Assembly: GCF_003259615.1 (NCBI RefSeq)
Contig: NZ_QLLR01000019.1
Location: 1 to 64,000, forward strand
From: Pedobacter cryoconitis
GTDB lineage: Bacteria; Bacteroidota; Bacteroidia; Sphingobacteriales; Sphingobacteriaceae
Direction of reading: 5' to 3'
DNA: 64,000 bases
In this document: positions 1-64,000 of the stretch, one piece after another
Numbering within the stretch: the stretch's first letter is position 1
Layout: each line of letters starts with the position of its first letter
Notes under the pieces: generated by a model
What the model was told of the DNA's origin: nothing
Seen by the model: the letters and a program-made list of their open reading frames with translations, nothing else
Database searches by the model: none
Position numbers and translations under genes: made by a program

Positions 1-303
1 GACCGCGGAGTTCAGTACGCTTGCAACGAATTCAGATGCTTACTGGAAAAAAATCCTTTGATCATCAGAAGCATGAGCAGAAAAGGAAATTGCTGGGACA
101 ACGCAGTAGCGGAGAGCTTCTTCAAGACGCTCAAAGCTGAATGTGTGTATCAGCATAAGTTCACAGACAAAGAGCAGGCAGCACTCATCGTTTTTGAATA
201 TATAGAGACTTGGTATAACCGTAAAAGATTACATTCTACACTGGGGTACTTGTCCCCAGAAGAATTTGGTAGAAACTTAAATAAACAAAATATTGCCGCT
301 TAA
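1..303 (+). CDS. IS3-family transposase OrfB, C-terminal part (5' end outside window)
   Basis: The frame is open from base 1 with no start, so this is the last 100 residues of a longer protein. It shows the C-terminal half of the retroviral-type integrase (rve) core. An Asp-Arg-Gly-Val-Gln-Tyr segment carries the second catalytic Asp at the very beginning, followed by S-R-K-G-N-C-W-D-N-A and the catalytic Glu in N-A-V-A-E-S-F-F. The terminal signature W-Y-N-R-K-R-L-H-S-T-L-G-Y is typical of IS3/IS150-group DDE transposases. The visible part has no frameshift, so the element may be intact outside the window. It carries out cut-and-copy transposition and explains the truncation of the next gene. 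Confidence 0.93.
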   Translation, partial: DRGVQYACNEFRCLLEKNPLIIRSMSRKGNCWDNAVAESFFKTLKAECVYQHKFTDKEQAALIVFEYIETWYNRKRLHSTLGYLSPEEFGRNLNKQNIAA

Positions 304-333
304 CTAAATGTCAACTTTAATGTTGCAATTCCA
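1..333 (+). mobile_element. IS3-family insertion sequence, right end only
   Basis: The window opens inside an IS whose transposase stops at 303. The sequence after the stop (about 304-333) ends in CCA. Its reverse complement starts TGG, as expected for the 5'-TG...CA-3' ends of IS3-family elements. From about 340 the reading resumes in a SusD-like gene, so the right boundary is placed near 333. The left end is outside the window, so the inverted repeat cannot be paired and the boundary is an inference. Confidence 0.6.
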
Positions 334-862
334 ATTGGCACCCTCTAGATGTAAAATAGATACAATATTGTATAATTCTTATGCCGAAAATGATTTAAGA
401 AAGGTTATCCTTTTTAAGAAAAATACTGATGGGTCATACACGGTTAAAGGAAGTTACGATGGCAGTTATGCTGGAGCTTTTTTTAATGGAATAGCGACTG
501 ATGAGCAATATCTTATCCTCGCCGAGTGCAACGCCAGAATGGGACTTATCGAGAAGGCCAGTAGTAATTTAAATACCTTACTAATTAAAAGAATTGCAAC
601 AGCTAGTTTTATCCCTAAACATTTCACTTCGAATGCAGAAGCATTGGATGAAATATTGAAAGAAAGAAGAAAAGAAATGATTGTAAGAGGTTTAAGATGG
701 TCGGACATTAGAAGGCTAAGAAAGGAGCCTAATTATTCTCCTATTTTGAAAAGAAAATTAGGAAACAAAATTTTTGAGTTGCTTCCCAACGATAAAAGAT
801 ATAACACTCTAATTCCAACAAAAATCATTCAATCGAGCAATCTGACCCAAAATGATAGATAA
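308..862 (+). pseudogene. SusD/RagB-like nutrient-binding protein, C-terminal fragment truncated by the IS
   Basis: An open frame of 184 codons runs from inside the IS end to 862. From about residue 15 it matches the C-terminal part of SusD/RagB outer-membrane nutrient-binding lipoproteins. There is a TPR-like helix with D-E-Q-Y-L-I-L-A-E-C-N-A-R, then E-R-R-K-E-M-I-V-R-G-L-R-W-S-D-I-R-R-L, then L-P-N-D-K-R-Y near the end. Intact family members are about 450-600 residues with a lipoprotein signal, and both the signal and the N-terminal two thirds are missing here. The ATG at 308 lies in the IS end and is accidental. The partner SusC/TonB receptor, if it survives, would lie to the left. Probably non-functional. 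Confidence 0.82.
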
Positions 863-867
863 TAAAA

Positions 868-896
868 AATTGGAGGTTAAATTTTAACCTCCAATT
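868..896. terminator. Bidirectional intrinsic terminator between convergent genes
   Basis: A perfect 13-bp inverted repeat (868-880 with 884-896) has a 3-nt loop. It lies between the end of the SusD fragment (+) and the end of the small exported protein gene (-). The A-rich left flank (861-869) supplies a U-tract for the minus strand and the right flank is AT-rich, so it can serve both genes. Confidence 0.75.
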
Positions 897-910
897 AAAA
901 TGTTGTAGTG

Positions 911-1285
911 CTAGTCAGCTCTTAGTTTCACATTTGCTGTTTCTGTATCACTGCTTACTGCTGTATTTATTTCAGTTTGCAAAGTCGGACTAAAAGTAGC
1001 TGGGTGACCACTTGTTCCTTCTGGTGCTTTGATAAGGCAAACTTCACCTGTTTCTGGGCAAAATTCTGATGCCTCACCATCATTAGAAGGTTGAGTAGCC
1101 ACTATATTATAACTAGATGCGCTGGTTCTGGGTCCAACGTTATCATATTCATACCATAATGACGCTAGAGTTTTACCAGCTTTATTATTGACATTCTTAT
1201 CTGCTTTAAAAGCGAAAGTTAATACTGTTGTTAAAACAAGGGCGATTGCTGCAACCACTCCCATTACTTTTTTTGTAAGTGCCAT
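911..1285 (-). CDS. Small exported protein, DUF6520-like
   Basis: The 124-residue product has a basic N-terminus and one hydrophobic segment (about residues 7-26) ending in A-F-A-F, read as a signal peptide or N-terminal anchor. The rest is polar with two Cys (F-C-P-E-T-G-E-V-C) that could form a disulphide. Size, N-terminal K-K-V-M and the W-Y-E-Y segment recall the DUF6520 family of short Bacteroidetes exported proteins of unknown role; the assignment rests on general resemblance. It is transcribed alone, ends at a shared terminator, and has a run of short direct repeats upstream (1490-1561). No function can be given. Confidence 0.6.
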   Translation of the reverse strand: MALTKKVMGVVAAIALVLTTVLTFAFKADKNVNNKAGKTLASLWYEYDNVGPRTSASSYNIVATQPSNDGEASEFCPETGEVCLIKAPEGTSGHPATFSPTLQTEINTAVSSDTETANVKLRAD

Positions 1286-1489
1286 AGGGCTTTAATGTTT
1301 AAGTTTAATATTAGGTTGTTTAAGATGAGTAGGCTCATCATATCAGTAATATGGGATTTCCCACGAGCGGGTACGTAACCTACTCCAACGTTTATACTCT
1401 TTGTCACAGCAACCCTTTCTTTTTTAGTTTAACTTACAATTGATTTGTTGATCTAAAGTTAGGCATGTAAATTAGGAGAACTACTGTTC

Positions 1490-1561
1490 CATGTCTCGAA
1501 ATGAGTGTTCTCATGTCTCGATTTTCTGGTCAGGTGTCTGGAAATTTCAGACAGGTGTCTG
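1490..1561. repeat. Two pairs of 10-bp direct repeats with about 20-bp period
   Basis: The 294-bp gap 1286-1579 holds no gene. Near its right end CATGTCTCGA occurs at 1490-1499 and 1512-1521, and CAGGTGTCTG at 1531-1540 and 1552-1561. The starts are 22, 19 and 21 bp apart, so the four copies fall on nearly the same helix face. All share a GTGTC/TGTCT core. They lie upstream of the minus-strand gene ending at 911 and just past the end of the Crp/Fnr-like gene, so an operator array is the simplest reading. Confidence 0.5.
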
Positions 1562-1579
1562 AATATCTTACCTCTTTGA

Positions 1580-2146
1580 CTATTTCGCCCCTTTAAACCT
1601 GTCCAGATGGCGTACGCTCATCCTAACGTATGGGGCAAATATGTTTTTATCGGTCTTATAGATGATTGAAGGATTGGTTTTTTTATAATAGTTTATCCTT
1701 TCTGTAGCCGTATCCATTCTTAGCATTAATTCGCGTTTACGTCCATCGATTAAATTTTCTTCATAAATCTCCAGTAACATTTTATAAAGTGAGACGTTGT
1801 CCTTTGCGAGGTTATCGGCTCTATAGAGATTTAGTGCGTATGCTTTGGTATCGCTAAGAAATTCAACGATTTCGGTGATGCCGTTTCTCTTACTCAGAAA
1901 TCTGTTGCCAGGAATTAAGAAGCCGCTTTCCATTAACCACATTGTGTATACGGTTTCTCCATATTCTACCGTGCCACGAAGTAATCCTTCGGATATATAA
2001 AATAGTGTCGGTGTCTGTTGCCAAGGCGAATCACCCAAGACCCAGCCTTTTTTAAATTCTGTTTTTACAAAGAGATTTTTGAGCATTTCTACGGAATCTT
2101 TAGTAGCTGTATTAAAGGACTCCAGTTTTTTTATAAGGGCTTCCAT
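1580..2146 (-). CDS. Crp/Fnr-family regulator-like protein
   Basis: The 188-residue product starts M-E-A-L-I-K-K-L. An upstream in-frame ATG at 2209 would lie inside a palindrome, so 2146 is preferred. Residues about 30-120 read as a cyclic-nucleotide-binding beta-roll: F-K-K-G-W-V-L-G, then L-F-Y-I-S-E-G-L-L-R-G as the usual capping strand, then G-F-L-I-P-G. After a long helix (about 125-150) the C-terminus has a helical segment with T-A-T-E-R-I-N-Y-Y and a final R-M-S-V-R-H-L-D-R-F that resembles the recognition-helix region of Bacteroidetes Crp-like regulators. Phosphate-cassette residues are not recognisable, so cAMP binding is doubtful. A 10-bp inverted repeat lies 58 bp upstream and may be its own operator. 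Confidence 0.68.
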   Translation of the reverse strand: MEALIKKLESFNTATKDSVEMLKNLFVKTEFKKGWVLGDSPWQQTPTLFYISEGLLRGTVEYGETVYTMWLMESGFLIPGNRFLSKRNGITEIVEFLSDTKAYALNLYRADNLAKDNVSLYKMLLEIYEENLIDGRKRELMLRMDTATERINYYKKTNPSIIYKTDKNIFAPYVRMSVRHLDRFKGAK

Positions 2147-2203
2147 ATCGATAGGTAAATTGATAAAACCCACAATTAACAAAGATTTAACGATTATTTC
2201 ACA

Positions 2204-2229
2204 TGACACTTTTCAATAAAAAAGTGTCA
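2204..2229. promoter_or_regulatory. Palindromic operator candidate upstream of the Crp/Fnr-like gene
   Basis: TGACACTTTT (2204-2213) and AAAAGTGTCA (2220-2229) form a perfect 10-bp inverted repeat with a 6-nt spacer. It lies 58 bp upstream of the chosen start of the minus-strand regulator gene. The TGACAC...GTGTCA half-sites have the size and symmetry of Crp/Fnr dimer sites. Autoregulation is an inference. Confidence 0.55.
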
Positions 2230-2426
2230 CATTTCGCTGAAATGGGGCATGATCTTGGAAAGAAATAGGTTTTTACCTGACAAAAAATAATTTCTTTTTT
2301 ATGCGCAATTTGGTGATATTTACTTTTAATTACCTATTGATCCCTATGAAGCTTGCATTCTTCCAGTATCATATATCCTAAAAATGCTCAAACTTAAAGG
2401 GAAGATTTTAGAAAAATGAGCCCATT

Positions 2427-3689
2427 ATGATCGAAGTACTAACCAGACTACAGACATATGCCGATGCTTTTGGGGAGCTGAAAGATTTCAGTTTAAAAGA
2501 TAGCGACTATGCTGAAAAAGAAACCGGACTGAAAGACACATGGAGTGCTTTTAGCGAAAGGTTACAGCAGCGCATCGGTGAGCAGGATACAGAAGAGAAA
2601 CTCTCTGTCCTTATTAAAATAACCCAGGACCGCTTAACCGAATTCGCTGATCAGGTTTTTGAATATTATAAGGGCGTTGAGGCATCAACAACCGGGTTTG
2701 AAGTTCGGATGAAGAAACTTTTTAACGATATTGAAAACGAAGTGGTCAGGATTCTGGAGTTTCTTAAGATGAACTTCTCCAAAAGCTTTAACTTTTACGG
2801 AAAAGTTCCCCGCTGGGTCTTTTATGTTAATAAGGATGTAGGATCAAAAAAAAACCTGATTATTTCCGGCCTGCAAAGTAAGGCTGTTAACAATGATCTT
2901 ATCCTGTTAATACATGATTTTCTTAACCATTTTCAAGAAACTGAAGCCTACAGCACTAGAAATTGGCACCAATATGTTTATTACACAAGAGTGGTAAATA
3001 GGTTATGCCGCTTTGTGGATTCACCGGACACAGAAGAAGATACACTTAGGTTAATTAAGCTACTGATAGGTTATAACTTTAATACGTTGACTTTTTATGA
3101 GTTTATGCTGGAGTTCGTTTCAGGGATTGTAGATCCGCACGCACCCTACGAAGAGCAGGAAATTGAATTGCTTCACCTGCTCAAAATAATTGAGAATATC
3201 CGCCCGGAAATTAGAAAGGGATACAACCCTGAAGTTCCTACCTTACTCGAATCTGTCAGTGGTTCCATCCGGCGTGAGCTGGAACTGATCACAAAAATGA
3301 AAGAGGTACAGGCTCCGGCCATCTTAAACGGAACGGCAAATAAAAAATCGTGGTATTATTTTGAGGTGGCTACAAGTATCGAAGAACTGATCTTCTTAAT
3401 CAAGGTTATGGTTGGCGTTCGTTTCATCAAAACGGATTCCAATGCGAATTTATACAGGTTTGTGGAACGTCATATAAGAACTGACCGGACAGCGAACGCT
3501 TCACCACAATACATGAGGAATATATTTTCGCCCAGCTGGGTTTTTCACTCAAAAGTAATCCGAAAGGTACGTGCATGGCTGATGTCAATGGTCAATTATA
3601 TCGACACACATTTTGCGGAACAGCTCAAAGTCTTTTTGCTTATTTGGTTTCTAAGAGATCCAGCAATCCTCGACCTTTTAATAGCCTAA
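2427..3689 (+). CDS. Conserved-looking hypothetical protein, 420 aa
   Basis: I do not recognise this family. The product is acidic and helix-rich with no signal peptide and no convincing membrane span. It contains heptad-like stretches (about residues 25-75 and 255-300) and a central aromatic region, N-F-Y-G-K-V-P-R-W-V-F-Y-V. It is about the size of RteC-type regulators and sits 570 bp upstream of an RteC-domain gene, but it lacks the RteC signature. Its last 17 codons overlap the 3' end of a minus-strand gene by 50 bp, which is unusual. Codon use is ordinary for the window. Probably an accessory gene of the mobile region. Confidence 0.55.
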   Translation: MIEVLTRLQTYADAFGELKDFSLKDSDYAEKETGLKDTWSAFSERLQQRIGEQDTEEKLSVLIKITQDRLTEFADQVFEYYKGVEASTTGFEVRMKKLFNDIENEVVRILEFLKMNFSKSFNFYGKVPRWVFYVNKDVGSKKNLIISGLQSKAVNNDLILLIHDFLNHFQETEAYSTRNWHQYVYYTRVVNRLCRFVDSPDTEEDTLRLIKLLIGYNFNTLTFYEFMLEFVSGIVDPHAPYEEQEIELLHLLKIIENIRPEIRKGYNPEVPTLLESVSGSIRRELELITKMKEVQAPAILNGTANKKSWYYFEVATSIEELIFLIKVMVGVRFIKTDSNANLYRFVERHIRTDRTANASPQYMRNIFSPSWVFHSKVIRKVRAWLMSMVNYIDTHFAEQLKVFLLIWFLRDPAILDLLIA

Positions 3690-3879
3690 CCAGTTCATTG
3701 AACCAGCTATAGCAGAAATTTTCTCTTTTCATTAGCTTTCCCCATCCCACATCTGTAATATCTCTTAATGTGGAAAAGCCTAATTCCGCACTTTTCATTT
3801 TAAAGTATTCACTAACTGGTAACTGGTCAATGAGCAAGTCAATAAACCCTTCATTATTTTGTTTTTTATTCTCTGGCAT
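3640..3879 (-). CDS. Small helical protein resembling an RNA polymerase alpha C-terminal-type fold
   Basis: The product has 79 residues. Residues about 18-79 read L-P-V-S-E-Y-F...L-G-F-S-T-L-R-D-I...G-W-G-K-L, then a helix ending G-L-L-D-L-L-E. The pattern of a phenylalanine helix, a short 'G-x-x-T-L-x-D-I' turn and a following helix recalls the helix-hairpin arrangement of the RNA polymerase alpha C-terminal domain. That is a resemblance only, but the composition is good for a real small protein. It is transcribed convergently with the preceding 420-aa gene and overlaps its end by 50 bp, so one 3' end may be shorter than drawn. Confidence 0.5.
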   Translation of the reverse strand: MPENKKQNNEGFIDLLIDQLPVSEYFKMKSAELGFSTLRDITDVGWGKLMKRENFCYSWFNELVRLLKGRGLLDLLETK

Positions 3880-4260
3880 AACATAGAAGGAGCATTAACC
3901 TAATTGTTTTTTAATACGTCTGTAAAATTTATGGAGATTATGGTCATGGTACCGCCCAAGCGTGGCATACTGTAGCATTTATTACCATCAAAATATATTC
4001 CCTTTTATTTTCAGCACAACTGCTGTCCCTTGTATTCCTTTTTAATTCGCTGATTATTATCAAATGTAATTATCCTATACCAAATAAAAACACCTAAAAC
4101 AAAAAAAATTACAACCCCATAGTGTAACTTAAAAACACCGTTTCCGTTTTCCAAAGACCATTTTTATTCATACCTGACAACTTGTATATGTCAGGTATGT
4201 CACTGTTTTAGAATGATAAATCATAGCAAATTGTCAATTATTTACCTAAAAACAAGCGTT
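3880..4260. other. Non-coding stretch upstream of the rteC-like gene
   Basis: No coding frame here looks real. The stretch is AT-rich with A-tracts around 4085-4115. Its one clear structure is the inverted repeat at 4169-4199, about 60 bp before the rteC-like start. It probably holds the promoters for that gene and for the divergent small gene ending at 3640. Confidence 0.5.
4169..4199. promoter_or_regulatory. Perfect 11-bp inverted repeat upstream of the rteC-like gene
   Basis: CATACCTGACA (4169-4179) is mirrored exactly by TGTCAGGTATG (4189-4199) across 9 nt. No T-run follows, so an intrinsic terminator is unlikely. The two half-sites lie about two helical turns apart, as for a dimeric regulator. 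In CTnDOT, RteC is known to bind an inverted-repeat site at the excision promoter, so this could be a target of the RteC-like protein. That link is inference. Confidence 0.6.
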
Positions 4261-5130
4261 ATGATCAAAGAAATTGCAGAAAGCCATTACAAAGATGTAC
4301 GTGAGGCATTAGAGAAAATTGACTCATCCGACCAGAGTATGGTTGCACAAAGAAAAGCCAGAGTGGAGACAACTTCACACTATCTTACCGGATTAAAAGA
4401 GAAAGTGCTTGATTATTCCTTTAACACTGTTGATGAGGAAGTTATATTTTTTAAGGAGATCAAACCTAAATTTAGTTGCCTTTTAATATTTTACAGTGAT
4501 GTGGAGCGTATAGAAATGGACAAACCTGAAGGAGGGGTATCTCACCTAAAAGGTTACTATGAAAATGAACTCAAAGGAATTAAACGTTTTTTCGATGTGA
4601 ACAGGCAAATTTATGCCTACTACAGATCAGAAGATGATTATCTTGACCCTCAATTGTTTGTTAGGGGAGTGACAGATCCGCCAAGGTGGTTGTGCAAACT
4701 TCGCATCGATCAAGATGAAAGATTTTCCACTGCCGGAGATTATATGTTTGCGAGGATCATGGCCAATGAACAAATTGCCCGATACCTTGAAAACGCAATT
4801 TCGGGACTTGAATTTCATCCTTTTACAGAAGATGAGATTGAAACCAACTGGACAGGCGAAACCATCAACTTACTGGAAATAGCCTATGGCATCTATTGCA
4901 CTGCGCAGGTCAATCATGGCAAAATCGGGATTGGGGAGCTTGTGAGAAAATTTGAGAAGGTTTTTAATGTAAGCATTGGAAGACCATACAGACGGTTCTT
5001 AGAAATTAAACTCCGTAAGCGCCTTAGCAGAACAAAGTATTTGGATGATATGGTCAAAGCGGTCAATAAAAAAATTGACGATGAAGATGCTTATGATCCT
5101 AATGACAAGAAAACCGCAATTAAATCTTAA
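4261..5130 (+). CDS. rteC: RteC-domain regulator
   Basis: The product has 289 residues from the ATG at 4261. An upstream in-frame ATG at 4213 would add 16 residues with no family character. The central core matches RteC proteins: E-I-K-P-K-F-S-C-L-L-I-F-Y near residue 75, then G-Y-Y-E-N-E-L-K-G-I-K-R-F-F and a Y-Y-R-S-x-x-D-Y-L-D segment. The C-terminal W-T-G-x-x-I-N-L-L-E-I-A-Y-G-I-Y and G-R-P-Y-R-R-F-L-E-I-K-L-R-K form the winged-helix DNA-binding part. In CTnDOT, RteC activates excision genes in response to tetracycline through RteA/RteB; no rteA/rteB or tetQ is visible here. An 11-bp inverted repeat lies upstream. Confidence 0.85.
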   Translation: MIKEIAESHYKDVREALEKIDSSDQSMVAQRKARVETTSHYLTGLKEKVLDYSFNTVDEEVIFFKEIKPKFSCLLIFYSDVERIEMDKPEGGVSHLKGYYENELKGIKRFFDVNRQIYAYYRSEDDYLDPQLFVRGVTDPPRWLCKLRIDQDERFSTAGDYMFARIMANEQIARYLENAISGLEFHPFTEDEIETNWTGETINLLEIAYGIYCTAQVNHGKIGIGELVRKFEKVFNVSIGRPYRRFLEIKLRKRLSRTKYLDDMVKAVNKKIDDEDAYDPNDKKTAIKS

Positions 5131-5255
5131 AATAGCTTCTCCCAGACACTTTATTTATGACACCTACCCAAGTGGTTGTCAATTAAAAATTCGTCACCTG
5201 CCAAACTTTGCTTTTGAACCCGGTGCAATGGAGCATCGGGAAAAAGTAAAGTATT

Positions 5256-5771
5256 ATGTTACAACAATTTTCTTGGCAACATTTCCTTGTTGCAATCTCC
5301 CTACTCACGCTGATCTGGTACGTAGCTGTAATCCTGATCTTCTACCGCAAAGAGCTGAAATCCTTTCTTAAGGGTAAACCTTCTGAAGAGCCCACCGACA
5401 AGCCCCTGCCTCACTACTGGGACGACAAAGTAGATGAATTTCCTGTTGAAACAGATGATGACCTGATGGGAAAATCTAAAATGCCCGAAGGTGTATCTGT
5501 AATTGACATGGAGGAACTGCAATTCTCCGAGCCGGAAGACAAGACCGAGAAACTTGGGCTGGTTTCCGATGTGATCGAGGAGATCAAGCTGATCTTTAAA
5601 ATTCTTGGTCAGGAAGACGGTAACAAACAGGACTTCCTGAAATTAATCGGGGAAGTCAAAAACCGCTATCCAAAGATCGCGTCAAGTCCCAGCCTTCCCC
5701 AGATCAACGAATTTATCCTGTCTAATGCCTCTTTTCATCTTTCTCCTGAAGAGCTGGAAGACCTCTGGTAA
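5256..5771 (+). CDS. Membrane-anchored protein at the head of the tra operon
   Basis: The product has 171 residues with a single membrane span at about residues 8-30, rich in I/L/V/W, then a basic segment (Y-R-K-E-L-K-S-F-L-K-G-K). This orients the long acidic C-terminal domain towards the cytoplasm. The middle is low-complexity and acidic and the last 70 residues are predicted helical. Proteins of this architecture commonly precede traE in Bacteroidetes conjugative transposons; I know of no assigned function. It lies 47 bp before traE on the same strand and is likely cotranscribed. Confidence 0.65.
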   Translation: MLQQFSWQHFLVAISLLTLIWYVAVILIFYRKELKSFLKGKPSEEPTDKPLPHYWDDKVDEFPVETDDDLMGKSKMPEGVSVIDMEELQFSEPEDKTEKLGLVSDVIEEIKLIFKILGQEDGNKQDFLKLIGEVKNRYPKIASSPSLPQINEFILSNASFHLSPEELEDLW

Positions 5772-5818
5772 TCTCTAATTCCCAAACCTTTTCTATTTCA
5801 CCTTTAAAATATAGCACA

Positions 5819-6169
5819 ATGAAAAATCAATTCATTAATCATAAAAAACAACTCTTTGGAAAATGGCTCCTGATGGCTTATACCATCTGTACCTACCATA
5901 TATTATCGATCACTGCCGCTAACGCCCAGAATGGAAATGGGGAAGCTGGTATCCAAAAAGCAGCAGACGAAGTTGCAGGATATTTTGATACAGGCTGTAC
6001 TTTAATGTATGCCATCGGTGCGGTAATGGGCATCATAGGCGCTGTTAAAGTTTTCAATAAATGGAATGCCGGAGAACCTGACACATCCAAAGTGGCATCT
6101 TCATGGTTTGGCTCCTGCATATTCCTGGTGATTGTAGCAACTGTTTTAAAATCATTTTTCGGGGTTTAG
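5819..6169 (+). CDS. traE: Conjugative transposon protein TraE (DUF4134)
   Basis: The 116-residue product has an N-terminal hydrophobic signal region ending A-N-A-Q at about residue 37, then the DUF4134 core. That core has G-I-Q-K-A-A-D-E-V, a short polar loop, and two membrane helices (about 58-78 and 94-114) separated by W-N-A-G-E-P-D-T. DUF4134 TraE proteins are small membrane components of the Bacteroidetes type IV secretion system, analogous in size and position to VirB2/VirB3-type subunits. Two bases separate its stop from traF. Length is normal for the family. Confidence 0.9.
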   Translation: MKNQFINHKKQLFGKWLLMAYTICTYHILSITAANAQNGNGEAGIQKAADEVAGYFDTGCTLMYAIGAVMGIIGAVKVFNKWNAGEPDTSKVASSWFGSCIFLVIVATVLKSFFGV

Positions 6170-6171
6170 CC

Positions 6172-6510
6172 ATGTCGAGCATCTATCAAATTAATAAAGG
6201 TGTGAGTAAGCCGATTATGTTCAAAGGACTGAAAGGACAGTATATCGCTTATCTGGCTATCGGCCTGCTCTTGCTGTTGTTGATTTTTGCAGTTGGCTAC
6301 GTAGCAGGATTAAGTGTCTATCTGTTAGTACCAACCATTATCATTCTGGGCACCGCGCTTTTCTATGTTATATTCCGTTTGAGCTACCGTTTTGGTGAAC
6401 ACGGCCTGATGAAATTCTTTGCCAAGCGTAGCCTACCGCATCATTTGAAATTCCGTTCCAGACGCTTATTCACCCACTTAAAGCATAAACATTATGATCG
6501 AAGCAACTAA
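6172..6510 (+). CDS. traF: Conjugative transposon protein TraF (DUF4133)
   Basis: The 112-residue product starts at the ATG at 6172, two bases after traE. The DUF4133 signature is visible: Y-x-I-N-K-G-V-S-K-P-I-x-F-K-G-L-K-G-Q-Y, then two adjacent membrane spans (about 24-46 and 50-70) and a basic cytoplasmic tail. TraF resembles VirB3 in topology and usually works next to the VirB4-like ATPase TraG. Its last five codons overlap the start of traG by 17 bp, implying translational coupling. Confidence 0.9.
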   Translation: MSSIYQINKGVSKPIMFKGLKGQYIAYLAIGLLLLLLIFAVGYVAGLSVYLLVPTIIILGTALFYVIFRLSYRFGEHGLMKFFAKRSLPHHLKFRSRRLFTHLKHKHYDRSN

Positions 6511-8956
6511 AATATTACCCATTTACAAAGTGGAACACAATTGCATTCTTTCTATGGCAGGAGATATTACTATGGTCTACAGTGCAACCCTGCCAGAAAT
6601 ATTTACCCTATCAGAAAGGGACTATGAAACTTTTCATCAAGCTTGGGTAAGGGCAATCAAATTATTGCCTCAGCATAGCGTGTTTCACAAACAGGATTGG
6701 TTTATAGCATCCAAGCACAAAGCAGATTATCAGAACAACAGCCAAAGTTTCTTATCCAGATCAAGTGAGCAGTTCTTTAATGAACGCCCATATTTGGATC
6801 ATGAGTGCTTCATATTTTTGACCAAAAAGCCATCTGGCAGGAAACTATCAACTTCATCCTACAGCAACATTTGCCGTAAATCAATCGTGCCCTCCCAAAC
6901 GATTGATCCACTTCTTTTTCAGGAGTTTTCAGATGCAGCAGGACAATTTGAACGTATTCTTACCGACACAGGGTTATGCACTTTAAAAAGGCTGGATGAT
7001 GATGAGCTGGCAGGAACGGCAAATAAGCCGGGAATTATTGAACGTTACTGTTTCCTGTTAGGCCGTGATCAAATGCCGATGATCCGTGACATTCATGTTC
7101 AGGACGGCCTACAGGTTGGAGATAAAAAAGTGGAACTGTATGCGCTTGCCGACGCGGACGACCTGCCTGCCTTATGCGGCAGCCGTATCAACTACGATAA
7201 ATACAGCACAGACAGGACAAAATTCAGTATAGGTTTTGCAAGTCCATTGGGAGCTTTGCTGAACTGCAACCACATCCTGAACCAATATGTTTTTATTGAA
7301 GACGCACAGCAGACGATCAAACGACTGGAGGCAAAAAAACTACGACTGCAATCCTTATCAGGCTATTCCCGCGAGAATGCCATAAACCGTGATGCTACCA
7401 ATGACTTTTTAAATGAATCACTTGCTTCAGGTAAGTTACCAGTTAAAGCCCACTTTAACGTACTCGTATGGTCGGATGATCCAACTAAAACCGCAGACTT
7501 AAAAAATCTGGTTGGTTCAGCAATGGCGCAGATGGATGCTGTTGCCAAACAGGAAACAGATGGACAGGCTCAAATCTGGTTTGCAGGATTGCCTGGCAAT
7601 GAAGCTGACTTCCCAATGAATGACACCTTTGACACTTTTTTGGAGCAATCAACCTGCTTTTTCAATTTGGAGACCAACTACAAATCTTCCCTCAGTCCTT
7701 TTGGTATCAGGTTAGGGGATCGTTTAACGGGAAATCCGGTTCATGTGGATATCAGTGATCTGCCTATGGAATTATCCTGGATCGGAAACAGGTCAAAATT
7801 TTTGTGCGGACCAAGTGGCTCAGGTAAAAGTTTCTTCACGAATCACATGATGCGCAGTTATCATGAACAAGGCTCGCATGTGGTGATTATGGATATTGGT
7901 CATAGCTACAGGGGACTATGCGATCTGGTAGACGGCTATTATTTTACTTATTCGGAAGATGATCCAATCCGGTTCAATCCATTTTATTTATCAGATGGTG
8001 ACATGATGGATACCGAAAAGCGGGAAAGCATTAAGACCTTGCTTTTGGCGCTATGGAAAAAGGATGATGAGCCTTATACAAGGTCGGAGTATGTAGCTGT
8101 CTCGAACGCCCTGACCTTATATCTTGCCCATTTGGATCGCAATCCTGATGTTTTTCCATGCTTTAACTCGTTTTACGATTTTCTGATGTCCGAGTATATG
8201 CAGGTACTGGAACACGGCAAAGTGAAAGAAAAAGATTTTGACATTGGGAACTTTTTGTATGTCCTCAACCCTTATTACAAAGGCGGCGAATTTGATTACC
8301 TGCTGAACGCTACGGAAAATCTTGATATGCTTCATGAACGGTTCATAGTCTTCGAGCTGGACAATTTGAAGGATCATCCAATTCTGTTTACAGTAACTGT
8401 AATGGTGATTTTTGAATTGGTGATATCAAAGATGCGTAAGCTAAAAGGTATCCGAAAGGTAATGCTGATTGAGGAATGCTGGAAGGCGATTGCAAAGCCT
8501 GGGACAGCGGAATATGTGCGTTACCTGTTCAAAACCATGCGTAAGTTTTTTGGGGAGCCTATCGTCGTTACCCAAGAAGTGGATGACATTATCGGCTCAC
8601 CCATTGTTAAAAACGCCATCATTAATAACAGCGATTGCAAAATTCTGCTCGATCAGAGCAAGTACCAGAATAAGTTCGACCAGATACAGGAGCTATTGGG
8701 ATTAACCGATAAAGAAAAGGCGCAGATTCTTTCCCTGAATAAAGCAAACGATCCCGACAAAAAATACAAAGAGGTCTTCATTTCACTGGGTAGTGAACAT
8801 TCCAAGGTTTACCGTACAGAAGTATCCCTAGAGGAATATTTGACTTATACCACCGAAGAGCGGGAAAAGAACCAGGTTCAGGAATACGCCAGAAAATATG
8901 GAAGTATCCAAAAGGGTATAGCGGTACTTGCAAAGGAATTAAAAACTAAAAAATAG
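6494..8956 (+). CDS. traG: Conjugation ATPase TraG (VirB4-like)
   Basis: This is an 820-residue cytoplasmic ATPase that powers assembly and substrate transfer of the conjugative type IV secretion system. The N-terminal 60 residues match the DUF3875 region of Bacteroidetes TraG. The Walker A motif G-P-S-G-S-G-K-S begins near residue 439, followed by H-V-V-I-M-D-I-G-H-S-Y as the next strand. Walker B, V-M-L-I-E-E, begins near 656, followed by a motif-III-like stretch E-P-I-V-V-T-Q-E-V-D-D. Length is normal. This CTnDOT TraG is the VirB4 homologue and should not be confused with the VirD4-type coupling protein, which is not in the window. It overlaps traF by 17 bp. Confidence 0.95.
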   Translation: MIEATKILPIYKVEHNCILSMAGDITMVYSATLPEIFTLSERDYETFHQAWVRAIKLLPQHSVFHKQDWFIASKHKADYQNNSQSFLSRSSEQFFNERPYLDHECFIFLTKKPSGRKLSTSSYSNICRKSIVPSQTIDPLLFQEFSDAAGQFERILTDTGLCTLKRLDDDELAGTANKPGIIERYCFLLGRDQMPMIRDIHVQDGLQVGDKKVELYALADADDLPALCGSRINYDKYSTDRTKFSIGFASPLGALLNCNHILNQYVFIEDAQQTIKRLEAKKLRLQSLSGYSRENAINRDATNDFLNESLASGKLPVKAHFNVLVWSDDPTKTADLKNLVGSAMAQMDAVAKQETDGQAQIWFAGLPGNEADFPMNDTFDTFLEQSTCFFNLETNYKSSLSPFGIRLGDRLTGNPVHVDISDLPMELSWIGNRSKFLCGPSGSGKSFFTNHMMRSYHEQGSHVVIMDIGHSYRGLCDLVDGYYFTYSEDDPIRFNPFYLSDGDMMDTEKRESIKTLLLALWKKDDEPYTRSEYVAVSNALTLYLAHLDRNPDVFPCFNSFYDFLMSEYMQVLEHGKVKEKDFDIGNFLYVLNPYYKGGEFDYLLNATENLDMLHERFIVFELDNLKDHPILFTVTVMVIFELVISKMRKLKGIRKVMLIEECWKAIAKPGTAEYVRYLFKTMRKFFGEPIVVTQEVDDIIGSPIVKNAIINNSDCKILLDQSKYQNKFDQIQELLGLTDKEKAQILSLNKANDPDKKYKEVFISLGSEHSKVYRTEVSLEEYLTYTTEEREKNQVQEYARKYGSIQKGIAVLAKELKTKK

Positions 8957-8960
8957 CCTT

Positions 8961-9338
8961 ATGAAAACACTTAGCATTTTATTGGTGCTCGCAGTGATGA
9001 TAATTTTTGCCTGTAACAACAACGACACGAGGTCTTTTATCCCTGGAACCTATGTGGATACTACAGGCAGTTCAAAAAGTAAAGCCAGCGATACACTTAT
9101 TATTGAGTTCACAGGAGAAAGTAATAATTATGTGATCCATCGAAAAACTGGATATAACCTTATTTCTAAAAATGAAATCGGAAATAGAGAATATGCAAGT
9201 GAAGAATGGACCGCGATTTATGATAGTGGCACCAGAACGTTAAAGGTGCCCTTCCCTGTAAAACTCATCACATTTTATCCTCAATCCGGTAAACTCTGTA
9301 TCCGGCAGAGAGCGTATCAGAAGCTAGAGCTACCTTAA
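8961..9338 (+). CDS. Small lipoprotein within the tra operon
   Basis: The 125-residue product has a signal peptide and a lipobox (M-I-I-F-A-C, Cys near residue 18) followed by N-N-N-D, so it should be a lipidated envelope protein. The rest is beta-rich with a G-T-Y-V-D-T start typical of small lipocalin-like or 'DUF' lipoproteins. It sits 4 bp after traG and before the TraI-like genes. An entry-exclusion or envelope-stabilising role would suit the position, but nothing in the sequence proves it. Confidence 0.7.
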   Translation: MKTLSILLVLAVMIIFACNNNDTRSFIPGTYVDTTGSSKSKASDTLIIEFTGESNNYVIHRKTGYNLISKNEIGNREYASEEWTAIYDSGTRTLKVPFPVKLITFYPQSGKLCIRQRAYQKLELP

Positions 9339-9440
9339 TCATCATCAGAGATTTCCAAGTAAATACCAATTAATCATATCGATATGAATATTAGAAAACT
9401 AACCGGAGTATGGCCATACTCCGGTAAAATCAAGAATCTT

Positions 9441-10124
9441 ATGAAAAAGTACATGGTCATCCTGCCAGTCAGTGCAATGACGCTTTTTGTTGCGATGCCC
9501 ACAGGGGCTAACGCACAGATTGCCGTTGTTGAAGTGATCAAAGCAGGCGTAAAAAAAGTAATTAAAGCAGTAGACCTGAAAATACAGCGCCTACAGAATG
9601 AAACCATCTGGTTACAAAATGCGCAAAAGGTACTAGAAAACCAATTGTCCAAACTAAAGCTGACCGAGATCGCCGATTGGACAGAGAAGCAAAAGAACCT
9701 ATATAGCGAATATTATGATGAGCTATGGAAAATCAAGTCATCCATCGCTTATTACAAACGCATCAAGGATCTTACCGCTAAGCAGATTGCCATAGTTGAC
9801 GAGTATAAATGGGCGTGGAACCTTTTCCGGCAGGACAAACATTTCAAGGCCGAAGAGCTGGAGTATATGGAGAAAATTTATTCGGGCATTTTGGAGGAAA
9901 GTATCCAAAACCTTGACCAGATCCTGCTCGTGATAAGCTCCTTTAAAACACAAATGAGCGATGCAGAAAGGCTCGTGATCATTAACAAGGCCGCAGATCA
10001 GATGGATGTCAATTACTCAGATCTCAAAAAATTCAACAGTCAGAATATTTCCACCAGTATCCAGAGATCAAACTCGCTGGATGAAACTGCTAAACTCAAA
10101 GAAATTTATGGAATCGAAGAATAA
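9441..10124 (+). CDS. Conjugal transfer protein, TraI-like exported helical protein
   Basis: The 227-residue product starts at the ATG at 9441, which gives a clean signal peptide (K-K-Y-M-V-I... ending G-A-N-A-Q). A start at 9384 would add 19 polar residues ahead of the signal. The mature protein is almost entirely helical and coiled-coil-like, with V-I-K-A-V-D-L-K-I-Q-R-L-Q-N and W-L-Q-N-A-Q-K-V-L-E-N, as in the VirB5-sized proteins named TraI in Bacteroidetes conjugative transposons. It shares Y-x-x-x-I-Y-S-G-I-L-E-E-S-x-x-N-L-D-Q-I-L-L-V-I with the next two products. Its end overlaps the next gene by 17 bp. Confidence 0.8.
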   Translation: MKKYMVILPVSAMTLFVAMPTGANAQIAVVEVIKAGVKKVIKAVDLKIQRLQNETIWLQNAQKVLENQLSKLKLTEIADWTEKQKNLYSEYYDELWKIKSSIAYYKRIKDLTAKQIAIVDEYKWAWNLFRQDKHFKAEELEYMEKIYSGILEESIQNLDQILLVISSFKTQMSDAERLVIINKAADQMDVNYSDLKKFNSQNISTSIQRSNSLDETAKLKEIYGIEE

Positions 10125-10761
10125 CATCAGTAAAATGGCTGTTTTGGTCTGCCTGTTCATGGCATTCACCTCTCAGCTTACCCAGGCACAAACTTTTGGA
10201 GAGTTCTTTAACCAGAAAAAAACTCAAAAAAAATACCTGCTTGAACAGATCGCCGCCTTGCAAGTGTACATTGGTTACGCGAAAAAAGGCTATGATATTG
10301 CCAGTACAGGTCTTCAGAGTATAAAAGATATTACTGGTGGTGAGTTTGGTCTGCATACGGCCTACATCACTTCGCTGAAAGCGGTAAGCCCTGTCATCCG
10401 AAATAATATCAAAGTTGCAGAGATCATCGAAATCCAGCTTAATATCAGCAGGGCATTTGGATCGGTCAAATCCAGTGAATCCCTATCGCTATCCAATCAA
10501 TTGTATATTCTTGACGTACGGGAAAAAGTGATGGATGAGTGTGCAAAAGACTTAGAGGAACTACTACTGGTAATTACTTGGGGTAAGGTGGAAATGAGCG
10601 AAAAGGAACGCATCAGGCGGCTTGACCGCATTTACAGTTCCATTACCGATAAATATGGATTCACCATAGATTTCGTGGGGCAGGTAATGACACTGATCAA
10701 CCAGAGAGAAAAAGAACAGGATTTTATTAACCGTTTAAGAAAAAGCTATGAAAACTATTAA
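10108..10761 (+). CDS. Exported helical tra-operon protein, second of three paralogues
   Basis: The product is about 217 residues, read from the ATG at 10108 inside the end of the previous gene. An ATG at 10081 in the same frame is possible, but 10108 puts the signal peptide (ending T-Q-A-Q) nearer the start. The mature part begins F-F-N-Q-K-K-T-Q-K-K-Y-L-L-E-Q-I-A-A-L-Q-V-Y, a hallmark of proteins that databases often label 'TerB family tellurite resistance'. That label is unsupported in this setting. The protein is helical throughout with a conserved L-E-E-L-L-L-V-I-T and M-S-E-K-E-R-I-R-R-L-D. It overlaps the third paralogue by 14 bp. Likely a periplasmic or surface component of the transfer apparatus. 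Confidence 0.75.
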   Translation: MESKNNISKMAVLVCLFMAFTSQLTQAQTFGEFFNQKKTQKKYLLEQIAALQVYIGYAKKGYDIASTGLQSIKDITGGEFGLHTAYITSLKAVSPVIRNNIKVAEIIEIQLNISRAFGSVKSSESLSLSNQLYILDVREKVMDECAKDLEELLLVITWGKVEMSEKERIRRLDRIYSSITDKYGFTIDFVGQVMTLINQREKEQDFINRLRKSYENY

Positions 10762-11380
10762 GCTCATGCCCTTTGTGATCATGCTTTTGATGATCACAGG
10801 AATTACCAAAATTAAAGCACAATCTACGGAAGTACAACAGCTGCTCTTAAATGTCGAAAAATTAAGTCAGATGAAGAATATTCTGCAGGACATGAAAAAA
10901 GGGTATACCATTGTTTCAGGTGGTTACAATGCCATCAAGGATATTTCACAGGGAAATTTTTCCCTTCATGAAGTTTTTTTGGACGGTCTGATGCTGGTCA
11001 GTCCCGAAGTCAAAAAATACAGGCGCGTGATTGACATTATCTCCTATCAAAAACGGATTGTATCCGAATATAAATCGGCGTTCAGCAACTTTAAAGCCAC
11101 GGGTAATTTTAACCCTACTGAAGTCGATTATCTGGGCAGGGTCTACAAACAGCTATTTGATCAGAGCGTAGATAATCTCGATCAACTATTAATGATCATT
11201 ACCTCGTCACAACTTAGAATGAGTGATGAGGAGCGCCTAAGTGCCATTGACCAGATTTTTGAAGACACACAGGATAAGCTGATGTTCTTACGGAGCTTCA
11301 ACAGTGAAACCCTCATACTTTCCCTGCAACGGGAGAAACATAGGGCAGATATTAAACAGAGTCTAAACTTATACCCCTAA
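10748..11380 (+). CDS. Exported helical tra-operon protein, third of three paralogues
   Basis: The 210-residue product has a signal peptide (I-M-L-L-M-I-T-G... ending K-A-Q). The core parallels the second paralogue: M-K-K-G-Y-T-I-V-S-G-G-Y-N-A-I-K-D-I-S with G-N-F-S-L-H, then D-N-L-D-Q-L-L-M-I-I-T and M-S-D-E-E-R-L-S-A-I-D. These aligned blocks at the same spacing show duplication and divergence. Twelve bases separate its stop from traJ. The function is not established; by position it belongs to the envelope part of the conjugation machine. Confidence 0.75.
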   Translation: MKTIKLMPFVIMLLMITGITKIKAQSTEVQQLLLNVEKLSQMKNILQDMKKGYTIVSGGYNAIKDISQGNFSLHEVFLDGLMLVSPEVKKYRRVIDIISYQKRIVSEYKSAFSNFKATGNFNPTEVDYLGRVYKQLFDQSVDNLDQLLMIITSSQLRMSDEERLSAIDQIFEDTQDKLMFLRSFNSETLILSLQREKHRADIKQSLNLYP

Positions 11381-11391
11381 TCCTTACTGTT

Positions 11392-12600
11392 ATGAGAACA
11401 AAGAAAATAAAAATACCACTTCTGGTGGTTACTGCTTTATTGCTATTTCCTTTCTCAGGGATGGCTATGGATTTTTCCGAGGAAGTAAAAGGACTACAAT
11501 CTGTTTTGGATAAGGTCTATGATGAAATGATCCCCCTTTGCAAAGACCTGATGTCGGTTGCAATGGGTATAGCTGGTTTTGGTGCCCTCTGGTATATTGC
11601 CAGCCGGGTTTGGGGCAATATTGCCCGCGCCGAACCTATCGACTTTTACCCCTTATTGCGCCCATTTGCTTTGGGACTGGCGATCATGTTTTTCCCCGCC
11701 GTGCTTGGCGTAATGAATGGTGTGCTAAAACCCACCGTGCTTGGTACCAATGCTATGGTCAAAGACAGTGATAAGGCTATTAAAGCCCTGCTTTTACAAA
11801 AAGAATTAGAGCTGAAAAAGACCCAAAAATGGAAGGCACTGGTGGGTGATGACGGTCTTGGTGACCGGAAAGAGTGGTACAAATACACACATCCCAAAGA
11901 AGTAGAACAAGGTAAGGAGGAAAGTTGGTACGCAGCAATTGGCAATAATATCCTTTTTTGGGCTGATAAACAGGACTACAAAATGAGGCAGGGCTTTAAG
12001 AAATTTTTGAGTGAGGTGCTTCAATTGGGTTATTATGCCGCCTCTTTATGTATCAATACCGTTCGTACTTTCTTTTTGATCGTTCTGGCTATACTTGGTC
12101 CTTTAGTATTTGGGTTTGCCGTTTTTGATGGCCTGCAACATACCCTTTCCGTCTGGATTGCAAGGTACATCAACACCTACCTTTGGCTTCCCATTGCTAA
12201 CATTTTCGGGGCGATATTAGGTAAAATCCAGCAAAACATGATCAAACTTGATATCAGCGAGGCACAGCAAACTGGTGACACGTTTTTCAGTTCAGAAGAC
12301 ACCGCATACCTGATTTTTATGATCATTGGAATTTTCGGTTACTTCTGCGTACCTAATGTCGCAAACGCTATTATTCATGCGGGAGGTGGTAATTCTCTAT
12401 TGAACAAAGTCAACTCTATGGTAGGTATGGCAGGCGGTGCAGGGCAAAAGGTCGGTGCCAAAAGTATGGCTGGCGCACAGGCCGGTGCCGGAATGATCGT
12501 TGACCGCTTTGATGATTCCCGCCGTAACCTTGATAAAAGTATGGCAGAGGCATCGGGTCAGGATTATTTCAAAGATAAGCTTTCGGGAAAACCGAGTTAG
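11392..12600 (+). CDS. traJ: Conjugative transposon protein TraJ (polytopic, VirB6-like)
   Basis: The 402-residue product has an N-terminal signal-like helix (L-L-V-V-T-A-L-L-L-F-P-F) and several membrane spans: about 55-75, 90-112, 210-245 and 300-325. The block F-S-E-E-V-K-G-L-Q-S-V-L and the segment W-Y-I-A-S-R-V-W-G-N-I-A-R-A-E-P-I-D-F-Y-P-L-L-R are characteristic of Bacteroidetes TraJ. The C-terminal part is Gly/Ala-rich (G-A-G-Q-K-V-G-A-K-S). TraJ forms the inner-membrane channel, analogous to VirB6. Length is normal, and it lies in operon order before traK. Confidence 0.9.
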   Translation: MRTKKIKIPLLVVTALLLFPFSGMAMDFSEEVKGLQSVLDKVYDEMIPLCKDLMSVAMGIAGFGALWYIASRVWGNIARAEPIDFYPLLRPFALGLAIMFFPAVLGVMNGVLKPTVLGTNAMVKDSDKAIKALLLQKELELKKTQKWKALVGDDGLGDRKEWYKYTHPKEVEQGKEESWYAAIGNNILFWADKQDYKMRQGFKKFLSEVLQLGYYAASLCINTVRTFFLIVLAILGPLVFGFAVFDGLQHTLSVWIARYINTYLWLPIANIFGAILGKIQQNMIKLDISEAQQTGDTFFSSEDTAYLIFMIIGIFGYFCVPNVANAIIHAGGGNSLLNKVNSMVGMAGGAGQKVGAKSMAGAQAGAGMIVDRFDDSRRNLDKSMAEASGQDYFKDKLSGKPS

Positions 12601-12627
12601 CATTTTCAACCATTAAACACGATTATT

Positions 12628-13245
12628 ATGTTCACACAATTTAGAAATATTGATTCTGCTTTTAAGCACATCAAGACGTTCAGCATTTTTCTGATCATTG
12701 CGGCAGTTTCCATTGCTTGCTTTTCAATTTTCTACAATGTCAGGGTCATTGAAAAAGCCAGTAACCGGATTTATATCCTGTATAACGGAAAAGTATTAGA
12801 GGCAGTTGCTTCAGATAAGAAAAGCAACATTCCGGTGGAATTGAGAGATCACATCAAAACGTTTCATCAGCTTTTCTTCAACCTGAACCCCGATGATAAG
12901 GCAATCAGGGCAACCGTGGGCAGGGCTTTGTATCTGTCCGACGAATCGGCAAAAAAACAGTACGACAATCTTAGGGAATCAGGATATTATAATAACCTGA
13001 TCTCAGCCAATATCGCAAAGGAAGTTCAGCTGGACAGTATAAAGTTAAATATAGAACAGTATCCCTATCAGTTCACCTATTACGGCACCGAAAAGCTGGT
13101 CAGGTCAAGCAGTACTGTTTTTCGCAGGCTCGTTACGCAGGGGTATGTCTATGATCTCAAAGAGCAGACCGATGAGAATCCTCACGGCTTTATCATCCGC
13201 AACTGGGAAATATTAGAAAATCAGGATTTACCCCCTAAATCATAA
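12628..13245 (+). CDS. traK: Conjugative transposon protein TraK (VirB8-like)
   Basis: The 205-residue product has a short cytoplasmic N-terminus, a single membrane span (about 16-38) and a periplasmic domain. It shows the family pattern N-R-I-Y-I-L-Y-N-G-K-V-L-E-A, then R-D-H-I-K-T-F-H-Q-L-F-F-N-L-x-P-D-D-K-A-I, then Y-Y-N-N-L-I-S-A-N and a C-terminal strand pair. TraK corresponds to VirB8, which nucleates the inner-membrane complex. Spacing to traJ is 27 bp and to the next gene 3 bp. Confidence 0.92.
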   Translation: MFTQFRNIDSAFKHIKTFSIFLIIAAVSIACFSIFYNVRVIEKASNRIYILYNGKVLEAVASDKKSNIPVELRDHIKTFHQLFFNLNPDDKAIRATVGRALYLSDESAKKQYDNLRESGYYNNLISANIAKEVQLDSIKLNIEQYPYQFTYYGTEKLVRSSSTVFRRLVTQGYVYDLKEQTDENPHGFIIRNWEILENQDLPPKS

Positions 13246-13248
13246 GCC

Positions 13249-13464
13249 ATGAAATTTTTCACCAAATCACCGGAAAGAAATGAAGGAAATACATTTTCCG
13301 ATCAACTTTCTCAAAAAGTAAACAGACAGGGGCAAAAGCTTGCAAAGCACTTAAACAGAAAGGTGAACTCCCTTAACGGGAAAACATTGCTTTTCCTGCT
13401 AATACTGTTTTGCGCCCTGTATGGAGCGTACTGCCTGTTCCTGATCATCAGCGTAATTAATTAA
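13249..13464 (+). CDS. TraL-like small membrane protein
   Basis: The 71-residue product is basic and polar for 45 residues (K-V-N-R-Q-G-Q-K-L-A-K-H-L-N-R-K-V-N), then has one membrane span of about 20 residues near the C-terminus. It lies exactly between traK and traM, where CTnDOT-type elements carry traL. Sequence similarity to TraL cannot be judged at this size, so the name rests on position and architecture. Confidence 0.7.
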   Translation: MKFFTKSPERNEGNTFSDQLSQKVNRQGQKLAKHLNRKVNSLNGKTLLFLLILFCALYGAYCLFLIISVIN

Positions 13465-13488
13465 TTATTCATTTCAAAATATTAAGAT

Positions 13489-14550
13489 ATGGAAACTAAA
13501 AAACGAATTGACAAGAGGAAAATCCTGTTGTTGCTACCCTTGCTCATCGTGCCTTTGCTCGCATCGGGCTTCCACTTATTGGGCGGTGGAAAAGGCGATG
13601 ATTTGTCAGGCCAGCAGAATGTGAAAGGCGGGATCAATCAAAGCCTGCCTGATGCCGCATTTAAAAAAGATCAGCCAAAGGAAAAAATAGACTACTATGA
13701 CCAGGCGGACAAAGACTCATTGAACAGAAGAGCTAACAGCATTGCAGATGTGGCAAAAAACCTTGGCTTTAATAGCCAGGTCGAACAGCCCCAGACCAGA
13801 GAGATCAACACCAAACTGGAAGCGCTGAACAGGGAGATCAATAAACCGATTGAACCCACAGATTACCGAAGGGGAACTTCCGCAGTACATAATCAGCCAT
13901 CATCTATAAAAAGTGATGTGGACAGGCTTGAAGCGCTGATGAAAACCATGCAGGAAAATAAAACTGAAGATCCGGAAATGCAACAGCTAAACGGGCTGAT
14001 GCAGAATATTTTGGATATTCAGCATCCAGAACGCCTACAGCAAAAATACAAGGAGCAACAAACGGTGAGCGCAGACAGTCAGTTCCGCGCTATTCCAGCC
14101 ACACTTGCCGAAAGTAAAAAAGTTGTACAGGGCGCAACCGTCAAACTTATTTTGCAGGATACCTTACGGATTAAAGGCGTTCTGATCCCAAAAGGACACA
14201 ATCTTTATGGCGCCTGCAAAATCGTCAATCAGCGCCTGTTACTGGACATCAAACAGATCCGGTTGGGCACATCTATTATTCCTGTTGACCTTTCTGTATA
14301 TAGCCTGGATGGAATGCTTGGCATCGATGCTCCTGAAGCCATGCTTACCGATGCCGTCAACAGTGGTACAGATCAGGCCGTTCGTGACATAGGTTTAATG
14401 GGGATAGATCAGACCTTGGCTACACAGGTTGCAGGTGCCGGAATTGACGCTGCAAAGAACCTGATGAGCAAAAAATTAAGAAAGGTGAAAGTCAAAATAC
14501 AGGCTGGTCGTCCGATCCTCTTACGTAATAATCAGCTTAAAACCCGATAA
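13489..14550 (+). CDS. traM: Conjugative transposon protein TraM (VirB10-like)
   Basis: The 353-residue product has an N-terminal membrane anchor (I-L-L-L-L-P-L-L-I-V-P-L-L-A). A long Gln/Lys-rich linker (about 35-190) is suited to spanning the periplasm. The C-terminal domain has V-x-L-x-L-x-D-x-L-R-I-K-G-V-L-I-P-K-G-H-x-L-Y-G and L-D-G-M-L-G-I-D-A-P-E-A, diagnostic of Bacteroidetes TraM. It corresponds to VirB10, which couples the inner-membrane complex to the outer-membrane pore. TraN (VirB9-like), its usual downstream neighbour and partner, is missing here. Confidence 0.92.
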   Translation: METKKRIDKRKILLLLPLLIVPLLASGFHLLGGGKGDDLSGQQNVKGGINQSLPDAAFKKDQPKEKIDYYDQADKDSLNRRANSIADVAKNLGFNSQVEQPQTREINTKLEALNREINKPIEPTDYRRGTSAVHNQPSSIKSDVDRLEALMKTMQENKTEDPEMQQLNGLMQNILDIQHPERLQQKYKEQQTVSADSQFRAIPATLAESKKVVQGATVKLILQDTLRIKGVLIPKGHNLYGACKIVNQRLLLDIKQIRLGTSIIPVDLSVYSLDGMLGIDAPEAMLTDAVNSGTDQAVRDIGLMGIDQTLATQVAGAGIDAAKNLMSKKLRKVKVKIQAGRPILLRNNQLKTR

Positions 14551-14558
14551 CGGATCTT

Positions 14559-15926
14559 ATGGCAAACTTAAGTGATCCATTGATGGCCGGAGATCTGCGG
14601 GATCATCTGGAAAAGCAGGCCGCAAGTGGGCATAAATGGGTGGTCTATGACACCGACAATCCAATCAGTTCCCGGTATGACCTTCAATGCTTCGCGGGCG
14701 AATCTGAAGCTATAAGTTATGCAAAAGAGTATCAGCAGATATGGAACTGGCATGAAGCCGTACCAATTGGCAACCTGATCTATGAGCTGAAAGAGCTGGA
14801 AAGAACTCAATTACGGTCATCATTAAAGACTGAAATAGATAACCCAAATTCAACATTAAAATTAAATAACGTTAGCATGGATGTAAAGGTCAATAGAGCG
14901 AAACAGCTCTGGGAAAATTGGGAGCGCCAGGAAAAACAGATTGAAAGTCTTGCAGGGGTAACCAATGACAGGAACTCACTAAAGTACAAATATAACTTCT
15001 TAAGTAATGGCTTAGCTCGCCTGTCTGGAAACCCTACAGAGAATGAAAAACTTTTTATGCAAGCGATTAAAACGGTTACTGCCAAACTGCAAAAGGAACT
15101 GTATCCTAATCCTTTTGTCAGGATGTTGCACCGCCTCAAAGTTTTCATTATCGACAAGCCTGCTCATTTGGAGCAGTTCAACAGAAACAAAAGCGAGAAT
15201 CTTCAGGCGCTAAACGGACAGTTTAAATCAGCGGGTCTTCATCATTTTGTAGATAACCTGCAAAATAAACTTGACTTTGAAAGTCCTGTAGTTGAATTAA
15301 GATCGTTGAGTGGATTAAATAACAATAATAAAATTGAAGTCAATGTCAATCTGGAAAAGAGCAAGCTAGGAAGTTACCAGTTTAATGGCTATGATGTAGC
15401 CCTCACTAAAGAAAATGGCGAAAAGATAAGCTTCAACTTTTCTGCTGAAAGCAGGATTACCCTGACTGAAGCCGTAAATCTTTTACAGGGCAGGCCAGTA
15501 TATAAAAGTTATGAAAACGCAGATGGCTCCCATTCCCAAAGATGGATACAGCTTGATAGGCAACAGGAAAATGATTTAAAACCCCAGTTGCTCATCTATC
15601 CACCAAATTATGACTACGATTTGAAACAGGTACTGCTGGAAAGCGGAACACAGCTGGAATTTTATACTGTTGCCAATGATTCAATTAGACGCGGACTTGA
15701 AGCAGGCAACCGGGTGGAATTTCAGGTCAATGGAAACGGTAGGTATAGTGTCACCGCTGATCCTTCTGCAAGAAAGGTGGAATTTTTCGATGCGGAAAGA
15801 AAGCCGATAAGCATATCCTCACTAAAAAGGATCATTCACCCTGTAAAACAGCATAAAAACAAGGAAACAAATATTATTCAACAAAAGGAAGTTCAGCAGG
15901 ATAATCAAATGAGAATCATCCGTTGA
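14559..15926 (+). CDS. Hypothetical protein with a C-terminal domain shared with the next gene
   Basis: The 455-residue soluble protein has no signal peptide. Residues about 1-70 form a compact domain (W-V-V-Y-D-T-D-N-P, Y-D-L-Q-C-F-A-G-E-S-E-A) and residues 70-230 are helical. From about 275 there is a beta-rich domain: Y-x-V-A-L-T-K-E-N-G-E-K-I-S-F-N-F, then L-T-E-A-V-N-L-L-Q-G-R-P-V-Y, W-I-Q-L-D and Y-D-Y-D-L-K-Q-V-L. The same series of blocks appears in the next product. The blocks recall the DUF3945/DUF4099-type proteins of Bacteroidetes mobile elements, but I cannot confirm the family. It follows traM by 8 bp, in the slot where traN is expected. Confidence 0.6.
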   Translation: MANLSDPLMAGDLRDHLEKQAASGHKWVVYDTDNPISSRYDLQCFAGESEAISYAKEYQQIWNWHEAVPIGNLIYELKELERTQLRSSLKTEIDNPNSTLKLNNVSMDVKVNRAKQLWENWERQEKQIESLAGVTNDRNSLKYKYNFLSNGLARLSGNPTENEKLFMQAIKTVTAKLQKELYPNPFVRMLHRLKVFIIDKPAHLEQFNRNKSENLQALNGQFKSAGLHHFVDNLQNKLDFESPVVELRSLSGLNNNNKIEVNVNLEKSKLGSYQFNGYDVALTKENGEKISFNFSAESRITLTEAVNLLQGRPVYKSYENADGSHSQRWIQLDRQQENDLKPQLLIYPPNYDYDLKQVLLESGTQLEFYTVANDSIRRGLEAGNRVEFQVNGNGRYSVTADPSARKVEFFDAERKPISISSLKRIIHPVKQHKNKETNIIQQKEVQQDNQMRIIR

Positions 15927-15952
15927 ACCAATTTAACCTAAAAACATAAGAT

Positions 15953-16942
15953 ATGAGTACGATTAATTTAAACAATCTCGAAGACCGCAAAGCGGATATG
16001 AGAGATCTTGGTGCCAGTGAAGAATCCATTAAAAAAATGGAAGAAAACATGAGAAACGGGCTACTGAATTTTAATGTACGGGAAACGAAGCAAGCCGCAA
16101 ATGGCCATGTGGACATTACCTACCCCTTTAAACGTTCAGAACAGTCTGACAACTATTATATGTCCAAATTTACTGTTGAACATCATAAGATTAAACCACT
16201 GGAGGAAGGCCAGTCTTACTTTATTATCACTCCAAGGACGGATGGTAAAAACGATATTAAAAAGTTTGATCATCCTATAGATGCCATAGAACAGTTTAAA
16301 AAAAGAGAAGGCAATGTTGAACTGGCTATTGGCAAAGATGTGGCACATAAAACTACGCTTGCCAGTATGGAAAAAGGAGAAGTCAATTTCGTATCAAGGG
16401 ACTTTCGTGGTGCATTTTACGGTAAACCTATTGAACAGACATTTTTTACCGAACAAGGTAAAGGCTTTACTGCCCCTCAAGCAGCCAACTTGGTTCAAGG
16501 CCGATCAGTTTACCGTGATGATCTGGTAGATCATAAAAGTGGAAGCATCTTTAAAGCGTGGGTCAGCTTGGATATGGATAGCGGTAAAACTGGCCTGAAT
16601 TTCAGGCTGTCTATGCACCGAGACCCAGAGTACGGCTTTGACTTGTCAAAAGTGATCAGCGATTACAATATCAAAGGTATGGACAAACCAGAAAATAGGG
16701 AACAATTAGAAAATGCATTAAAAAACGGAGACAGGCCGAGGGTAATAGCCAGCAATGGTACTAAAAACCACGAATTAGATATCGAAACTGCCGTCCGTTT
16801 CAAAAAGGTTAATTTCTTCAATCCAGATGGGTCTCCTGAAAAACGTGAACAGTTTCTTTCCAAACCTGCGCAGGCTGCCCTTCTTGATAAGGACAAATCA
16901 AAAGAAAAAGACCTGGCACAAGGTCAGGAAATGGCTCGATAA
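15953..16942 (+). CDS. Hypothetical protein, paralogous C-terminal domain, DUF3945/DUF4099-like
   Basis: The 329-residue soluble product begins M-S-T-I-N-L-N-N-L-E-D with a helical region (about 10-50), then a beta-rich N-terminal domain (H-V-D-I-T-Y-P, Y-Y-M-S-K-F-T-V-E-H-H). From about 165 it repeats the blocks of the preceding protein: F-T-A-P-Q-A-A-N-L-V-Q-G-R-S-V-Y, W-V-S-L-D, Y-G-F-D-L-S-K-V-I, then V-x-F-F-x-P-D-G. The N-terminal 'L-x-x-L-G-A-S-E-E-S-I-K-K-M' recalls DUF4099 proteins. Such proteins are common on Bacteroidetes transposons and of unknown function. Expected to be cytoplasmic. Confidence 0.6.
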   Translation: MSTINLNNLEDRKADMRDLGASEESIKKMEENMRNGLLNFNVRETKQAANGHVDITYPFKRSEQSDNYYMSKFTVEHHKIKPLEEGQSYFIITPRTDGKNDIKKFDHPIDAIEQFKKREGNVELAIGKDVAHKTTLASMEKGEVNFVSRDFRGAFYGKPIEQTFFTEQGKGFTAPQAANLVQGRSVYRDDLVDHKSGSIFKAWVSLDMDSGKTGLNFRLSMHRDPEYGFDLSKVISDYNIKGMDKPENREQLENALKNGDRPRVIASNGTKNHELDIETAVRFKKVNFFNPDGSPEKREQFLSKPAQAALLDKDKSKEKDLAQGQEMAR

Positions 16943-16994
16943 GTTGCCTTTAGTACGAAATCAATTATTAATTTTTCACTTAATAAATAAAATC

Positions 16995-17168
16995 ATGAAA
17001 AGATTCTTTGAATTAAAAACGCTGATTATTTCAGCTGAATCGGATGCCCGTAAGTTTTACGAAAGGGGAAACAAAGCCGCAGGGGTAAGATTACGTAAAG
17101 CGTTATTGTTGGGCAAAACAATAGCGCAGGATATTAGAAAAGAGGTATCCGCCAAAAAGAACGTATAG
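16995..17168 (+). CDS. Histone H1-like (Hc1-type) small basic protein
   Basis: The 57-residue product starts at the ATG at 16995. It is basic with A-E-S-D-A-R-K-F-Y-E-R-G-N-K-A-A-G-V-R-L-R-K-A, followed by I-A-Q-D-I-R-K-E-V. This pattern, Lys/Arg-rich helices around F-Y-x-x-G-N-K-A-A-G-x-R-x-R-K, is that of the short Hc1-like proteins of Bacteroidetes. They are thought to bind DNA non-specifically and compact it. It is the last gene before a strong terminator. Confidence 0.85.
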   Translation: MKRFFELKTLIISAESDARKFYERGNKAAGVRLRKALLLGKTIAQDIRKEVSAKKNV

Positions 17169-17190
17169 CTCTTTATTTTGCAAATCGATT

Positions 17191-17221
17191 AGCCTGAATG
17201 GAAACATTCAGGCTTTTTTTA
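17191..17221 (+). terminator. Strong intrinsic terminator ending the tra operon
   Basis: A perfect 10-bp stem, AGCCTGAATG / CATTCAGGCT (17191-17200 with 17205-17214), has a GAAA tetraloop and is followed by at least seven T. It begins 22 bp after the Hc1-like gene stop. Confidence 0.92.
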
Positions 17222-17400
17222 TGCCTTAACCCACCGTAACTGTCTTTGGACTTAACCTTTCCCATTTCCCTCGCCCAGTTTTCTTTTCTTATTTTTTCCA
17301 CTTACATCTTTCAAATCTTTCCTGTTTCCCTGCTAAGTGCTGAATGACTAGCTAAGTCATATAAAATCCCCCCTAAGCCTAAATCTTAACAAAGATCTGA

Positions 17401-17516
17401 ACAATCCTTTTTCCGACAAGGCAACCCTTCGGGTTTGCTGAAAAAAAATCTTCCCTGCTCGCTGCGCTCACGAGGTTTTTTTTTTCGCAAAGCCTTGATC
17501 TTGAAAAAAGGATTGT
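17401..17516. repeat. Long nested inverted repeat (116 nt)
   Basis: The outer arms are ACAATCCTTTTT (17401-17412) and its exact complement at 17505-17516. Inside them, CAAGGC (17417-17422) pairs with GCCTTG (17492-17497). Within that lie a small CCC-TTC-GGG hairpin (about 17421-17438), an A8 tract facing a T10 tract, and a CTCG...CGAG stem at the tip (about 17458-17474). The nested pairing makes an extended cruciform or RNA hairpin likely. Confidence 0.6.
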
Positions 17517-17574
17517 GATCAGGTGAGGGTATTAGATTAAGGCGAGGAGGCCCCCGCCGACGATATTTTTTAAA

Positions 17575-17630
17575 ACCCACAGTCCCATGAAAACAAAAAA
17601 AGGCAGAAGCCCACCCACAGCAACCCACAG
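17575..17630 (+). repeat. Three ACCCACAG direct repeats
   Basis: ACCCACAG occurs at 17575-17582, 17613-17620 and 17623-17630, the last two only 10 bp apart. They lie just right of the long hairpin and 88 bp before the next gene. They could be iteron-like protein-binding sites, but three short copies are weak evidence. Confidence 0.35.
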
Positions 17631-17717
17631 CGGAGCGGACGCACCGCAAAGGCACAAACACCCGAACAACGGGCAATTAACAGGAAACATTTTTTAATAA
17701 TCACTAATACAAAAGTT

Positions 17718-18302
17718 ATGAAAACTACAGTAATCGAAAGCAACAAAGGAAAAGAAAAAGTAAACAGTTCAGCAGTAAATAGCAAAGCCGAAAAAGACAA
17801 GGTAAACGGCTTACCTATTAGTTCATCGTTTGAAGATAATGCAAAAGGGGAAACACCTGCCGGTAATGCCGAGGAGCAAAAACCTCTGACTGAAAATGTG
17901 CAGGCGCAAGCAAAATCGGAAGCCCCAAAAGCGCAAGCCGAGCAACCAACAGCAGAGCCCACCAAAGCAGAGATTAAAGCAAAGTTAGCGGAGGAAAAAC
18001 CTGCCCTTAACCTTGAACAGACCCTTAAAAAAATAAAAGACCTTGGGCGTCTTTCAAATCAAAGGGATAAACTGATCGAAACCACTGATACACTTGATGC
18101 CTTTGAAATTGCGCAAATGGATGAAGCAGAGGAAACCAACGTGAACCATTATCAAGGATGTACCCTTATCATCAAAGACGATACAGGCCGGGAATTTAAA
18201 ACCAAAAACCCTTTTATCATCGATAAAACTGCCAATCAGATTAAAACCCTTTGCTATGATAAACTAGCCGAGGTGGAAGCACAAATTTCCCTTACCCTGT
18301 AA
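17718..18302 (+). CDS. Hypothetical protein with Ala/Glu/Lys-rich linker
   Basis: The 194-residue product has a low-complexity, disordered, Ala/Glu/Lys/Pro-rich N-terminal half (about 1-105). A folded C-terminal half contains a helix (Q-T-L-K-K-I-K-D-L-G-R-L-S-N-Q-R-D-K-L) and beta strands (G-C-T-L-I-I-K-D-D-T-G-R-E-F-K-T). Similar proteins head the small-gene cluster of Bacteroidetes conjugative transposons; the function is unknown. It has no signal peptide, and a weak hairpin follows at 18309-18337. Confidence 0.65.
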   Translation: MKTTVIESNKGKEKVNSSAVNSKAEKDKVNGLPISSSFEDNAKGETPAGNAEEQKPLTENVQAQAKSEAPKAQAEQPTAEPTKAEIKAKLAEEKPALNLEQTLKKIKDLGRLSNQRDKLIETTDTLDAFEIAQMDEAEETNVNHYQGCTLIIKDDTGREFKTKNPFIIDKTANQIKTLCYDKLAEVEAQISLTL

Positions 18303-18308
18303 TCTCCT

Positions 18309-18337
18309 TAATGCCCTTACTCATGGTAGGGGCATTA
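18309..18337 (+). terminator. Weak hairpin after the 194-aa gene
   Basis: TAATGCCC (18309-18316) pairs with GGGCATTA (18330-18337) across 13 nt, followed by only TTT. It lies 22 bp before the next start, so it may attenuate rather than stop transcription of the small-gene cluster. Confidence 0.45.
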
Positions 18338-18358
18338 TTTACCCTTAATTCCTTCATT

Positions 18359-18538
18359 ATGAAAACTTACACTTTAATCTTTACGATCCGTATAGAAGTT
18401 TCTAGCTCCCTTACTTTATCTAAAGCGGTGCAGGAGCTTGAAACCGAAACAAATTATAGTATTGGCAGTACAGAAAATGTAACGGTACTGGAAACGGAAA
18501 TCTTAGAATCTTTTATTTCTGATACTAAGCAATTATGA
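18359..18538 (+). CDS. Small hypothetical protein, 59 aa
   Basis: The product starts at the ATG at 18359; an earlier start at 18311 would fall in the preceding hairpin. It has an alternating beta strand (Y-T-L-I-F-T-I-R-I-E-V) and a helix, with no recognisable family. Its stop overlaps the start of the J-domain gene (ATGA), which indicates translational coupling and supports the frame as real. Confidence 0.6.
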   Translation: MKTYTLIFTIRIEVSSSLTLSKAVQELETETNYSIGSTENVTVLETEILESFISDTKQL

Positions 18539-19020
18539 AATGGTTTAATGACTGCACCAGCCTTGACGAGGTTAAGGCGATGTATAAAAAACTGGCTAAA
18601 CAATATCATCCCGATCTAGGGGGCGATACAGCTACCATGCAGGAGATCAATAAAGAATTTGCGTTTGCATCCGCAAAGGCAATTAAAGGAGATAGTAAAC
18701 TATCCGAGGAAGAAACAGAAAATGAAATCCGTTTTTCCGAGGAATACAGACAGGCTATTGAAAAGATCATTCATTTGGAAGGAATTACAATTGAACTTGT
18801 TGGCTATTGGATTTGGGTCACTGGAAATACCTACCCAGTTAAATCCACCCTAAAGGAAGCAGGTTATCTTTTTGCTTCTAAAAAATTAGCATGGTACTTC
18901 CGTACGGGAGAATACAAAGTTACCAAAGGCGGTAAAAAGTCGCTTGAGGAAATCCGTTCCAAATACGGCAGTGAAATCCTTAAGGACAACAAATCAAAAA
19001 ACCATCATTTTATTAACTGA
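18535..19020 (+). CDS. J-domain (DnaJ-like) protein of a mobile element
   Basis: In this 161-residue product residues about 9-45 are a J-domain: L-D-E-V-K-A-M-Y-K-K-L-A-K-Q-Y-H-P-D-L-G-G with the HPD motif that stimulates the Hsp70 ATPase. Helix IV is short. A second domain (about 75-145) has I-E-L-V-G-Y-W-I-W-V-T-G-N-T, K-E-A-G-Y-L-F-A-S-K-K-L-A-W-Y-F-R. It is a module found with J-domains in phages and plasmids, and its role is unknown. There is no Gly/Phe region or zinc finger, so this is not a housekeeping DnaJ. It may recruit host DnaK to remodel a replication or transfer complex. Confidence 0.82.
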   Translation: MKWFNDCTSLDEVKAMYKKLAKQYHPDLGGDTATMQEINKEFAFASAKAIKGDSKLSEEETENEIRFSEEYRQAIEKIIHLEGITIELVGYWIWVTGNTYPVKSTLKEAGYLFASKKLAWYFRTGEYKVTKGGKKSLEEIRSKYGSEILKDNKSKNHHFIN

Positions 19021-19059
19021 TTAAAGCGGAGGCGCAACCCTTCAAAGGGCGCATTTCTT

Positions 19060-19497
19060 ATGAAAACTTTAAATAAAAATAGCAACATAATTTTTTGTGC
19101 GCTTTTAGGAAAACTAAACGGCAATGATTACATCGAGATTGATAATGAGGGTTTTATGCCCTTAGTGCTTGAAAGAATTGGCGAGCGCATTCTTACCCCT
19201 TACGGCTTCGCATGTCACTATAGTTTACTCCATTATTATAAGCAAATGGGTGATATGATGAGAGACCCCGAAATGCGCTTTATTGTCGTAGATCAGCGTC
19301 TGGCGGACACAACAGCGTACGAAAAGGTGAAAATAATCCCTTCTATGTTTCAGCAGGACAGTATTGGGTTATTTGAAGAAAGTGTTTTGATCATTGATAG
19401 TATCACTAAGAAATATGCTCCACAGATGAACGCAGACCAAGCCGCATTCGCTAACCTATGGTTGTCAAATATCAAAAGTCAGGGATTTTTAGACTAA
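19060..19497 (+). CDS. DUF6908-like protein
   Basis: The 145-residue soluble product contains S-L-L-H-Y-Y-K-Q-M-G-D-M-M-R-D-P-E-M-R-F, which matches the 'H-Y-x-Q-x-G-D-x-M-x-D-P-x-M-x-F' signature of DUF6908 proteins, common in Bacteroidetes mobile elements and phages. The family has no known activity. It is third in the small-gene cluster and may be cotranscribed with the J-domain gene 39 bp upstream. Confidence 0.72.
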   Translation: MKTLNKNSNIIFCALLGKLNGNDYIEIDNEGFMPLVLERIGERILTPYGFACHYSLLHYYKQMGDMMRDPEMRFIVVDQRLADTTAYEKVKIIPSMFQQDSIGLFEESVLIIDSITKKYAPQMNADQAAFANLWLSNIKSQGFLD

Positions 19498-19508
19498 ACC
19501 TTATCGCT

Positions 19509-19763
19509 ATGAATACAAAAAAAGGAACTTTTATTCCGCAGGATGCGGAGGAAATGGGATACCATGAATATTTGGATTATTGGGTTTGCAAATGCAAAAA
19601 CTTTGAAAAACTGGACGGTTTTAATGCCAGTGACCGATACGGCAATTTGATTAGTCCGATTGGCGCAGAATATTGCAGGTGTGAGCGGTGCGGTAGTGTT
19701 ATAGAGGTTAAAAGCCATACCATAATTGGAATTAACCCAAACCCTGATCGGGGAAGATTTTAA
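19509..19763 (+). CDS. Small Cys-rich, probable zinc-ribbon protein
   Basis: The 84-residue product starts at the ATG at 19509, 11 bp after the DUF6908-like gene. Two cysteine groups, W-V-C-K-C-K and Y-C-R-C-E-R-C-G, could bind one zinc ion. The arrangement is typical of small zinc-ribbon proteins but the spacing matches no named family I can cite. Possibly DNA-binding or a protein adaptor. Confidence 0.6.
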   Translation: MNTKKGTFIPQDAEEMGYHEYLDYWVCKCKNFEKLDGFNASDRYGNLISPIGAEYCRCERCGSVIEVKSHTIIGINPNPDRGRF

Positions 19764-19829
19764 CCGCTGAAATTAACTAATCGACTTGAAAACATAGGGA
19801 ATGAAAGTTCCCTATCTAAAAAAAAAGCT

Positions 19830-20135
19830 ATGAAAAGTTTATCAATCGGCTATGATTTTATTTTTAATGTAGCCATAAAGAAAGTTAATGGCAAGACCTT
19901 TAAAAGCCATACGGTTAACGGGCTTGGCAGTAGCTACGACAATGCACTCTGGGATATATATTTTAAGCTGAAAAAAAAACGTGCTGAAATTTTGCAGATA
20001 AACAGCGTGCGGGTTGCCCGTATAGCCTTTGCCATCCAAGATGGAAAATCTATTCCTTTAAGTTTGGCAGACTGTCCCCCACATATTCCCGAAGACCTGA
20101 AAAATTCAATGAAAAATTTACCTAAAAAAATCTGA
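19830..20135 (+). CDS. Hypothetical protein, 101 aa
   Basis: Unrecognised soluble protein. It begins with an alternating strand pattern (I-G-Y-D-F-I-F-N-V-A-I-K-K-V) followed by a basic helix with L-K-K-K-R-A-E-I-L, a beta-alpha arrangement that could be a small nucleic-acid-binding fold. It is two bases from the next gene on the same strand, so the two are cotranscribed. Confidence 0.6.
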   Translation: MKSLSIGYDFIFNVAIKKVNGKTFKSHTVNGLGSSYDNALWDIYFKLKKKRAEILQINSVRVARIAFAIQDGKSIPLSLADCPPHIPEDLKNSMKNLPKKI

Positions 20136-20137
20136 TC

Positions 20138-20548
20138 ATGAAAGCTATAGAAGATTTAACAAATACAGAAAAAGCAAGGTTGTTGCATGACCTTTTCCCA
20201 GCAGAAATGCCGCTTTTTTTAAAGCATTTACAAAATGTGTGTAACGATTTCCGTGAAAATAAAGAGCGGTACGCCAAAGAATGGGACAGTGGATTTATAG
20301 GATTTGATTACTGGTTTTCTTTATCCGAGGAAACCGCAGGGATTTTAAAACGCCATTCTTTCAATATGGCTAAAAGTAGCAGGGTTTTTAGCGATCAGCT
20401 ATTTTTTACTTACACCAGCCTTTTTGTAAATGACCGGATTATTAAGTACGCAGATCATAAAAGCGTGAATGAGAAGTTTAAAATTGCCGTGGACTTGATA
20501 TATAAATACTTAAAGATAGCCCCTTGGAAGACTAAAAAAGCCCTTTAA
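20138..20548 (+). CDS. Hypothetical protein, 136 aa, end of accessory cluster
   Basis: A helical, soluble protein with L-H-D-L-F-P-A-E-M-P-L-F-L-K-H-L near the start and many aromatic residues (D-Y-W-F-S-L, F-F-T-Y-T-S-L-F). Similar-looking proteins accompany this small-gene cluster in other Bacteroidetes elements, but no function is known to me. Its stop codon lies inside the stem of an intrinsic terminator. Confidence 0.6.
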   Translation: MKAIEDLTNTEKARLLHDLFPAEMPLFLKHLQNVCNDFRENKERYAKEWDSGFIGFDYWFSLSEETAGILKRHSFNMAKSSRVFSDQLFFTYTSLFVNDRIIKYADHKSVNEKFKIAVDLIYKYLKIAPWKTKKAL

Positions 20549-20581
20549 ACGCCTATAAAATGGTATTAATAGGGCTTTTTT
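20534..20581 (+). terminator. Intrinsic terminator of the accessory gene cluster
   Basis: AAAAAAGCCCT (20534-20544) pairs with AGGGCTTTTTT (20571-20581) over 11 bp with a 26-nt loop and a T-run. The left arm overlaps the end of the 136-aa gene. Confidence 0.75.
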
Positions 20582-20646
20582 GGCAGGTGCTCTAAGTGAC
20601 TTATAGGTGATGTTCGTACATGCTTGGCTAAAATAAAATAATATAA

Positions 20647-20687
20647 AAACCATATAGCAGAAATAAAACAATTCTGCTATATGGTTT
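20647..20687. terminator. Second perfect hairpin, 16-bp stem
   Basis: The arms 20647-20662 and 20672-20687 are exact complements (16 bp, 9-nt loop), with CATATAGCAG in the left arm. The left flank is A-rich (20630-20650), so on the minus strand it would be followed by a U-rich tract. It may terminate minus-strand transcripts from 21366 or act as a backup for the + strand. The rest of 20582-20841 shows nothing else. Confidence 0.6.
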
Positions 20688-20841
20688 AAGTTAAATACCG
20701 ATTGTTTATTACACAGCTCTTGATCTGCCACCGAAAGGCATAGCTACCATGCAAGCAGAAGGAATTTTATAGGCTGGATAACCTTGGGTATCCAAATTCC
20801 AATATCTTATCCAAATAATCATAGTTAAAAAGGCGTTATAG

Positions 20842-21090
20842 ATGAAAAAACAAAGTAACATGAACCTGATTTGGGCGATTATATTTATAGCTGGCGGCTT
20901 TTTTTTAAGATTTCAAATTAATAAGAGACAATTCAACAGGAGAAATATGGCAGGAGTGGAAGAATTTAAATCATACGGGAATGCGTATACCATTCAAATG
21001 CTTGAAAAGGTTGGTAGATTTGTTGGGGCGTTCCTGATCATAATCGGAATACTAATCGCTATATCATATTTCTTTGCAACCCATAAATAA
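20842..21090 (+). CDS. Small two-span membrane protein
   Basis: The 82-residue product has a first membrane span at about 8-24, a basic loop R-F-Q-I-N-K-R-Q-F-N-R-R-N-M-A-G-V-E-E-F, and a second span at about 58-76. Proteins with the same 'F-N-R-R-N-x-A-G-V-x-E-F-K-S-Y' loop occur in Bacteroidetes elements and are sometimes labelled molybdenum transporter permease. There is no basis for that label here. The function is unknown. Confidence 0.65.
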   Translation: MKKQSNMNLIWAIIFIAGGFFLRFQINKRQFNRRNMAGVEEFKSYGNAYTIQMLEKVGRFVGAFLIIIGILIAISYFFATHK

Positions 21091-21120
21091 AAATTAACGG
21101 ACATAATAACAGTCATAGCG

Positions 21121-21366
21121 TTATTTCGATGAGGTTGTTTTACGATGATATCTTGTAATTGAACTACCAATTTTCGATAGAAGTTTTTTGTTAAGTTTGG
21201 TTTCTGATGACCAGTATCTCTTTCCGTTTTGCATTTTTACACTGACTATTCCTAGTAATATGTCTGATATAAACACATAGAAGCTACCAGTTGGTTCTTT
21301 TGGCTGGATGAATAATTTCTGTTCATTAAGTAGGATTTCAAATCCAGTATATTTAGTGCCGTCCAT
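21121..21366 (-). CDS. Hypothetical protein, 81 aa
   Basis: A basic product with beta-rich pattern (T-K-Y-T-G-F-E-I-L-L, G-S-F-Y-V-F-I-S-D-I-L-L-G-I-V-S-V) and a Lys/Arg-rich end. It has no family that I recognise. It is convergent with the two-span membrane protein gene 30 bp away. Composition is protein-like but the evidence is modest. Confidence 0.45.
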   Translation of the reverse strand: MDGTKYTGFEILLNEQKLFIQPKEPTGSFYVFISDILLGIVSVKMQNGKRYWSSETKLNKKLLSKIGSSITRYHRKTTSSK

Positions 21367-21738
21367 GTGATTTTATTCCTATCCGGTCAGAATTAGTGGG
21401 TTTGGCGCTAAAATAATCCTAAATAATTTAATGTTGATGCAATCTGTCACTTAAAATTGGTTCATATAAGAGTTCCTGTTAATTTAAAAGCACTTCCAGG
21501 TGTGTCAGCTGTATGTTAAAGCATTATAATTGCAATATTTTCAAATTTGTTCATTTTGTTCAATTTAAAATAGCTTTATGCACGATATTTTCTGCATAAT
21601 AATGGGGTGAAACCTGCGACTATACCTGATAAGCAGGAAACCAATGACAAATAGTGGTAGAATCAAGGGTAAATAATCGGCTTGAGACAATAATTCATTA
21701 TTTCGTACGTATTATAGTAGAGAGCGTTAATTTAGATT
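21367..21738. other. AT-rich stretch without a gene, upstream of an orphan + strand terminator
   Basis: No credible frame exists on either strand. The stretch is AT-rich (especially 21530-21600) and ends at a good + strand intrinsic terminator (21739-21776) that has no + strand protein gene behind it. A short non-coding RNA ending at the terminator would fit; this is only a hypothesis. Confidence 0.4.
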
Positions 21739-21776
21739 GCGGTAAACATTCGGTATAATTGTTTGCCGCTTTTTTT
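21739..21776 (+). terminator. Orphan intrinsic terminator (+ strand)
   Basis: GCGGTAAAC (21739-21747) pairs with GTTTGCCGC (21761-21769) with one T-G wobble, followed by seven T. The T-run is on the + strand, so it does not serve the minus-strand ligase gene whose stop it touches. Confidence 0.65.
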
Positions 21777-22731
21777 ATAATGTTTCTTTTGGTATTTCCC
21801 GTACCACGTCTTTGGCTTTTTTATCGTACCTGAAGCCAAGGATCGTTGCAGGTTTTCTGATGCGTCCAGATTTTGTCCACGCAGCAAATTCAAAATTCGC
21901 CACAAGTTGTGGCTTTACCCAATGGGTCTTAGCACCTTTTGTGTCCAGTACCTTATTGACAAAAGGCGATTTATCCGTTTCAATCTTTTTTAACTTTTCA
22001 AGAATGGCAGGCATTTCGCTAAGTTTGTAGCCCCCGCCAGACCTGCCGATCCAAGTTAATTTACCGTTTTCATATGCTCCAAAAAGCAGTGACTTAAAAG
22101 ATCTTGTTTTTTCTGAATCTGCCCATCCGCCGATTACAAATTCCTGCCTTTTTCGGGTAGGAATTTTCACCCAATATTCACCGCGATAGCCAGCTATGTA
22201 AGGGCTCTCTTTGTCTTTAGCAACAATCCCTTCCAAATCCATTTCGAAGGTTTTTTGATAGAGGGCTTCCCCGTCGTCGTAGCTATCGCTAAATTTTAAT
22301 ACTTCGTTATCGGATAACAATGTTTTTAATAGTTCCTTTCTCTTCAAAAGCGGTAGTTCCATCAAATTGTGCCCATCAAGCCAAAGCAAATCAAACACAC
22401 AATACTGTATTGAGGTTTCATGCCCGTTGTAGAGCTGTATTGCATCAAAATCAGGTTTACCTTCATCCGTGAAAACAACCACTTCGCCATCCAAAATAAC
22501 ATCATGCCCGAGCGATTTCAGTGCTTTGGCAATTAAGGGATAACGTTTGGTATAATCTAACCCCCCTCTGGAGTTCATACGAACCTGATCGGATTCAACT
22601 TTAGAAACAATCCTATAACCGTCCCATTTCAATTCAAAAAGATAATTTGAATTTTTAGGTGGTTTTTTCACCAGTGTACATAGCATTGGTGAAATATGGT
22701 CTGGCATATTTGATTTTTTAAACTTGCTCAT
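21775..22731 (-). CDS. ATP-dependent DNA ligase, LigD ligase-domain type
   Basis: The 318-residue product has the nucleotidyltransferase domain (about 10-205) and an OB-fold (about 206-310). The adenylation motif E-L-K-W-D-G-Y-R places the catalytic Lys at residue 35. Motif III is L-D-G-E-V-V-V-F, motif IV D-L-E-G-I-V-A-K and motif V W-V-K-I-P. The downstream R-K-R-Q-E-F-V-I-G-G-W is typical of the ligase part of bacterial LigD. It lacks the polymerase and phosphoesterase domains, and no ku gene is nearby, so it resembles a stand-alone LigC/LigD-type enzyme. It seals nicks or ends in an ATP-dependent way. Surrounded by mobile-element genes, it may be cargo. Confidence 0.93.
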   Translation of the reverse strand: MSKFKKSNMPDHISPMLCTLVKKPPKNSNYLFELKWDGYRIVSKVESDQVRMNSRGGLDYTKRYPLIAKALKSLGHDVILDGEVVVFTDEGKPDFDAIQLYNGHETSIQYCVFDLLWLDGHNLMELPLLKRKELLKTLLSDNEVLKFSDSYDDGEALYQKTFEMDLEGIVAKDKESPYIAGYRGEYWVKIPTRKRQEFVIGGWADSEKTRSFKSLLFGAYENGKLTWIGRSGGGYKLSEMPAILEKLKKIETDKSPFVNKVLDTKGAKTHWVKPQLVANFEFAAWTKSGRIRKPATILGFRYDKKAKDVVREIPKETL

Positions 22732-22875
22732 TTGTGATCTTTATAGCATTAACATAAACAAACCACAGTAGTTTTGGATGGCTGTAAAAATTACAACAAG
22801 CTACTAGTCAATATGATATTTATAAATTTTTCGTTAGATTAGAAATTAATAATGTCCATTCTTAATGTTATTGAT

Positions 22876-23322
22876 ATGAAAACGTTGAAAAAGACACCAC
22901 TTTTAAATTACCTGTTCTTACTTCTTTTTATCTCCGCCTGTTCCTCTTCAGGCAAACTGAAAGATGATATTTCTGGAAAATATGCTTCTACGGGTGAGAA
23001 TAATTATGACTATTTCAAGGACACTATGCAAGTAAAATCCAACGATCATGGTAAATTTGACATCCAAATAATCGCCATATGGTCTGCCGCAAAGCAGGAC
23101 GATCCCGAAAGGCCAAATAAGAATAAAAAAGCAGGTGTATGGAACGATTATGGTTCCGGTGACCTAGAAGTAGCGACATTACAAGCCAGTGATACCACAC
23201 TTAGGATTACCGAACCTATGACAGGACAAGTGCGAATATTTAAAGTTAACACCGATCAGAAGACGATTATTCAGATTTCTGCTGATGGCACCAAAAAGAC
23301 TTACACTAAAATTCCCGATTGA
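22876..23322 (+). CDS. Small lipoprotein of unknown function
   Basis: The 148-residue product starts at the ATG at 22876; an upstream ATG at 22852 is possible. It has a basic N-terminus, a hydrophobic stretch L-F-L-L-L-F-I-S-A-C as lipobox (Cys near 21), then a Ser/Gly linker. The mature domain starts G-K-Y-A-S-T-G-E-N and is beta-rich. That recalls the 'G-x-Y' lipoprotein inside the tra operon (8961-9338), but the two are not clearly homologous. An imperfect terminator follows at 23347-23382. Confidence 0.7.
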   Translation: MKTLKKTPLLNYLFLLLFISACSSSGKLKDDISGKYASTGENNYDYFKDTMQVKSNDHGKFDIQIIAIWSAAKQDDPERPNKNKKAGVWNDYGSGDLEVATLQASDTTLRITEPMTGQVRIFKVNTDQKTIIQISADGTKKTYTKIPD

Positions 23323-23346
23323 TCATTATATCTTCTTTTATAATGA

Positions 23347-23382
23347 TAAAAAAACCATCCTATTTTAGTAGGTTGGTCTTTT
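23347..23382 (+). terminator. Imperfect intrinsic terminator after the lipoprotein gene
   Basis: AAAAACCATCCT and AGGTTGGTCTTTT form a stem with one mismatch around an 8-nt loop, with A-runs on the left and T-runs on the right, so it could work on both strands. Confidence 0.5.
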
Positions 23383-23458
23383 GGTTTAGAAAGTTGATTA
23401 ATTATTGGGATTACGGGAAACCGTAAAGGTCTAGTTTTAGTCTTTACGATATTTGAAT

Positions 23459-23782
23459 ATGGAAAAATTACAGGATTTAAAAATAGAACTGAAAGGATCT
23501 GATGCATCAGCCATACGTCATGGCCTCAAATTAGCAATTGACGAGCTTAATAAATACGTAAATGGCTCAGATCGGATACTTGCCAGCAGACTTAATGTTA
23601 TTTTGAAAAAAAACGAATCGCTTTCAGACCTGTTAGAACTCGCAGGGTCGGATGTTGTAGATATGCGTAACGGCCTTTATTGCGCCATGAAATTGCTTGA
23701 TGAAAACAAAAACGATGATGATACAAAACTTGCTGATCAACTTGAAGTTATCTTTGAAAAAGTTCAGATGAGATCAGAATAA
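23459..23782 (+). CDS. Small protein with an internal duplication
   Basis: The 107-residue product starts at the ATG at 23459. It is made of two similar helical units of about 45-50 residues. Unit 1 has L-K-G-S-D-A-S-A-I-R-H-G-L-K-L-A and L-A-S-R-L-N-V-I-L-K-K. Unit 2 has L-A-G-S-D-V-V-D-M-R-N-G-L-Y-C-A and L-A-D-Q-L-E-V-I-F-E-K. The shared pattern is G-S-D-x-x-x-x-R-x-G-L-x-x-A-x-x-x-L followed by L-A-x-x-L-x-V-I. I know no named family, and no signal peptide or catalytic motif is present. The neighbours (lipoprotein, VOC protein) give no clue. Confidence 0.65.
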   Translation: MEKLQDLKIELKGSDASAIRHGLKLAIDELNKYVNGSDRILASRLNVILKKNESLSDLLELAGSDVVDMRNGLYCAMKLLDENKNDDDTKLADQLEVIFEKVQMRSE

Positions 23783-23828
23783 AAAAGGTACTATCAAATA
23801 TTTTAAGATGGATTAAGCATTTAGAAAG

Positions 23829-24224
23829 TTGAAACAATCAATAATTCATATAGCACTTTTAGTTAACGACTACGATGAAGCCATCGAATTTTATGTAGAA
23901 AAACTGAATTTCACAGTAATTGAAGATTCCCAACTTTCAGATTTAAAACGATGGGTTTTAATTCAACCCCCTGGTTCTTCAGGATGTTGTCTGCTTCTAG
24001 CTAAAGCAGTTGATGAATCACAAAAATCAGTAATCGGTAACCAAAGCGGGGGAAGAGTTTTTTTATTTCTAGGTACTAATGATTTTAATAGGGATTACGC
24101 GATGATGGTAGCTAATGGTGTTGTGTTTGTACGCGATCCCGTTGATGAAATTTATGGGAAAGTTGCTGTATTCAAAGATCTTTATGGCAATTTATGGGAT
24201 TTAATACAGCAAAATAAAGGATAA
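23829..24224 (+). CDS. VOC-superfamily (glyoxalase/bleomycin-resistance-like) protein
   Basis: The 131-residue product starts with TTG at 23829. It has the vicinal-oxygen-chelate pattern: H-I-A-L-L-V-N-D-Y-D-E-A-I-E-F-Y, then L-K-R-W-V-L-I-Q-P-P-G, and at the end V-A-V-F-K-D-L-Y-G-N-L-W-D-L. The N-terminal His (residue 7) can be a metal ligand. The usual C-terminal metal-binding Glu is replaced around L-W-D-L, so its metal chemistry is uncertain. Such short proteins act as dimers in isomerisation, dioxygenation or drug binding; the substrate is unknown. Confidence 0.85.
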   Translation: MKQSIIHIALLVNDYDEAIEFYVEKLNFTVIEDSQLSDLKRWVLIQPPGSSGCCLLLAKAVDESQKSVIGNQSGGRVFLFLGTNDFNRDYAMMVANGVVFVRDPVDEIYGKVAVFKDLYGNLWDLIQQNKG

Positions 24225-24368
24225 ACCAAAGTATTATTCACACATCCTTTGGTGGAGAAATAAAAAGAAATTAAGTGAATAAAACAGGGCAGGAAATACA
24301 AGAATTAATTAATAAGGGGTCACATTCATTGTAATATACAGTTAGGATACGGTTCAGAAATAAAATAA

Positions 24369-25226
24369 TTAACCTACTGTTTTCTTAAATTGTGAGGCAG
24401 TTTGCCCAAAAACACTTTTAAAGGTTTTGTTCAAATGGCTTTCATCCGTAAAGTTCATTTCATTGGCAATTTCAGTAATTGTAAGATCACTATATTTCAG
24501 ACGTGTTTTAATCAGTTCTAATTTGTACTTGGTGATATAATCTTTAATCGTGTTTCCTGTCTGCTGTTTGAAGTATCTGTTTAAATGATCTGGAGATTTA
24601 TTGAAATGGGCTGAAATGTTTTCGATCTTAATCAATTCCTTAGCATAAATATGTTGCTGGACATATACTGTTATCTCATGAATCCTGTCTTTTGGGTTAT
24701 GGATTTTAGAAATGCTGATAATATTTTGTTGTATATTTCTTGCAATCAAATGTAATAGTAAAAAAACGATGTTTTGAGTGATAATGTTTGAAAAAGAAAG
24801 CTGGTTTTCCTTCTCTTCTATTAGTTGGGTTATTAAAACCTTAAATAAATTTTTATCCGATTCTGCTACGAGATTTCCCGTTACACCATGATGATTATGA
24901 AATATGTATTCCAGGCGTTTAAAAAAATCACCAACATCCATTTTTTCTTCCTTTCTGAAAGCACTCCTTGAAAAAAAATTCTCTGTAAAATCTATGATGC
25001 AGAATTTGGTATAATTTTCGATCCTAAAAGTATGTGCATCGTCAGGAGTTAATAGAAATATATCTCCTTCAAAAAACTCAAAGTGGTTATTGTTAATGTT
25101 ATGGATACCCGATCCTTTCATCACATAAATCATCTCAAAGAAGTAGTGTCTATGTAAACCAGATGTATTAGAGGTGATTTCCTTGATCGTCACCTCTACG
25201 TCTTGAAATAGCTGCAAAGTTTTCAT
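24369..25226 (-). CDS. AraC-family transcriptional regulator, divergent from the P1B-4 ATPase
   Basis: In this 285-residue product the N-terminal cupin-like sensing domain (about 10-100) shows L-H-R-H-Y-F-F-E-M-I-Y-V and F-E-G-D-I-F-L-L-T-P-D-D-A-H. The C-terminal AraC-type double helix-turn-helix is at about 190-285, with I-E-N-I-S-A-H-F-N-K-S, then L-T-I-T-E-I-A-N-E-M-N-F-T-D-E-S-H-L-N-K-T-F-K. It is divergent from the metal ATPase gene across 88 bp, so it is the natural candidate regulator of that gene. The His and Asp residues in the cupin could sense a metal; the inducer is unknown. Confidence 0.9.
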   Translation of the reverse strand: MKTLQLFQDVEVTIKEITSNTSGLHRHYFFEMIYVMKGSGIHNINNNHFEFFEGDIFLLTPDDAHTFRIENYTKFCIIDFTENFFSRSAFRKEEKMDVGDFFKRLEYIFHNHHGVTGNLVAESDKNLFKVLITQLIEEKENQLSFSNIITQNIVFLLLHLIARNIQQNIISISKIHNPKDRIHEITVYVQQHIYAKELIKIENISAHFNKSPDHLNRYFKQQTGNTIKDYITKYKLELIKTRLKYSDLTITEIANEMNFTDESHLNKTFKSVFGQTASQFKKTVG

Positions 25227-25314
25227 GTCTTAAAGCTACCGAAAAACATCGGTTTTTTACCTGTTTTATTTTTCGTTGCCATTGTAATTTTACAATTCAA
25301 TTAAAACTGATTTT

Positions 25315-27222
25315 ATGGCAGAGCTAATTATTCCAAGACCTCAAAATCGCTTATCATCTGAACTATGGGAAAAGCATGGAGCAGCCGTAGTTACTGGAGC
25401 ATGTTTGGTTTTCATTATTATGGCCTGGCTCGCAGGGAAGAATGAAATGGGGGGAATTGAGATTGCTTTTTATGTCCTTGCGTACCTAATAGGTGGTTAT
25501 CAAAAAGCATTGGAAGGCTTAGAAACACTTTTTAAAGAGAAAGATATTGATGTTGATTTGTTAATGGTAGTTGCCGCAATTGGCGCTGCCGTAATTGGAT
25601 ACTGGATGGACGGAGCAATACTTATCTTTATTTTTTCTTTAAGTGGTGCTTTGGAAGGCTATACAATGGAGCGGACAAATAGAGACATTAAGTCAATTAT
25701 GAGCCTGCTGCCCGAGCAAGCAGTTATTTTGGAAAATGGTGTTGAAAGAATTGTGAAAGTAGATACATTAAAATTGGGAGATATTATATTGGTACGTCCG
25801 GGAGAGAGGATTTCCGCAGACGGAATTATTTCAGAAGGATATTCTGCAATTAACCAGGCTTCCATTACAGGGGAAGCCTTACCTGTAGATAAAGAAAAAG
25901 GTGATGAAGTTTTTTCGGGAACAATCAATGGACAGGGAGCGATTCAAATCAGGGTAACAAGTCCGGCCGAAGAAACTGTTTTGTCCAAGATCATTCACCT
26001 GGTTCAGGAAGCAAAAAATGAAAAACCACCCGCACAGCTATTCTTGGAGAAATTTGAAGGAATATATGCAAAGGTCGTGGTATTAGTTGCTATTCTTTTA
26101 ATGATTCTACCACCATATCTTTTAGGTTGGAATTGGGATCAAACGATATACCGGGCTATGATCTTTTTGGTAGTCGCCTCACCATGTGCCCTTGTATCTT
26201 CCATTATGCCTGCCATGTTATCTGCAATATCCAATGCTGCCAGGCATGGTGTTTTATTTAAAGGTGGAGTTCACCTACAAAATATAGCTGGCGTAAAAGT
26301 AGTTGCATTTGACAAAACAGGTACACTTACTGTTGGAAGACCAAAACTAGTTGACGTTTTACCGTTTGCTTCTTATTCGGAGGATGAATTGCTCCGTGTA
26401 ACAGCAAGTGTTGAAACACTCTCCGAACATCCAATTGCAAAAGCAATCGTTCAGGCTGCTATTGAAAAAGGCATTTCTCTAACCCTGCCAGTTGGATTAC
26501 AAGCGATTCACGGTTTAGGCGTTCAAGCTTCATTAGATCAGGTTGAATATAGCATTGGAAAAAGAAATATGTTTACTGATATTTTTGTTGAACAGGCACA
26601 GGATAAAATTGCATCGCAGTTAGAGGAAGAAGGTAAAACAGTTATATACATTGCAGCGGGTCATAAATTAATTGGTATCATGACTATTCAGGACAGCATT
26701 CGGCCCTGGGCAAAGAAGATAATAAGTGATCTGAAGGATATGGGTGTCAGAACAGCCTTGTTAACAGGAGATAGCAATACAACAGCAATGGCCATAGCAA
26801 AACAGGCAGGAATTGAAGACGTTTATTCAGAATTAATGCCTCAGCAAAAAGTGGAAATAGTCCAAAAACTGGAAAATCTATATGGTAAGGTTGCTATGGT
26901 AGGTGATGGTGTCAATGATGCTCCAGCATTGGCAACGGCTTCTGTTGGAATAGCTATCGGAAGTGGCGGCACAGATATCGCTATGGAAACAGCTGATGTC
27001 ATCTTAATGAAGGACAACATTGAGAACATACCCTTTGCTATTCAATTAGGTAGAAGGACAGACAAAGTGATTAAGCAGAATATTGTGTTTGCAATAGCTG
27101 TTGCACTAACTTTGGTTACTTTAAACTTTATTGGGGGCATGATCAACCTACCTGAAGGTGTAGTCGGACACGAGGGAAGTACCGTGCTGGTCATTTTAAG
27201 TGGTTTAAGGCTGCTAAGGTAA
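25315..27222 (+). CDS. Heavy-metal P-type ATPase, P1B-4 group (SPC/HEGS-T type)
   Basis: The 635-residue polytopic transporter has no N-terminal CxxC metal-binding domain. In TM6 the transport motif is S-P-C (residues 289-291) instead of C-P-C. The phosphorylation site D-K-T-G-T starts at Asp 333, the HP motif is in S-E-H-P-I, and the hinge is G-D-G-V-N-D-A-P near 529. The last helix carries H-E-G-S-T (His 619). SPC together with HEG(G/S)T defines the P1B-4 subgroup (CoaT/ZosA/CtpD type). These export Co2+, Fe2+ or Zn2+, so copper is unlikely for this pump. Substrate is inferred from motifs only. It faces an AraC regulator gene. Confidence 0.93.
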   Translation: MAELIIPRPQNRLSSELWEKHGAAVVTGACLVFIIMAWLAGKNEMGGIEIAFYVLAYLIGGYQKALEGLETLFKEKDIDVDLLMVVAAIGAAVIGYWMDGAILIFIFSLSGALEGYTMERTNRDIKSIMSLLPEQAVILENGVERIVKVDTLKLGDIILVRPGERISADGIISEGYSAINQASITGEALPVDKEKGDEVFSGTINGQGAIQIRVTSPAEETVLSKIIHLVQEAKNEKPPAQLFLEKFEGIYAKVVVLVAILLMILPPYLLGWNWDQTIYRAMIFLVVASPCALVSSIMPAMLSAISNAARHGVLFKGGVHLQNIAGVKVVAFDKTGTLTVGRPKLVDVLPFASYSEDELLRVTASVETLSEHPIAKAIVQAAIEKGISLTLPVGLQAIHGLGVQASLDQVEYSIGKRNMFTDIFVEQAQDKIASQLEEEGKTVIYIAAGHKLIGIMTIQDSIRPWAKKIISDLKDMGVRTALLTGDSNTTAMAIAKQAGIEDVYSELMPQQKVEIVQKLENLYGKVAMVGDGVNDAPALATASVGIAIGSGGTDIAMETADVILMKDNIENIPFAIQLGRRTDKVIKQNIVFAIAVALTLVTLNFIGGMINLPEGVVGHEGSTVLVILSGLRLLR

Positions 27223-27232
27223 ATTGCGGGCG

Positions 27233-27266
27233 TTGGGGAAACTTATGACACTTAATTATATATTTG
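27233..27266 (+). promoter_or_regulatory. Bacteroidetes-type promoter for the CusA-type operon
   Basis: TTGG at 27233 and TATATTTG at 27259-27266 match the Bacteroidetes -33/-7 consensus (TTTG, TAnnTTTG). The -7 box ends only 4 bp before the ATG at 27271, so the message would have a very short or no leader. Confidence 0.6.
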
Positions 27267-27270
27267 CATT

Positions 27271-27633
27271 ATGAGAGTATGGCTTGCCCGTGTTTTTATT
27301 GGACTTGCTTTCTGCCTTTTATTGGCTCATAACCTCTTTCCACATCACCATGATGAGGAAGCCAAAGAATTTGGGGTTGATCAACACGATCATCATAAAG
27401 ATCATTCAGCTACCCCCTTTGATAACGTAAAGCTTGATGGAGACTTAATTCAGAAAGTGGATTTTGATCATACCATTGTTTGTATACCTATCATTGTTAG
27501 TTTTGTAGAATACAACTTTAGTCAGTTTCTTGAAATTATTACACCGGAATTCGGTACTCGACCGCCTGAATATCCCCCTACAAAGTTAGATGCGGATACC
27601 TCGACATTAAGAGGACCCCCAGTTTATTGTTAA
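27271..27633 (+). CDS. His-rich exported protein preceding the RND pump
   Basis: The 120-residue product has an N-terminal membrane/signal segment (L-A-R-V-F-I-G-L-A-F-C-L-L-L-A) followed by F-P-H-H-H-D-E-E and D-Q-H-D-H-H-K-D-H, a cluster of at least nine His likely to bind metal ions. A Pro-rich end (T-R-P-P-E-Y-P-P-T) follows. Short His-rich periplasmic proteins of this type often precede CusA-type pumps in Bacteroidetes. A metal buffer or chaperone role is inferred. Confidence 0.75.
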   Translation: MRVWLARVFIGLAFCLLLAHNLFPHHHDEEAKEFGVDQHDHHKDHSATPFDNVKLDGDLIQKVDFDHTIVCIPIIVSFVEYNFSQFLEIITPEFGTRPPEYPPTKLDADTSTLRGPPVYC

Positions 27634-27718
27634 TTACCGCAATTATTTACTAATGAAGTAAATGGAAAGGATTGCCTATGCAATCTCAATTTATGATTTT
27701 TTACAATAAACTTTCAAA

Positions 27719-30700
27719 ATGCTCAATAAGATTATAGAGTTCTCTATCAAGAATAAACTCGTTATTGGCCTGTTTACCCTTGCTCTAATTGCCTGGGGTA
27801 TCTATTCCGTAACCAAATTACCTATTGATGCCGTACCTGATATTACTGACAATCAGGTGATGGTCATCACTGTTACCCCAAATTTAGCTGCTCAAGAAGC
27901 TGAACGTTTAATAACCTTTCCTGTTGAACAAACTATGGCCAGTATTCCTGGTATTAGTCAAATCCGTTCCTTTTCCCGTTTTGGATTATCCATTGTGACG
28001 ATCGTTTTTAAAGAGGATATTGATATCTATTGGGCCCGCCAGCAGATCAGTGAACGCTTGAACGATGCCGCAAAGCAAATCCCTGATGGTGTCGGAAAAC
28101 CTGAAATGGCGCCTGTTACTACTGGATTGGGGGAAATATACCAGTATGTAGTCCATCCGAAAAGAGGTTACGAAAAAAAATATGATGCAACTGAATTACG
28201 CACCATTCAAGATTGGATAGTGAAACGTCAGTTGTTAGGCACTCCGGGAGTTGCCGAGGTTAGCGGATTTGGTGGTTACGTCAAACAGTACGAAATTGCG
28301 GTAAATCCTGATCGCCTGCGCAGCGTAAATGTCAGCATTGCTGACATTTTTAAGGCACTGGAAACCAATAACCAGAATACGGGTGGTGCCTATATTAATA
28401 AATCACCCAATGCCTACTTTATCAGAAGTGAAGGCTTAGTTGCTGGCTTGGAAGATATTGGCAAGATTGTAATCAAAACCAATAACGGAATTCCCGTCCT
28501 GGTTCGCGATGTGGCTACCGTACAGTTTGGTAACAGTGTACGGTATGGTGCAGCAACACGTAACGGCGAAGGCGAAACAGTGACGGGAATTGTCATGATG
28601 CTCAAAGGTGCTAACTCTTCTGAGGTGATCAACAATGTCAAAGAAAGAATTGAGCAGATCAAAAAGACCTTGCCAGAAGGGGTCACGATTGAACCCTTTC
28701 TTGACCGGAAGAAACTGGTAGATAATGCCATTGGCACTGTTTCTAAAAACCTGATTGAAGGCGCTTTGATTGTGATTTTTATTTTAATCTTGTTTTTAGG
28801 GAACTTACGGGCAGGATTAGTTGTCGCTTCGGTTATCCCTCTGGCCATGCTCTTTGCAATTTGTATGATGAACCTTTTTGGTGTCTCTGGTAACCTGATG
28901 AGTCTTGGAGCCATAGATTTTGGACTCATCGTGGATGGTGCGGTAATTGTTGTTGAAAGTATTGTTCACCGTATAGCACTTGGAGAACTTGCTGCCAAGG
29001 GAATTGCCCGGCTTACCCAGAGGCAAATGGATGAAGAGGTGTATCAGGCTTCCTCAAAGATCAGAACGAGTGCCGCATTTGGAGAGATCATCATCCTGAT
29101 TGTTTATCTGCCATTATTGGTACTGGTTGGAATTGAAGGAAAGATGTTCAGACCGATGGCACAAACTGTAATGTTTGCCATTTTGGGTGCATTTATTCTT
29201 TCATTGACTTATGTTCCGATGATGGCGGCTTTGGGATTGAGCAAGAATACCACTCATAAGCCTAATTTTTCCGATAGAATGATGGATTATTTCCAGAAGT
29301 TATATAATCCGCTGATTAAAAGGGCTATACTGCATAAGAAAGCCGTAGTCATCACTGCAATTGTGCTTTTTGTAATCAGTATCGTTACCTTTAAACGTTT
29401 AGGAGGAGAGTTTATCCCGCAACTAGATGAAGGGGACTTTGCTGTTGAAACCAGGGTACTTACAGGAAGTTCTATTGACCAGATGATTGAAGTATCCAGG
29501 AAAGCCCAAAAGATCATTCTTAGCTTCCCTGAAGTAAAACAGGTGGTCAATAAGATAGGCTCAGGCGAAATTCCAACAGATCCTATGCCAATTGAAGCAG
29601 GGGATATGATGGTAATCCTTAAGGATAAAGACGAATGGACAACTGCCAAAACACGCGAGGAACTTGCTGACACCATGCAAAAAGCACTTTCTATAATACC
29701 CGGTGCTACTTTTGGGTTTCAACAACCTATCCAGATGCGTTTTAATGAGCTGATCACTGGCGCCAAGCAGGATGTGGTACTCAAAATTTACGGTGAAGAT
29801 TTGGATGTATTGACCAGTGAGGCTGCTAAGATCGGTAAACTGATCAGGCCAATTAACGGTGTTTACGATACCTATGTTGAGGAAGTGACTGGTTTACCAC
29901 AAATACAGATCAAGTTTAACCGTGATAAAATAGCACAATATGGATTAAATATTGAAGAGATCAACCGCACCATTAAAACTGCATTTGCTGGTGAAACGGC
30001 AGGCCTGGTTTATGAAGGAGAAAAACGCTTCGATATGGTTCTCAGGTTGGATACACAGGATAGACAAGATATTGGGAATGTTCGTGGATTATACATTTCT
30101 ACACCTACAGGTAAGCAAATCCCCCTGGAGGAGGTCGCTTCCGTAGAATTTAAGAATGGCCCGAACCAAATACAAAGGGATGATACCAAGAGAAGGATTA
30201 CAGTTGGCTTTAATGTTCGTGACCGTGATGTGGCAAGTATTGTAAACGAAATTCAAGCTAAAATCGACGAAAGGATAAAGCTCCCGGCAGGTTACTACGT
30301 GACTTATGGAGGACAGTTCGAAAACCTTCAAGCGGCAAATAAACGATTGGCATTTGCACTTCCGGTAGCCTTGCTACTTATTCTTTGCCTGCTTTATTTC
30401 ACTTTTAATTCTATGAAACAAACCTTACTGATCTTTACTGCCATCCCGCTTTCAGCTATTGGTGGCATTTTTGCATTGCTGATCCGGGATATGCCTTTTA
30501 GTATTTCTGCAGGTGTTGGTTTTATTGCGCTCTTTGGCGTTGCTGTATTAAACGGAATTGTATTGATCTCAGAGTTTAACCGCTTAAAGGAAGAAGGAAT
30601 GACAGATATTAATGAACGGGTGCTTACCGGAACTAAAATCAGGCTAAGACCTGTATTGATGACCGCTGCCGTTGCTTCATTGGGATTTCTTCCGATGGCG

Positions 30701-32104
30701 ATTTCCAATTCATCCGGCGCAGAAATTCAAAGGCCTTTGGCTACGGTGGTCATTGGTGGATTGCTAACCGCTACATTGCTTACGCTTTTAGTTCTCCCGG
30801 TATTGTATATGCTTTTTGAGAAAAAATTCAATAAACCTAAATTAGCTTCAGCACTAAATACCGTTTTTGTTCTGATATTATCATCCATTTTGTTGGTGCC
30901 TTACGGAGCATTTGCGCAGGATGGGCGACCTGAAAAACTAAGCCTTCAACAAGCTGTTGATCTGGCTTTAAAAAACAACAATAGCATCAAAGCAGCGGCA
31001 TTTGGAGTTGACTATCAAAAAAAGCTTAAGAAAGGTAGCCTTACCCTTGAACGTGCCAATTTGACCTACCAGCTGGGGCAGATCAACAGCAATGCAACGG
31101 ACAACCACGTCGCCATCAATCAAAAAATCGAGTTTCCCAGCGTTTATTCCGGACAATCCAAATTAGCTTCCCAAAACGTTATAAAAGCTCAGGGGCAATT
31201 TGATGTTCAGGTATTTGCACTAATTAATAAGGTTAAAAGTGTGTACTACAAACTGGTTTATCTAGGAGAAAAAAGAAATCTGCTGCAATATCAGGATAGT
31301 TTGTATACCAATCTATTAAAAGCCAGTGACCTTCGTTACCGTACTGGTGAAAGTAACCGACTGGAAAAGGTAACCTCGGAGACTCAGTTGATGGAGCTTA
31401 AAAATGCCTCGAAACAGATTGATATGGATATCCATATTGCTGGAAAAGAATTGCAAACGCTGCTCAATAGCGACCAGCAGATTGGTGTACTTGAAAATAA
31501 ACTTCAAAGAAAGCCTGTTGTCCTTGCGCAGGACAGTGCGATACTATCAGACAATCCTTATCTTAATTATTTAAAACAGGAGGTAAACGTAAAACAACAG
31601 GAAACTCGTCTTCAAAAAGCAAAGGGGTTACCTGATTTTTCGGTTGGCTATTTTAACCAGTCCTTTAATGGGGTGCAGAATTTTAACGGTGTAGCACAAA
31701 AATATACCGGATCGGATCGTTTTAGTGGTTTTCAGATTGGAATTGGTATTCCTTTAATGCCTGGTGGGAATAGGGCAAAGGTAAATGCGGCTAAAGTAAG
31801 CCAGCAGATTGCTTCAGCGAACCTAGAGGATCAGCAGAGCGTTTTGCAAGGCACCTTCAGTCAGCTTTTACAGCAAAATCAGAAACATGCCAGTACGCTG
31901 GATTATTATGAACAAGGAGCATTAAAACAAGCTGATCTGATCATCAAGAATGCGGATGCAGGATTTAAAGGAGGGGAAATTGCTTATTTGCAATATCTTC
32001 AAAGTTTAGCGTTAGCTATTAAAATTAAATCGGATTACCTGGATGAGCTGTTTGCTTACAACCAGAATTTATTAGACATCGAAAACATCACAGGTAAAAA
32101 GTAA
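27719..32104 (+). CDS. CusA/CzcA-type RND metal efflux pump fused to a TolC-like outer-membrane protein
   Basis: In this 1461-residue product residues 1 to about 1041 form a complete HME-RND pump: first TM about 13-31, two large periplasmic loops, and the proton-relay helix D-F-G-L-I-V-D-G-A-V-I-V-V-E (Asp 400 and Asp 406), ending after TM12. At about 1047-1065 a hydrophobic stretch followed by A-F-A-Q looks like a retained signal peptide. Residues about 1066-1461 form an outer-membrane factor (TolC/CusC family): L-S-L-Q-Q-A-V-D-L-A-L-K-N-N and a coiled-coil barrel to the end. CusA-TolC fusions occur in Bacteroidetes. The adaptor gene follows at once. Substrate could be Cu(I)/Ag(I) or Co/Zn/Cd. 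Confidence 0.95.
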   Translation: MLNKIIEFSIKNKLVIGLFTLALIAWGIYSVTKLPIDAVPDITDNQVMVITVTPNLAAQEAERLITFPVEQTMASIPGISQIRSFSRFGLSIVTIVFKEDIDIYWARQQISERLNDAAKQIPDGVGKPEMAPVTTGLGEIYQYVVHPKRGYEKKYDATELRTIQDWIVKRQLLGTPGVAEVSGFGGYVKQYEIAVNPDRLRSVNVSIADIFKALETNNQNTGGAYINKSPNAYFIRSEGLVAGLEDIGKIVIKTNNGIPVLVRDVATVQFGNSVRYGAATRNGEGETVTGIVMMLKGANSSEVINNVKERIEQIKKTLPEGVTIEPFLDRKKLVDNAIGTVSKNLIEGALIVIFILILFLGNLRAGLVVASVIPLAMLFAICMMNLFGVSGNLMSLGAIDFGLIVDGAVIVVESIVHRIALGELAAKGIARLTQRQMDEEVYQASSKIRTSAAFGEIIILIVYLPLLVLVGIEGKMFRPMAQTVMFAILGAFILSLTYVPMMAALGLSKNTTHKPNFSDRMMDYFQKLYNPLIKRAILHKKAVVITAIVLFVISIVTFKRLGGEFIPQLDEGDFAVETRVLTGSSIDQMIEVSRKAQKIILSFPEVKQVVNKIGSGEIPTDPMPIEAGDMMVILKDKDEWTTAKTREELADTMQKALSIIPGATFGFQQPIQMRFNELITGAKQDVVLKIYGEDLDVLTSEAAKIGKLIRPINGVYDTYVEEVTGLPQIQIKFNRDKIAQYGLNIEEINRTIKTAFAGETAGLVYEGEKRFDMVLRLDTQDRQDIGNVRGLYISTPTGKQIPLEEVASVEFKNGPNQIQRDDTKRRITVGFNVRDRDVASIVNEIQAKIDERIKLPAGYYVTYGGQFENLQAANKRLAFALPVALLLILCLLYFTFNSMKQTLLIFTAIPLSAIGGIFALLIRDMPFSISAGVGFIALFGVAVLNGIVLISEFNRLKEEGMTDINERVLTGTKIRLRPVLMTAAVASLGFLPMAISNSSGAEIQRPLATVVIGGLLTATLLTLLVLPVLYMLFEKKFNKPKLASALNTVFVLILSSILLVPYGAFAQDGRPEKLSLQQAVDLALKNNNSIKAAAFGVDYQKKLKKGSLTLERANLTYQLGQINSNATDNHVAINQKIEFPSVYSGQSKLASQNVIKAQGQFDVQVFALINKVKSVYYKLVYLGEKRNLLQYQDSLYTNLLKASDLRYRTGESNRLEKVTSETQLMELKNASKQIDMDIHIAGKELQTLLNSDQQIGVLENKLQRKPVVLAQDSAILSDNPYLNYLKQEVNVKQQETRLQKAKGLPDFSVGYFNQSFNGVQNFNGVAQKYTGSDRFSGFQIGIGIPLMPGGNRAKVNAAKVSQQIASANLEDQQSVLQGTFSQLLQQNQKHASTLDYYEQGALKQADLIIKNADAGFKGGEIAYLQYLQSLALAIKIKSDYLDELFAYNQNLLDIENITGKK

Positions 32105-32111
32105 ACACGAA

Positions 32112-33272
32112 ATGAAGACACTAAATTATATAACAGCTTTTATGCTGTCCCTTTTAACCTTGACAGCTTGTAATCAGGCAGCAAAAGAAGAAAAGAAAGA
32201 AGTAAAACCTGCTGCCAAAGTGAACGATGAAGTTAGATTATCAAAAGATCAGTACCGGGTCACCGCTTTGCAAACTGGTGAGCTGGAGATGCGTTCGTTG
32301 AGCAATGTGATCAAAGCTAATGGGGCAATTGATGTTCCGCCTGAAAACATGGTATCCATATCAGCACCTCTGGGAGGGTATATTAAAAGTTATGGGCTGC
32401 TTCCCGGTCAGTTGATTCGTAAAGGGCAAGTGATCGCAACCATTGAAAACCCGGTATTTATTGACATTCAGCAGGAATACTTGGAGAGCCAGAGTCGTTT
32501 GGAATTTCTCTCTCTTGAATACAAAAGGCAGGAACAATTGAGAAAAGAAGATGTAAACTCTGCAAAAACCTTCCAACAGGTCAGTTCCGACTATAAAATG
32601 ATACAAGCAAGAATGAGTGGGTTAGAACAAAAACTGTCTCTGATTGGCATCAATGCTAAAAATCTAAACTCAGGTAAGATTTCCAAGACCAGTAATTTAT
32701 ATTCACCAATCAATGGCTTTGTAACGGTAAGCAATGCCACCACAGGAAAATATGTTAATCCAACTGATGTAATATTTGAATTGGCTAACAAAAGTGAAAT
32801 GCATCTAGCGCTGAATGTATATGAAAAAGATGCCGACAAAATTAAAGTAGGACAGACAATCAAATTTGCATTAGCAAACGAAACGGCCTATAATCGAAAT
32901 GCTAAGGTTTTCCTAATCGGCAAATCAACAGGAACAGAGGGAACCGTACCTGTTCATTGTCATTTACCGGATGCTGGTAATCCAGCTTTATTCCCTGGTA
33001 TGTATGCGAAAGCCTTGATTGCAACCACTTACCAATCCGTGCCTTCCTTGCCTGCTGATGCTATAGTTCAATCTGATGGTGTGGATTACATCTTCATTCA
33101 GACCGCTGCTGGTACAAAAGGATTTACATTTAAAATGATCCCGGTTAAAAAAGGGATTGAGCAGGAAGGTTATGTAGAGGTCATACTACCAGATAATTTC
33201 AACCGTCAATCGGCGATTGTACTTAAAGGCGCTTACACTTTGCTTTCGGCAATGAAAAATGTAGAGGAATAA
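32112..33272 (+). CDS. RND periplasmic adaptor (CusB/CzcB family lipoprotein)
   Basis: The 386-residue product has a signal and lipobox (L-L-T-L-T-A-C, Cys near 20). The barrel-sandwich/lipoyl halves are seen in V-S-I-S-A-P-L-G-G-Y-I-K and L-Y-S-P-I-N-G-F-V-T-V-S, separated by a helical hairpin (about 105-175). Beta-barrel and membrane-proximal domains follow to the C-terminus. It links the inner-membrane pump to the outer-membrane channel; since both are encoded as one polypeptide upstream, the adaptor completes the tripartite system. No CusF-like extra domain is seen. Its stop overlaps the MFS start by one base. Confidence 0.93.
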   Translation: MKTLNYITAFMLSLLTLTACNQAAKEEKKEVKPAAKVNDEVRLSKDQYRVTALQTGELEMRSLSNVIKANGAIDVPPENMVSISAPLGGYIKSYGLLPGQLIRKGQVIATIENPVFIDIQQEYLESQSRLEFLSLEYKRQEQLRKEDVNSAKTFQQVSSDYKMIQARMSGLEQKLSLIGINAKNLNSGKISKTSNLYSPINGFVTVSNATTGKYVNPTDVIFELANKSEMHLALNVYEKDADKIKVGQTIKFALANETAYNRNAKVFLIGKSTGTEGTVPVHCHLPDAGNPALFPGMYAKALIATTYQSVPSLPADAIVQSDGVDYIFIQTAAGTKGFTFKMIPVKKGIEQEGYVEVILPDNFNRQSAIVLKGAYTLLSAMKNVEE

Positions 33273-34504
33273 TGGCATTGGCAAAACTCACATCGGTTTT
33301 AAAAGAGCCTTTTCAGGCACTAAGACAAAAGGCATTCGCTACCTTGTACTTTGCCCAGACCATCAGTTTATTGGGCGATGCGTTTACCTGGGTAGGTCTT
33401 GCACTGTTATCCTATCATTTTGGTAAGGAAAATTCAGCAGTAATTTTGGCCTCTGCTTTAACGCTTAGAGTGATTGCCTTTATTATATTTTCTCCTTTTG
33501 CAGGTGTATTGGCAGATCGGATAGACCGTAAAAAAATATTATATATCACGCACTTCGTAAGGATGGGCATCATCTGCTGCTTCCCCTTTGTAAGTGCAGA
33601 ATGGCAGATTTATGTATTGGTTTTTCTGTTAAATATCTTCAACGCATTTTTTACGCCAACCTATAAATCCATTATTCCCCAAGTGGTAAATCAACAGAAC
33701 TACAGGCAGGCTATTGGATTATCCACTGCCACTTTTCAACTGCTTGGTGTACTTGGGCCGGGGTTGGCAGGAATTATAGCTGTATGGTTTGGCGCAAGAG
33801 ATATCTTCTTTATTGATGCAGCATCATTTATACTGGCCGGGATTCTTATTCTCATGCTGCCTGCAAAACTAATTAGTAAGCCACCAGCATTATCCTCTCA
33901 AAAAGCTTTATCTGCTTGGGCGGATGTAGTAAAAGGAGCAAAACTACTCTTTGGCAATAAATTGATTCGGTTTGCCTTGGCAATTGAATTTATTTCGGCA
34001 ATTGCCGGAGCACAAATTTTAGTCAATACGGTTGGCCATATTAAAAGCGGGCTTCTGCTAGGTGATAAACAATACGGCTGGGTAATGGCAGCCTTCGGTA
34101 TAGGAGCTGCCATAGCCGCTTTTGTGGCAGGTAATATGGACAAATCAAAAAGCAGACGTGTATCGTTAATAGTTGGCGTGGTATTACTTGGGTTAGCTAT
34201 CTTAGGCGCAAATTATGTTGATTATGCAGTCTTATTAATCCTTTGGCTAATTGCCGGATTAGGCCAAAGTTTAGCAGAAATGCCCTCCGAAACTTTGATA
34301 GGAGAAAACATAGCCTCTGCCGAACAGGGCAAAGTATTCGGCTCTCATTTTGCCTTTTCCCACTTATGGTGGGCGATTGCCTATCCTATCGCCGGGTTCA
34401 CCGGTAGGCATTTTCCAGGAAACGACTTTTTTTACGGAGGTATAATTTCATTAGGAATATTGGCGATAGCCCTTCTTTTTACACAAAAATTAAATAAGCA
34501 ATAA
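33272..34504 (+). CDS. MFS transporter, EntS/MFS_3-like
   Basis: The 410-residue product has about 12 membrane spans. Features include L-L-G-D-A-F-T-W-V-G-L-A in TM1, the loop motif F-A-G-V-L-A-D-R-I-D-R-K-K (MFS motif A variant), and F-F-T-P-T-Y-K-S-I-I-P. These resemble the multidrug/siderophore exporter subgroup MFS_3. It is translationally coupled to the adaptor (TAATG), so it is part of the same operon and may export metal complexes or a metallophore. The substrate is unknown. Confidence 0.88.
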   Translation: MALAKLTSVLKEPFQALRQKAFATLYFAQTISLLGDAFTWVGLALLSYHFGKENSAVILASALTLRVIAFIIFSPFAGVLADRIDRKKILYITHFVRMGIICCFPFVSAEWQIYVLVFLLNIFNAFFTPTYKSIIPQVVNQQNYRQAIGLSTATFQLLGVLGPGLAGIIAVWFGARDIFFIDAASFILAGILILMLPAKLISKPPALSSQKALSAWADVVKGAKLLFGNKLIRFALAIEFISAIAGAQILVNTVGHIKSGLLLGDKQYGWVMAAFGIGAAIAAFVAGNMDKSKSRRVSLIVGVVLLGLAILGANYVDYAVLLILWLIAGLGQSLAEMPSETLIGENIASAEQGKVFGSHFAFSHLWWAIAYPIAGFTGRHFPGNDFFYGGIISLGILAIALLFTQKLNKQ

Positions 34505-34770
34505 ATGCTATAAGCATTAATCATCGAAAAAAATCAAAGCAAAAAATACGATTATTAAAACCTAGTTTCTATGGTATTTGCAGCTTGTTTAAATTAGACA
34601 ATTGATCTCCATTGCGAGGACTGGCCACATTACAAGTATCGAAGAAATTACTAAACTGTATATTATAAAGTTCATTCGTCCAAATTTTGAATTGGTTAAG
34701 CTGCCCTTGGAAACCAACTATATATAAAAGAAACACCGAATTATGTAAGTTTATTTCTGCATCTTTATGT

Positions 34771-34778
34771 TAGATTTG
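34771..34778 (+). promoter_or_regulatory. TAnnTTTG -7 box before the HYC_CC_PP gene
   Basis: TAGATTTG at 34771-34778 matches the Bacteroidetes -7 consensus and lies 7 bp before the ATG at 34786. A T-rich segment about 20 bp upstream could be the -33 region. The remaining gap 34505-34770 shows only a small AATGCT/AGCATT hairpin at its start. Confidence 0.55.
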
Positions 34779-34785
34779 CATAGTC

Positions 34786-35226
34786 ATGAAAAGTAAAGCT
34801 ATATTTCTGTTAGTTATATTTTTGCTCAATACCATTGTGGGTTTTGGCTGTGCTTTAGGAATGGACGGAAATCACAATGATGAAGGTCATTCTCATGCAC
34901 AATCTACCGCTCATGTACACAAAGATCATGACCACCATCTTGCAATAGGACATGAACACAAAAGTGCTCCTGTACCGGGTGTGAATTTTTCAAAACAAGA
35001 TCTTTGTTGTAAAACCTTAGTAAACGATTTGGTTACTCAAAGCAAGTTAGTTCCTGGAAGTAGCAAAGTACTTGTTGTTTTACCTGTACTATGGCTTCCT
35101 GATTATTCTTATGGTTTATTAATTCCAGAAACAGTTCTTGAACTTGATCAAAGCTTCTGTGTAGACCAAAGAGAAAGACCTCCGAACAAGGACATTCGCA
35201 TAGTTATTCAAAGTTTTCAGATATAA
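34786..35226 (+). CDS. HYC_CC_PP-family His-rich exported protein
   Basis: The 146-residue product has an N-terminal hydrophobic signal (I-F-L-L-V-I-F-L-L-N). It is followed by a strongly His-rich stretch (about 28-65) with H-S-H-A, H-V-H-K-D-H-D-H-H and H-E-H. Further on there is D-L-C-C-K near residue 75 and a C-terminal R-E-R-P-P-N-K-D. The double Cys and double Pro at those positions are the features that name the HYC_CC_PP family, found with copper-resistance genes in Bacteroidetes. Likely a periplasmic metal-binding protein of unknown exact role. Confidence 0.8.
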   Translation: MKSKAIFLLVIFLLNTIVGFGCALGMDGNHNDEGHSHAQSTAHVHKDHDHHLAIGHEHKSAPVPGVNFSKQDLCCKTLVNDLVTQSKLVPGSSKVLVVLPVLWLPDYSYGLLIPETVLELDQSFCVDQRERPPNKDIRIVIQSFQI

Positions 35227-35245
35227 GATTTAATGTGAGGTTCTC

Positions 35246-35301
35246 AACAGCCTATTTACTGCTGTTAGTGGACAAATACGTTCACATAGCTACTGCTATG
35301 T
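35246..35301 (+). promoter_or_regulatory. Two small hairpins in the leader of the first DUF3347 gene
   Basis: AACAGC (35246-35251) pairs with GCTGTT (35261-35266), and ACATAGC (35284-35290) pairs with GCTATGT (35295-35301) through a TACT loop. They sit 35-90 bp before the ATG at 35336. Without a T-run they are more likely leader structure than a terminator. Confidence 0.4.
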
Positions 35302-35335
35302 CAGAAAATAAGTATACACATTAAATTACTACATC

Positions 35336-35824
35336 ATGAAAAAGATATTTTTAATAGTTGCTTTAATTGCAACTGTATGGATCAAACCTAGTTTTGCTCA
35401 AAGTAACCAGACACAAGCTTTATTAACCTCTTACTACGACATCAAAAATGCGTTGGTGAACTCTGATGCAACCGCGGCAGCATCCAAAGCAGCCGAATTC
35501 TCAAAAGCACTAAGCAGTGTCGATATGAAAGCCATGCCAACAGAAGATATGAATGCTTTTATGGGCTTTCAGGATAAGCTTGCTTTTGATGCAAAACATA
35601 TCTCCGAGAGCAAAGATATTGCCCACCAACGTGAGCACTTTGCAAATTTCTCATCCAATCTTTTTAAACTGGCCAAAGTGGTAAAACTGACTAAAGTACC
35701 AGTTTATTACGACTATTGTCCTATGAAAAAAAGCTATTGGCTTTCTGATAACTCTGCGATAAAAAACCCTTATTTCGGAAAACAGATGCTTACTTGTGGT
35801 TCTATAAAAGAAACTTTAAAGTAA
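35336..35824 (+). CDS. DUF3347 periplasmic protein (first of two)
   Basis: The 162-residue product has a clear signal peptide ending F-A-Q-S near residue 22. The mature part is the DUF3347 helical domain: L-L-T-S-Y-Y-D-I-K-N-A-L-V, then H-I-S-E-S-K-D-I-A-H-Q-R-E-H-F, then Y-Y-D-Y-C-P-M-K-K-S-Y-W-L-S and I-K-N-P-Y-F-G-K-Q-M-L-T-C-G. His, Met and Cys at conserved places (H-Q-R-E-H, C-P-M, M-x-x-C-G) suit copper binding. DUF3347 domains accompany Cus-type systems, where they probably capture or pass on Cu(I) in the periplasm. A paralogue follows. Confidence 0.9.
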   Translation: MKKIFLIVALIATVWIKPSFAQSNQTQALLTSYYDIKNALVNSDATAAASKAAEFSKALSSVDMKAMPTEDMNAFMGFQDKLAFDAKHISESKDIAHQREHFANFSSNLFKLAKVVKLTKVPVYYDYCPMKKSYWLSDNSAIKNPYFGKQMLTCGSIKETLK

Positions 35825-35977
35825 TTCTGATTGTTAATTGTATAGCTACCCCATAAGATGGTGCTGTGGCTGTACAATTGACTTTTTGATTTGGCATCCT
35901 TTGTAAAATGCCTAATCTGTATCCAGTTTGAGCTTCTACATTAACTATTTTTTTAAACATTTAAAATCAAGCATACA

Positions 35978-36544
35978 ATGAAAACATTATTATATAGTCT
36001 GGCATTTTCTCTATTGTTTATGGCAGCATGCAACAATAGCAATACTAAGACTCCCTCTACATCAGATTCCTCTAAAAATAAAACTACCCCTTCAAACGCC
36101 ATCGCCAAAGGAACACCAATGGCTTCGCTTCTTGAATCTTACCTTAAGCTCAAAAATGCTTTTACTAGTGATAATGACAAGGATGCAGCAGCGGCGGGTA
36201 ATGAAATGGTTAAAGCATTTGCCAGTTTTGATAAATCTTCATTAACAAGTGCTCAAAGCAAAACCTATGCTGATATACAGGATGATGCAAAAGAACATGC
36301 TGAACACATTGGCGCTAATGCAGGAAATATTACCCATCAGCGTGAACACTTCGATATGTTGAGTAAAGATATGTATGACCTTGTAAAATTGCTTGGGGCT
36401 GGACAACCACTATACGTTGACCACTGTCCAATGTATAACAACAATAAGGGAGCAATCTGGTTGAGCGAAGTGAAGGATATTAAAAACCCTTATCTTGGAA
36501 AAGCTATGCCAACTTGCGGTACTGTTAAAGAGGAATTAAAATAA
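35978..36544 (+). CDS. DUF3347 lipoprotein (second of two)
   Basis: The 188-residue product has a lipobox (F-M-A-A-C, Cys near 18), then a Ser/Thr/Lys-rich linker (20-45) that tethers the domain to a membrane. The DUF3347 domain repeats the same blocks: Y-L-K-L-K-N-A-F, I-T-H-Q-R-E-H-F-D, V-D-H-C-P-M-Y, W-L-S-E-V-K-D-I-K-N-P-Y-L-G-K-A-M-P-T-C-G. Soluble and tethered forms side by side suggest a carrier and a docking or acceptor partner; this is inference. It lies 5 bp before the haem-binding gene. Confidence 0.9.
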   Translation: MKTLLYSLAFSLLFMAACNNSNTKTPSTSDSSKNKTTPSNAIAKGTPMASLLESYLKLKNAFTSDNDKDAAAAGNEMVKAFASFDKSSLTSAQSKTYADIQDDAKEHAEHIGANAGNITHQREHFDMLSKDMYDLVKLLGAGQPLYVDHCPMYNNNKGAIWLSEVKDIKNPYLGKAMPTCGTVKEELK

Positions 36545-36549
36545 TAGCC

Positions 36550-37017
36550 ATGAACGGCATAAAGAAAATACTTCTTGGATTATTGGTAATCCTTATAATT
36601 ATCCAGTTTGTACACCCTGCCCGCAACAAAAGTGGGCAGGCCATGCCAAATGATATTTCAAAAATGGTTGCCATGCCAGGTGATGTACAGGGAATATTGA
36701 AGAAAGCCTGCTATGATTGCCATAGTAACAATACCAATTATCCGTGGTATACTTATGTACAGCCCATGCACTGGTTTATGGATTACCATATACATTCTGG
36801 TAAAGAAGAATTAAATTTTAATGAATTTGGCACCTACACCCCAAGAAGACAGCAGAGTAAATTACGTTCCATTGAGAATAGTTTGAAAGATGGCACTATG
36901 CCTTTGTTCTCTTATACGCTGATCCATAGAAATGCCATTTTGAGCGAAGCGGAGAAATCGTTAATTATCAACTGGGTTCAAAATTCAAAGGATATTTTAA
37001 ACAAAAAGAACCTTTAA
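36550..37017 (+). CDS. Haem-binding domain protein (c-type CxxCH)
   Basis: The 155-residue product has an N-terminal membrane anchor (I-L-L-G-L-L-V-I-L-I-I-I). A single c-type haem motif C-Y-D-C-H-S-N (Cys 54, Cys 57, His 58) is followed by N-Y-P-W-Y-T-Y-V-Q-P. The remainder is the 'haem-binding domain' common in Bacteroidetes, with M-H-W-F-M-D-Y-H and R-R-Q-Q-S-K-L. It is probably a periplasmic electron carrier. Placed between DUF3347 proteins and a multicopper oxidase, it could take electrons from Cu(I) oxidation, but no partner is proven. Confidence 0.88.
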   Translation: MNGIKKILLGLLVILIIIQFVHPARNKSGQAMPNDISKMVAMPGDVQGILKKACYDCHSNNTNYPWYTYVQPMHWFMDYHIHSGKEELNFNEFGTYTPRRQQSKLRSIENSLKDGTMPLFSYTLIHRNAILSEAEKSLIINWVQNSKDILNKKNL

Positions 37018-37039
37018 CTAACCCTTAATCACCAAAGAA

Positions 37040-39808
37040 ATGAAAAATATATTAACGGGCTTTTTATTGATCCTTTATTCTGTAGCTTCTGCTCAGGATA
37101 TGAAAGGAATGAAAATGCCTAACAACGGAAGTGCTAAACAGGTGCAGACTATTTATACCTGCCCTATGCATCCGGAAATACAATCTAGTAAGCCGGGAAA
37201 CTGTCCGAAATGCGGTATGAAGCTCGTCGTTCAAAAAGCAAAAGCTGCCAAGACAAAGCCCGAAAAGGCGACAGATATGGGTGATATGAAGATGCCAATG
37301 CAAAAACAAGAAGGTAACGAGCCATCAAAGGTCGTATCTTATACTTGTCCGATGCATCCCGAAATCCATTCTACCAAACCCGGCAATTGCCCTAAGTGCG
37401 GAATGAAACTGGTGCTGGAAAAAACTAAGGCAACTACACCGAAGCATGACCAAATGGAAATGCCTATCAAAGATGCTACCAAAAAGAATGACGGAATGGA
37501 AGACATGGGCGGGATGGATATGGGGGACAATAGTGCCACCATGGAAAACATCAAAAAGGCAAAGGTAAATTTAGGGTCAATTAAAACCATCTCAAGTAAT
37601 GTACCGCCCCGCACTGTTCGCTATGATCTTTACATTGCTGATACAACCGTAACCTATGGAAAGAAAACAAAAAGGGCGATTGCTGTAAACGGACAGATAC
37701 CGATGCCAACATTAACGTTTACCGAAGGTGATACGGCATTGATATATGTGCATAACAAACTGAATGAAGAAACATCGCTGCACTGGCATGGACTGTTTTT
37801 GCCAAACAAAATGGACGGGGTTCCTTTCCTTACGCAAATGCCTATTAACCCTCATTCTACCTATATCTATAAATTTCCCATCGTTCAGCATGGTACTCAC
37901 TGGTATCATAGTCATTTCGAACTACAGGAGCAGATTGGTATGTATGGCGCATTCATTATGAACAAAAGGAAAGAATGGGACATTCCAACTATCCCAGTGG
38001 TCATCAGTGAGTGGACGGATATGAAACCAGAAGAGGTGCACCGAAGCCTGAAGAATGCAAATGATTGGTTTGCCATTAAAAAAGGAACGACCCAAAGTTA
38101 TGCGGAGGCGATTATAACAGGTCATTTCAAAACCAAAGTGACTAATGAGTGGAAGCGCATGAATGCTATGGATGTGAGTGACGTGTATTACGACACCTTT
38201 CTAATCAACGGCAAGAATCAGAATGTTCAGCCCCAGTTTAAAGCGGGCGACAAAGTAAGGCTACGCATTGCCAATGGCGGTGCGTCTGATTATTTCTGGT
38301 TGACTTATTCAGGCGGTAAAATAACCGTGGTAGCTACCGATGGAAATGATGTAGAACCTGTAGAGGTGGACAGGTTGATCATTGCCGTGTCTGAAACCTA
38401 TGATGTGGTGGTGACCATTCCTGAAAATAAGAGTTATGAATTTTTGATAACGCCTGAAGACCGTACCAAATCGGCCTCTTTATGGCTAGGTAAAGGAGAA
38501 AAGGTGCCTGGTCAGAAACTACCAAAGCTTAAATATTTTGCCGGAATGAAAATGATGAATGACATGATGGACATGAGCGGGAACATGATCGAAATGGAAG
38601 GCATGAAAATGCAGAATCAGGTTATGGATATGAATACAGTTATGTATCCGGAAGTAACAGGTATAGAGAATCCGAAAGCAAAAAGCAAAAAAACAGAAAT
38701 GTCGGGTATGCAAATGCCAAACGATAAAAGCATGTCAGCGATGAACATGGCCGCTGATAGCCCGGACATTGTTACTTTAAATTATGGAATGCTCCGTGAT
38801 CCTAAGAAAACCACTTTACCTAAAGGCCCATGGAAAGAGTTGAAGTTTGACCTTACAGGAAACATGAACCGCTATGTATGGTCTTTAGATAACAAAACGG
38901 TTTCTGAAAGCGATAAAATCCTGATTAAGAAAGGTGAAAATGTGAGGATCATCTTATTCAACAATAGTATGATGCGTCACCCTATGCACTTACACGGTCA
39001 TGATTTTAGAGTAGTGAACGGACAAGGTGAAAACGCTCCACTTAAAAATGTTCTGGACATTATGCCGATGGAGAGGGATACCATCGAATTTGCGGCTACA
39101 GAACCAGGTGGGGATTGGTTTTTCCATTGTCATATCCTTTACCACATGATGAGTGGAATGGGCAGGGTATTTAGTTATGAAAACTCGCCACCAAATCCCG
39201 AAATTCCTAATCCTAAATTAGCGCAACGAAAATTGTTCAGTGATGACAGGGAATTTCATCCAATGGTGAGAATTGGAATTGAAAGCAATGGCAGTGACGG
39301 AGAGATTATGTTGGCGAATACCCGTTATCGTTTCACAACCGAATGGAGGATTGGCTTTGATAAAGAAATGGGTTATGAAAGCGAAAGTCATTTTGGAAGG
39401 TACATCGGGAGAAACCAATGGCTCTTCCCTTATATCGGTTGGGACTTTCGTAAAAGAACGATTGATCCAATGGACAAAAATATTTTTGGACAATCCTTAT
39501 CACCCGGAGATAATCTTTTTGGACAGAGCAATACCAAAAATTTTAGACAGGTATTTCACTTGGGTGTACAATATACTTTGCCAATGCTAATTGTTGCAGA
39601 TGCTTCTATCGACCACAAAGGAAATGTCCGGTTTCAATTGATGAGAGAGGACGTTCCTATTTCCAAACGACTACGTTTTCAATTTATGGTCAATACAGAC
39701 AAGGAGTACATGGCGGGGCTCAGATATATAGTCACTAAATATTTTGGTCTGTCCACTCACTATGATAGTGACATGGGATACGGCGGAGGGCTAACATTAA
39801 CGTATTAA
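37040..39808 (+). CDS. Multicopper oxidase with two N-terminal metal-binding motifs and a C-terminal beta-rich (CopB-like) domain
   Basis: In this 922-residue product a signal peptide (about 1-19) is followed by a Met-rich linker. Two Y-T-C-P-M-H-P-E-I...C-P-K-C-G-M-K-L heavy-metal-binding motifs lie near residues 41 and 103. The oxidase part (about 185-715) has all copper sites: H-W-H-G at 248, H-W-Y-H-S-H, H-P-M-H-L-H-G-H near 647 and H-C-H-I-L-Y-H-M-M-S-G-M near 696 (T1 with axial Met). A Met/His-rich loop lies before the third cupredoxin. The last 195 residues are beta-rich and aromatic (Y-R-F-T-T-E-W-R, F-R-Q-V-F-H-L-G-V-Q-Y), resembling an outer-membrane CopB-type strand region. Likely oxidises Cu(I) to less toxic Cu(II). 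Confidence 0.93.
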   Translation: MKNILTGFLLILYSVASAQDMKGMKMPNNGSAKQVQTIYTCPMHPEIQSSKPGNCPKCGMKLVVQKAKAAKTKPEKATDMGDMKMPMQKQEGNEPSKVVSYTCPMHPEIHSTKPGNCPKCGMKLVLEKTKATTPKHDQMEMPIKDATKKNDGMEDMGGMDMGDNSATMENIKKAKVNLGSIKTISSNVPPRTVRYDLYIADTTVTYGKKTKRAIAVNGQIPMPTLTFTEGDTALIYVHNKLNEETSLHWHGLFLPNKMDGVPFLTQMPINPHSTYIYKFPIVQHGTHWYHSHFELQEQIGMYGAFIMNKRKEWDIPTIPVVISEWTDMKPEEVHRSLKNANDWFAIKKGTTQSYAEAIITGHFKTKVTNEWKRMNAMDVSDVYYDTFLINGKNQNVQPQFKAGDKVRLRIANGGASDYFWLTYSGGKITVVATDGNDVEPVEVDRLIIAVSETYDVVVTIPENKSYEFLITPEDRTKSASLWLGKGEKVPGQKLPKLKYFAGMKMMNDMMDMSGNMIEMEGMKMQNQVMDMNTVMYPEVTGIENPKAKSKKTEMSGMQMPNDKSMSAMNMAADSPDIVTLNYGMLRDPKKTTLPKGPWKELKFDLTGNMNRYVWSLDNKTVSESDKILIKKGENVRIILFNNSMMRHPMHLHGHDFRVVNGQGENAPLKNVLDIMPMERDTIEFAATEPGGDWFFHCHILYHMMSGMGRVFSYENSPPNPEIPNPKLAQRKLFSDDREFHPMVRIGIESNGSDGEIMLANTRYRFTTEWRIGFDKEMGYESESHFGRYIGRNQWLFPYIGWDFRKRTIDPMDKNIFGQSLSPGDNLFGQSNTKNFRQVFHLGVQYTLPMLIVADASIDHKGNVRFQLMREDVPISKRLRFQFMVNTDKEYMAGLRYIVTKYFGLSTHYDSDMGYGGGLTLTY

Positions 39809-39826
39809 CTAACCAATCATAACATC

Positions 39827-42379
39827 ATGACGCACACCTATAAAATAATCGGGATGACCTGCAAGGGCTGCCGGGACAAAGTTGAGAATGCATTGAATGG
39901 AATCGATGGGATTGCCGCTAAGGTCACTTTAGAGCCTGCTGAAGCAATCATTGCTATGGAAAAACATATTTCAACTGAAAAATTGCAGGAGGCAATCAGT
40001 GCGGTGGGAGATTACAAGATTGAAATGAATGTTCATGAGAAGGATACAAAAGAGGAACAAATATACAAGCAGACTGATCATAGCCATCACGAACCAGCCG
40101 TACATCATCATGGTACAACTCCTTTAAAAGTGAAAAAGGATGAATCAGGGGGAGTATATTATTGTCCTATGCATTGCGAAGGAGATAAAACTTATAATAA
40201 ACCCGGGAATTGTCCAGTTTGTGGAATGGATCTATTGAAGGAAACGGAATTAAAACAAAAAACACAATTCAGCTGCCCTATGCACCCAGAAATCATAAGG
40301 GATCAGCCTGGCCCATGCCCTATATGTGGAATGGATTTAGTGCCGATAGGCGTGGATTTGGAAGCGGAGGATAAAACCTACGAGACATTACTGCGTAAAT
40401 TTAAGATTGCTACCATTTTCACTATCCCTATTTTTGTCATAGCGATGACGGAGATGATTCCTAATAACCCTTTGTTTACTTTAATGGAGCTGAAATATTG
40501 GAATTGGTTTCAGTTTGCTTTTTCTATCCCGGTGGTGTTTTATGCTACGTGGATGTTCTTTGAGCGTGCATGGCAATCCATAATAACATGGAAATTAAAT
40601 ATGTTTACGCTGATTGGTATTGGTGCGGGGGTTGCTTGGCTGTTTAGCCTTGTCGCGCTGCTTATTCCTGATATCTTTCCAAATCAGTTCAAAACTCATC
40701 ATGGTACGGTATATGTATATTTTGAGGCTGCAACAGTGATCCTGACCTTGGTATTGCTAGGTCAACTTTTAGAGGCTAGGGCGCACGCGAAAACAAATAG
40801 TGCAATTAAAGAACTGTTGAAGTTGGCACCTAATACAGCTACCAAGATTGTAGGAGATAAAGAAACGACTGTTTCCATAGATGACATTCAAAAAGATGAT
40901 ATGTTGCGGGTAAAACCCGGCGAAAAGATCCCTGTTGATGGAAGTATCAAAGTTGGGGAAGTGACAATCGACGAATCTATGATTACAGGTGAACCTGTTC
41001 CTGTTGAAAAAAAGCCCGGAGACAAAGTCAGCTCTGGAACTATTAATGGTAATAAAACCTTTGTCATGCTTGCTGAAAAAGTAGGGTCAGAAACACTACT
41101 TTCTCAGATTGTCGAAATGGTGAACTCAGCGAGTCGTTCAAAAGCGCCTATCCAAAAGATGGCTGATAAGATTTCTGGTTATTTCGTACCTGTTGTAGTA
41201 CTAATCTCTATAAGCACATTCGCTACATGGGCAATCTATGGGCCGGAACCGTCTTATGTTTATGCGTTTGTAAATGCCATTGCCGTATTGATCATTGCCT
41301 GTCCATGTGCGCTTGGTTTGGCTACACCAATGTCGGTGATGGTGGGAGTTGGTAAAGGCGCACAGTCTGGTGTATTAATTAAGAATGCTGAATCTTTGGA
41401 GAAAATGAATGCCATCGATGTGGTGATTATTGACAAAACAGGAACGGTTACAGAAGGAAAGCCATCCGTTGAAAGTGTTGTTAGTGCATACCCGGATTTT
41501 GATGAAAGGAAAGTCCTTGAAAGAATAGTTGCGTTAAATACTAGCAGTGAACATCCATTGGCGCAGGCAACATTACGTTATGGGGAAGAAAACAAAATAA
41601 GTATTCAATCTATTTCAAATTTTGAAGCAATAACAGGTAAAGGTGTAACTGGTACATTAAAGGAGGAAAAACTCGCTCTAGGTAATCAAAAATTAATGGA
41701 ACATGTTAAAGCTAAAATTAATCCTGAATTAGAAGGACAAGTTAAGGCTGCTCAAAAGCAAGGCAAGACAGTTTCTTATTTAGCTGTTGGAAATAAAGTC
41801 GTTGGATATGTGATTATTTCTGATAAAATCAAGGCATCCAGTGCTAGCGCCATCAAAAAACTTCAGGAAGAAGGTTTAGAGGTAATTATGTTTACAGGCG
41901 ATAATGAAGATACAGCAAAGGCAGTAAGTGAAACATTAAACCTGGACGGTTTCAAAGCTCAAATGTTACCTGAAGATAAGCTAAATGAAGTAAAAAAACT
42001 TCAAGCGAAAGGGAAAAAGGTTGCTATGGCAGGCGATGGTATTAATGATGCGCCTGCACTATCTCAAGCAGATATTGGTATTGCTATGGGTACTGGAACC
42101 GATGTTGCTATTGAAAGTGCTGCAATTACACTGGTAAAAGGCGATCTGAACGGAATTGCGAAAGCGAGGTTATTGAGTCATAAAGTTATGGGTAATATAA
42201 AAGGGAATCTATTTTTTGCACTTGGTTATAATGTGTTGGGAATACCGGTGGCAGCGGGACTTTTATACCCAATTTTTGGAATTCTATTATCACCAATGAT
42301 AGCTGCACTTGCCATGAGTTTCAGTTCAGTATCTGTAATTCTAAACTCTTTAAGACTAAGAAGTGCGAAGATTGACTAG
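39827..42379 (+). CDS. copA: Copper-exporting P1B-1 ATPase (CopA type) with HMA and two CxxCGM motifs
   Basis: In this 850-residue product the N-terminal HMA domain (about 3-66) has G-M-T-C-K-G-C (Cys 12, Cys 15). A His-rich linker (H-S-H-H-E, H-H-H-G) follows. Two heavy-metal-binding motifs come next (Y-Y-C-P-M-H-C-E...C-P-V-C-G-M-D-L and F-S-C-P-M-H-P-E-I...C-P-I-C-G-M-D-L, about 108-180). Eight membrane spans follow, with C-P-C at 492-494, phosphorylation Asp 536 in D-K-T-G-T, S-S-E-H-P-L as HP motif, and G-D-G-I-N-D-A-P near 736. CPC with these N-terminal sites indicates Cu(I)/Ag(I) export to the periplasm, where the oxidase upstream would act. It ends the + strand copper run. Confidence 0.95.
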
Positions 42380-42905
42380 TTTTTAACTAAAAGCACTTCA
42401 ATCACACTCATTAAGGAACTATTACATAGCAACTTTGAAGAAACTAAATTGTACACTAATTCAAAACCACTGCTTATAAATCAGCCGAGAAAGATTTCTG
42501 ATCTTTTTTACTTTTGTGATGAGAATATTTAATAGAGACTTTCATCGGTTGAAGTCTCTATTAAATGCGTATATTTGAAAAAAGTTAGCAATTGAAATAT
42601 TATTTATTGTAGGTTATTAGATTGGTATACAGGATATTGTGGTAAGATCTTCCAGAAACTGGTTCGATCTTAGTACGTCCGGGGGTACTAACCGGAATCG
42701 AAACATCGATTCCGGTTTTTTTATGTCTTTTGTGCTTAAATACCCCTCAAACAGTGTTCAAAGTATTACCACTGAATTTCTTTATTTAGATAACTTAAAC
42801 AGGCTTTCTTTGAATCAAATTCTTGGATGTTAATAGACATCAATCAGGACATTACTAGGTTCCTTTGTAAAGAAGCTATTATATATGTTTCTTATACTAA
42901 TATAT
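42380..42905. other. Non-coding gap with a hairpin cluster
   Basis: About 530 bp between copA and the GlxA-like gene. No coding frame looks real; a 64-codon frame at 42639-42833 runs straight through the hairpins. The only strong structure is the triple hairpin at 42643-42722 (separate entry). The left part (42380-42600) is AT-rich and shows nothing. The right end carries a promoter box for the next gene. Confidence 0.5.
42643..42722 (+). ncRNA. Candidate small structured RNA ending in an intrinsic terminator
   Basis: Three adjoining inverted repeats are visible. TAAGATC (42643-42649) pairs with GATCTTA (42666-42672) around an inner CCAG-AAA-CTGG stem. TTAGTAC (42670-42676) pairs with GTACTAA (42685-42691). 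A 12-bp stem (42690-42701 with 42706-42717, loop AACA) is followed by seven T. The last is a strong terminator. Hairpins 1 and 2 overlap and so are mutually exclusive, which allows a switch. ACTGG-TTCGATC-TTAGT also resembles a tRNA T-arm, so a degenerate tRNA 3' end left by element integration is an alternative. No complete tRNA can be built. Confidence 0.4.
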
Positions 42906-42913
42906 TAACTTTG
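42906..42913 (+). promoter_or_regulatory. TAnnTTTG -7 box before the GlxA-like gene
   Basis: TAACTTTG at 42906-42913 matches the Bacteroidetes -7 consensus and lies 4 bp before the ATG at 42918, so the transcript would be nearly leaderless. A clear -33 box is not visible. Confidence 0.5.
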
Positions 42914-42917
42914 AATC

Positions 42918-43835
42918 ATGGGCTCCAATCGTGTTATATTTTTCATATTTAATAGCGTTCATCTGCTGGATCTGGCTGGTGCAGTTACTGTTTTTTATGA
43001 ATCGGGATGCTGTGGAAAGAATTACAATATACATTATGTTTCGCCATATGATAATCCGGGAACCTCATCTGGTCTTGGATTTACAAATGTTTCCCCACTC
43101 AATTCGGTAAAAGTTACTATGGATGACATCGTGATTGTAGCAGGAATGGAAATTGAAAAATGGAACAGAGCAGATGATCACCTCTGGATACCCTGGTTAC
43201 AGTCTGCTGCTGCAATTGGCGCTACTATATCTTCAATTTGTACAGCAGCCTTTGCCCTTGCCGCTGCAGGAATCTTAAATGGGCACAATTGCACTACACA
43301 TTGGGCATGGACTACAGCTTTACAACAAAAATATCCCCTGCTTAAAGTGATAGAGAATAAATTATTTGTGCAAAGTGGCCGGATCTTTACCAGCGCGGGA
43401 ATTGCTACAGGTATTGACCTTGCACTCTACCTTGTTGAAGAGCAGCATGGGGCGGCTTTTGCATGTCTTGTAGCAAAAGATATGGTTGTTTATATACGCA
43501 GAGATGGAATGGAAGCACAAAATAGCATTTATCTGCAAAGCAGGCAGCATATTAACCACCATATACATCAGATACAGGATTATATTACCAAGCATTTACA
43601 GCATAAAATAACAATAGGAGAATTGGCTGAATTAGCCTTTGTCAGTGAGCGGAATCTTACACGGTTGTTCAAATCTGTCACAGGAATCACTATCGGGCAA
43701 TATATTCAATCGTTAAGACAGGAAAAAGCAAGACATCTGCTTAAAACCAAACAAAAGGTGGCCTGGGTAGCAAAAGAATGTGGTTATAATAGCACTGCTC
43801 AGCTGAGGAAGTTAGTTAAAGAAGCAAAAAATTAA
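42918..43835 (+). CDS. GlxA-family regulator: DJ-1/PfpI domain plus AraC-type HTH
   Basis: In this 305-residue product residues about 5-170 are a DJ-1/PfpI-like domain: V-H-L-L-D-L-A-G-A-V-T-V-F-Y-E and the nucleophile-elbow S-I-C-T-A-A-F-A-L-A-A-A-G with Cys. Residues about 215-305 are an AraC/XylS DNA-binding domain, with I-T-I-G-E-L-A-E-L-A-F-V-S-E-R-N-L-T-R-L-F-K and V-A-K-E-C-G-Y-N-S-T-A-Q-L-R. GlxA/FtrA-type proteins usually activate nearby genes. The next gene encodes a stand-alone DJ-1 protein, and the pair may respond to reactive carbonyl or metal stress. Confidence 0.9.
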   Translation: MGSNRVIFFIFNSVHLLDLAGAVTVFYESGCCGKNYNIHYVSPYDNPGTSSGLGFTNVSPLNSVKVTMDDIVIVAGMEIEKWNRADDHLWIPWLQSAAAIGATISSICTAAFALAAAGILNGHNCTTHWAWTTALQQKYPLLKVIENKLFVQSGRIFTSAGIATGIDLALYLVEEQHGAAFACLVAKDMVVYIRRDGMEAQNSIYLQSRQHINHHIHQIQDYITKHLQHKITIGELAELAFVSERNLTRLFKSVTGITIGQYIQSLRQEKARHLLKTKQKVAWVAKECGYNSTAQLRKLVKEAKN

Positions 43836-43902
43836 CTTGTTGTCATAGATAGAATGGCCGGATTGTTACTATGGTTGTCCTGATTTAATAGCTATATTCA
43901 AT

Positions 43903-43910
43903 TAATTTTG
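43903..43910 (+). promoter_or_regulatory. TAnnTTTG -7 box before the exported DJ-1 gene
   Basis: TAATTTTG at 43903-43910 fits the -7 consensus, 17 bp before the ATG at 43928. TTG at 43875 may be the -33 element, though the 25-bp spacing is longer than usual. Confidence 0.45.
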
Positions 43911-43927
43911 GATTTAAATAAATAGCT

Positions 43928-44737
43928 ATGAAACAGTTATTAGTCCTAATTTTTTTTATTCCGTGCTTTGCATTTACGCGAGTTTATGCAACTACATCTA
44001 TATGTCCGCCCTGTAGCCATCCATATGATACCATTACTTATCAGCAACCTGGTGTTTGTGCGCACTGCGGGATGACATTGATAGGGAAAAATCAACGAAT
44101 CTCAAAGGATCAAAAAATAACAGTTTGCTTTTACTTATATGATGGAGTAGAGGTACTTGACTTTGCAGGACCAATGGAAGTCTTTTCCTATGCAGGGTTC
44201 AAAATCATTACTGTCGCAAAAACTAAAGCTCCTCTTTTGTCACAGGGTATTTTAAAGATCATTCCGGATTACAGCATTAAAGATGCTCCGCAAACCGATA
44301 TTTTTGCAGTATTTGGTGGCTCAGACGAAGTGGCAACAGATGATCCTGAAGTTATTTCCTGGATAAAATCCAGAGACAGTGCTACTAAAAGCTATTTTTC
44401 TGTTTGCACTGGAGCGTTTATTCTTGGGAAAGCGGGCCTGCTTGATCAGCTTACAGTTACCACTTTTCATAAAAGCATAACAAATCTTCAAAAAGCTGTA
44501 CCGAAAGCTAAAGTGCTTCAAAATGTCCGCTATGTTGATAATGGCAGAGTGATCACCACAGCTGGAATCTCGGCTGGTATAGATGGTGCTTTGCATTTAG
44601 TTTCAAAATTGAGAGGTAAAGAAGTTGCGGAAGCAATTGCAAAACAAATGGAATATGATAAATATGGGCCTGAACAAGGTATGGATCTATCTCATCAAGT
44701 GCTGCCAAAAACTCAAACTTTCAACAATCAGCCTTAA
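43928..44737 (+). CDS. Exported DJ-1/PfpI-family protein with an N-terminal metal-binding motif
   Basis: The 269-residue product has a signal peptide (L-L-V-L-I-F-F-I-P-C-F-A-F, about 3-20). A motif close to the heavy-metal-binding motif of the copper proteins follows: C-P-P-C-S-H-P...P-G-V-C-A-H-C-G-M-T-L (about 26-52). Residues about 60-250 are a DJ-1/PfpI fold: V-C-F-Y-L-Y-D-G-V-E-V-L-D-F-A-G-P-M-E-V-F, then Y-F-S-V-C-T-G-A-F-I-L-G-K-A-G with the elbow Cys, then T-T-A-G-I-S-A-G-I-D-G-A-L. DJ-1 proteins with an attached metal motif and a signal peptide are unusual. A periplasmic metal- or glyoxal-related role is inferred. Confidence 0.85.
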   Translation: MKQLLVLIFFIPCFAFTRVYATTSICPPCSHPYDTITYQQPGVCAHCGMTLIGKNQRISKDQKITVCFYLYDGVEVLDFAGPMEVFSYAGFKIITVAKTKAPLLSQGILKIIPDYSIKDAPQTDIFAVFGGSDEVATDDPEVISWIKSRDSATKSYFSVCTGAFILGKAGLLDQLTVTTFHKSITNLQKAVPKAKVLQNVRYVDNGRVITTAGISAGIDGALHLVSKLRGKEVAEAIAKQMEYDKYGPEQGMDLSHQVLPKTQTFNNQP

Positions 44738-44743
44738 AGCTGA

Positions 44744-44795
44744 TTTGCAATTTGGCTAAGGTAAAGCGAAGTTTGGCTAAATTAGCTTTGCAATT
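44744..44795. promoter_or_regulatory. Nested direct repeats upstream of the MDR dehydrogenase
   Basis: TTTGGCTAA occurs at 44751-44759 and 44772-44780 (period 21 bp), flanked by TTTGCAATT at 44744-44752 and 44787-44795. The paired 21-bp-period direct repeat is the layout of AraC-family binding sites. It ends 34 bp before the start at 44830. Confidence 0.55.
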
Positions 44796-44829
44796 CATTC
44801 TGATCTTCGTTTATACAGAAATCAGAACT

Positions 44830-45795
44830 ATGAAAGCAATTAGAATTAATGAATATGGCGGGACTGAGGTCCTCAAATTAGAAGAGATAGCTCGTCCTGT
44901 TCCTGCAGCAGATGAAATTTTAGTTAAAATTTATGCCAGTGGTGTTAACCCTGTAGATTGGGTGATTCGAAATGGTAAAAGCGAAGCTTTGAGATCTTTC
45001 TTAACATTGCCAATGACACTGGGCTGGGATGCAGCAGGTATCATAGAAGAAACAGGTCGTGATGTGACATCCTTTAAAAAAGGTGATGAAGTATATGGTG
45101 TTCCTAATTTTCCGGGTAACGGAAGTTATGCAGAATACTGTGTTGCAAAAGCGGTTCAATTTGCCTTAAAACCTAAAAGCATTGGCTTTAATGAGAGTGC
45201 AGGCGTACCATTGGCAGCCCTAACTGCATGGACAGCTATGTTTAAATATGGAAAGTTACAACCCGGACAACGCATTTTAATTCAGGGTGCATCGGGTGGA
45301 GTGGGAGGTTTTGCCGTGCAGCTTGCAAAAGCCAAAAGTGCATATGTAATAGCGATTGCTTCTACAGATAATATCGAATATCTCAGGGAACTGGGTGCTG
45401 ATGAAGTCATTGATTATAAGACCCAGCAATATGAAAACCTTGTGCATAATATTGATGTTGTATTAGAGGCTTCGCCAATTCGTGAAAACAAAGAACGTAT
45501 AAAATCTGTCAGTGTACTGAAGCAGGGGGGAATACTTGTCAGTGTAAATACGGATTTTCCTTTTGATGATCAGGTGATAGCTGCAGTTTCCAGGAAAAAT
45601 GCCAAAGCGGAACTTTCTTCTAACCAGCCCAGACAGGATTGGTTAACAGTGATAGCACGTTTAATTGATGAAGGCAAGGTGCGGGTTTTTATAAATAAAG
45701 TGTTTTCTTTGGAAGACGTAGCTGAAGCACATCGTGAAAGTGAATCCTGGCATGTACGTGGCAAGCTTGTATTAGAAGTCAAAAAAGATAATTGA
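44830..45795 (+). CDS. NADP-dependent oxidoreductase, zinc-less MDR/quinone reductase type
   Basis: The 321-residue product starts at the ATG at 44830; the in-frame extension to 44752 would cover the repeat cluster. The N-terminal GroES-like domain is M-K-A-I-R-I-N-E-Y-G-G-T-E-V-L-K-L and S-G-V-N-P-V-D-W-V-I-R-N-G. The Rossmann domain has I-Q-G-A-S-G-G-V-G-G-F-A-V-Q-L-A-K (G-x-x-G-x-x-G-like) and the strand pair G-A-D-E-V-I-D-Y. The four Cys of the structural zinc loop are absent, so this belongs to the quinone oxidoreductase-like branch. It reduces quinones or activated alkenes with NADPH. An AraC regulator gene follows 5 bp later. Confidence 0.92.
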   Translation: MKAIRINEYGGTEVLKLEEIARPVPAADEILVKIYASGVNPVDWVIRNGKSEALRSFLTLPMTLGWDAAGIIEETGRDVTSFKKGDEVYGVPNFPGNGSYAEYCVAKAVQFALKPKSIGFNESAGVPLAALTAWTAMFKYGKLQPGQRILIQGASGGVGGFAVQLAKAKSAYVIAIASTDNIEYLRELGADEVIDYKTQQYENLVHNIDVVLEASPIRENKERIKSVSVLKQGGILVSVNTDFPFDDQVIAAVSRKNAKAELSSNQPRQDWLTVIARLIDEGKVRVFINKVFSLEDVAEAHRESESWHVRGKLVLEVKKDN

Positions 45796-45800
45796 TAGGT

Positions 45801-46709
45801 ATGAAGCATTTTAAAACGGTAAGTGAATTTCATCAATTCATCAACTTGCCTGCGCCTCTTCATCCGCTGATTAGTGTAATTGATGTTGCAACTGTTCTGA
45901 ATACGTATGATGATGGTCCAGTCACTATGGCCATGGATTTTTATTCAATTTCCGTAAAAAGAATGCACAACTTCAAAGTTAAATACGGACAACAACCATT
46001 TGATTTTAAGGAAGGCATTATGTCCTTTATGTCACCTAACCAGGTGTTTAGTATCGGTGTTGACAACAAAGACGAAAAAGTGGAAAAATCAGGATGGGCA
46101 ATTTATTTTCATCCTGATTTTATTTGGAATACCTCTTTAGCCAAAACAATAAAACAATACGATTTTTGGGATTATTCATTACATGAAAGTTTATGTCTTT
46201 CTGAAAAGGAAGAAGAAATCATAACAGTAATCATTAAAAATATTGACCAGGAATATCATTCGAATATTGATCAGTTTAGTAAAAGCATCATCATTTCACA
46301 GCTCGAAGCATTGCTCAATTATGCTGACCGTTTTTATCATCGGCAATTCATTACACGTGAGAAAATCAATCACCATATATTGGAATGTTTGGAGAACTTA
46401 TTGACAGATTATTTTAATAATGATGACTTGATTTCAAAAGGTCTGCCAACAGTATCGTACTTTGCCCAGTCGCTCAACATATCTTCTAAGTATTTAAGCA
46501 GCTTGCTTAAAGTGCTCACCGGACAGAATACTCAACAGCACATTCACGATAAGCTGATCGAAAAAGCTAAAGAGAAATTGTCTACTACTAATCTGTCTGT
46601 TAGTGAAATTGCTTATGAATTAGGATTCGAACACTTACAATCGTTTAGTAAATTGTTCAAAGCTAAAACCAGGCAATCGCCAATGGGTTTCAGGGCATCT
46701 TTTAATTGA
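45801..46709 (+). CDS. AraC-family transcriptional regulator
   Basis: The 302-residue product starts at the ATG at 45801, 5 bp after the MDR gene (a TTG at 45792 is less likely). The N-terminal sensing domain (about 15-165) has M-S-F-M-S-P-N-Q-V-F-S and W-A-I-Y-F-H-P-D-F-I-W, typical of the Bacteroidetes cupin-type AraC group. The C-terminal HTH pair (about 200-300) has V-S-Y-F-A-Q-S-L-N-I-S-S-K-Y-L-S-S-L-L-K and L-S-V-S-E-I-A-Y-E-L-G-F-E-H-L-Q-S-F-S-K-L-F-K. Operon position suggests that it regulates the flanking reductase genes. Confidence 0.92.
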   Translation: MKHFKTVSEFHQFINLPAPLHPLISVIDVATVLNTYDDGPVTMAMDFYSISVKRMHNFKVKYGQQPFDFKEGIMSFMSPNQVFSIGVDNKDEKVEKSGWAIYFHPDFIWNTSLAKTIKQYDFWDYSLHESLCLSEKEEEIITVIIKNIDQEYHSNIDQFSKSIIISQLEALLNYADRFYHRQFITREKINHHILECLENLLTDYFNNDDLISKGLPTVSYFAQSLNISSKYLSSLLKVLTGQNTQQHIHDKLIEKAKEKLSTTNLSVSEIAYELGFEHLQSFSKLFKAKTRQSPMGFRASFN

Positions 46710-46737
46710 TCAAAATCGTTTGGCCATCAGGATTTGT

Positions 46738-46771
46738 TCTTTGAGCCGTATAGGCAAACTCTTTGAGCCGT
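46738..46771. promoter_or_regulatory. 12-bp direct repeat (22-bp period) upstream of the aldo/keto reductase
   Basis: TCTTTGAGCCGT occurs exactly at 46738-46749 and 46760-46771. The spacing puts both copies on the same helix face, 42 bp before the start at 46813. AraC-type regulators bind such tandem half-sites, and AraC genes flank this promoter on both sides. Confidence 0.65.
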
Positions 46772-46812
46772 GGAAGCAACTTTTATGTGTTTTCAAGTTT
46801 GATCTTTATAGG

Positions 46813-47784
46813 ATGAAAAACATCACAAAAATTCAGTTGGGTCAAAACGGCCCGTTTGTTTCTAAACTTGGTTTAGGCTGTATGCGTATGTCTGCTATCT
46901 GGGGCAGTTCTACACCTGAGGAAACAGAAAGTATCGCTACGATTCATGAAGCCTTGGATAGTGGTATTAATTTTTTAAACACCGGAGATTTTTACGGTGC
47001 TGGTCATAATGAAATGTTGATAGGTAAAGCCATTAAAGGAAGGCGTGAGGATGCCTTTATCAGTGTAAAATTCGGTGCCATCTTTCACAACGGTCAGCCA
47101 CTGGGATTGGATCTGCGGCCTATCGCTATCAAGAATTTCATAAACTACTCTCTGACCCGTTTGGGTATTGAAACCATTGACCTCTACCAGCCTTGCAGGA
47201 TGGATAACAGCGTTCCGGTGGAAGACATTATTGGAACGGTGGCCGACCTGATTAAAGAAGGTAAAGTTCGTCACATCGGCGTATCGGAAATTACGGCTGA
47301 TCAACTTCGTAAAGCCAACAGCATTCACCCCATAAGTGCGCTGGAGATTGGCTATTCGCTGGCCGACCGTCAAATAGAGAGCGAACTGCTTCCAGCAGCA
47401 AAAGAGTTAGGTATTGCTGTAGTGGCCTTCGCCAATACTGCCGAAGGCTTATTAACAGGTGAAATGAAAGCGCCGCTTGCAGCAAAAGATTACCGTAACC
47501 ATTTCTCTCGTTTTCAAGGTGAAAACCTAATTCATAACCTGGAAAAAGTAAAAGTCTTGAAGCAAATAGCCAGCAATAAAGGTTGTACGCCAACACAGGT
47601 TGCTATCGCCTGGGTGAAGGAACAAGGAGATCATATAATGCCTTTAGTCAGCATGAGCCGCAGGTCACGCTTGCCAGAAAATATTGCAGCGATGGATATT
47701 GTATTTACGCCGGAAGAAATGAACATCTTAAACACTACATTTACAATAGGCGCTATACATGGCGGCACTTACTTACAACGCTAA
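46813..47784 (+). CDS. Aldo/keto reductase-family protein with altered catalytic tetrad
   Basis: The 323-residue TIM-barrel protein starts at the ATG at 46813; an extension to 46720 would include the direct repeats. Family signatures are V-S-K-L-G-L-G-C-M-R-M-S, G-D-F-Y-G-A-G-H-N-E-M-L-I-G-K-A and G-V-S-E-I. Of the tetrad Asp-Tyr-Lys-His, Tyr (D-F-Y-G) and Lys (S-V-K-F-G) are present. The usual Asp is Asn in F-L-N-T-G-D-F-Y, and the usual His is Cys in L-Y-Q-P-C-R-M-D. The Asn is common in this Bacteroidetes subgroup as I recall, so it may be a subfamily trait. Activity may be weak or different. The next gene starts immediately after the stop. Confidence 0.88.
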   Translation: MKNITKIQLGQNGPFVSKLGLGCMRMSAIWGSSTPEETESIATIHEALDSGINFLNTGDFYGAGHNEMLIGKAIKGRREDAFISVKFGAIFHNGQPLGLDLRPIAIKNFINYSLTRLGIETIDLYQPCRMDNSVPVEDIIGTVADLIKEGKVRHIGVSEITADQLRKANSIHPISALEIGYSLADRQIESELLPAAKELGIAVVAFANTAEGLLTGEMKAPLAAKDYRNHFSRFQGENLIHNLEKVKVLKQIASNKGCTPTQVAIAWVKEQGDHIMPLVSMSRRSRLPENIAAMDIVFTPEEMNILNTTFTIGAIHGGTYLQR

Positions 47785-48612
47785 ATGACCAGTCCAGCAG
47801 AAATTCTCCCCGGTGTGATCTTCTATTCTTACCTCTCTGCTGAGCGGAAAGAGAAAGTATGTTTATGGAATCACCATACCTTGGTACTGCAGGTTTCAGG
47901 ACAGTTTATTTTGGAAACCTCCGTACAAAAGATTTCGATGAATGGAGGAGAAATGCTGCTGATCGGTAAAAATCAGCTGGGTACGCTTACCAAAACTCCA
48001 GTACCCGGGGGGAACTATGAAACAATCGTCATATCCCTGCAGGAGGATTTGTTGCGTAAGATTGTGTTAGAAGAAAAGCTCGAAGCAGATCAGAAATATA
48101 TCGGTCCGCCAAATATCTTAATTCCATCTAATGAATTCCTGCAGGGGTATTTTCAGTCTATTGTACCATATGCACGAAGTTCAGGGGCAACCATGACAGA
48201 TGCAATGGGCATCCTGAAAGTGAAAGAAGGAGTTAAATTGCTGCTACTTGCCGTCCCGGGACTTCGTAACTTTTTATTCGATTTTTCAGAACCTCATAAG
48301 ATCGATTTGGAAAGGTTTATGCTGAGTAACTTTCATTTTAACGTCCCTGTTGAAAAATTTGCGCAGCTGACTGGTCGCAGCCTGGCAGCTTTCAAACGTG
48401 ACTTCCGAAAAACCTTTGGCTCACCGCCACGTCACTGGCTGCAGGACAAGCGGCTGACCGAAGCGAAGCACCTCATCCAGACGAAACACCAGAAGCCTTC
48501 AGCTATTTATCTTGACCTGGGCTTTGAAAGCCTGTCACACTTCTCACATTCTTTCAAGAAGAAGTTCGGCGCAGCACCTACTGAACTTAGCTATGATCTT
48601 ACCCCCTTTTAG
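47785..48612 (+). CDS. AraC-family transcriptional regulator
   Basis: The 275-residue product's ATG follows the aldo/keto reductase stop directly. The N-terminal domain (about 10-110) has L-V-L-Q-V-S-G-Q-F-I-L-E and G-G-E-M-L-L-I-G-K-N-Q. The C-terminal HTH (about 175-270) has V-E-K-F-A-Q-L-T-G-R-S-L-A-A-F-K-R-D-F and I-Y-L-D-L-G-F-E-S-L-S-H-F-S-H-S-F-K. This HTH matches almost block for block the regulator at 50887-51669, so the two are paralogues. Likely controls the aldo/keto reductase gene and perhaps the convergent reductase gene. Confidence 0.92.
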   Translation: MTSPAEILPGVIFYSYLSAERKEKVCLWNHHTLVLQVSGQFILETSVQKISMNGGEMLLIGKNQLGTLTKTPVPGGNYETIVISLQEDLLRKIVLEEKLEADQKYIGPPNILIPSNEFLQGYFQSIVPYARSSGATMTDAMGILKVKEGVKLLLLAVPGLRNFLFDFSEPHKIDLERFMLSNFHFNVPVEKFAQLTGRSLAAFKRDFRKTFGSPPRHWLQDKRLTEAKHLIQTKHQKPSAIYLDLGFESLSHFSHSFKKKFGAAPTELSYDLTPF

Positions 48613-48637
48613 TCAGAAGATCTATTCAACATACCAG

Positions 48638-49714
48638 TTATTTTGATGGGATGAGCGCTGCGGCACGCAATTGCTCAAAAAGATCGTAAAAAGTTTCCTC
48701 TGTATTTTGAAAAAGAGTAAACCCCAGCTTTCTGCTTTTTGACATATCAGTCATTACCTCAATCGGTCTGCCCAGATCAAGATCGGTATGCCATGCTGTA
48801 GACAAGCGACTTAAGTCTGTTTCTTTTAAATGATATTTTTCAGCAATTTCCTGCCAAATTCCAGCATCGTTCTGCATTTCCTGCTCCAGCGACTGGATTG
48901 AACTGCCAAAACCTACCGGCTCTACTCCAAAATATGCTGCTAAACGTTTCCATAGCCAATTCCACCTGAATACATCCCCGTTTACCACATTAAATGCCTC
49001 ATTGCGGGCTGCGTCAGTTGTGGAAGCCCATATCAAGTGTGCTGCTAATAACCTTGCATCAGTAACATCAGACAAGCCATTCCATTGTGCTGCAGATCCG
49101 GGCCATATAAATGGACGGCCGGTTTCCTTGCAAATTGTAGCATACACTGCCAGTGTAGTTCCCATATTCATGGCATTACCAACAGCTTTACCAATTACAG
49201 TATGCGGTCTGTGGATGCTCCAGGTAAAACCATCACGTTCTGCTGCAGCATATACTTCATCTTCCTGCGCATAGTAAAAATTCTCAACATCCAATCTCGG
49301 ATGTTCTTCTCTCACAGGTGTCAGCGGTAAAAATCCTTCTTTCGCATAAGCTTCAAATGGGCCCAGGTAATGCTTTAATCCAGTTACCAATGCAACATGT
49401 TCAACAGATTTTTTCTCTGATAAAACAGTTAACAAATTACGGATCATCAGGCTGTTTACCCTGATATTTTCAGCTTCTGTGTCGTTACGCATCCAGGTAG
49501 TAATATAGACATGCGTAGGTTTAATAACAGTCAATGCCGATTTAAGACTGTCTGCATTTAAAAGATCTGCGGCCACTGGCTTCAAACCCTTAACTTCAAG
49601 GTTTGGTGTGCGGGCTAAACCGTAAGTTTCCCATCCTTCAGAAATCAGCTTTTCGGCCAGATTAATCCCTGTTATACCGCTTGCTCCTACTACCAATGCT
49701 ACTTTATTTTTCAT
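48638..49714 (-). CDS. PRISE-type SDR oxidoreductase (progesterone 5-beta-reductase/iridoid synthase-like)
   Basis: In this 358-residue product the Rossmann motif is V-V-G-A-S-G-I-T-G-I-N-L-A at the N-terminus. It is an extended short-chain dehydrogenase with T-T-W at residues 73-75 and the diagnostic G-L-K-H-Y-L-G-P-F-E-A-Y-A (catalytic Lys/Tyr region of PRISE enzymes). It also has N-F-Y-Y-A-Q-E-D, where PRISE proteins place the active-site Tyr. Family members reduce activated C=C bonds (1,4-reduction of enones) with NADPH. The natural substrate here is unknown. Repeats of CTTGAT/ATCAAG lie in its promoter region. Confidence 0.9.
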   Translation of the reverse strand: MKNKVALVVGASGITGINLAEKLISEGWETYGLARTPNLEVKGLKPVAADLLNADSLKSALTVIKPTHVYITTWMRNDTEAENIRVNSLMIRNLLTVLSEKKSVEHVALVTGLKHYLGPFEAYAKEGFLPLTPVREEHPRLDVENFYYAQEDEVYAAAERDGFTWSIHRPHTVIGKAVGNAMNMGTTLAVYATICKETGRPFIWPGSAAQWNGLSDVTDARLLAAHLIWASTTDAARNEAFNVVNGDVFRWNWLWKRLAAYFGVEPVGFGSSIQSLEQEMQNDAGIWQEIAEKYHLKETDLSRLSTAWHTDLDLGRPIEVMTDMSKSRKLGFTLFQNTEETFYDLFEQLRAAALIPSK

Positions 49715-49792
49715 GCTCTTATAATTCTAAATCAATACTTTCTATATGTGTAACAAAGGTATCGGTACCTGCTCAATCGTCTGTTGACTTAA

Positions 49793-49821
49793 ATCAAGTA
49801 ATACACTTGATCTGTATCAAG
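49793..49821. promoter_or_regulatory. Cluster of CTTGAT/ATCAAG inverted repeats
   Basis: ATCAAGT (49793-49799) pairs with ACTTGAT (49805-49811), and the latter's CTTGAT also pairs with ATCAAG (49816-49821). Three half-sites within 29 bp lie 79 bp upstream of the SDR gene start (minus strand). This suits a dimeric repressor with overlapping sites. The rest of 49715-49906 shows nothing. Confidence 0.5.
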
Positions 49822-49906
49822 AGTTATAAATGAGTTTCGCTTACAGATCAGGATAAAGAAATAATAAAAACGTTTGGTGATAGCGTTATCAAAACATAAC
49901 ACATGA

Positions 49907-50809
49907 TCATATATCAATTTCAGTTTTAAATACGACTATAGCATTACCTTTTATCTTAATCAGTGCAGGTAAGCCGTTTTCAATTTTAACGCTGACATTG
50001 ATCACCCCTGGTCTGTTTATTTGCGCTCCTTGTTTACTGTTGAATTCGAACAGGTCACCCTTAAAATCAACGATTTTATGCTGAATAAGGTACCCGCCTA
50101 ACGGACCGTTCGCATTACCGGTAACCGGGTCTTCATTGATTCCGATTGCCGGAGCAAACATCCTTCCATGTGTTAATATATCATCATCATCCGAGTCAAA
50201 CGTGAATACAAAATATCCATTGCAATTCACCTGTTTACTTAATGCAGTCAAACTACTGTAATCTGGATTCAAGCTGTTGAGTTTTTCCCTGCTCTTTATC
50301 CCAATCATAACTTTTGAATGTCCTGTAGAAGCAATCTGAACCGGGCATCTTTCATCCGTATCAGAATAATCAAGACCTAAAGCGGTTAATATCTGTTGAG
50401 TCGTTGTCGGATCAAATGCAGCACTAAGTTCAAATTTACCCTGGGTCATGATGACTTGGTAATCTTCATTTTCCTTAACTATTTCGAAAGGAAGCGTACC
50501 AATCTGGGTTTTAAATCTTAAAATACAAGAATCTAAATCGTGTTCAACAGCTTTTGCATACATCGCAGCAATTGTTGCATGCCCGCAAATCGGGACTTCA
50601 GCTGTTGGTGTAAAATATCTGACTAAGCCATCAGAATCATTGTCCTCAGGAGAGAAAAGGAAAGCCGTTTCAGAATTGTTTAACTCTCTTGCGATCTGCT
50701 GCATTTGGATAACATTCAAACCATCGGCATTGACAACTACTCCTGCCGGATTTCCGCTAAATCTCTCTTTGGTGAAAGCGTCTATTTGATATATTTTAAA
50801 AGTTTTCAT
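49907..50809 (-). CDS. PhzF-family isomerase-like protein
   Basis: The 300-residue product starts M-K-T-F-K-I-Y-Q-I-D-A-F-T (ATG at 50809). PhzF signatures are F-S-G-N-P-A-G-V-V, N-N-S-E-T-A-F-L-F with the catalytic Glu, V-P-I-C-G-H-A-T-I-A-A, and D-P-V-T-G-N-A-N-G-P-L-G-G-Y. The two-lobed diaminopimelate-epimerase fold is expected. In phenazine producers PhzF isomerises dihydrohydroxyanthranilate. Here there are no phz neighbours, so this is one of the many general members with unknown substrate. Next to an AraC gene on the same strand. Confidence 0.93.
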   Translation of the reverse strand: MKTFKIYQIDAFTKERFSGNPAGVVVNADGLNVIQMQQIARELNNSETAFLFSPEDNDSDGLVRYFTPTAEVPICGHATIAAMYAKAVEHDLDSCILRFKTQIGTLPFEIVKENEDYQVIMTQGKFELSAAFDPTTTQQILTALGLDYSDTDERCPVQIASTGHSKVMIGIKSREKLNSLNPDYSSLTALSKQVNCNGYFVFTFDSDDDDILTHGRMFAPAIGINEDPVTGNANGPLGGYLIQHKIVDFKGDLFEFNSKQGAQINRPGVINVSVKIENGLPALIKIKGNAIVVFKTEIDI

Positions 50810-50886
50810 AATCATTTCAGGTTATTTGAGTTTCTGCCTCAATAAATACTGGTGCTATAAAGCTAATCAGATTTCAAATATATCCT

Positions 50887-51669
50887 TTACTGCCCGAGCG
50901 TTGTTGCAGTATAACCGAAATGTCTTTTAAATGCGAAAGAAAAATGAGACAAATCCTCAAAGCCTAAATCAAGATAAATCTCACTGGATGCTTTTTTCTC
51001 CTTTTCAATAAGAAAGTGTGCTTCTTGTAATCGCCTTTGTATGAGCCAGCGATTAGGTGTTTGTTTAAATATATCTTTAAAATCTCTTTTAAATGCGGAT
51101 AGACTTCTTCCGGTCAGATAAGCCAGTCGCTCCAGGCTGACGTTAAACTTGTAATGTTGCTGCATATAAGCTTCCAGGTCGATTCTGCCAGGCTTTCCAA
51201 AGTCAAAGAATAAGTTGGCCAGCGCGGGTTGCATCACCAGCAAGGTTTGCAGGAATTCTTCTCTGATCTGGTCTGTATGCTGTACAGTTGATTCCTGACT
51301 TTCATATAGAGGCAGCTGGTTACAGATAAAATCTTTAATGAGCACCGAACTATCTAAAGGAATAAAAATATCAGAGACAAAATATGCAGCTGTTGAAACG
51401 CCATATTTCTTTTGATACTTTCTAAGAAACTCTTCATCGAGTATGATTACTACTTTTTCAAACTCATTCTGGTCTTTTTGCTTGTTGTATCTTGCCAATC
51501 TGTTTTTGCGGACGATACAACATTCTCCAGGTTCTATTTTCGTATGTTTTGTACCATCATAACCATTCATTTTACCTTTAATTATAAAGATGAAAATGTG
51601 TTCCGGCACAAATTGTTCCGGTGAAATCTGCGGGCCCAGATAGCAGGATGTTATTTCTGTAATCTTCAT
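50887..51669 (-). CDS. AraC-family transcriptional regulator, paralogue of 47785-48612
   Basis: In this 260-residue product the N-terminal domain has Q-F-V-P-E-H-I-F-I-F-I-I-K-G-K and G-E-C-C-I-V-R-K-N. The C-terminal HTH has L-E-R-L-A-Y-L-T-G-R-S-L-S-A-F-K-R-D-F and I-Y-L-D-L-G-F-E-D-L-S-H-F-S-F-A-F-K, parallel to the other regulator. It lies between phzF (downstream, 77 bp) and an MBL-fold gene (upstream, 7 bp) on the same strand. An imperfect TTATTTGAG/CTCAATAAA repeat at 50822-50846 lies before phzF and may be a target. Confidence 0.92.
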   Translation of the reverse strand: MKITEITSCYLGPQISPEQFVPEHIFIFIIKGKMNGYDGTKHTKIEPGECCIVRKNRLARYNKQKDQNEFEKVVIILDEEFLRKYQKKYGVSTAAYFVSDIFIPLDSSVLIKDFICNQLPLYESQESTVQHTDQIREEFLQTLLVMQPALANLFFDFGKPGRIDLEAYMQQHYKFNVSLERLAYLTGRSLSAFKRDFKDIFKQTPNRWLIQRRLQEAHFLIEKEKKASSEIYLDLGFEDLSHFSFAFKRHFGYTATTLGQ

Positions 51670-51676
51670 AGTAATG

Positions 51677-52807
51677 TTAATTTACAGTTTTCCACCACTT
51701 TGTAAATACCTGTGCAGGATCATTCAGATGTACAACTTCTCCGATCATAGGGGTAGCCAGATGATAAGGTTTATTGCTTGAAAATTCTGTTATTTTATTC
51801 AGCGGTTCATTCCAGGGATGATTTGCCAGTGTAAATTTAGAATGATGGACAGGCAGCATATTCTTAGCCTTTAATTGTACTGTTGCCTGCGCCACTTCTT
51901 CCGGTAATTCATGTACAGATTGCCACGCCTTATTGTATTGTCCGCATTCCATAATTGCCCAGTCAATTGTCCCGTATTTCTTACCAATTTCAGCAAAACG
52001 ATTATCATAACCACCATCACCGCTATAATAGATTTTCAGGGTTGGAGATTGGATTAAAAAAGATAACCATAATGCTTTGCTTTGTGTAAATCCCCGGCCA
52101 CAGTCGTGATGTGTGGATTCCGTAAAAATGGTATAACCCGGTGCAACTTCCACTTTTTCATACCAGTCCTTTTCTATAATTTGTTCAGGCGAATAACCCC
52201 AATGTTCAAAATGTGCGCCGACACCCAATCCGCAAACTACATGTTTTACCTTGTTTTTTAAGGCGATTATTGTTTCATAGTTTAAATGATCATAATGATC
52301 GTGAGAAATTAACAAATAATCAATTTCCGGCATTTCAGCTGCGGTGTAAATATCACTTCCTTTGTAAGCCTTAACCGAACCGGGAACAGGAGAGGCAGCC
52401 CCACTAAATACCGGATCTGCTAAAAACCTTTTTCCATCCAGCTGCATATAAAAAGAAGAATGTCCAAACCAGACAATCAGGTTACTATCAACAGGTAAGT
52501 TTTTTAAATCAGTTTTTACCGAAGGCAGAGAATCAACAGGGCTGCGGTCAGGGTATTTTATGAAAAGCGTTTTATATAATTCTCCCAATATGGAATGTCC
52601 TTCCGTCAGCGTTGGTCTTTCTATCAAATTTCGAAAAGTACCATCTTTATAATGCGCTGATTTTTCAATTCTTGCTAAGCGTTCTCCAGCTGGCAATTTC
52701 CCGAATTTAGCCTGGCGCATATAAAAAAATGTAAGGATTGCTGTTAATACGATCAGCACTAAAAGTATCTGCATGGTCCGCTTTAGGATTTTAAAGATTT
52801 TCTTCAT
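51677..52807 (-). CDS. MBL-fold metallo-hydrolase (UlaG/NAPE-PLD-like), membrane-anchored
   Basis: The 376-residue product starts at the ATG at 52807 (M-K-K-I-F-K-I-L-K-R). A longer frame to 52882 would run into the preceding gene. An N-terminal membrane span at about 11-31 is followed by the metallo-beta-lactamase fold: W-F-G-H-S-S-F, the metal motif S-H-D-H-Y-D-H-L (H-x-D-x-x-D-H), H-H-D-C-G-R-G-F, and S-G-D-G-G-Y-D as the metal-bridging Asp. Relatives act on phosphodiesters or lactones. Likely a periplasm-facing hydrolase. It follows an NAD(P)-binding gene by 4 bp. Confidence 0.92.
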   Translation of the reverse strand: MKKIFKILKRTMQILLVLIVLTAILTFFYMRQAKFGKLPAGERLARIEKSAHYKDGTFRNLIERPTLTEGHSILGELYKTLFIKYPDRSPVDSLPSVKTDLKNLPVDSNLIVWFGHSSFYMQLDGKRFLADPVFSGAASPVPGSVKAYKGSDIYTAAEMPEIDYLLISHDHYDHLNYETIIALKNKVKHVVCGLGVGAHFEHWGYSPEQIIEKDWYEKVEVAPGYTIFTESTHHDCGRGFTQSKALWLSFLIQSPTLKIYYSGDGGYDNRFAEIGKKYGTIDWAIMECGQYNKAWQSVHELPEEVAQATVQLKAKNMLPVHHSKFTLANHPWNEPLNKITEFSSNKPYHLATPMIGEVVHLNDPAQVFTKWWKTVN

Positions 52808-52811
52808 CAAC

Positions 52812-53459
52812 CTATCCTTTGGCCAGTTTTTTAATATCACTGATTTCCAGAACTTGTTTTGCATAACCATTACGTACTGCATTAATCATGGCTTGCCCCA
52901 ATTCATTCAAACTGATGACGCTTTCAGGTGAAAAAACGCGGATGATACTGACGATAATTACATAGAGCATTTTAGCATTTTTCTGCCCTTTTACGGGTGA
53001 CATGCCACCCGGACGAAAATTATATTGCCCTTTAAAAGGCAACTTCATCAAATCGTTTTCAGTTTTACCTTTTACCCTTGCCCACATCGTTTTGCCTTTC
53101 TCTGTGCTGTCGGTACTTGTCCCTGTGATGTAATTGAAGACCATAGCCGGATTAATCGCTGCCAATGTTTTAGCAAATTGCATGGTGGTATTGTAGGTGA
53201 TCACTGTATATTTTTCTTCATTCATACCTAAAGAGCTAATACCTGCACAGAAAAAGCAAGCATCATAACCTTTTAATGAATTACTAAATTCCTCTATTTT
53301 CAAAAAATCAGGAACCAGTAATTCCTTTAATTTTGGATGTACAATGTCTAAATGTTTTCTATTGACCATCAATATTTCTGTAATGGTATTATTTTGCAGG
53401 CACTCTAATAGAACACCCTGACCCGCCATACCAGTGGCTCCTGTTAATATTATCTTCAT
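52812..53459 (-). CDS. NAD(P)H-binding protein, atypical SDR
   Basis: In this 215-residue product the N-terminal nucleotide-binding motif is I-L-T-G-A-T-G-M-A-G-Q-G-V (G-x-x-G-x-x-G). The rest is a short Rossmann fold with Y-D-A-C-F-F-C-A-G-I-S-S and Y-N-F-R-P-G-G-M. There is no Y-x-x-x-K catalytic pair, so it is an atypical SDR of the NmrA/HSCARG-like 'NAD(P)H-binding' group that may sense or bind the cofactor. It overlaps the end of the degraded epimerase gene upstream and is followed closely by the MBL gene. Confidence 0.88.
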   Translation of the reverse strand: MKIILTGATGMAGQGVLLECLQNNTITEILMVNRKHLDIVHPKLKELLVPDFLKIEEFSNSLKGYDACFFCAGISSLGMNEEKYTVITYNTTMQFAKTLAAINPAMVFNYITGTSTDSTEKGKTMWARVKGKTENDLMKLPFKGQYNFRPGGMSPVKGQKNAKMLYVIIVSIIRVFSPESVISLNELGQAMINAVRNGYAKQVLEISDIKKLAKG

Positions 53460-53730
53460 AAATTATATTTTAATAAACTTTTTGCTGTTGCCAGTATCGT
53501 TTCCTCATTGGATTTTAGTTGCCAATCCAGAAGTTTCCTTGCTTTTTCGTTGCTTGCATTGCGGTTGATGCCCGGCATTGGTGCAATTGATTTTCGTCTT
53601 TCCGGTTTAATGAACGAAGCTTAGTTTTTACCTGGTAACTTTTTTGCAACAGCTGATGGATAGCATGAATGCCAACAAAGCCCGTACCACCTGTTACTAA
53701 AACTAATGTTTGATTGTTTTCCTTTATCAT
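53456..53730 (-). pseudogene. NAD-dependent epimerase/dehydratase remnant with internal deletion and frameshift
   Basis: The minus strand from 53730 encodes an SDR N-terminus (L-V-L-V-T-G-G-T-G-F-V-G-I-H-A-I) for about 41 residues. Then, in a different frame, it encodes a typical C-terminal end: I-A-P-M-P-G-I-N-R-N-A-S-N-E-K-A-R-K-L-L, W-Q-L-K-S-N-E-E-T-I-L-A-T-A-K-S-L-L. Intact relatives are about 330-350 residues, so roughly 250 internal residues are gone. In the first frame the gene ends at 53515 in non-homologous residues, and in the second the stop is at 53456-53458, overlapping the next gene's ATG. Confidence 0.8.
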
Positions 53731-53822
53731 ATGATGAAATCAGGATACAAAGATGAGTAATAACAGGATTGCGTGCTTTGTTGAAAAGTCCAGACTTTAA
53801 TTGTTGAGAAGCTCAATACTTA

Positions 53823-54824
53823 TCAGGGGCGACTGCTATGCTGCTCTTCATCAATAAAGGATTGCCGCGCAATTTTTGCAGTTTTATGATCACCTGTATG
53901 GCTCCATCCCGGTGGCATTATAATATAAAGTACTTTGTTTTTTAAGCCGGGTGCTGCAACAATATCTTTTCCTAAACAAATGAATTCACCGAAATAAACA
54001 TCCCACAGGCTATTGGGATTCATTTCCCTGGTGATACCATATTCGATTTTTATATCTGTTCTTTCATCCTGATAAGTATTGAAAATCCGGTCCCATATAT
54101 TCAGGAGGTTGCAGAAATTGGTATCCATGTATAATGGATTTTTTGCATGATGTACCCGGTGATGTGAAGGCGTGAGCAAAATATGATTTAAGAATCCCAG
54201 TCTTCCATCTTTAATCACGTTTTCTCCGATATGTATAAAGGACCCCCAGAAGCCATCGATGAACATAATGAAAAATAATAAGGCTGGATTTACACCTAAA
54301 AGTATACAAATTGAAGTGCGGACTACATCCGCATAAGGTGCTTCTAAAAAGAAATGGGCAAAATTGACAGAGAGATTCATTTGCTGTGGTGCATGATGCG
54401 TAGAATGGAGGCACCATAAAATTCTGACTTTATGTGCTAAAGCATGGTAAACAAAATGCGAGAACTCCCAGATAATATAACCGTAAATAAGCCAGTACCA
54501 AGTAAAGGTTGTAGTGAAAATAGCATGTTTTTCTAATATTCCAATACAGAATGCGACAGCAGCAATTGATATAAATCTAGAGATAAAGCGGTTTACCACA
54601 AACACAAAAAAGGGGATACGGTATTCATCTATTTTAAAACGTTTGTAAAAGAAAGCTCTTATTATTTCTAACAATAAAAGTACAGGTATGATCGGCGCAA
54701 TGAGGTGTTGCATGCCTTCAAACGTTGATAGCGACCCGTAATCTCCGGTTTGTACCATTTTGACAAGACCGCCTATACCAAAGAAACCAGTGAGTTCGTC
54801 GTAGAATGTTTGAAAGATGTTCAT
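53823..54824 (-). CDS. Sterol desaturase/fatty acid hydroxylase-family membrane enzyme
   Basis: The 333-residue product has several membrane spans (about 41-60, 72-97 and 110-128). The eight-histidine di-iron motifs are H-F-V-Y-H-A-L-A-H, H-S-T-H-H-A-P-Q-Q-M-N and H-R-V-H-H-A. The spacing is that of the ERG3/SUR2-type integral-membrane hydroxylases and desaturases. It uses O2 and reductant to hydroxylate or desaturate lipid. In Bacteroidetes the substrate may be a sphingolipid or carotenoid, which cannot be told here. Transcribed alone. Confidence 0.93.
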   Translation of the reverse strand: MNIFQTFYDELTGFFGIGGLVKMVQTGDYGSLSTFEGMQHLIAPIIPVLLLLEIIRAFFYKRFKIDEYRIPFFVFVVNRFISRFISIAAVAFCIGILEKHAIFTTTFTWYWLIYGYIIWEFSHFVYHALAHKVRILWCLHSTHHAPQQMNLSVNFAHFFLEAPYADVVRTSICILLGVNPALLFFIMFIDGFWGSFIHIGENVIKDGRLGFLNHILLTPSHHRVHHAKNPLYMDTNFCNLLNIWDRIFNTYQDERTDIKIEYGITREMNPNSLWDVYFGEFICLGKDIVAAPGLKNKVLYIIMPPGWSHTGDHKTAKIARQSFIDEEQHSSRP

Positions 54825-54889
54825 AAGCTGATTGGATTATTTTACAAGGGTTATAATTACATAAAATTTTTCTGCTGATGCCAGGCGCT

Positions 54890-55822
54890 TTATAAGTATC
54901 TTTTTTTCCAGAGCTGCATCATATACACGTTTATTTCCCACTGATCGGCAACGGGACGGTTAGTAAAAGGGATGGTTGGCATATAAGAAGGAGGGCCAAA
55001 TTCAGTTAACATCGTGAGTATTTTACCTTGTTCTTTTTTGAGGTCCACAACTTTGTCCCACCAGGCAAAATGTGCAGCTACTTCCGCTTTCCACTCCGGG
55101 GCACGAGGATCGCTAACCTGTGGTCCTTCTGCATGTCCAATCCGCGAGTGAACATGATCTGTGCGGGAAATAGCCAGTTCAACAGTAGCCGGCTGATCTT
55201 CCAGTAAGCTTTCGCTAACATTGCACCAGTGAGAAATGTCCAGTGTAAGTCTGAGATCCGGGTTTTTTTGTAAATAAGGCAAAGCTGCGGGTGCAGAATA
55301 GAGCATACGCGACCGGTGAGTTTCATGGTAAATAGGAACGCCAGTCTTTTTTGAATAACTCACAGTGAAATCAATAAACTGTTTGTTCTGTTCATAGGTG
55401 AAGAAATCCCTTCCCGAATGCACATTGATATATAACGGTTGCTGGTATTTGTTTTCGGCTGCTGCTATAATTACCTTTTTAAATGTGGTAAAATTGCTGT
55501 CAGGAAGTGGCTCATCGCCTCTGCAAAGGAACCCTGCAGTGAGCTGATAGGTTTTCAATGCCATGAATAACTCTTTTTGCTGGGCAATAGCGGAGGGCCA
55601 TAAAATTTCTATTCCATCATATCCGTCCTTTTTTGCCTGCTTGCAAAAATCAGTTACAGATCCGTCGAAGCCCCAGTAAGGTGCCATAATCTTTAATGCA
55701 AAACCTTTTTCCAGTTTATTAGAGACAAGTTTGGGCGATCCGAAGATGTCCAGCGCAGGTAAAAGTAATGCAGTGGTTACCACAAGGCTATTTTCTATAA
55801 AATGCCGACGGTTGTATCTCAT
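54890..55822 (-). CDS. Sugar phosphate isomerase/epimerase-like TIM-barrel protein, Tat-type signal
   Basis: The 310-residue product's N-terminus M-R-Y-N-R-R-H-F-I-E-N-S-L-V-V-T-T-A-L-L resembles a Tat-like twin-arginine export signal (R-R-H-F). The xylose-isomerase-like barrel has G-Y-D-G-I-E-I-L-W-P, N-V-H-S-G-R-D-F-F, Y-H-E-T-H-R-S-R, L-T-L-D-I-S-H-W-C and V-H-S-R-I-G-H-A-E-G-P-Q. Glu, His and Asp in these strands would bind the divalent metal. Exported members are common in Bacteroidetes polysaccharide degradation. Substrate unknown. Confidence 0.9.
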   Translation of the reverse strand: MRYNRRHFIENSLVVTTALLLPALDIFGSPKLVSNKLEKGFALKIMAPYWGFDGSVTDFCKQAKKDGYDGIEILWPSAIAQQKELFMALKTYQLTAGFLCRGDEPLPDSNFTTFKKVIIAAAENKYQQPLYINVHSGRDFFTYEQNKQFIDFTVSYSKKTGVPIYHETHRSRMLYSAPAALPYLQKNPDLRLTLDISHWCNVSESLLEDQPATVELAISRTDHVHSRIGHAEGPQVSDPRAPEWKAEVAAHFAWWDKVVDLKKEQGKILTMLTEFGPPSYMPTIPFTNRPVADQWEINVYMMQLWKKRYL

Positions 55823-56077
55823 AGTAGTTTAGGTTTTGAGCATTCAAATTACATATTTTAAAATGCTGCGGTGCGCATCTTATGTAACATCCTGATTGTA
55901 ATCTGAATATAAGCGTGCTTCTATTCCTTGTTTTTTGTTATTCAGCAAGGTTTCTCAGGCGATCTTTTTTGTCGTAAATTAGTTTACCGGGGGGGCTGGA
56001 GTTAATAGAATCCACAAAGAATGAAAACAAGTATAGCTTCAGAATTGTATTAAATACAACAATTAAAATTAAAAGAA

Positions 56078-56899
56078 ATGGGTAAAATTACAGTAAAAGA
56101 CGGCACTGAAATTTATTATAAAGACTGGGGAACCGGACAACCACTTTTTTTTCATCATGGATGGCCTTTATCAGGAGACGATTGGGATGGGCAGCTAATG
56201 TTTTTCCTAAAACAAGGATACCGGGTGATCGCTCATGATCGCAGAGGACATGGAAGATCCAGTCAGGCTTCTGGCGGGCATGATATGGACACTTATGCAG
56301 CAGATGTTGCAGAGCTTACACAGGCACTTGATCTGAAAGACGCTATACACATTGGTCACTCGACCGGTGGTGGCGAAGTGATCCGTTATGTAGCCAAATA
56401 CGGGCAGGGCCGGGTTGCCAAAGCGGTACTTATAAGTGCCGTTACCCCAATAATGATACAATCTGAAAGTAACCCTGATGGAGTTCCTTCATCTGTTTTT
56501 GATGAAATACGTGAAGGTACTGCAACTCAGCGTGCACAGTATTTCCAGGATTTTACGATTCCGTTTTATGGATACAATCGGGAGGGCGCAAAAATATCTC
56601 AAGGTGTCAGGGATAACTGGTGGCGGCAGGGCATGATGGGCGGAGTAAAAGCACATCATGACGGTATTAAGGCCTTTTCAGAAACAGATTTCACCGAAGA
56701 CCTTAAAAGTGTAGATATTCCTGTACTGGTACTGCATGGTGAGGATGACCAGATTGTTCCGTTTCCTATTTCAGGAGCAAAGGCTGTGAAGCTTTTAAAA
56801 AATGGAAAACTTATTTCATATCCGGGATTTCCGCATGGGATGCCAACTACAGAAGCTGCAACCATCAATGCAGATCTTTTGGCTTTTATTAAAAGTTAA
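56078..56899 (+). CDS. Alpha/beta hydrolase, non-haem chloroperoxidase/esterase type
   Basis: In this 273-residue product the oxyanion-hole segment is F-F-H-H-G-W-P-L-S-G-D-D-W. The nucleophile elbow is G-H-S-T-G-G-G-E with Ser. The acid is in L-H-G-E-D-D-Q-I-V-P and the catalytic His is in F-P-H-G-M. The W-P-L-S-G-D-D-W pattern and overall size place it with the cofactor-free 'chloroperoxidase' (perhydrolase/esterase) group. Halogenation by that group is a side reaction, and esterase activity is the safer call. A good terminator follows. No operon partner. Confidence 0.93.
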   Translation: MGKITVKDGTEIYYKDWGTGQPLFFHHGWPLSGDDWDGQLMFFLKQGYRVIAHDRRGHGRSSQASGGHDMDTYAADVAELTQALDLKDAIHIGHSTGGGEVIRYVAKYGQGRVAKAVLISAVTPIMIQSESNPDGVPSSVFDEIREGTATQRAQYFQDFTIPFYGYNREGAKISQGVRDNWWRQGMMGGVKAHHDGIKAFSETDFTEDLKSVDIPVLVLHGEDDQIVPFPISGAKAVKLLKNGKLISYPGFPHGMPTTEAATINADLLAFIKS

Positions 56900-56905
56900 T
56901 ATATT

Positions 56906-56943
56906 AAGAGCACCAGCCATCAATAGTAGCTGGTGCTTTTTTT
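56906..56943. terminator. Intrinsic terminator between convergent genes
   Basis: AGCACCAGC (56909-56917) pairs with GCTGGTGCT (56929-56937), 9 bp perfect and extended by GAA/TTT, with a T-run on the right. It lies between the hydrolase gene and the minus-strand HTH/ConA gene ending at 56946. Confidence 0.85.
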
Positions 56944-56945
56944 CT

Positions 56946-58184
56946 CTAAAAATTAATGGTTTGTTCATCTTTGGTAAACCTGGTATCTTTCACTGCACCT
57001 GTACCGCTGAAGCGATATTGCAGCCCGACTATAGCAGTGGGCTTACTGGAAAACTTAAGTGAATAAGCTACTTCGCCGTTGATTAAAAAGCGCATATGCC
57101 GGTTTTTGCTTTCCACTTTTAATTTAACCCATTGCTCAAGGTTACAGCCGAATTTGGAGAGGTCTGCATGTTTACTCTCTACTGTGGTGCCTGCCGCATA
57201 CAAAGAAAGATCACCAATACAACCTTTAGAACAAAGAGGAATAATAATCGTTTCATCTTTACAAAGAATCAATACTTCAACTCGCTGACAGGCCGCATTG
57301 CCCTGGTTAAAATCGCTTTTCAAAGTAGTTTCAAAAATAAAGTGATCGTTCTTAAAATCTCCCATATCCCGTACATTATAAAAACGCAATGCCGGGAGGA
57401 CTGGCTGTAAAGGAAGATTATACTTTGATAGTATCTCCTGATTGACCTCTACTTTATTGTTTTTCAGCACCTCATTCTTTTTAAAATATAACGGGACATC
57501 CCTATCTTTATAGACCATAGCTATCCAGCCATCGGATGCAATCATCAAATCATGTTCTTTTACTATTTGCTGGCCAACGATCAGCTTTGCCTTGTAATAA
57601 CCAGGACTATAATAGATCGTTGAATAAGTATGCTGCCGGGCTGATACTGCTACTTTTCGGGTTACATCCCACGATTGGGCAATAAATACAGAATCTGTGC
57701 CAGCAGCAGCATTGTAACTAAAAATAACCGAGTTTGGTACCCCTTTGGTTTTGATTTTATTACTGCTGAATTTATAGACTGAATGATTTATGGGGGCTTT
57801 GGTTTTAGCGGATGATAAAAGTATGGCGTAACTGGTGATCAGTAATAAGATAAAACCAGATAACCAGTATTTCCATTTTCCCTCTGTTTTCTTTACAGCT
57901 GTTGCTAAAGGCAGGCTCTGTTTAAATTGCTGCCAATCCTTATATCCTGCAAATTGTGCTAATGTATTCAATGTGGTGGTAGTCGGTGTATTGCCGTACT
58001 TCAATCTTCCCCAGAGTCGTTTTAAGGTGGTTACACTTAACAACACACCAGTGACCACCTGAATCTCATCACTTAGTTTTTCAAAATCATAACCTGTCCA
58101 ATCCGCGCTTGCACCCCGGTTTAGTTTGTTTTCTATGAGTTCCAAACACTTTTTAACAGCTACTATTTCCACGTTATTATTCAT
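56946..58184 (-). CDS. Membrane-anchored HTH protein with extracytoplasmic lectin-like domain
   Basis: The 412-residue product starts at the ATG at 58184. Residues about 1-95 are cytoplasmic and helical, with Y-D-F-E-K-L-S-D-E-I, V-L-L-S-V-T-T-L-K-R-L-W-G-R-L (a helix-turn-helix-like segment) and L-N-T-L-A-Q-F-A-G-Y-K-D-W-Q-Q-F. A single membrane span lies near 108-125. The C-terminal 280 residues are beta-rich and end like a concanavalin-type (LamG/DUF1080-like) module: W-V-K-L-K-V-E, R-F-L-I-N-G-E-V-A-Y, V-G-L-Q-Y-R-F-S-G-T-G. The topology is that of a transmembrane one-component regulator. It is divergent from a secreted ConA-like protein gene. Confidence 0.72.
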   Translation of the reverse strand: MNNNVEIVAVKKCLELIENKLNRGASADWTGYDFEKLSDEIQVVTGVLLSVTTLKRLWGRLKYGNTPTTTTLNTLAQFAGYKDWQQFKQSLPLATAVKKTEGKWKYWLSGFILLLITSYAILLSSAKTKAPINHSVYKFSSNKIKTKGVPNSVIFSYNAAAGTDSVFIAQSWDVTRKVAVSARQHTYSTIYYSPGYYKAKLIVGQQIVKEHDLMIASDGWIAMVYKDRDVPLYFKKNEVLKNNKVEVNQEILSKYNLPLQPVLPALRFYNVRDMGDFKNDHFIFETTLKSDFNQGNAACQRVEVLILCKDETIIIPLCSKGCIGDLSLYAAGTTVESKHADLSKFGCNLEQWVKLKVESKNRHMRFLINGEVAYSLKFSSKPTAIVGLQYRFSGTGAVKDTRFTKDEQTINF

Positions 58185-58307
58185 GCTGATTTTCAATCAA
58201 TTATACACTTGCATGTATTTGCACGCACTTGGCGCAACGTTGAATAGGCCCTGATTTAATTATTAATCACATTTGCTGAACTTATTCATTTAAAAGTATA
58301 ACAATTT

Positions 58308-58991
58308 ATGACAAAAATAGTAACCAGTCTCTTAAGACTTCTTCATCCCGGGAAAGAAAGAATATTTAAAACTGCTGTTTCATTGCTGATGATCAGCTGT
58401 ATGATTAGCAGCTTCAAAATTGCCCGGGCTCAGAATTTGAAGGAGAAATTCAATGTAGTGAACCGTGCGGTCAGCCTGGATAAGAAATCCGGAGCAGTAC
58501 ACCTCAATGAAGCAGAAGGTGCTGGTATTGCCTGGCTTAAGGGTAAAGTATTTACTAAAGGTATAATTGAATTTGAGGTGAAGGGAAAGGATGAATTTCA
58601 GGCCAGCTTTGTGGGCATTGCTTTTCATGGAGTGAATGATAGCATTTATGAATCTATTTATTTCAGGCCTTTTAATTTCCGTGCAGCCGATCCGGTTAGA
58701 AAGTCGCACGCAGTACAGTATATTGCTGTTCCAGGATATGACTGGCCAAAACTCCGGGATGGCTTTCCTAATAGATATGAGCAGCCGGTTTCACCTGCGC
58801 CTGATCCAAATCAATGGTTCCGGGTGAAAATAATTGTAGCTGAAGAGCTGATAAGCGTTTATGTAAATAACGGTAAGCAGCCAGTTCTAAAAGTGCGGTC
58901 ATTAACCCATACACGAGGAAAATGGATTGGTTATTGGGTAGGGAATGCCTCTGGTGGAGATTGGAGGAATTTAAAAATTACCGCCGGATAG
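58308..58991 (+). CDS. Secreted concanavalin A-like/DUF1080-like protein
   Basis: In this 227-residue product a long N-terminal region with a signal segment (about 22-44, ending R-A-Q) is followed by one jelly-roll-like module. Its blocks are G-A-V-H-L-N-E-A-E-G-A-G-I-A-W, G-I-I-E-F-E-V-K-G-K-D, F-V-G-I-A-F-H-G, Y-E-S-I-Y-F-R-P-F-N-F, and a C-terminal W-F-R-V-K-I-I-V...I-S-V-Y-V-N. No catalytic pair is visible, so a carbohydrate-binding role is more likely than hydrolysis. It is divergent from the membrane regulator whose sensor domain has a similar end. Confidence 0.78.
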   Translation: MTKIVTSLLRLLHPGKERIFKTAVSLLMISCMISSFKIARAQNLKEKFNVVNRAVSLDKKSGAVHLNEAEGAGIAWLKGKVFTKGIIEFEVKGKDEFQASFVGIAFHGVNDSIYESIYFRPFNFRAADPVRKSHAVQYIAVPGYDWPKLRDGFPNRYEQPVSPAPDPNQWFRVKIIVAEELISVYVNNGKQPVLKVRSLTHTRGKWIGYWVGNASGGDWRNLKITAG

Positions 58992-58993
58992 GC

Positions 58994-59033
58994 AACACCA
59001 TAGCATAATCCAATTGAATTATGCTATGGTGTT
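58994..59033. terminator. Bidirectional terminator, 16-bp perfect stem
   Basis: The arms 58994-59009 and 59018-59033 are exact complements with an 8-nt loop. They lie just after the secreted-protein stop and overlap the last codon of the minus-strand gene ending at 59032. There is no long T-run, so the strength comes from the stem. Confidence 0.7.
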
Positions 59034-60021
59034 AATTCAGGCTTGTTATATATTTTCTGATAAGGTCTATACCTTGCTTATCTAACACAGTTGTACCTAA
59101 CTTTGGCATATGGAATTGCCCCATATTACCCATACGATCAACGATATTGTTTTTATTAAAGTTTATTCCTGACTGTTCCACTGGTACCTTGTACCCGAGC
59201 ATAATGGATTGCCTGTAGGCCATACCATTTGAACTATGGCAATGTGCACAGTTAATTTCCAGGTAAGCCCTGGCTCTGTGTTCCAAATCAATGTTCTTAT
59301 TTTCATAATCAGGCAATCTTGATATTTTGTCGATATGCTTTTCCAGTATTAGCTTTCCCCGGGCTTGCATATAACTCAGTTGATTTACCTTTTTCTTTCC
59401 AACCTGGATCTCTCTGTTTAAATTCATTCCCTTAGGGCCAATCGGGATAATCTCCTCAGAAGATTGGTGACAGCTCACACATTCCCTGGCAGATGGGATG
59501 TGATATTTTACCCTGTGAACAGTATTGCTTTTGTCCAGCCAGTTTACATTGACTTCGGTGCTCACAGGATCATATAGTGCACGATCCTGAGCCTGGTTCC
59601 AATGGTAGGTACCTGCTGACCAATGGCCATTTTTTAAGCGCAGTATCCGGGTTTCTAAAATATGACGCGCTATGTTTTTTCCTTTCTTCGCACGGCTGTA
59701 AAAAAAAGTTTTGGCCAGTATAGTACCTTCAGGGAATTGTGGTAATCCGTCGCCATTTAATCTTAACTTTTTACCTGCAGGAAGCTTTATTAAACGTTGT
59801 TTCTCTGCATAATCCGTGAACAAAGTGGAGGATAACTGGTAAATCTCTACCCCCCGGGCAGGCAGAAGAGAATCAATTCTTCCTTTAAAAAGCCCCAGTG
59901 AAGCAAGAGATTGAGGGAATTCCTGCTGATTATTTGCGATGGTTTTGCTGTTTCTGTTGCAGGATAAAACATAACAAACAGGCAGGGCGAATATAAGAAT
60001 GACAATAATTTTTGATCTCAT
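59032..60021 (-). CDS. Di-haem c-type lipoprotein, SO2930-like
   Basis: The 329-residue product has a lipobox-like V-L-S-C (Cys near 21). Two CxxCH sites are visible: R-E-C-V-S-C-H-Q near residue 181 and N-C-A-H-C-H-S near 257, consistent with two c-type haems. The sequence between carries N-L-N-R-E-I-Q-V-G and R-L-P-D-Y. Proteins of this layout (repeats of 'E-x-N-C-x-x-C-H') are annotated as SO2930-family di-haem proteins, of unknown redox partner. It is the last gene of the TetR-adjacent minus-strand operon and overlaps the preceding gene's stop by 4 bp. Confidence 0.85.
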   Translation of the reverse strand: MRSKIIVILIFALPVCYVLSCNRNSKTIANNQQEFPQSLASLGLFKGRIDSLLPARGVEIYQLSSTLFTDYAEKQRLIKLPAGKKLRLNGDGLPQFPEGTILAKTFFYSRAKKGKNIARHILETRILRLKNGHWSAGTYHWNQAQDRALYDPVSTEVNVNWLDKSNTVHRVKYHIPSARECVSCHQSSEEIIPIGPKGMNLNREIQVGKKKVNQLSYMQARGKLILEKHIDKISRLPDYENKNIDLEHRARAYLEINCAHCHSSNGMAYRQSIMLGYKVPVEQSGINFNKNNIVDRMGNMGQFHMPKLGTTVLDKQGIDLIRKYITSLN

Positions 60022-60350
60022 ATCTCTTTGCTAAGCTTGATATGCTGTTCATAAGCCGGCCTCAGAATTTTACGATCTGTATAAAAAGTTCCGAAAGGAA
60101 TGAGGCAGGAGAGGAGTATTTTAACAGTCGTAATTTTGTCCCACCGCTGCTGTATGGCCACACTGAAGGTATTGAAGACAAATAAAAGAAAAAGAGTACC
60201 ATGTACAGGCCCCATTTTACTGACAAGAGCAGGCTGATGAAGTCCATACTTTAGCGGGACGGCAATTCCTGCCAGGATTAAAAGTGATATACCTTCTAAT
60301 AATCCAATCAGTCTTAAACGACCGATATTTGTTTTGAATAGTTTGAGCAT
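60018..60350 (-). CDS. DUF3817 membrane protein
   Basis: The 110-residue product starts at the ATG at 60350; the longer frame to 60410 overlaps the upstream gene with non-matching residues. Three membrane spans (about 9-30, 44-64 and 70-90) contain R-L-I-G-L-L-E-G-I-S-L-L and V-H-G-T-L-F-L-L-F-V-F. The L-E-G-x-S-x-L and the G-x-x-H-G-x-L-F motifs are those of DUF3817. Its conserved His could be a haem or quinone site, but no function is established. Confidence 0.85.
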   Translation of the reverse strand: MLKLFKTNIGRLRLIGLLEGISLLILAGIAVPLKYGLHQPALVSKMGPVHGTLFLLFVFNTFSVAIQQRWDKITTVKILLSCLIPFGTFYTDRKILRPAYEQHIKLSKEI

Positions 60351-60361
60351 GTTATATAGGT

Positions 60362-60829
60362 TTATAAAGGTCTTAGTAACGGGCGTTGCGCTAATGGTGA
60401 AAATGGCCATGGAATTGCAGCTAGAATGATCAATAATGCTATGCCGAAACAGAGCAGCAGCGTGCTGAATTTTTTAGTATCGTCTTCATACCTTTTGGCA
60501 AAAGCTGACCCTAAGGTTATGAGAATTACTGCCGTTATCATCATTGATATATGCAGGATTCCGAAAAAAGTAGGTTCAGTAATTCCCCTGGCTGTAGCTA
60601 TTCCAATGAGGTGGAAACGGGCTACAGCAGCGCTTTTGAAATACATGGCCATGCCCAGCATAAATTGGACATGGACAATTGTTGCTGTCCAATGCCTGTA
60701 TTGATCATCTTTTTTAGTAAATGGACTTTTAGTCAGCAGGCTGGCTGCTGCGCTGTAAATGGTGAAGCTAAGGCTGATTAAAACCAGCCACCTGAGAATG
60801 GAGTGGCAGACAAGTAAAATTGAAAACAT
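60362..60829 (-). CDS. Four-span membrane protein, 'cytochrome B-like' family
   Basis: The 155-residue product has four membrane spans (about 10-32, 47-68, 90-111 and 124-142). Conserved-looking residues include H-S-I-L-R-W near the start, H-V-Q-F-M-L-G-M-A-M-Y-F in TM2, H-I-S-M-M in TM3, and the ending I-L-A-A-I-P-W-P-F. Bacteroidetes proteins with this His pattern and tail are often named cytochrome B-like. It lacks the b561 or PetB signature, so haem binding is a suggestion. First gene of the TetR-adjacent operon; an operator-like palindrome lies 21 bp upstream. Confidence 0.78.
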   Translation of the reverse strand: MFSILLVCHSILRWLVLISLSFTIYSAAASLLTKSPFTKKDDQYRHWTATIVHVQFMLGMAMYFKSAAVARFHLIGIATARGITEPTFFGILHISMMITAVILITLGSAFAKRYEDDTKKFSTLLLCFGIALLIILAAIPWPFSPLAQRPLLRPL

Positions 60830-60849
60830 AAGAATAATTTAATTGTATT

Positions 60850-60867
60850 ACATACTAGTTGGTATGT
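60850..60867. promoter_or_regulatory. TetR operator candidate before the membrane/c-type haem operon
   Basis: ACATACTAGTTGGTATGT is a near-palindrome with 6-bp perfect arms, located between the tetR stop (60885) and the operon start (60829, minus strand). It matches the palindrome in front of tetR at 15 of 18 positions. Confidence 0.75.
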
Positions 60868-60884
60868 TAAAAAGGCAAATTTTT

Positions 60885-61472
60885 TTAGGTTAAACTGTTC
60901 AGATATAATTTGAACTGTTTCAGATAAGACTGATAGACCGGTGTACCTAACATTTTGCCTATATTTCTAACCCCTGCATATCCTGAAACAATATAGGCTG
61001 CTGCCTCGGCGGGATTAATCATTAAGCCAATCTTACCATTTTCTTTTCCTTTGAGCAGACACTTTTCTATGGCATCGGTCCATTCGCCTACGATGTCCTT
61101 TAAGTGTTTGTGGAATGCCGTATTCAGCGGGCTCATTTCCTCAATTAAATTAACTGCCGGACAACCATATTTAACATCGAAATGCTCAGTATCCTTCAAA
61201 AGGTTCGCTATCATTTGATAGATGCTTTTTATAGGATCTGCAGAAGAACTCAGTGGCTCTATCAAAAAATGTTTCATCCTGGGGTATAAAAGATCTGTGA
61301 TTAAAGCGAGCCCCATTTCTTCCTTATTTTTAAAGTGATAAAAAAAAGCACCCTTGGTTACTTCCATCGAAGAAAGAATATCATCAATACTGGTTGACTG
61401 GTATCCTTTGACATAAATCAATTCAAATGATTTTTGCAATATGTTTAACCGGGTTTGCACTGACTTCCTCAT
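60885..61472 (-). CDS. TetR-family transcriptional repressor
   Basis: In this 195-residue product the N-terminal HTH is diagnostic: R-L-N-I-L-Q-K-S-F-E-L-I-Y-V-K-G-Y-Q-S-T-S and I-D-D-I-L-S-S-M-E-V-T-K-G-A-F-F-Y-H-F-K-N-K-E-E. The ligand-binding C-terminal half (about 65-195) is helical and Cys-poor. It is transcribed in the same direction as the membrane/haem operon and lies directly upstream of it. Matching palindromes stand before both transcription units, so repression of itself and of the operon is likely. The ligand is unknown. Confidence 0.93.
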   Translation of the reverse strand: MRKSVQTRLNILQKSFELIYVKGYQSTSIDDILSSMEVTKGAFFYHFKNKEEMGLALITDLLYPRMKHFLIEPLSSSADPIKSIYQMIANLLKDTEHFDVKYGCPAVNLIEEMSPLNTAFHKHLKDIVGEWTDAIEKCLLKGKENGKIGLMINPAEAAAYIVSGYAGVRNIGKMLGTPVYQSYLKQFKLYLNSLT

Positions 61473-61473
61473 A

Positions 61474-61491
61474 AGATACTAATTAGTATGT
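61474..61491. promoter_or_regulatory. TetR operator candidate before tetR
   Basis: AGATACTAATTAGTATGT contains a perfect 14-bp palindrome, ATACTAATTAGTAT (61476-61489). It begins one base beyond the tetR start codon, so a bound repressor would block transcription start. Confidence 0.8.
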
Positions 61492-61650
61492 TTTCAAATG
61501 TATTGGTTTTTCCTTTTATCATAACCATAACTCCTCGCTTTTATAATTATTTGACTATTTCCTGACCTCGCCGACACGATCATTATCTATCAATTCCTAT
61601 TCAGGAAAGCAGGCAATATGGATGTGAAATGGCAACTGAATTGTTTTATA

Positions 61651-61666
61651 AAATGTAATTACATTT
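61651..61666. promoter_or_regulatory. Perfect 16-bp palindrome before the AraC gene
   Basis: AAATGTAATTACATTT is exactly self-complementary and ends 23 bp before the ATG at 61690. Its place suits an operator for a dimer overlapping the promoter. AraC proteins do not usually bind such symmetric sites, so another regulator may act here. Confidence 0.55.
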
Positions 61667-61689
61667 GATTGGATGTCAATTATCCTAAA

Positions 61690-62547
61690 ATGGAACTCAT
61701 ACCGATCAGACATATCAATGAAACGCGAAAAGAGCCGGGATTATCCGGAAACTTTAGTATTCGTTATATCAGTGATTTACTCGCTGGAAAAGAAATGTTA
61801 CAGGAACTTCACAGGCATGATTTCTTTTATGTTCTTTTTTTGAAAAGAGGTATTGGTCATCATCAGATTGATTTTGCCTCCTTTACCATTGGTGATCATG
61901 CTGTTTTCTTCATGCGTCCAGGGCAGGTACATCAGCTGGAATTAAGAGCAGAAAGTACCGGGTATCTGGTGCAATTTGGGAATGAATTCTATTTCCCTGA
62001 TGAAAAAGTATCAAACCAGCTGTTGCGCAAGGCAGCCAATATCAATCATTATCAATTTGATGCCGGTAAATTTCAAAAGCTACAAGTTATACTAAATAAT
62101 ATCTTTCAGGAATATACTGTTAAAGAACAGCAATATCAGGAAGTGATTAAAGCAAACATGGATATTTTCCTGATTGAGCTTATCAGACAACAACGCAGCG
62201 TTCCATTTGATCCTGTCAATAATTATGCACAGGAAAGGATAGAGCAATTCTTAGCTCTTTTAGAAAAGTACGCTTTTGAGCATCAGCCAGTCACACAGTA
62301 TGCTGCTATGTTAAACCTTTCCCCGTATCAGCTGAATTCAATCGCGAAGTCAATGCTGGGCAAAACCTGTTCAGAACTCATGAATGCGTATATCCTGTTG
62401 GAAGCTAAAAGATGTCTTCTGGCAACAGCTAATCAAATCAATCAAATTGCCTATCATTTAGGCTATGAAGATATTTCATATTTTATCAGGTTCTTTAAAA
62501 AACATACAGGGTATTCACCTGAGCAGTTCAGACGTAACTTAAAATAA
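61690..62547 (+). CDS. AraC-family transcriptional regulator
   Basis: The 285-residue product starts at the ATG at 61690 (M-E-L-I-P-I-R-H-I); an upstream TTG at 61669 is less likely. The cupin domain (about 25-105) has L-H-R-H-D-F-F-Y-V-L-F-L, D-H-A-V-F-F-M-R-P-G-Q-V-H-Q, typical of the sugar- or aromatic-sensing branch. The HTH (about 190-285) has Q-Y-A-A-M-L-N-L-S-P-Y-Q-L-N-S-I and I-N-Q-I-A-Y-H-L-G-Y-E-D-I-S-Y-F-I-R-F-F. The methyltransferase gene follows 89 bp later. Confidence 0.92.
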   Translation: MELIPIRHINETRKEPGLSGNFSIRYISDLLAGKEMLQELHRHDFFYVLFLKRGIGHHQIDFASFTIGDHAVFFMRPGQVHQLELRAESTGYLVQFGNEFYFPDEKVSNQLLRKAANINHYQFDAGKFQKLQVILNNIFQEYTVKEQQYQEVIKANMDIFLIELIRQQRSVPFDPVNNYAQERIEQFLALLEKYAFEHQPVTQYAAMLNLSPYQLNSIAKSMLGKTCSELMNAYILLEAKRCLLATANQINQIAYHLGYEDISYFIRFFKKHTGYSPEQFRRNLK

Positions 62548-62636
62548 GTCCTGTAAAACTAATTTTTTGTCCTGCTCCTGGTTGATTCGTGCAGGTACTT
62601 TTGTAACAAGAATTATTACCTGTAAACTTTAAATCA

Positions 62637-63281
62637 ATGAATATGAATAAGTCTGTAGAAGAAGAAGCTGAAAATAAATGGAATAGCCGGTATCAGGAAG
62701 CGCATTATGCTTACGGAAAAGGGCCGAACCTCTTTTTTAAAGAATGGCTTCAAAAATTTGAACCTGGATCTATATTAATGCCGGCCGATGGTGAAGGACG
62801 TAATGGGGTATTTGCTGCACAGCTTGGATGGAAAGTCACTTCATTGGATCTCAGTAAAACAGGCAGGTTAAAAGCACTGCAGCTCGCCAAAGAGAATCAT
62901 GTCGCACTGGATTACATTGTCGGAGATCTGGAGCAACTCAATTTTGAAAAAGAATCATTTGATGCAATCGGGCTTATTTATGCGCATTTTCCAGCCGATA
63001 AAAAGTCTTTACTGCATGAAAAATTAAATGGCTTTCTCAAACCAAAAGGACTGATTATTTTTGAAGCTTTCAGCAAAGAACATTTGCACATGAGCAACCT
63101 GGACCCTAAGGTTGGCGGGCCAAAAGAGATAGATACCTTGTTCTCTAAAACAGAAATATCCGCTGATTTTAAAAATTATGATACGTTAATGCTGGAGGAA
63201 AAAGAAGTGCTTTTAAATGAAGGAGAATATCATATTGGAAGAAGCGCTGTGGTCAGATTTGTCGGGAGAAAGTCTTCTTGA
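62637..63281 (+). CDS. Class I SAM-dependent methyltransferase
   Basis: The 214-residue product has W-N-S-R-Y and Y-A-Y-G-K-G-P-N near the N-terminus. Motif I is M-P-A-D-G-E-G-R-N-G-V-F-A-A (D-G-x-G-R-N), then L-D-L-S as the acidic end of strand 2, D-L-E-Q-L-N-F as motif II region, and Y-A-H-F-P-A as post-motif. The D-G-E-G-R-N variant is that of TehB/UbiE-like small-molecule methyltransferases. It may modify a metalloid, thiol or small compound. Nothing around it fixes the substrate. Confidence 0.9.
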   Translation: MNMNKSVEEEAENKWNSRYQEAHYAYGKGPNLFFKEWLQKFEPGSILMPADGEGRNGVFAAQLGWKVTSLDLSKTGRLKALQLAKENHVALDYIVGDLEQLNFEKESFDAIGLIYAHFPADKKSLLHEKLNGFLKPKGLIIFEAFSKEHLHMSNLDPKVGGPKEIDTLFSKTEISADFKNYDTLMLEEKEVLLNEGEYHIGRSAVVRFVGRKSS

Positions 63282-63398
63282 TGCAGATTAAATATAATAT
63301 TAATTTATTTAACTATAATTGAAGGTAAATTATGATAGGGTTTATGGGTGGAATACTTGCCAGACGATGGTTTGAAAATTGAATTTTAAGATTAACAG

Positions 63399-63791
63399 AT
63401 GAATAAAGAAAACCTTCAACAGGAATTGATAAACTATGTCAATTCTAACACACTTGTTGAAATAAAAGGAGGAACAAGCAGAGTAACATTTCTGGAGATC
63501 TGGATGGTTTCTGTTGGCCATCGGATTTTCGCAAGAAGCTGGGGAATGAGCAATAAAAGCTGGTTTACCGAATTCATTGCACAAGGTGTTGGGCAGCTAA
63601 AACTTGGTGAACATGTTATTGATGTTCGTGGACAGCAGTTAAAAGACGATGAAATGAACAGCTTAATTGATCATGCTTATCAAGACAAGTATATTCAAAA
63701 AGAAAATGAGCCCTATGTAAACGAGATCACCGAGTTGAAATACCATAACTTCACAATGGAATTCTTCCCTGTTTTTATTGAGGTTCAGTAG
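63399..63791 (+). CDS. DUF2255-family protein
   Basis: The 130-residue product contains F-L-E-I-W-M-V-S-V-G-H-R-I-F-A-R-S-W-G and S-W-F-T-E-F-I-A-Q-G-V-G-Q-L, the W...R-S-x-x-G...W pattern of DUF2255. These are small soluble flavin-reductase-like-sized proteins with no proven activity. Its 3' end overlaps a minus-strand gene by 17 bp. Confidence 0.82.
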   Translation: MNKENLQQELINYVNSNTLVEIKGGTSRVTFLEIWMVSVGHRIFARSWGMSNKSWFTEFIAQGVGQLKLGEHVIDVRGQQLKDDEMNSLIDHAYQDKYIQKENEPYVNEITELKYHNFTMEFFPVFIEVQ

Positions 63792-64000
63792 TCCCTTTAG
63801 CACTCAATTCTTTTTGTTTCTCGATGTTAAACTTGAAAAGTTCTTCAGTTGAGACTAGTTTTCGTTTGCATTTTTCTATATCTGTACCTTCTTCTGTCCA
63901 GAGATAGGGGCGGAAACTGTAAGATTTACTTCCGTCCAGGTTTGCAATAAACTGATTCCATGTTGACCATCTTAAACCTTTATAAAAAGCAGAAAGATCG
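63775..64000 (-). CDS. Unknown protein, C-terminal part, running off the right edge
   Basis: On the minus strand a frame stays open from 64000 to the stop at 63775-63777, giving about 75 C-terminal residues with no start. It begins D-L-S-A-F-Y-K-G-L-R-W-S-T-W-N-Q-F and includes Y-S-F-R-P-Y-L-W-T-E-E and a Lys/Glu-rich helix to the end. The composition is protein-like and the aromatic start suggests a folded domain. I do not recognise the family. It overlaps the DUF2255 gene end by 17 bp. Confidence 0.6.
   Translation of the reverse strand, partial: DLSAFYKGLRWSTWNQFIANLDGSKSYSFRPYLWTEEGTDIEKCKRKLVSTEELFKFNIEKQKELSAKGTTEPQ

Follow-up and report, generated by a model that had tools for sequence, protein, structure and literature searches.

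A predicted transmembrane HTH regulator with a lectin-like sensor, divergent from a secreted PF06439-like protein in Pedobacter cryoconitis and other Bacteroidota

Analysis of a 64,000-nucleotide stretch of the Pedobacter cryoconitis genome (contig NZ_QLLR01000019.1; the whole stretch is hereafter called the window) identified a divergent gene pair that encodes a predicted single-chain transmembrane regulator, in which an HTH-like domain is combined with a concanavalin-like sensor module, and a secreted partner with a related module (Table 1). The two genes are separated by a 123-bp spacer carrying an array of direct repeats. With moderate confidence, we regard the regulator as a one-component activator, anchored in the membrane, that would bind the array, switch on the partner gene, and sense a periplasmic, probably carbohydrate, signal. 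The preliminary description of this DNA had suggested an undescribed one-component system whose regulator gene is divergent from a gene for a secreted lectin-like protein; this part of the suggestion is supported, and the promoter array tracks the pair. A search of the open-access literature returned no description of the regulator family.

Table 1. Coordinates of the regulator-partner locus in the window
Feature	Positions	Strand	Basis and remarks
Regulator gene	56946..58184	-	412 aa; ORF call, AF2 model, fold matches, homologues
Part encoding the concanavalin-like sensor module (aa 255-412)	56946..57422	-	Alignment, hhalign, AF2, VIA
Part encoding the N-terminal HTH-like domain (aa 1-90)	57915..58184	-	Alignment of S50/T53/R56; weak HTH_3
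Direct-repeat array, proposed operator	58209..58244		Upstream comparisons, array scores, genome pattern scan
-7-box-like element of the predicted partner promoter, CACATTTG	58268..58275	+	Consensus TAnnTTTG, first T not kept
Divergent partner gene	58308..58991	+	227 aa; signal peptide by eye and concanavalin-like PF06439-like module

Domain architecture of the regulator

The regulator most likely starts at the ATG at 58184 and not at the TTG at 58196, since its close homologues begin with the same MNN. An AF2 model of the protein, built on an alignment of 68 sequences, has a mean pLDDT of 92.2 and a pTM of 0.70. The model starts with helices at residues 3-21, 31-45, 51-57, 69-78, and 84-90, and residues 1-90 are without strand; a 21-residue helix (104-124), preceded by basic residues, is taken as a transmembrane (TM) helix and is followed by two beta regions, at approximately 138-225 and 265-411. 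The last domain has the concanavalin/L-type-lectin/galectin/CBM66 fold: the VIA matches listed for the regulator all belong to this domain and have Z of about 11 over 127-171 residues, and Foldseek agrees on the fold, including DUF1080 structures such as BT2157 (3osd). The presence of an HTH-like domain, a TM helix, and a concanavalin-like module in one protein, as claimed in the preliminary description, is borne out by the AF2 model, with the fold of the last module also supported by VIA and Foldseek, and the predicted architecture is that of a single chain with a DNA-binding domain, a TM helix, and a sensor that would be extracytoplasmic. Two cysteines of the sensor module, Cys299 and Cys322, are invariant in the 68 sequences and perhaps form a periplasmic disulfide.

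The N-terminal domain is the more weakly characterized part by homology. Residues S50, T53, and R56, located in the predicted recognition stretch, are invariant in 47 sequences. Matches to HTH_3 (Cro/C1-type) are weak: three of the 47 HTH-like fragments reach this family at E up to 1 (best E 0.0017), and the fragment of the window regulator does not match it at this threshold; the domain is therefore Cro/C1-like at best. With the complete regulator as query, Pfam and NCBIfam gave no match at E up to 1, and nothing useful came from PDB sequences; the profile of the HTH-like domain found weak unrelated matches only among PDB sequences (best E 0.026), and NCBIfam returned two weak irrelevant families for the 68 regulators. 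In the 6.08-Mb genome of P. cryoconitis (84 contigs), the full-length regulator has no further match at E up to 0.001; its HTH-like domain by itself is found in two more open frames, of 848 and 165 aa.

The secreted partner and its kinship to the sensor

The partner protein begins with a signal peptide, judged by eye (ending in SFKIARAQ, followed by N). Its best Pfam hit is PF06439 (E 0.0046, 17.5 bits), below the curated cutoff of 26.8 bits, which is passed by some of its relatives, such as those at L128 (29.3 bits) and L156 (28.8 bits). Apart from this sub-threshold hit, Pfam and NCBIfam returned only a weak irrelevant second family for the window partner. Against PDB sequences, the protein gave E-values of 0.25 or worse and the family profile gave best rows at E 0.05, taken as chance, with a putative secreted glycosylhydrolase (3imm) reached by the profile at E 0.065. 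The AF2 model of the partner (pLDDT 86.2) matches CBM66, 3-keto-2-hydroxy-glucal hydratases, and other lectin-like folds in Foldseek, and belongs to the same fold class as the sensor.

The preliminary description had also pointed out that the two divergent proteins end in similar modules, and profile comparison confirmed it: hhalign aligned the last regulator domain with the partner profile over 58 columns with a probability of 92.7 and an E-value of 4e-7, and the aligned columns take in the W-x-x-V/L-K motif and the I/F-x-x-x-N stretch. At E up to 0.01, 26 of 31 partner-family members match PF06439; the regulators match it weakly, 29 of 68 at E up to 1, with a best value of 1.7e-4. The fold of this family (BT2157, 3osd) is common to the partner and the sensor module, although the window partner stays below the curated cutoff and the window regulator has no match. 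An activity of 3-keto-disaccharide hydrolase is reported for the PF06439/DUF1080 family (PMC9007349). The partner can be described as a PF06439-like protein, weakly related to 3-keto-disaccharide hydrolases.

Some partner-family proteins are fused to other domains, namely, to an alpha/beta hydrolase (3 of 31) or to DUF2911 (1 of 31), which hints at a joint pathway. Fusions to the alpha/beta hydrolase were found at L128:6479-7879 and L173:6406-7914, and a DUF2911 fusion, assigned from sequence, at L171:6707-7861.

Several other genes surround the pair in the window. An alpha/beta hydrolase gene (56078-56899) adjoins the regulator, and the product of a gene at 54890-55822 resembles TIM-barrel sugar isomerases (AP_endonuc_2 in Pfam, E 1.5e-4, below cutoff) and, judged by eye, has a Tat-like leader. 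Directly past the partner gene, a cytochrome c-like protein with CxxCH motifs is encoded at 59032-60021. No tRNA was found in the window, and a plasmid search returned no near match.

Conservation of the divergent pair

A genome scan yielded 233 relatives of the regulator, of which the best 80 were kept. They come from Pedobacter, Mucilaginibacter, Sphingobacterium, Chitinophaga, Niastella, Dyadobacter, Runella, Larkinella, Emticicia, Algoriphagus, Lewinella, and other genera. One locus (L120) was dropped for want of an intact ORF at the match, leaving 79 usable loci; all counts out of 79 refer to L109-L188 only, and L060/L111 and L061/L114 are very probably identical loci. The regulator alignment comprised the window protein and 67 of the 80 loci (L113, L119, L120, L124, L127, L129, L131, L136, L137, L139, L148, L150, and L151 are absent from it), and the partner alignment comprised the window protein and 30 of 55 partner-family neighbours. 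Among 99 genomes, including that of P. cryoconitis itself, 21 have a regulator match and 23 have a partner match, all in the genus of the window. Most genomes of this genus that were searched have no match to the regulator, and the range of the family extends beyond Sphingobacteriaceae to Chitinophaga, Dyadobacter, Runella, Larkinella, Emticicia, and Lewinella. In a sample of the phylum, the family profile finds matches in 34 of 395 genomes, in many cases over one domain only.

The divergent pair is conserved, and it reaches past the Sphingobacteriaceae; together with its repeats, it is found again in related bacteria from soil and water. In 64 of 79 loci, the gene immediately upstream of the regulator falls into a single cluster, always in divergent orientation; at the remaining three flanking positions, the biggest cluster holds 7/77, 6/77, and 3/76 loci. 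The cluster of 64 evidently consists of the partner family and DUF2911 proteins, joined via the L171 fusion. By family, the upstream neighbour is a partner-family protein in 55 loci, a DUF2911-type secreted protein in 11, and neither of these in 13; in 6 of the 11 DUF2911 loci, a partner-family gene is located further along on the same strand. Neighbours were called by a greedy ORF picker (ORFs of 120 aa or more), which yielded a few spurious ORFs, for example, at L175 and L178, where a DUF2911 frame is present instead. The loci are not independent, as Chitinophaga accounts for 25 of the 79.

A regulator orthologue with 67% identity was observed in Mucilaginibacter dorajii (L110). The examined stretch of this locus has no partner-family gene and its array is decayed, as if the target and the site had been lost together.

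A direct-repeat array between the divergent genes

The proposed operator consists of four units, with TTG starting at 58209, 58219, 58229, and 58240 on the plus strand, and therefore has a period of 10-11 bp; on the minus strand, the units read TTCAA/GCGCCAA/GTGCAA/ATGCAA with N4 spacers. The preliminary description had reported a CACTTG repeat with a 20-bp period in this region. This repeat is present as described, at 58206-58211 and 58226-58231; as a unit of its own it was rejected, being two of the four units of the array, and the 10-11 bp period is found in 67 of 79 loci vs. 33 of 79 for the 20-21 bp period. Other periods also fit worse (9-10 bp, 53/79; 11-12 bp, 11/79).

The array was scored as three repeats with 10-11 bp spacing. 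It passes in 67 of the 79 regulator upstream regions (4 of 79 when the reverse strand is scored) and in 2 of 506 control genes, a set that excludes genes shorter than 150 aa and those with the middle within 3 kb of the middle of the regulator; thus, the array is more than chance. Since refinement of this final score followed inspection of all loci, the held-out test relates to the earlier score only: at a cut of 13.5, and with the nine loci inspected first omitted, 50 of 70 loci pass vs. 2 of 506 control genes.

The presence of the array depends on the neighbour. It was found in 53 of 55 loci with a partner-family neighbour, in all 11 with a DUF2911 neighbour, and in 3 of 13 with neither. Conversely, of 22 partner homologues having no regulator in the examined stretch, one, L081, scores above the threshold; a regulator-partner pair, L062, scores below it (13.0). 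Of seven further pairs, the window included, six have the array. It is absent from 12 of the 79 loci and present in 11 of 13 genera, in Algoriphagus barely and without the partner. With up to three mismatches, the array pattern has a single site in the 6.08-Mb genome.

Geometry of the partner promoter

The -7 box of Bacteroidota promoters has the consensus TAnnTTTG (PMC6847099, PMC9723704). In the window, 32 bp separate the first base of the TTTG in the -7-box-like element from that of the nearest repeat, and transcription of the partner gene is predicted to start near 58280. A TTTG on the partner strand in the same register to the array is found in 48 of 67 array loci, with a mean of 2.4 and a maximum of 8 in 500 shuffles, and is absent in the other 19. 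For the 46 loci with AnnTTTG in register (the window included), TTG is observed at -32/-33 in 29, at -43/-44 in 45, at -53 to -55 in 45, and at -63 in 16 loci, counted from the TTTG; TTG at -27 is observed in 8.

In Flavobacterium johnsoniae promoters, TTTG is assigned to T-8 T-7 T-6 G-5 (PMC6847099). By this assignment, the repeats would lie at approximately -40, -51, -61, and -71, which is where an activator beside RNA polymerase would sit. The -33 motif is reported as generally weak in Flavobacterium promoters (PMC6847099), and a missing -33 motif therefore speaks only slightly in favour of an activator. At L176, the array and its register are kept before a beta-helix-like gene (assigned by a Pfam match just below cutoff) instead of the partner gene, in line with the divergent gene being the target.

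Distant paralogues in glycan loci

Other genomes of the genus contain distant paralogues of the regulator, with about 20% identity, of which 14 loci (L067-L078, L100, and L101) were examined. A divergent upstream neighbour is present in ten of them and not in four. Pfam was run on seven of the paralogue neighbours. SusC-like TonB-dependent proteins are encoded divergently from L073, L077, and L101 (in the last, the regulator frame is split) and downstream of L072; the neighbours at L071 and L067 belong to GH36 and GH92, respectively, and the one at L070 matched no Pfam family. L074, L076, L078, and L100 are alike by eye. Judging from these neighbourhoods, the regulator family looks tied to glycan loci, and the neighbours of several distant paralogues suggest a wider family of glycan-locus regulators with a topology unlike that of SusR.

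In the SusC- and GH36-linked paralogues, the array was not found at the position and in the orientation proposed here. One high score at L078, on the opposite strand, is chance-like, and aligned upstream blocks are shared by three and by four paralogues, too few for a motif call. Paralogues that lack the array in the proposed place probably read other sites.

Proposed mechanism and alternatives

In the proposed mechanism, the N-terminal HTH-like domain would lie in the cytoplasm, with one TM helix crossing the inner membrane and the beta and concanavalin-like domains in the periplasm, where the latter part of the regulator would be engaged by a signal. From the fold of the sensor, the nature of the partner, and the paralogue neighbourhoods, we infer that the signal is probably a carbohydrate. 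At least two regulator subunits may then occupy the tandem 10-11 bp repeats in head-to-tail orientation and, from positions of about -40 to -71, aid RNA polymerase at a promoter that has a -7 box and mostly lacks a well-placed -33 box. The divergent gene would thereby be switched on, and its product, a secreted lectin-like protein of the PF06439 type, would act on or hold carbohydrates of the same class. About 20-25 bp separate the end of the array from the regulator start codon, and binding therefore probably also limits expression of the regulator itself.

The same site could instead serve repression of both genes, with the periplasmic signal relieving it, a possibility that we consider unlikely. 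The array is located within the shared 123-bp region, from which both promoters could be blocked, and the repeat with TTG at -32/-33 from the TTTG, present in 29 of 46 loci, could overlap the polymerase site. However, the most constant repeats, those at about -51 and -61 (45 of 46 each), are upstream of the core promoter, and the low count of TTG at -27 slightly favours activation, weak as -33 motifs are in Flavobacterium anyway. A different objection to activation by the regulator is that the array may serve an unlinked regulator or a structural role in the promoter, the membrane protein being a co-regulated sensor or anti-factor that does not bind DNA. The weak HTH similarity and the occurrence of distant HTH-like domains on NTPase-looking proteins (L104, L106, and L107; see below) are compatible with this explanation, but it is made very improbable by the invariance of S50, T53, and R56 and by the near-confinement of the array to the side of the regulator gene together with its single site in the genome, which would be odd for an unlinked factor.

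The remaining question concerns the role of the partner, for which the preliminary description had proposed a ligand binder or competitor. The partner could itself be the signal or a co-sensor that binds the ligand and docks on, or competes with, the lectin-like domain of the regulator, thus providing feedback: the two modules are related and predicted to occupy the same compartment, and the pair is retained over long distances. Against this stand the wide variation in partner length (212 to 502 aa across loci) and architecture, including fusions, and the DUF2911 protein that takes the place of the partner at 11 loci. Such variation and replacement are more in keeping with a target of regulation than with a protein whose binding is obligatory, and the co-sensor role appears doubtful, with little probability attached to it; more simply, the partner would be the product of the regulated gene.

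Comparison with known regulatory systems

Three Bacteroidetes-specific types of regulators are named for polysaccharide loci: SusR-like proteins, HTCSs, and ECF sigma/anti-sigma factors (PMC3878776). SusR, the maltose/starch regulator of Bacteroides (BT3705), resembles the window regulator in having a periplasmic sensor, a cytoplasmic DNA-binding domain, glycan genes under control, and direct repeats as sites, but its HTH is C-terminal and its sites are 67 or 77 bp apart (PMC3878776). In the window regulator, the order of domains is reversed, with the HTH at the N-terminus and a concanavalin-like sensor, and the repeats are 10-11 bp apart, the best fit among the periods compared (9-10 to 20-21 bp). 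HTCSs and ECF sigma/anti-sigma pairs of Bacteroidota control carbohydrate loci upon outside glycans (PMC3878776). The window regulator matches no kinase, receiver, or AraC family of an HTCS, its 412 aa being filled by the HTH, the TM helix, and two beta domains, and it matches no Pfam or NCBIfam family of ECF sigma or FecR-type anti-sigma factors. Across the 68 family members, no kinase, receiver, sigma, or anti-sigma domain occurs among the first 25 of 36 Pfam families or the two NCBIfam families.

ToxR/CadC/TcpP-type regulators have an N-terminal cytoplasmic DNA-binding domain, a single TM helix, and a C-terminal periplasmic sensor, and the window regulator shares this predicted order of domains. 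ToxR/CadC/TcpP-type proteins carry an OmpR-like winged helix, a fold that needs strands. The window regulator differs from them in the five helices of residues 1-90, a segment that is strandless in the AF2 model and has no Pfam match, in the fold of its sensor, and in its phylum. Transmembrane transcriptional regulators are treated as a class in PMC11856585, and the OmpR-like winged helix is reported for VtrA and VtrB in PMC5693285.

We give about even credence to a joint claim, namely, that the family forms an additional class of Bacteroidota carbohydrate regulators beside SusR, HTCSs, and ECF/anti-sigma systems. In this class, an N-terminal HTH would be followed by a TM helix, a beta domain, and a concanavalin-like sensor. 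One branch would control a single divergent gene for a lectin/3-keto-hydrolase-like protein through helically phased repeats that replace the -33 element, and other branches, by way of other sites, would control loci that contain SusC-like, GH36, or GH92 genes. The sensor, as part of the same claim, would apparently have been recruited from the fold family of the enzyme-like protein under its control. If true, the class offers a further route, contained in a single protein, by which a carbohydrate signal in the periplasm could reach a promoter, and suggests a way for a Bacteroidota activator to occupy the place of the -33 element. The predicted operator makes the regulator directly testable, and use as a compact biosensor is possible.

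Other carriers of the HTH-like domain

The HTH-like domain was also observed in fusion proteins of about 780-860 aa with a part that is NTPase-like by eye, at L104:2826-5366, L106:4723-7062, and L107:4976-7555. The L106 protein matches NPHP3_N with E 8.7e-5, just below cutoff. These fusions possibly represent a second signalling class with the same domain. A similar large fusion is encoded in the P. cryoconitis genome itself, on contig C6 near position 70972.
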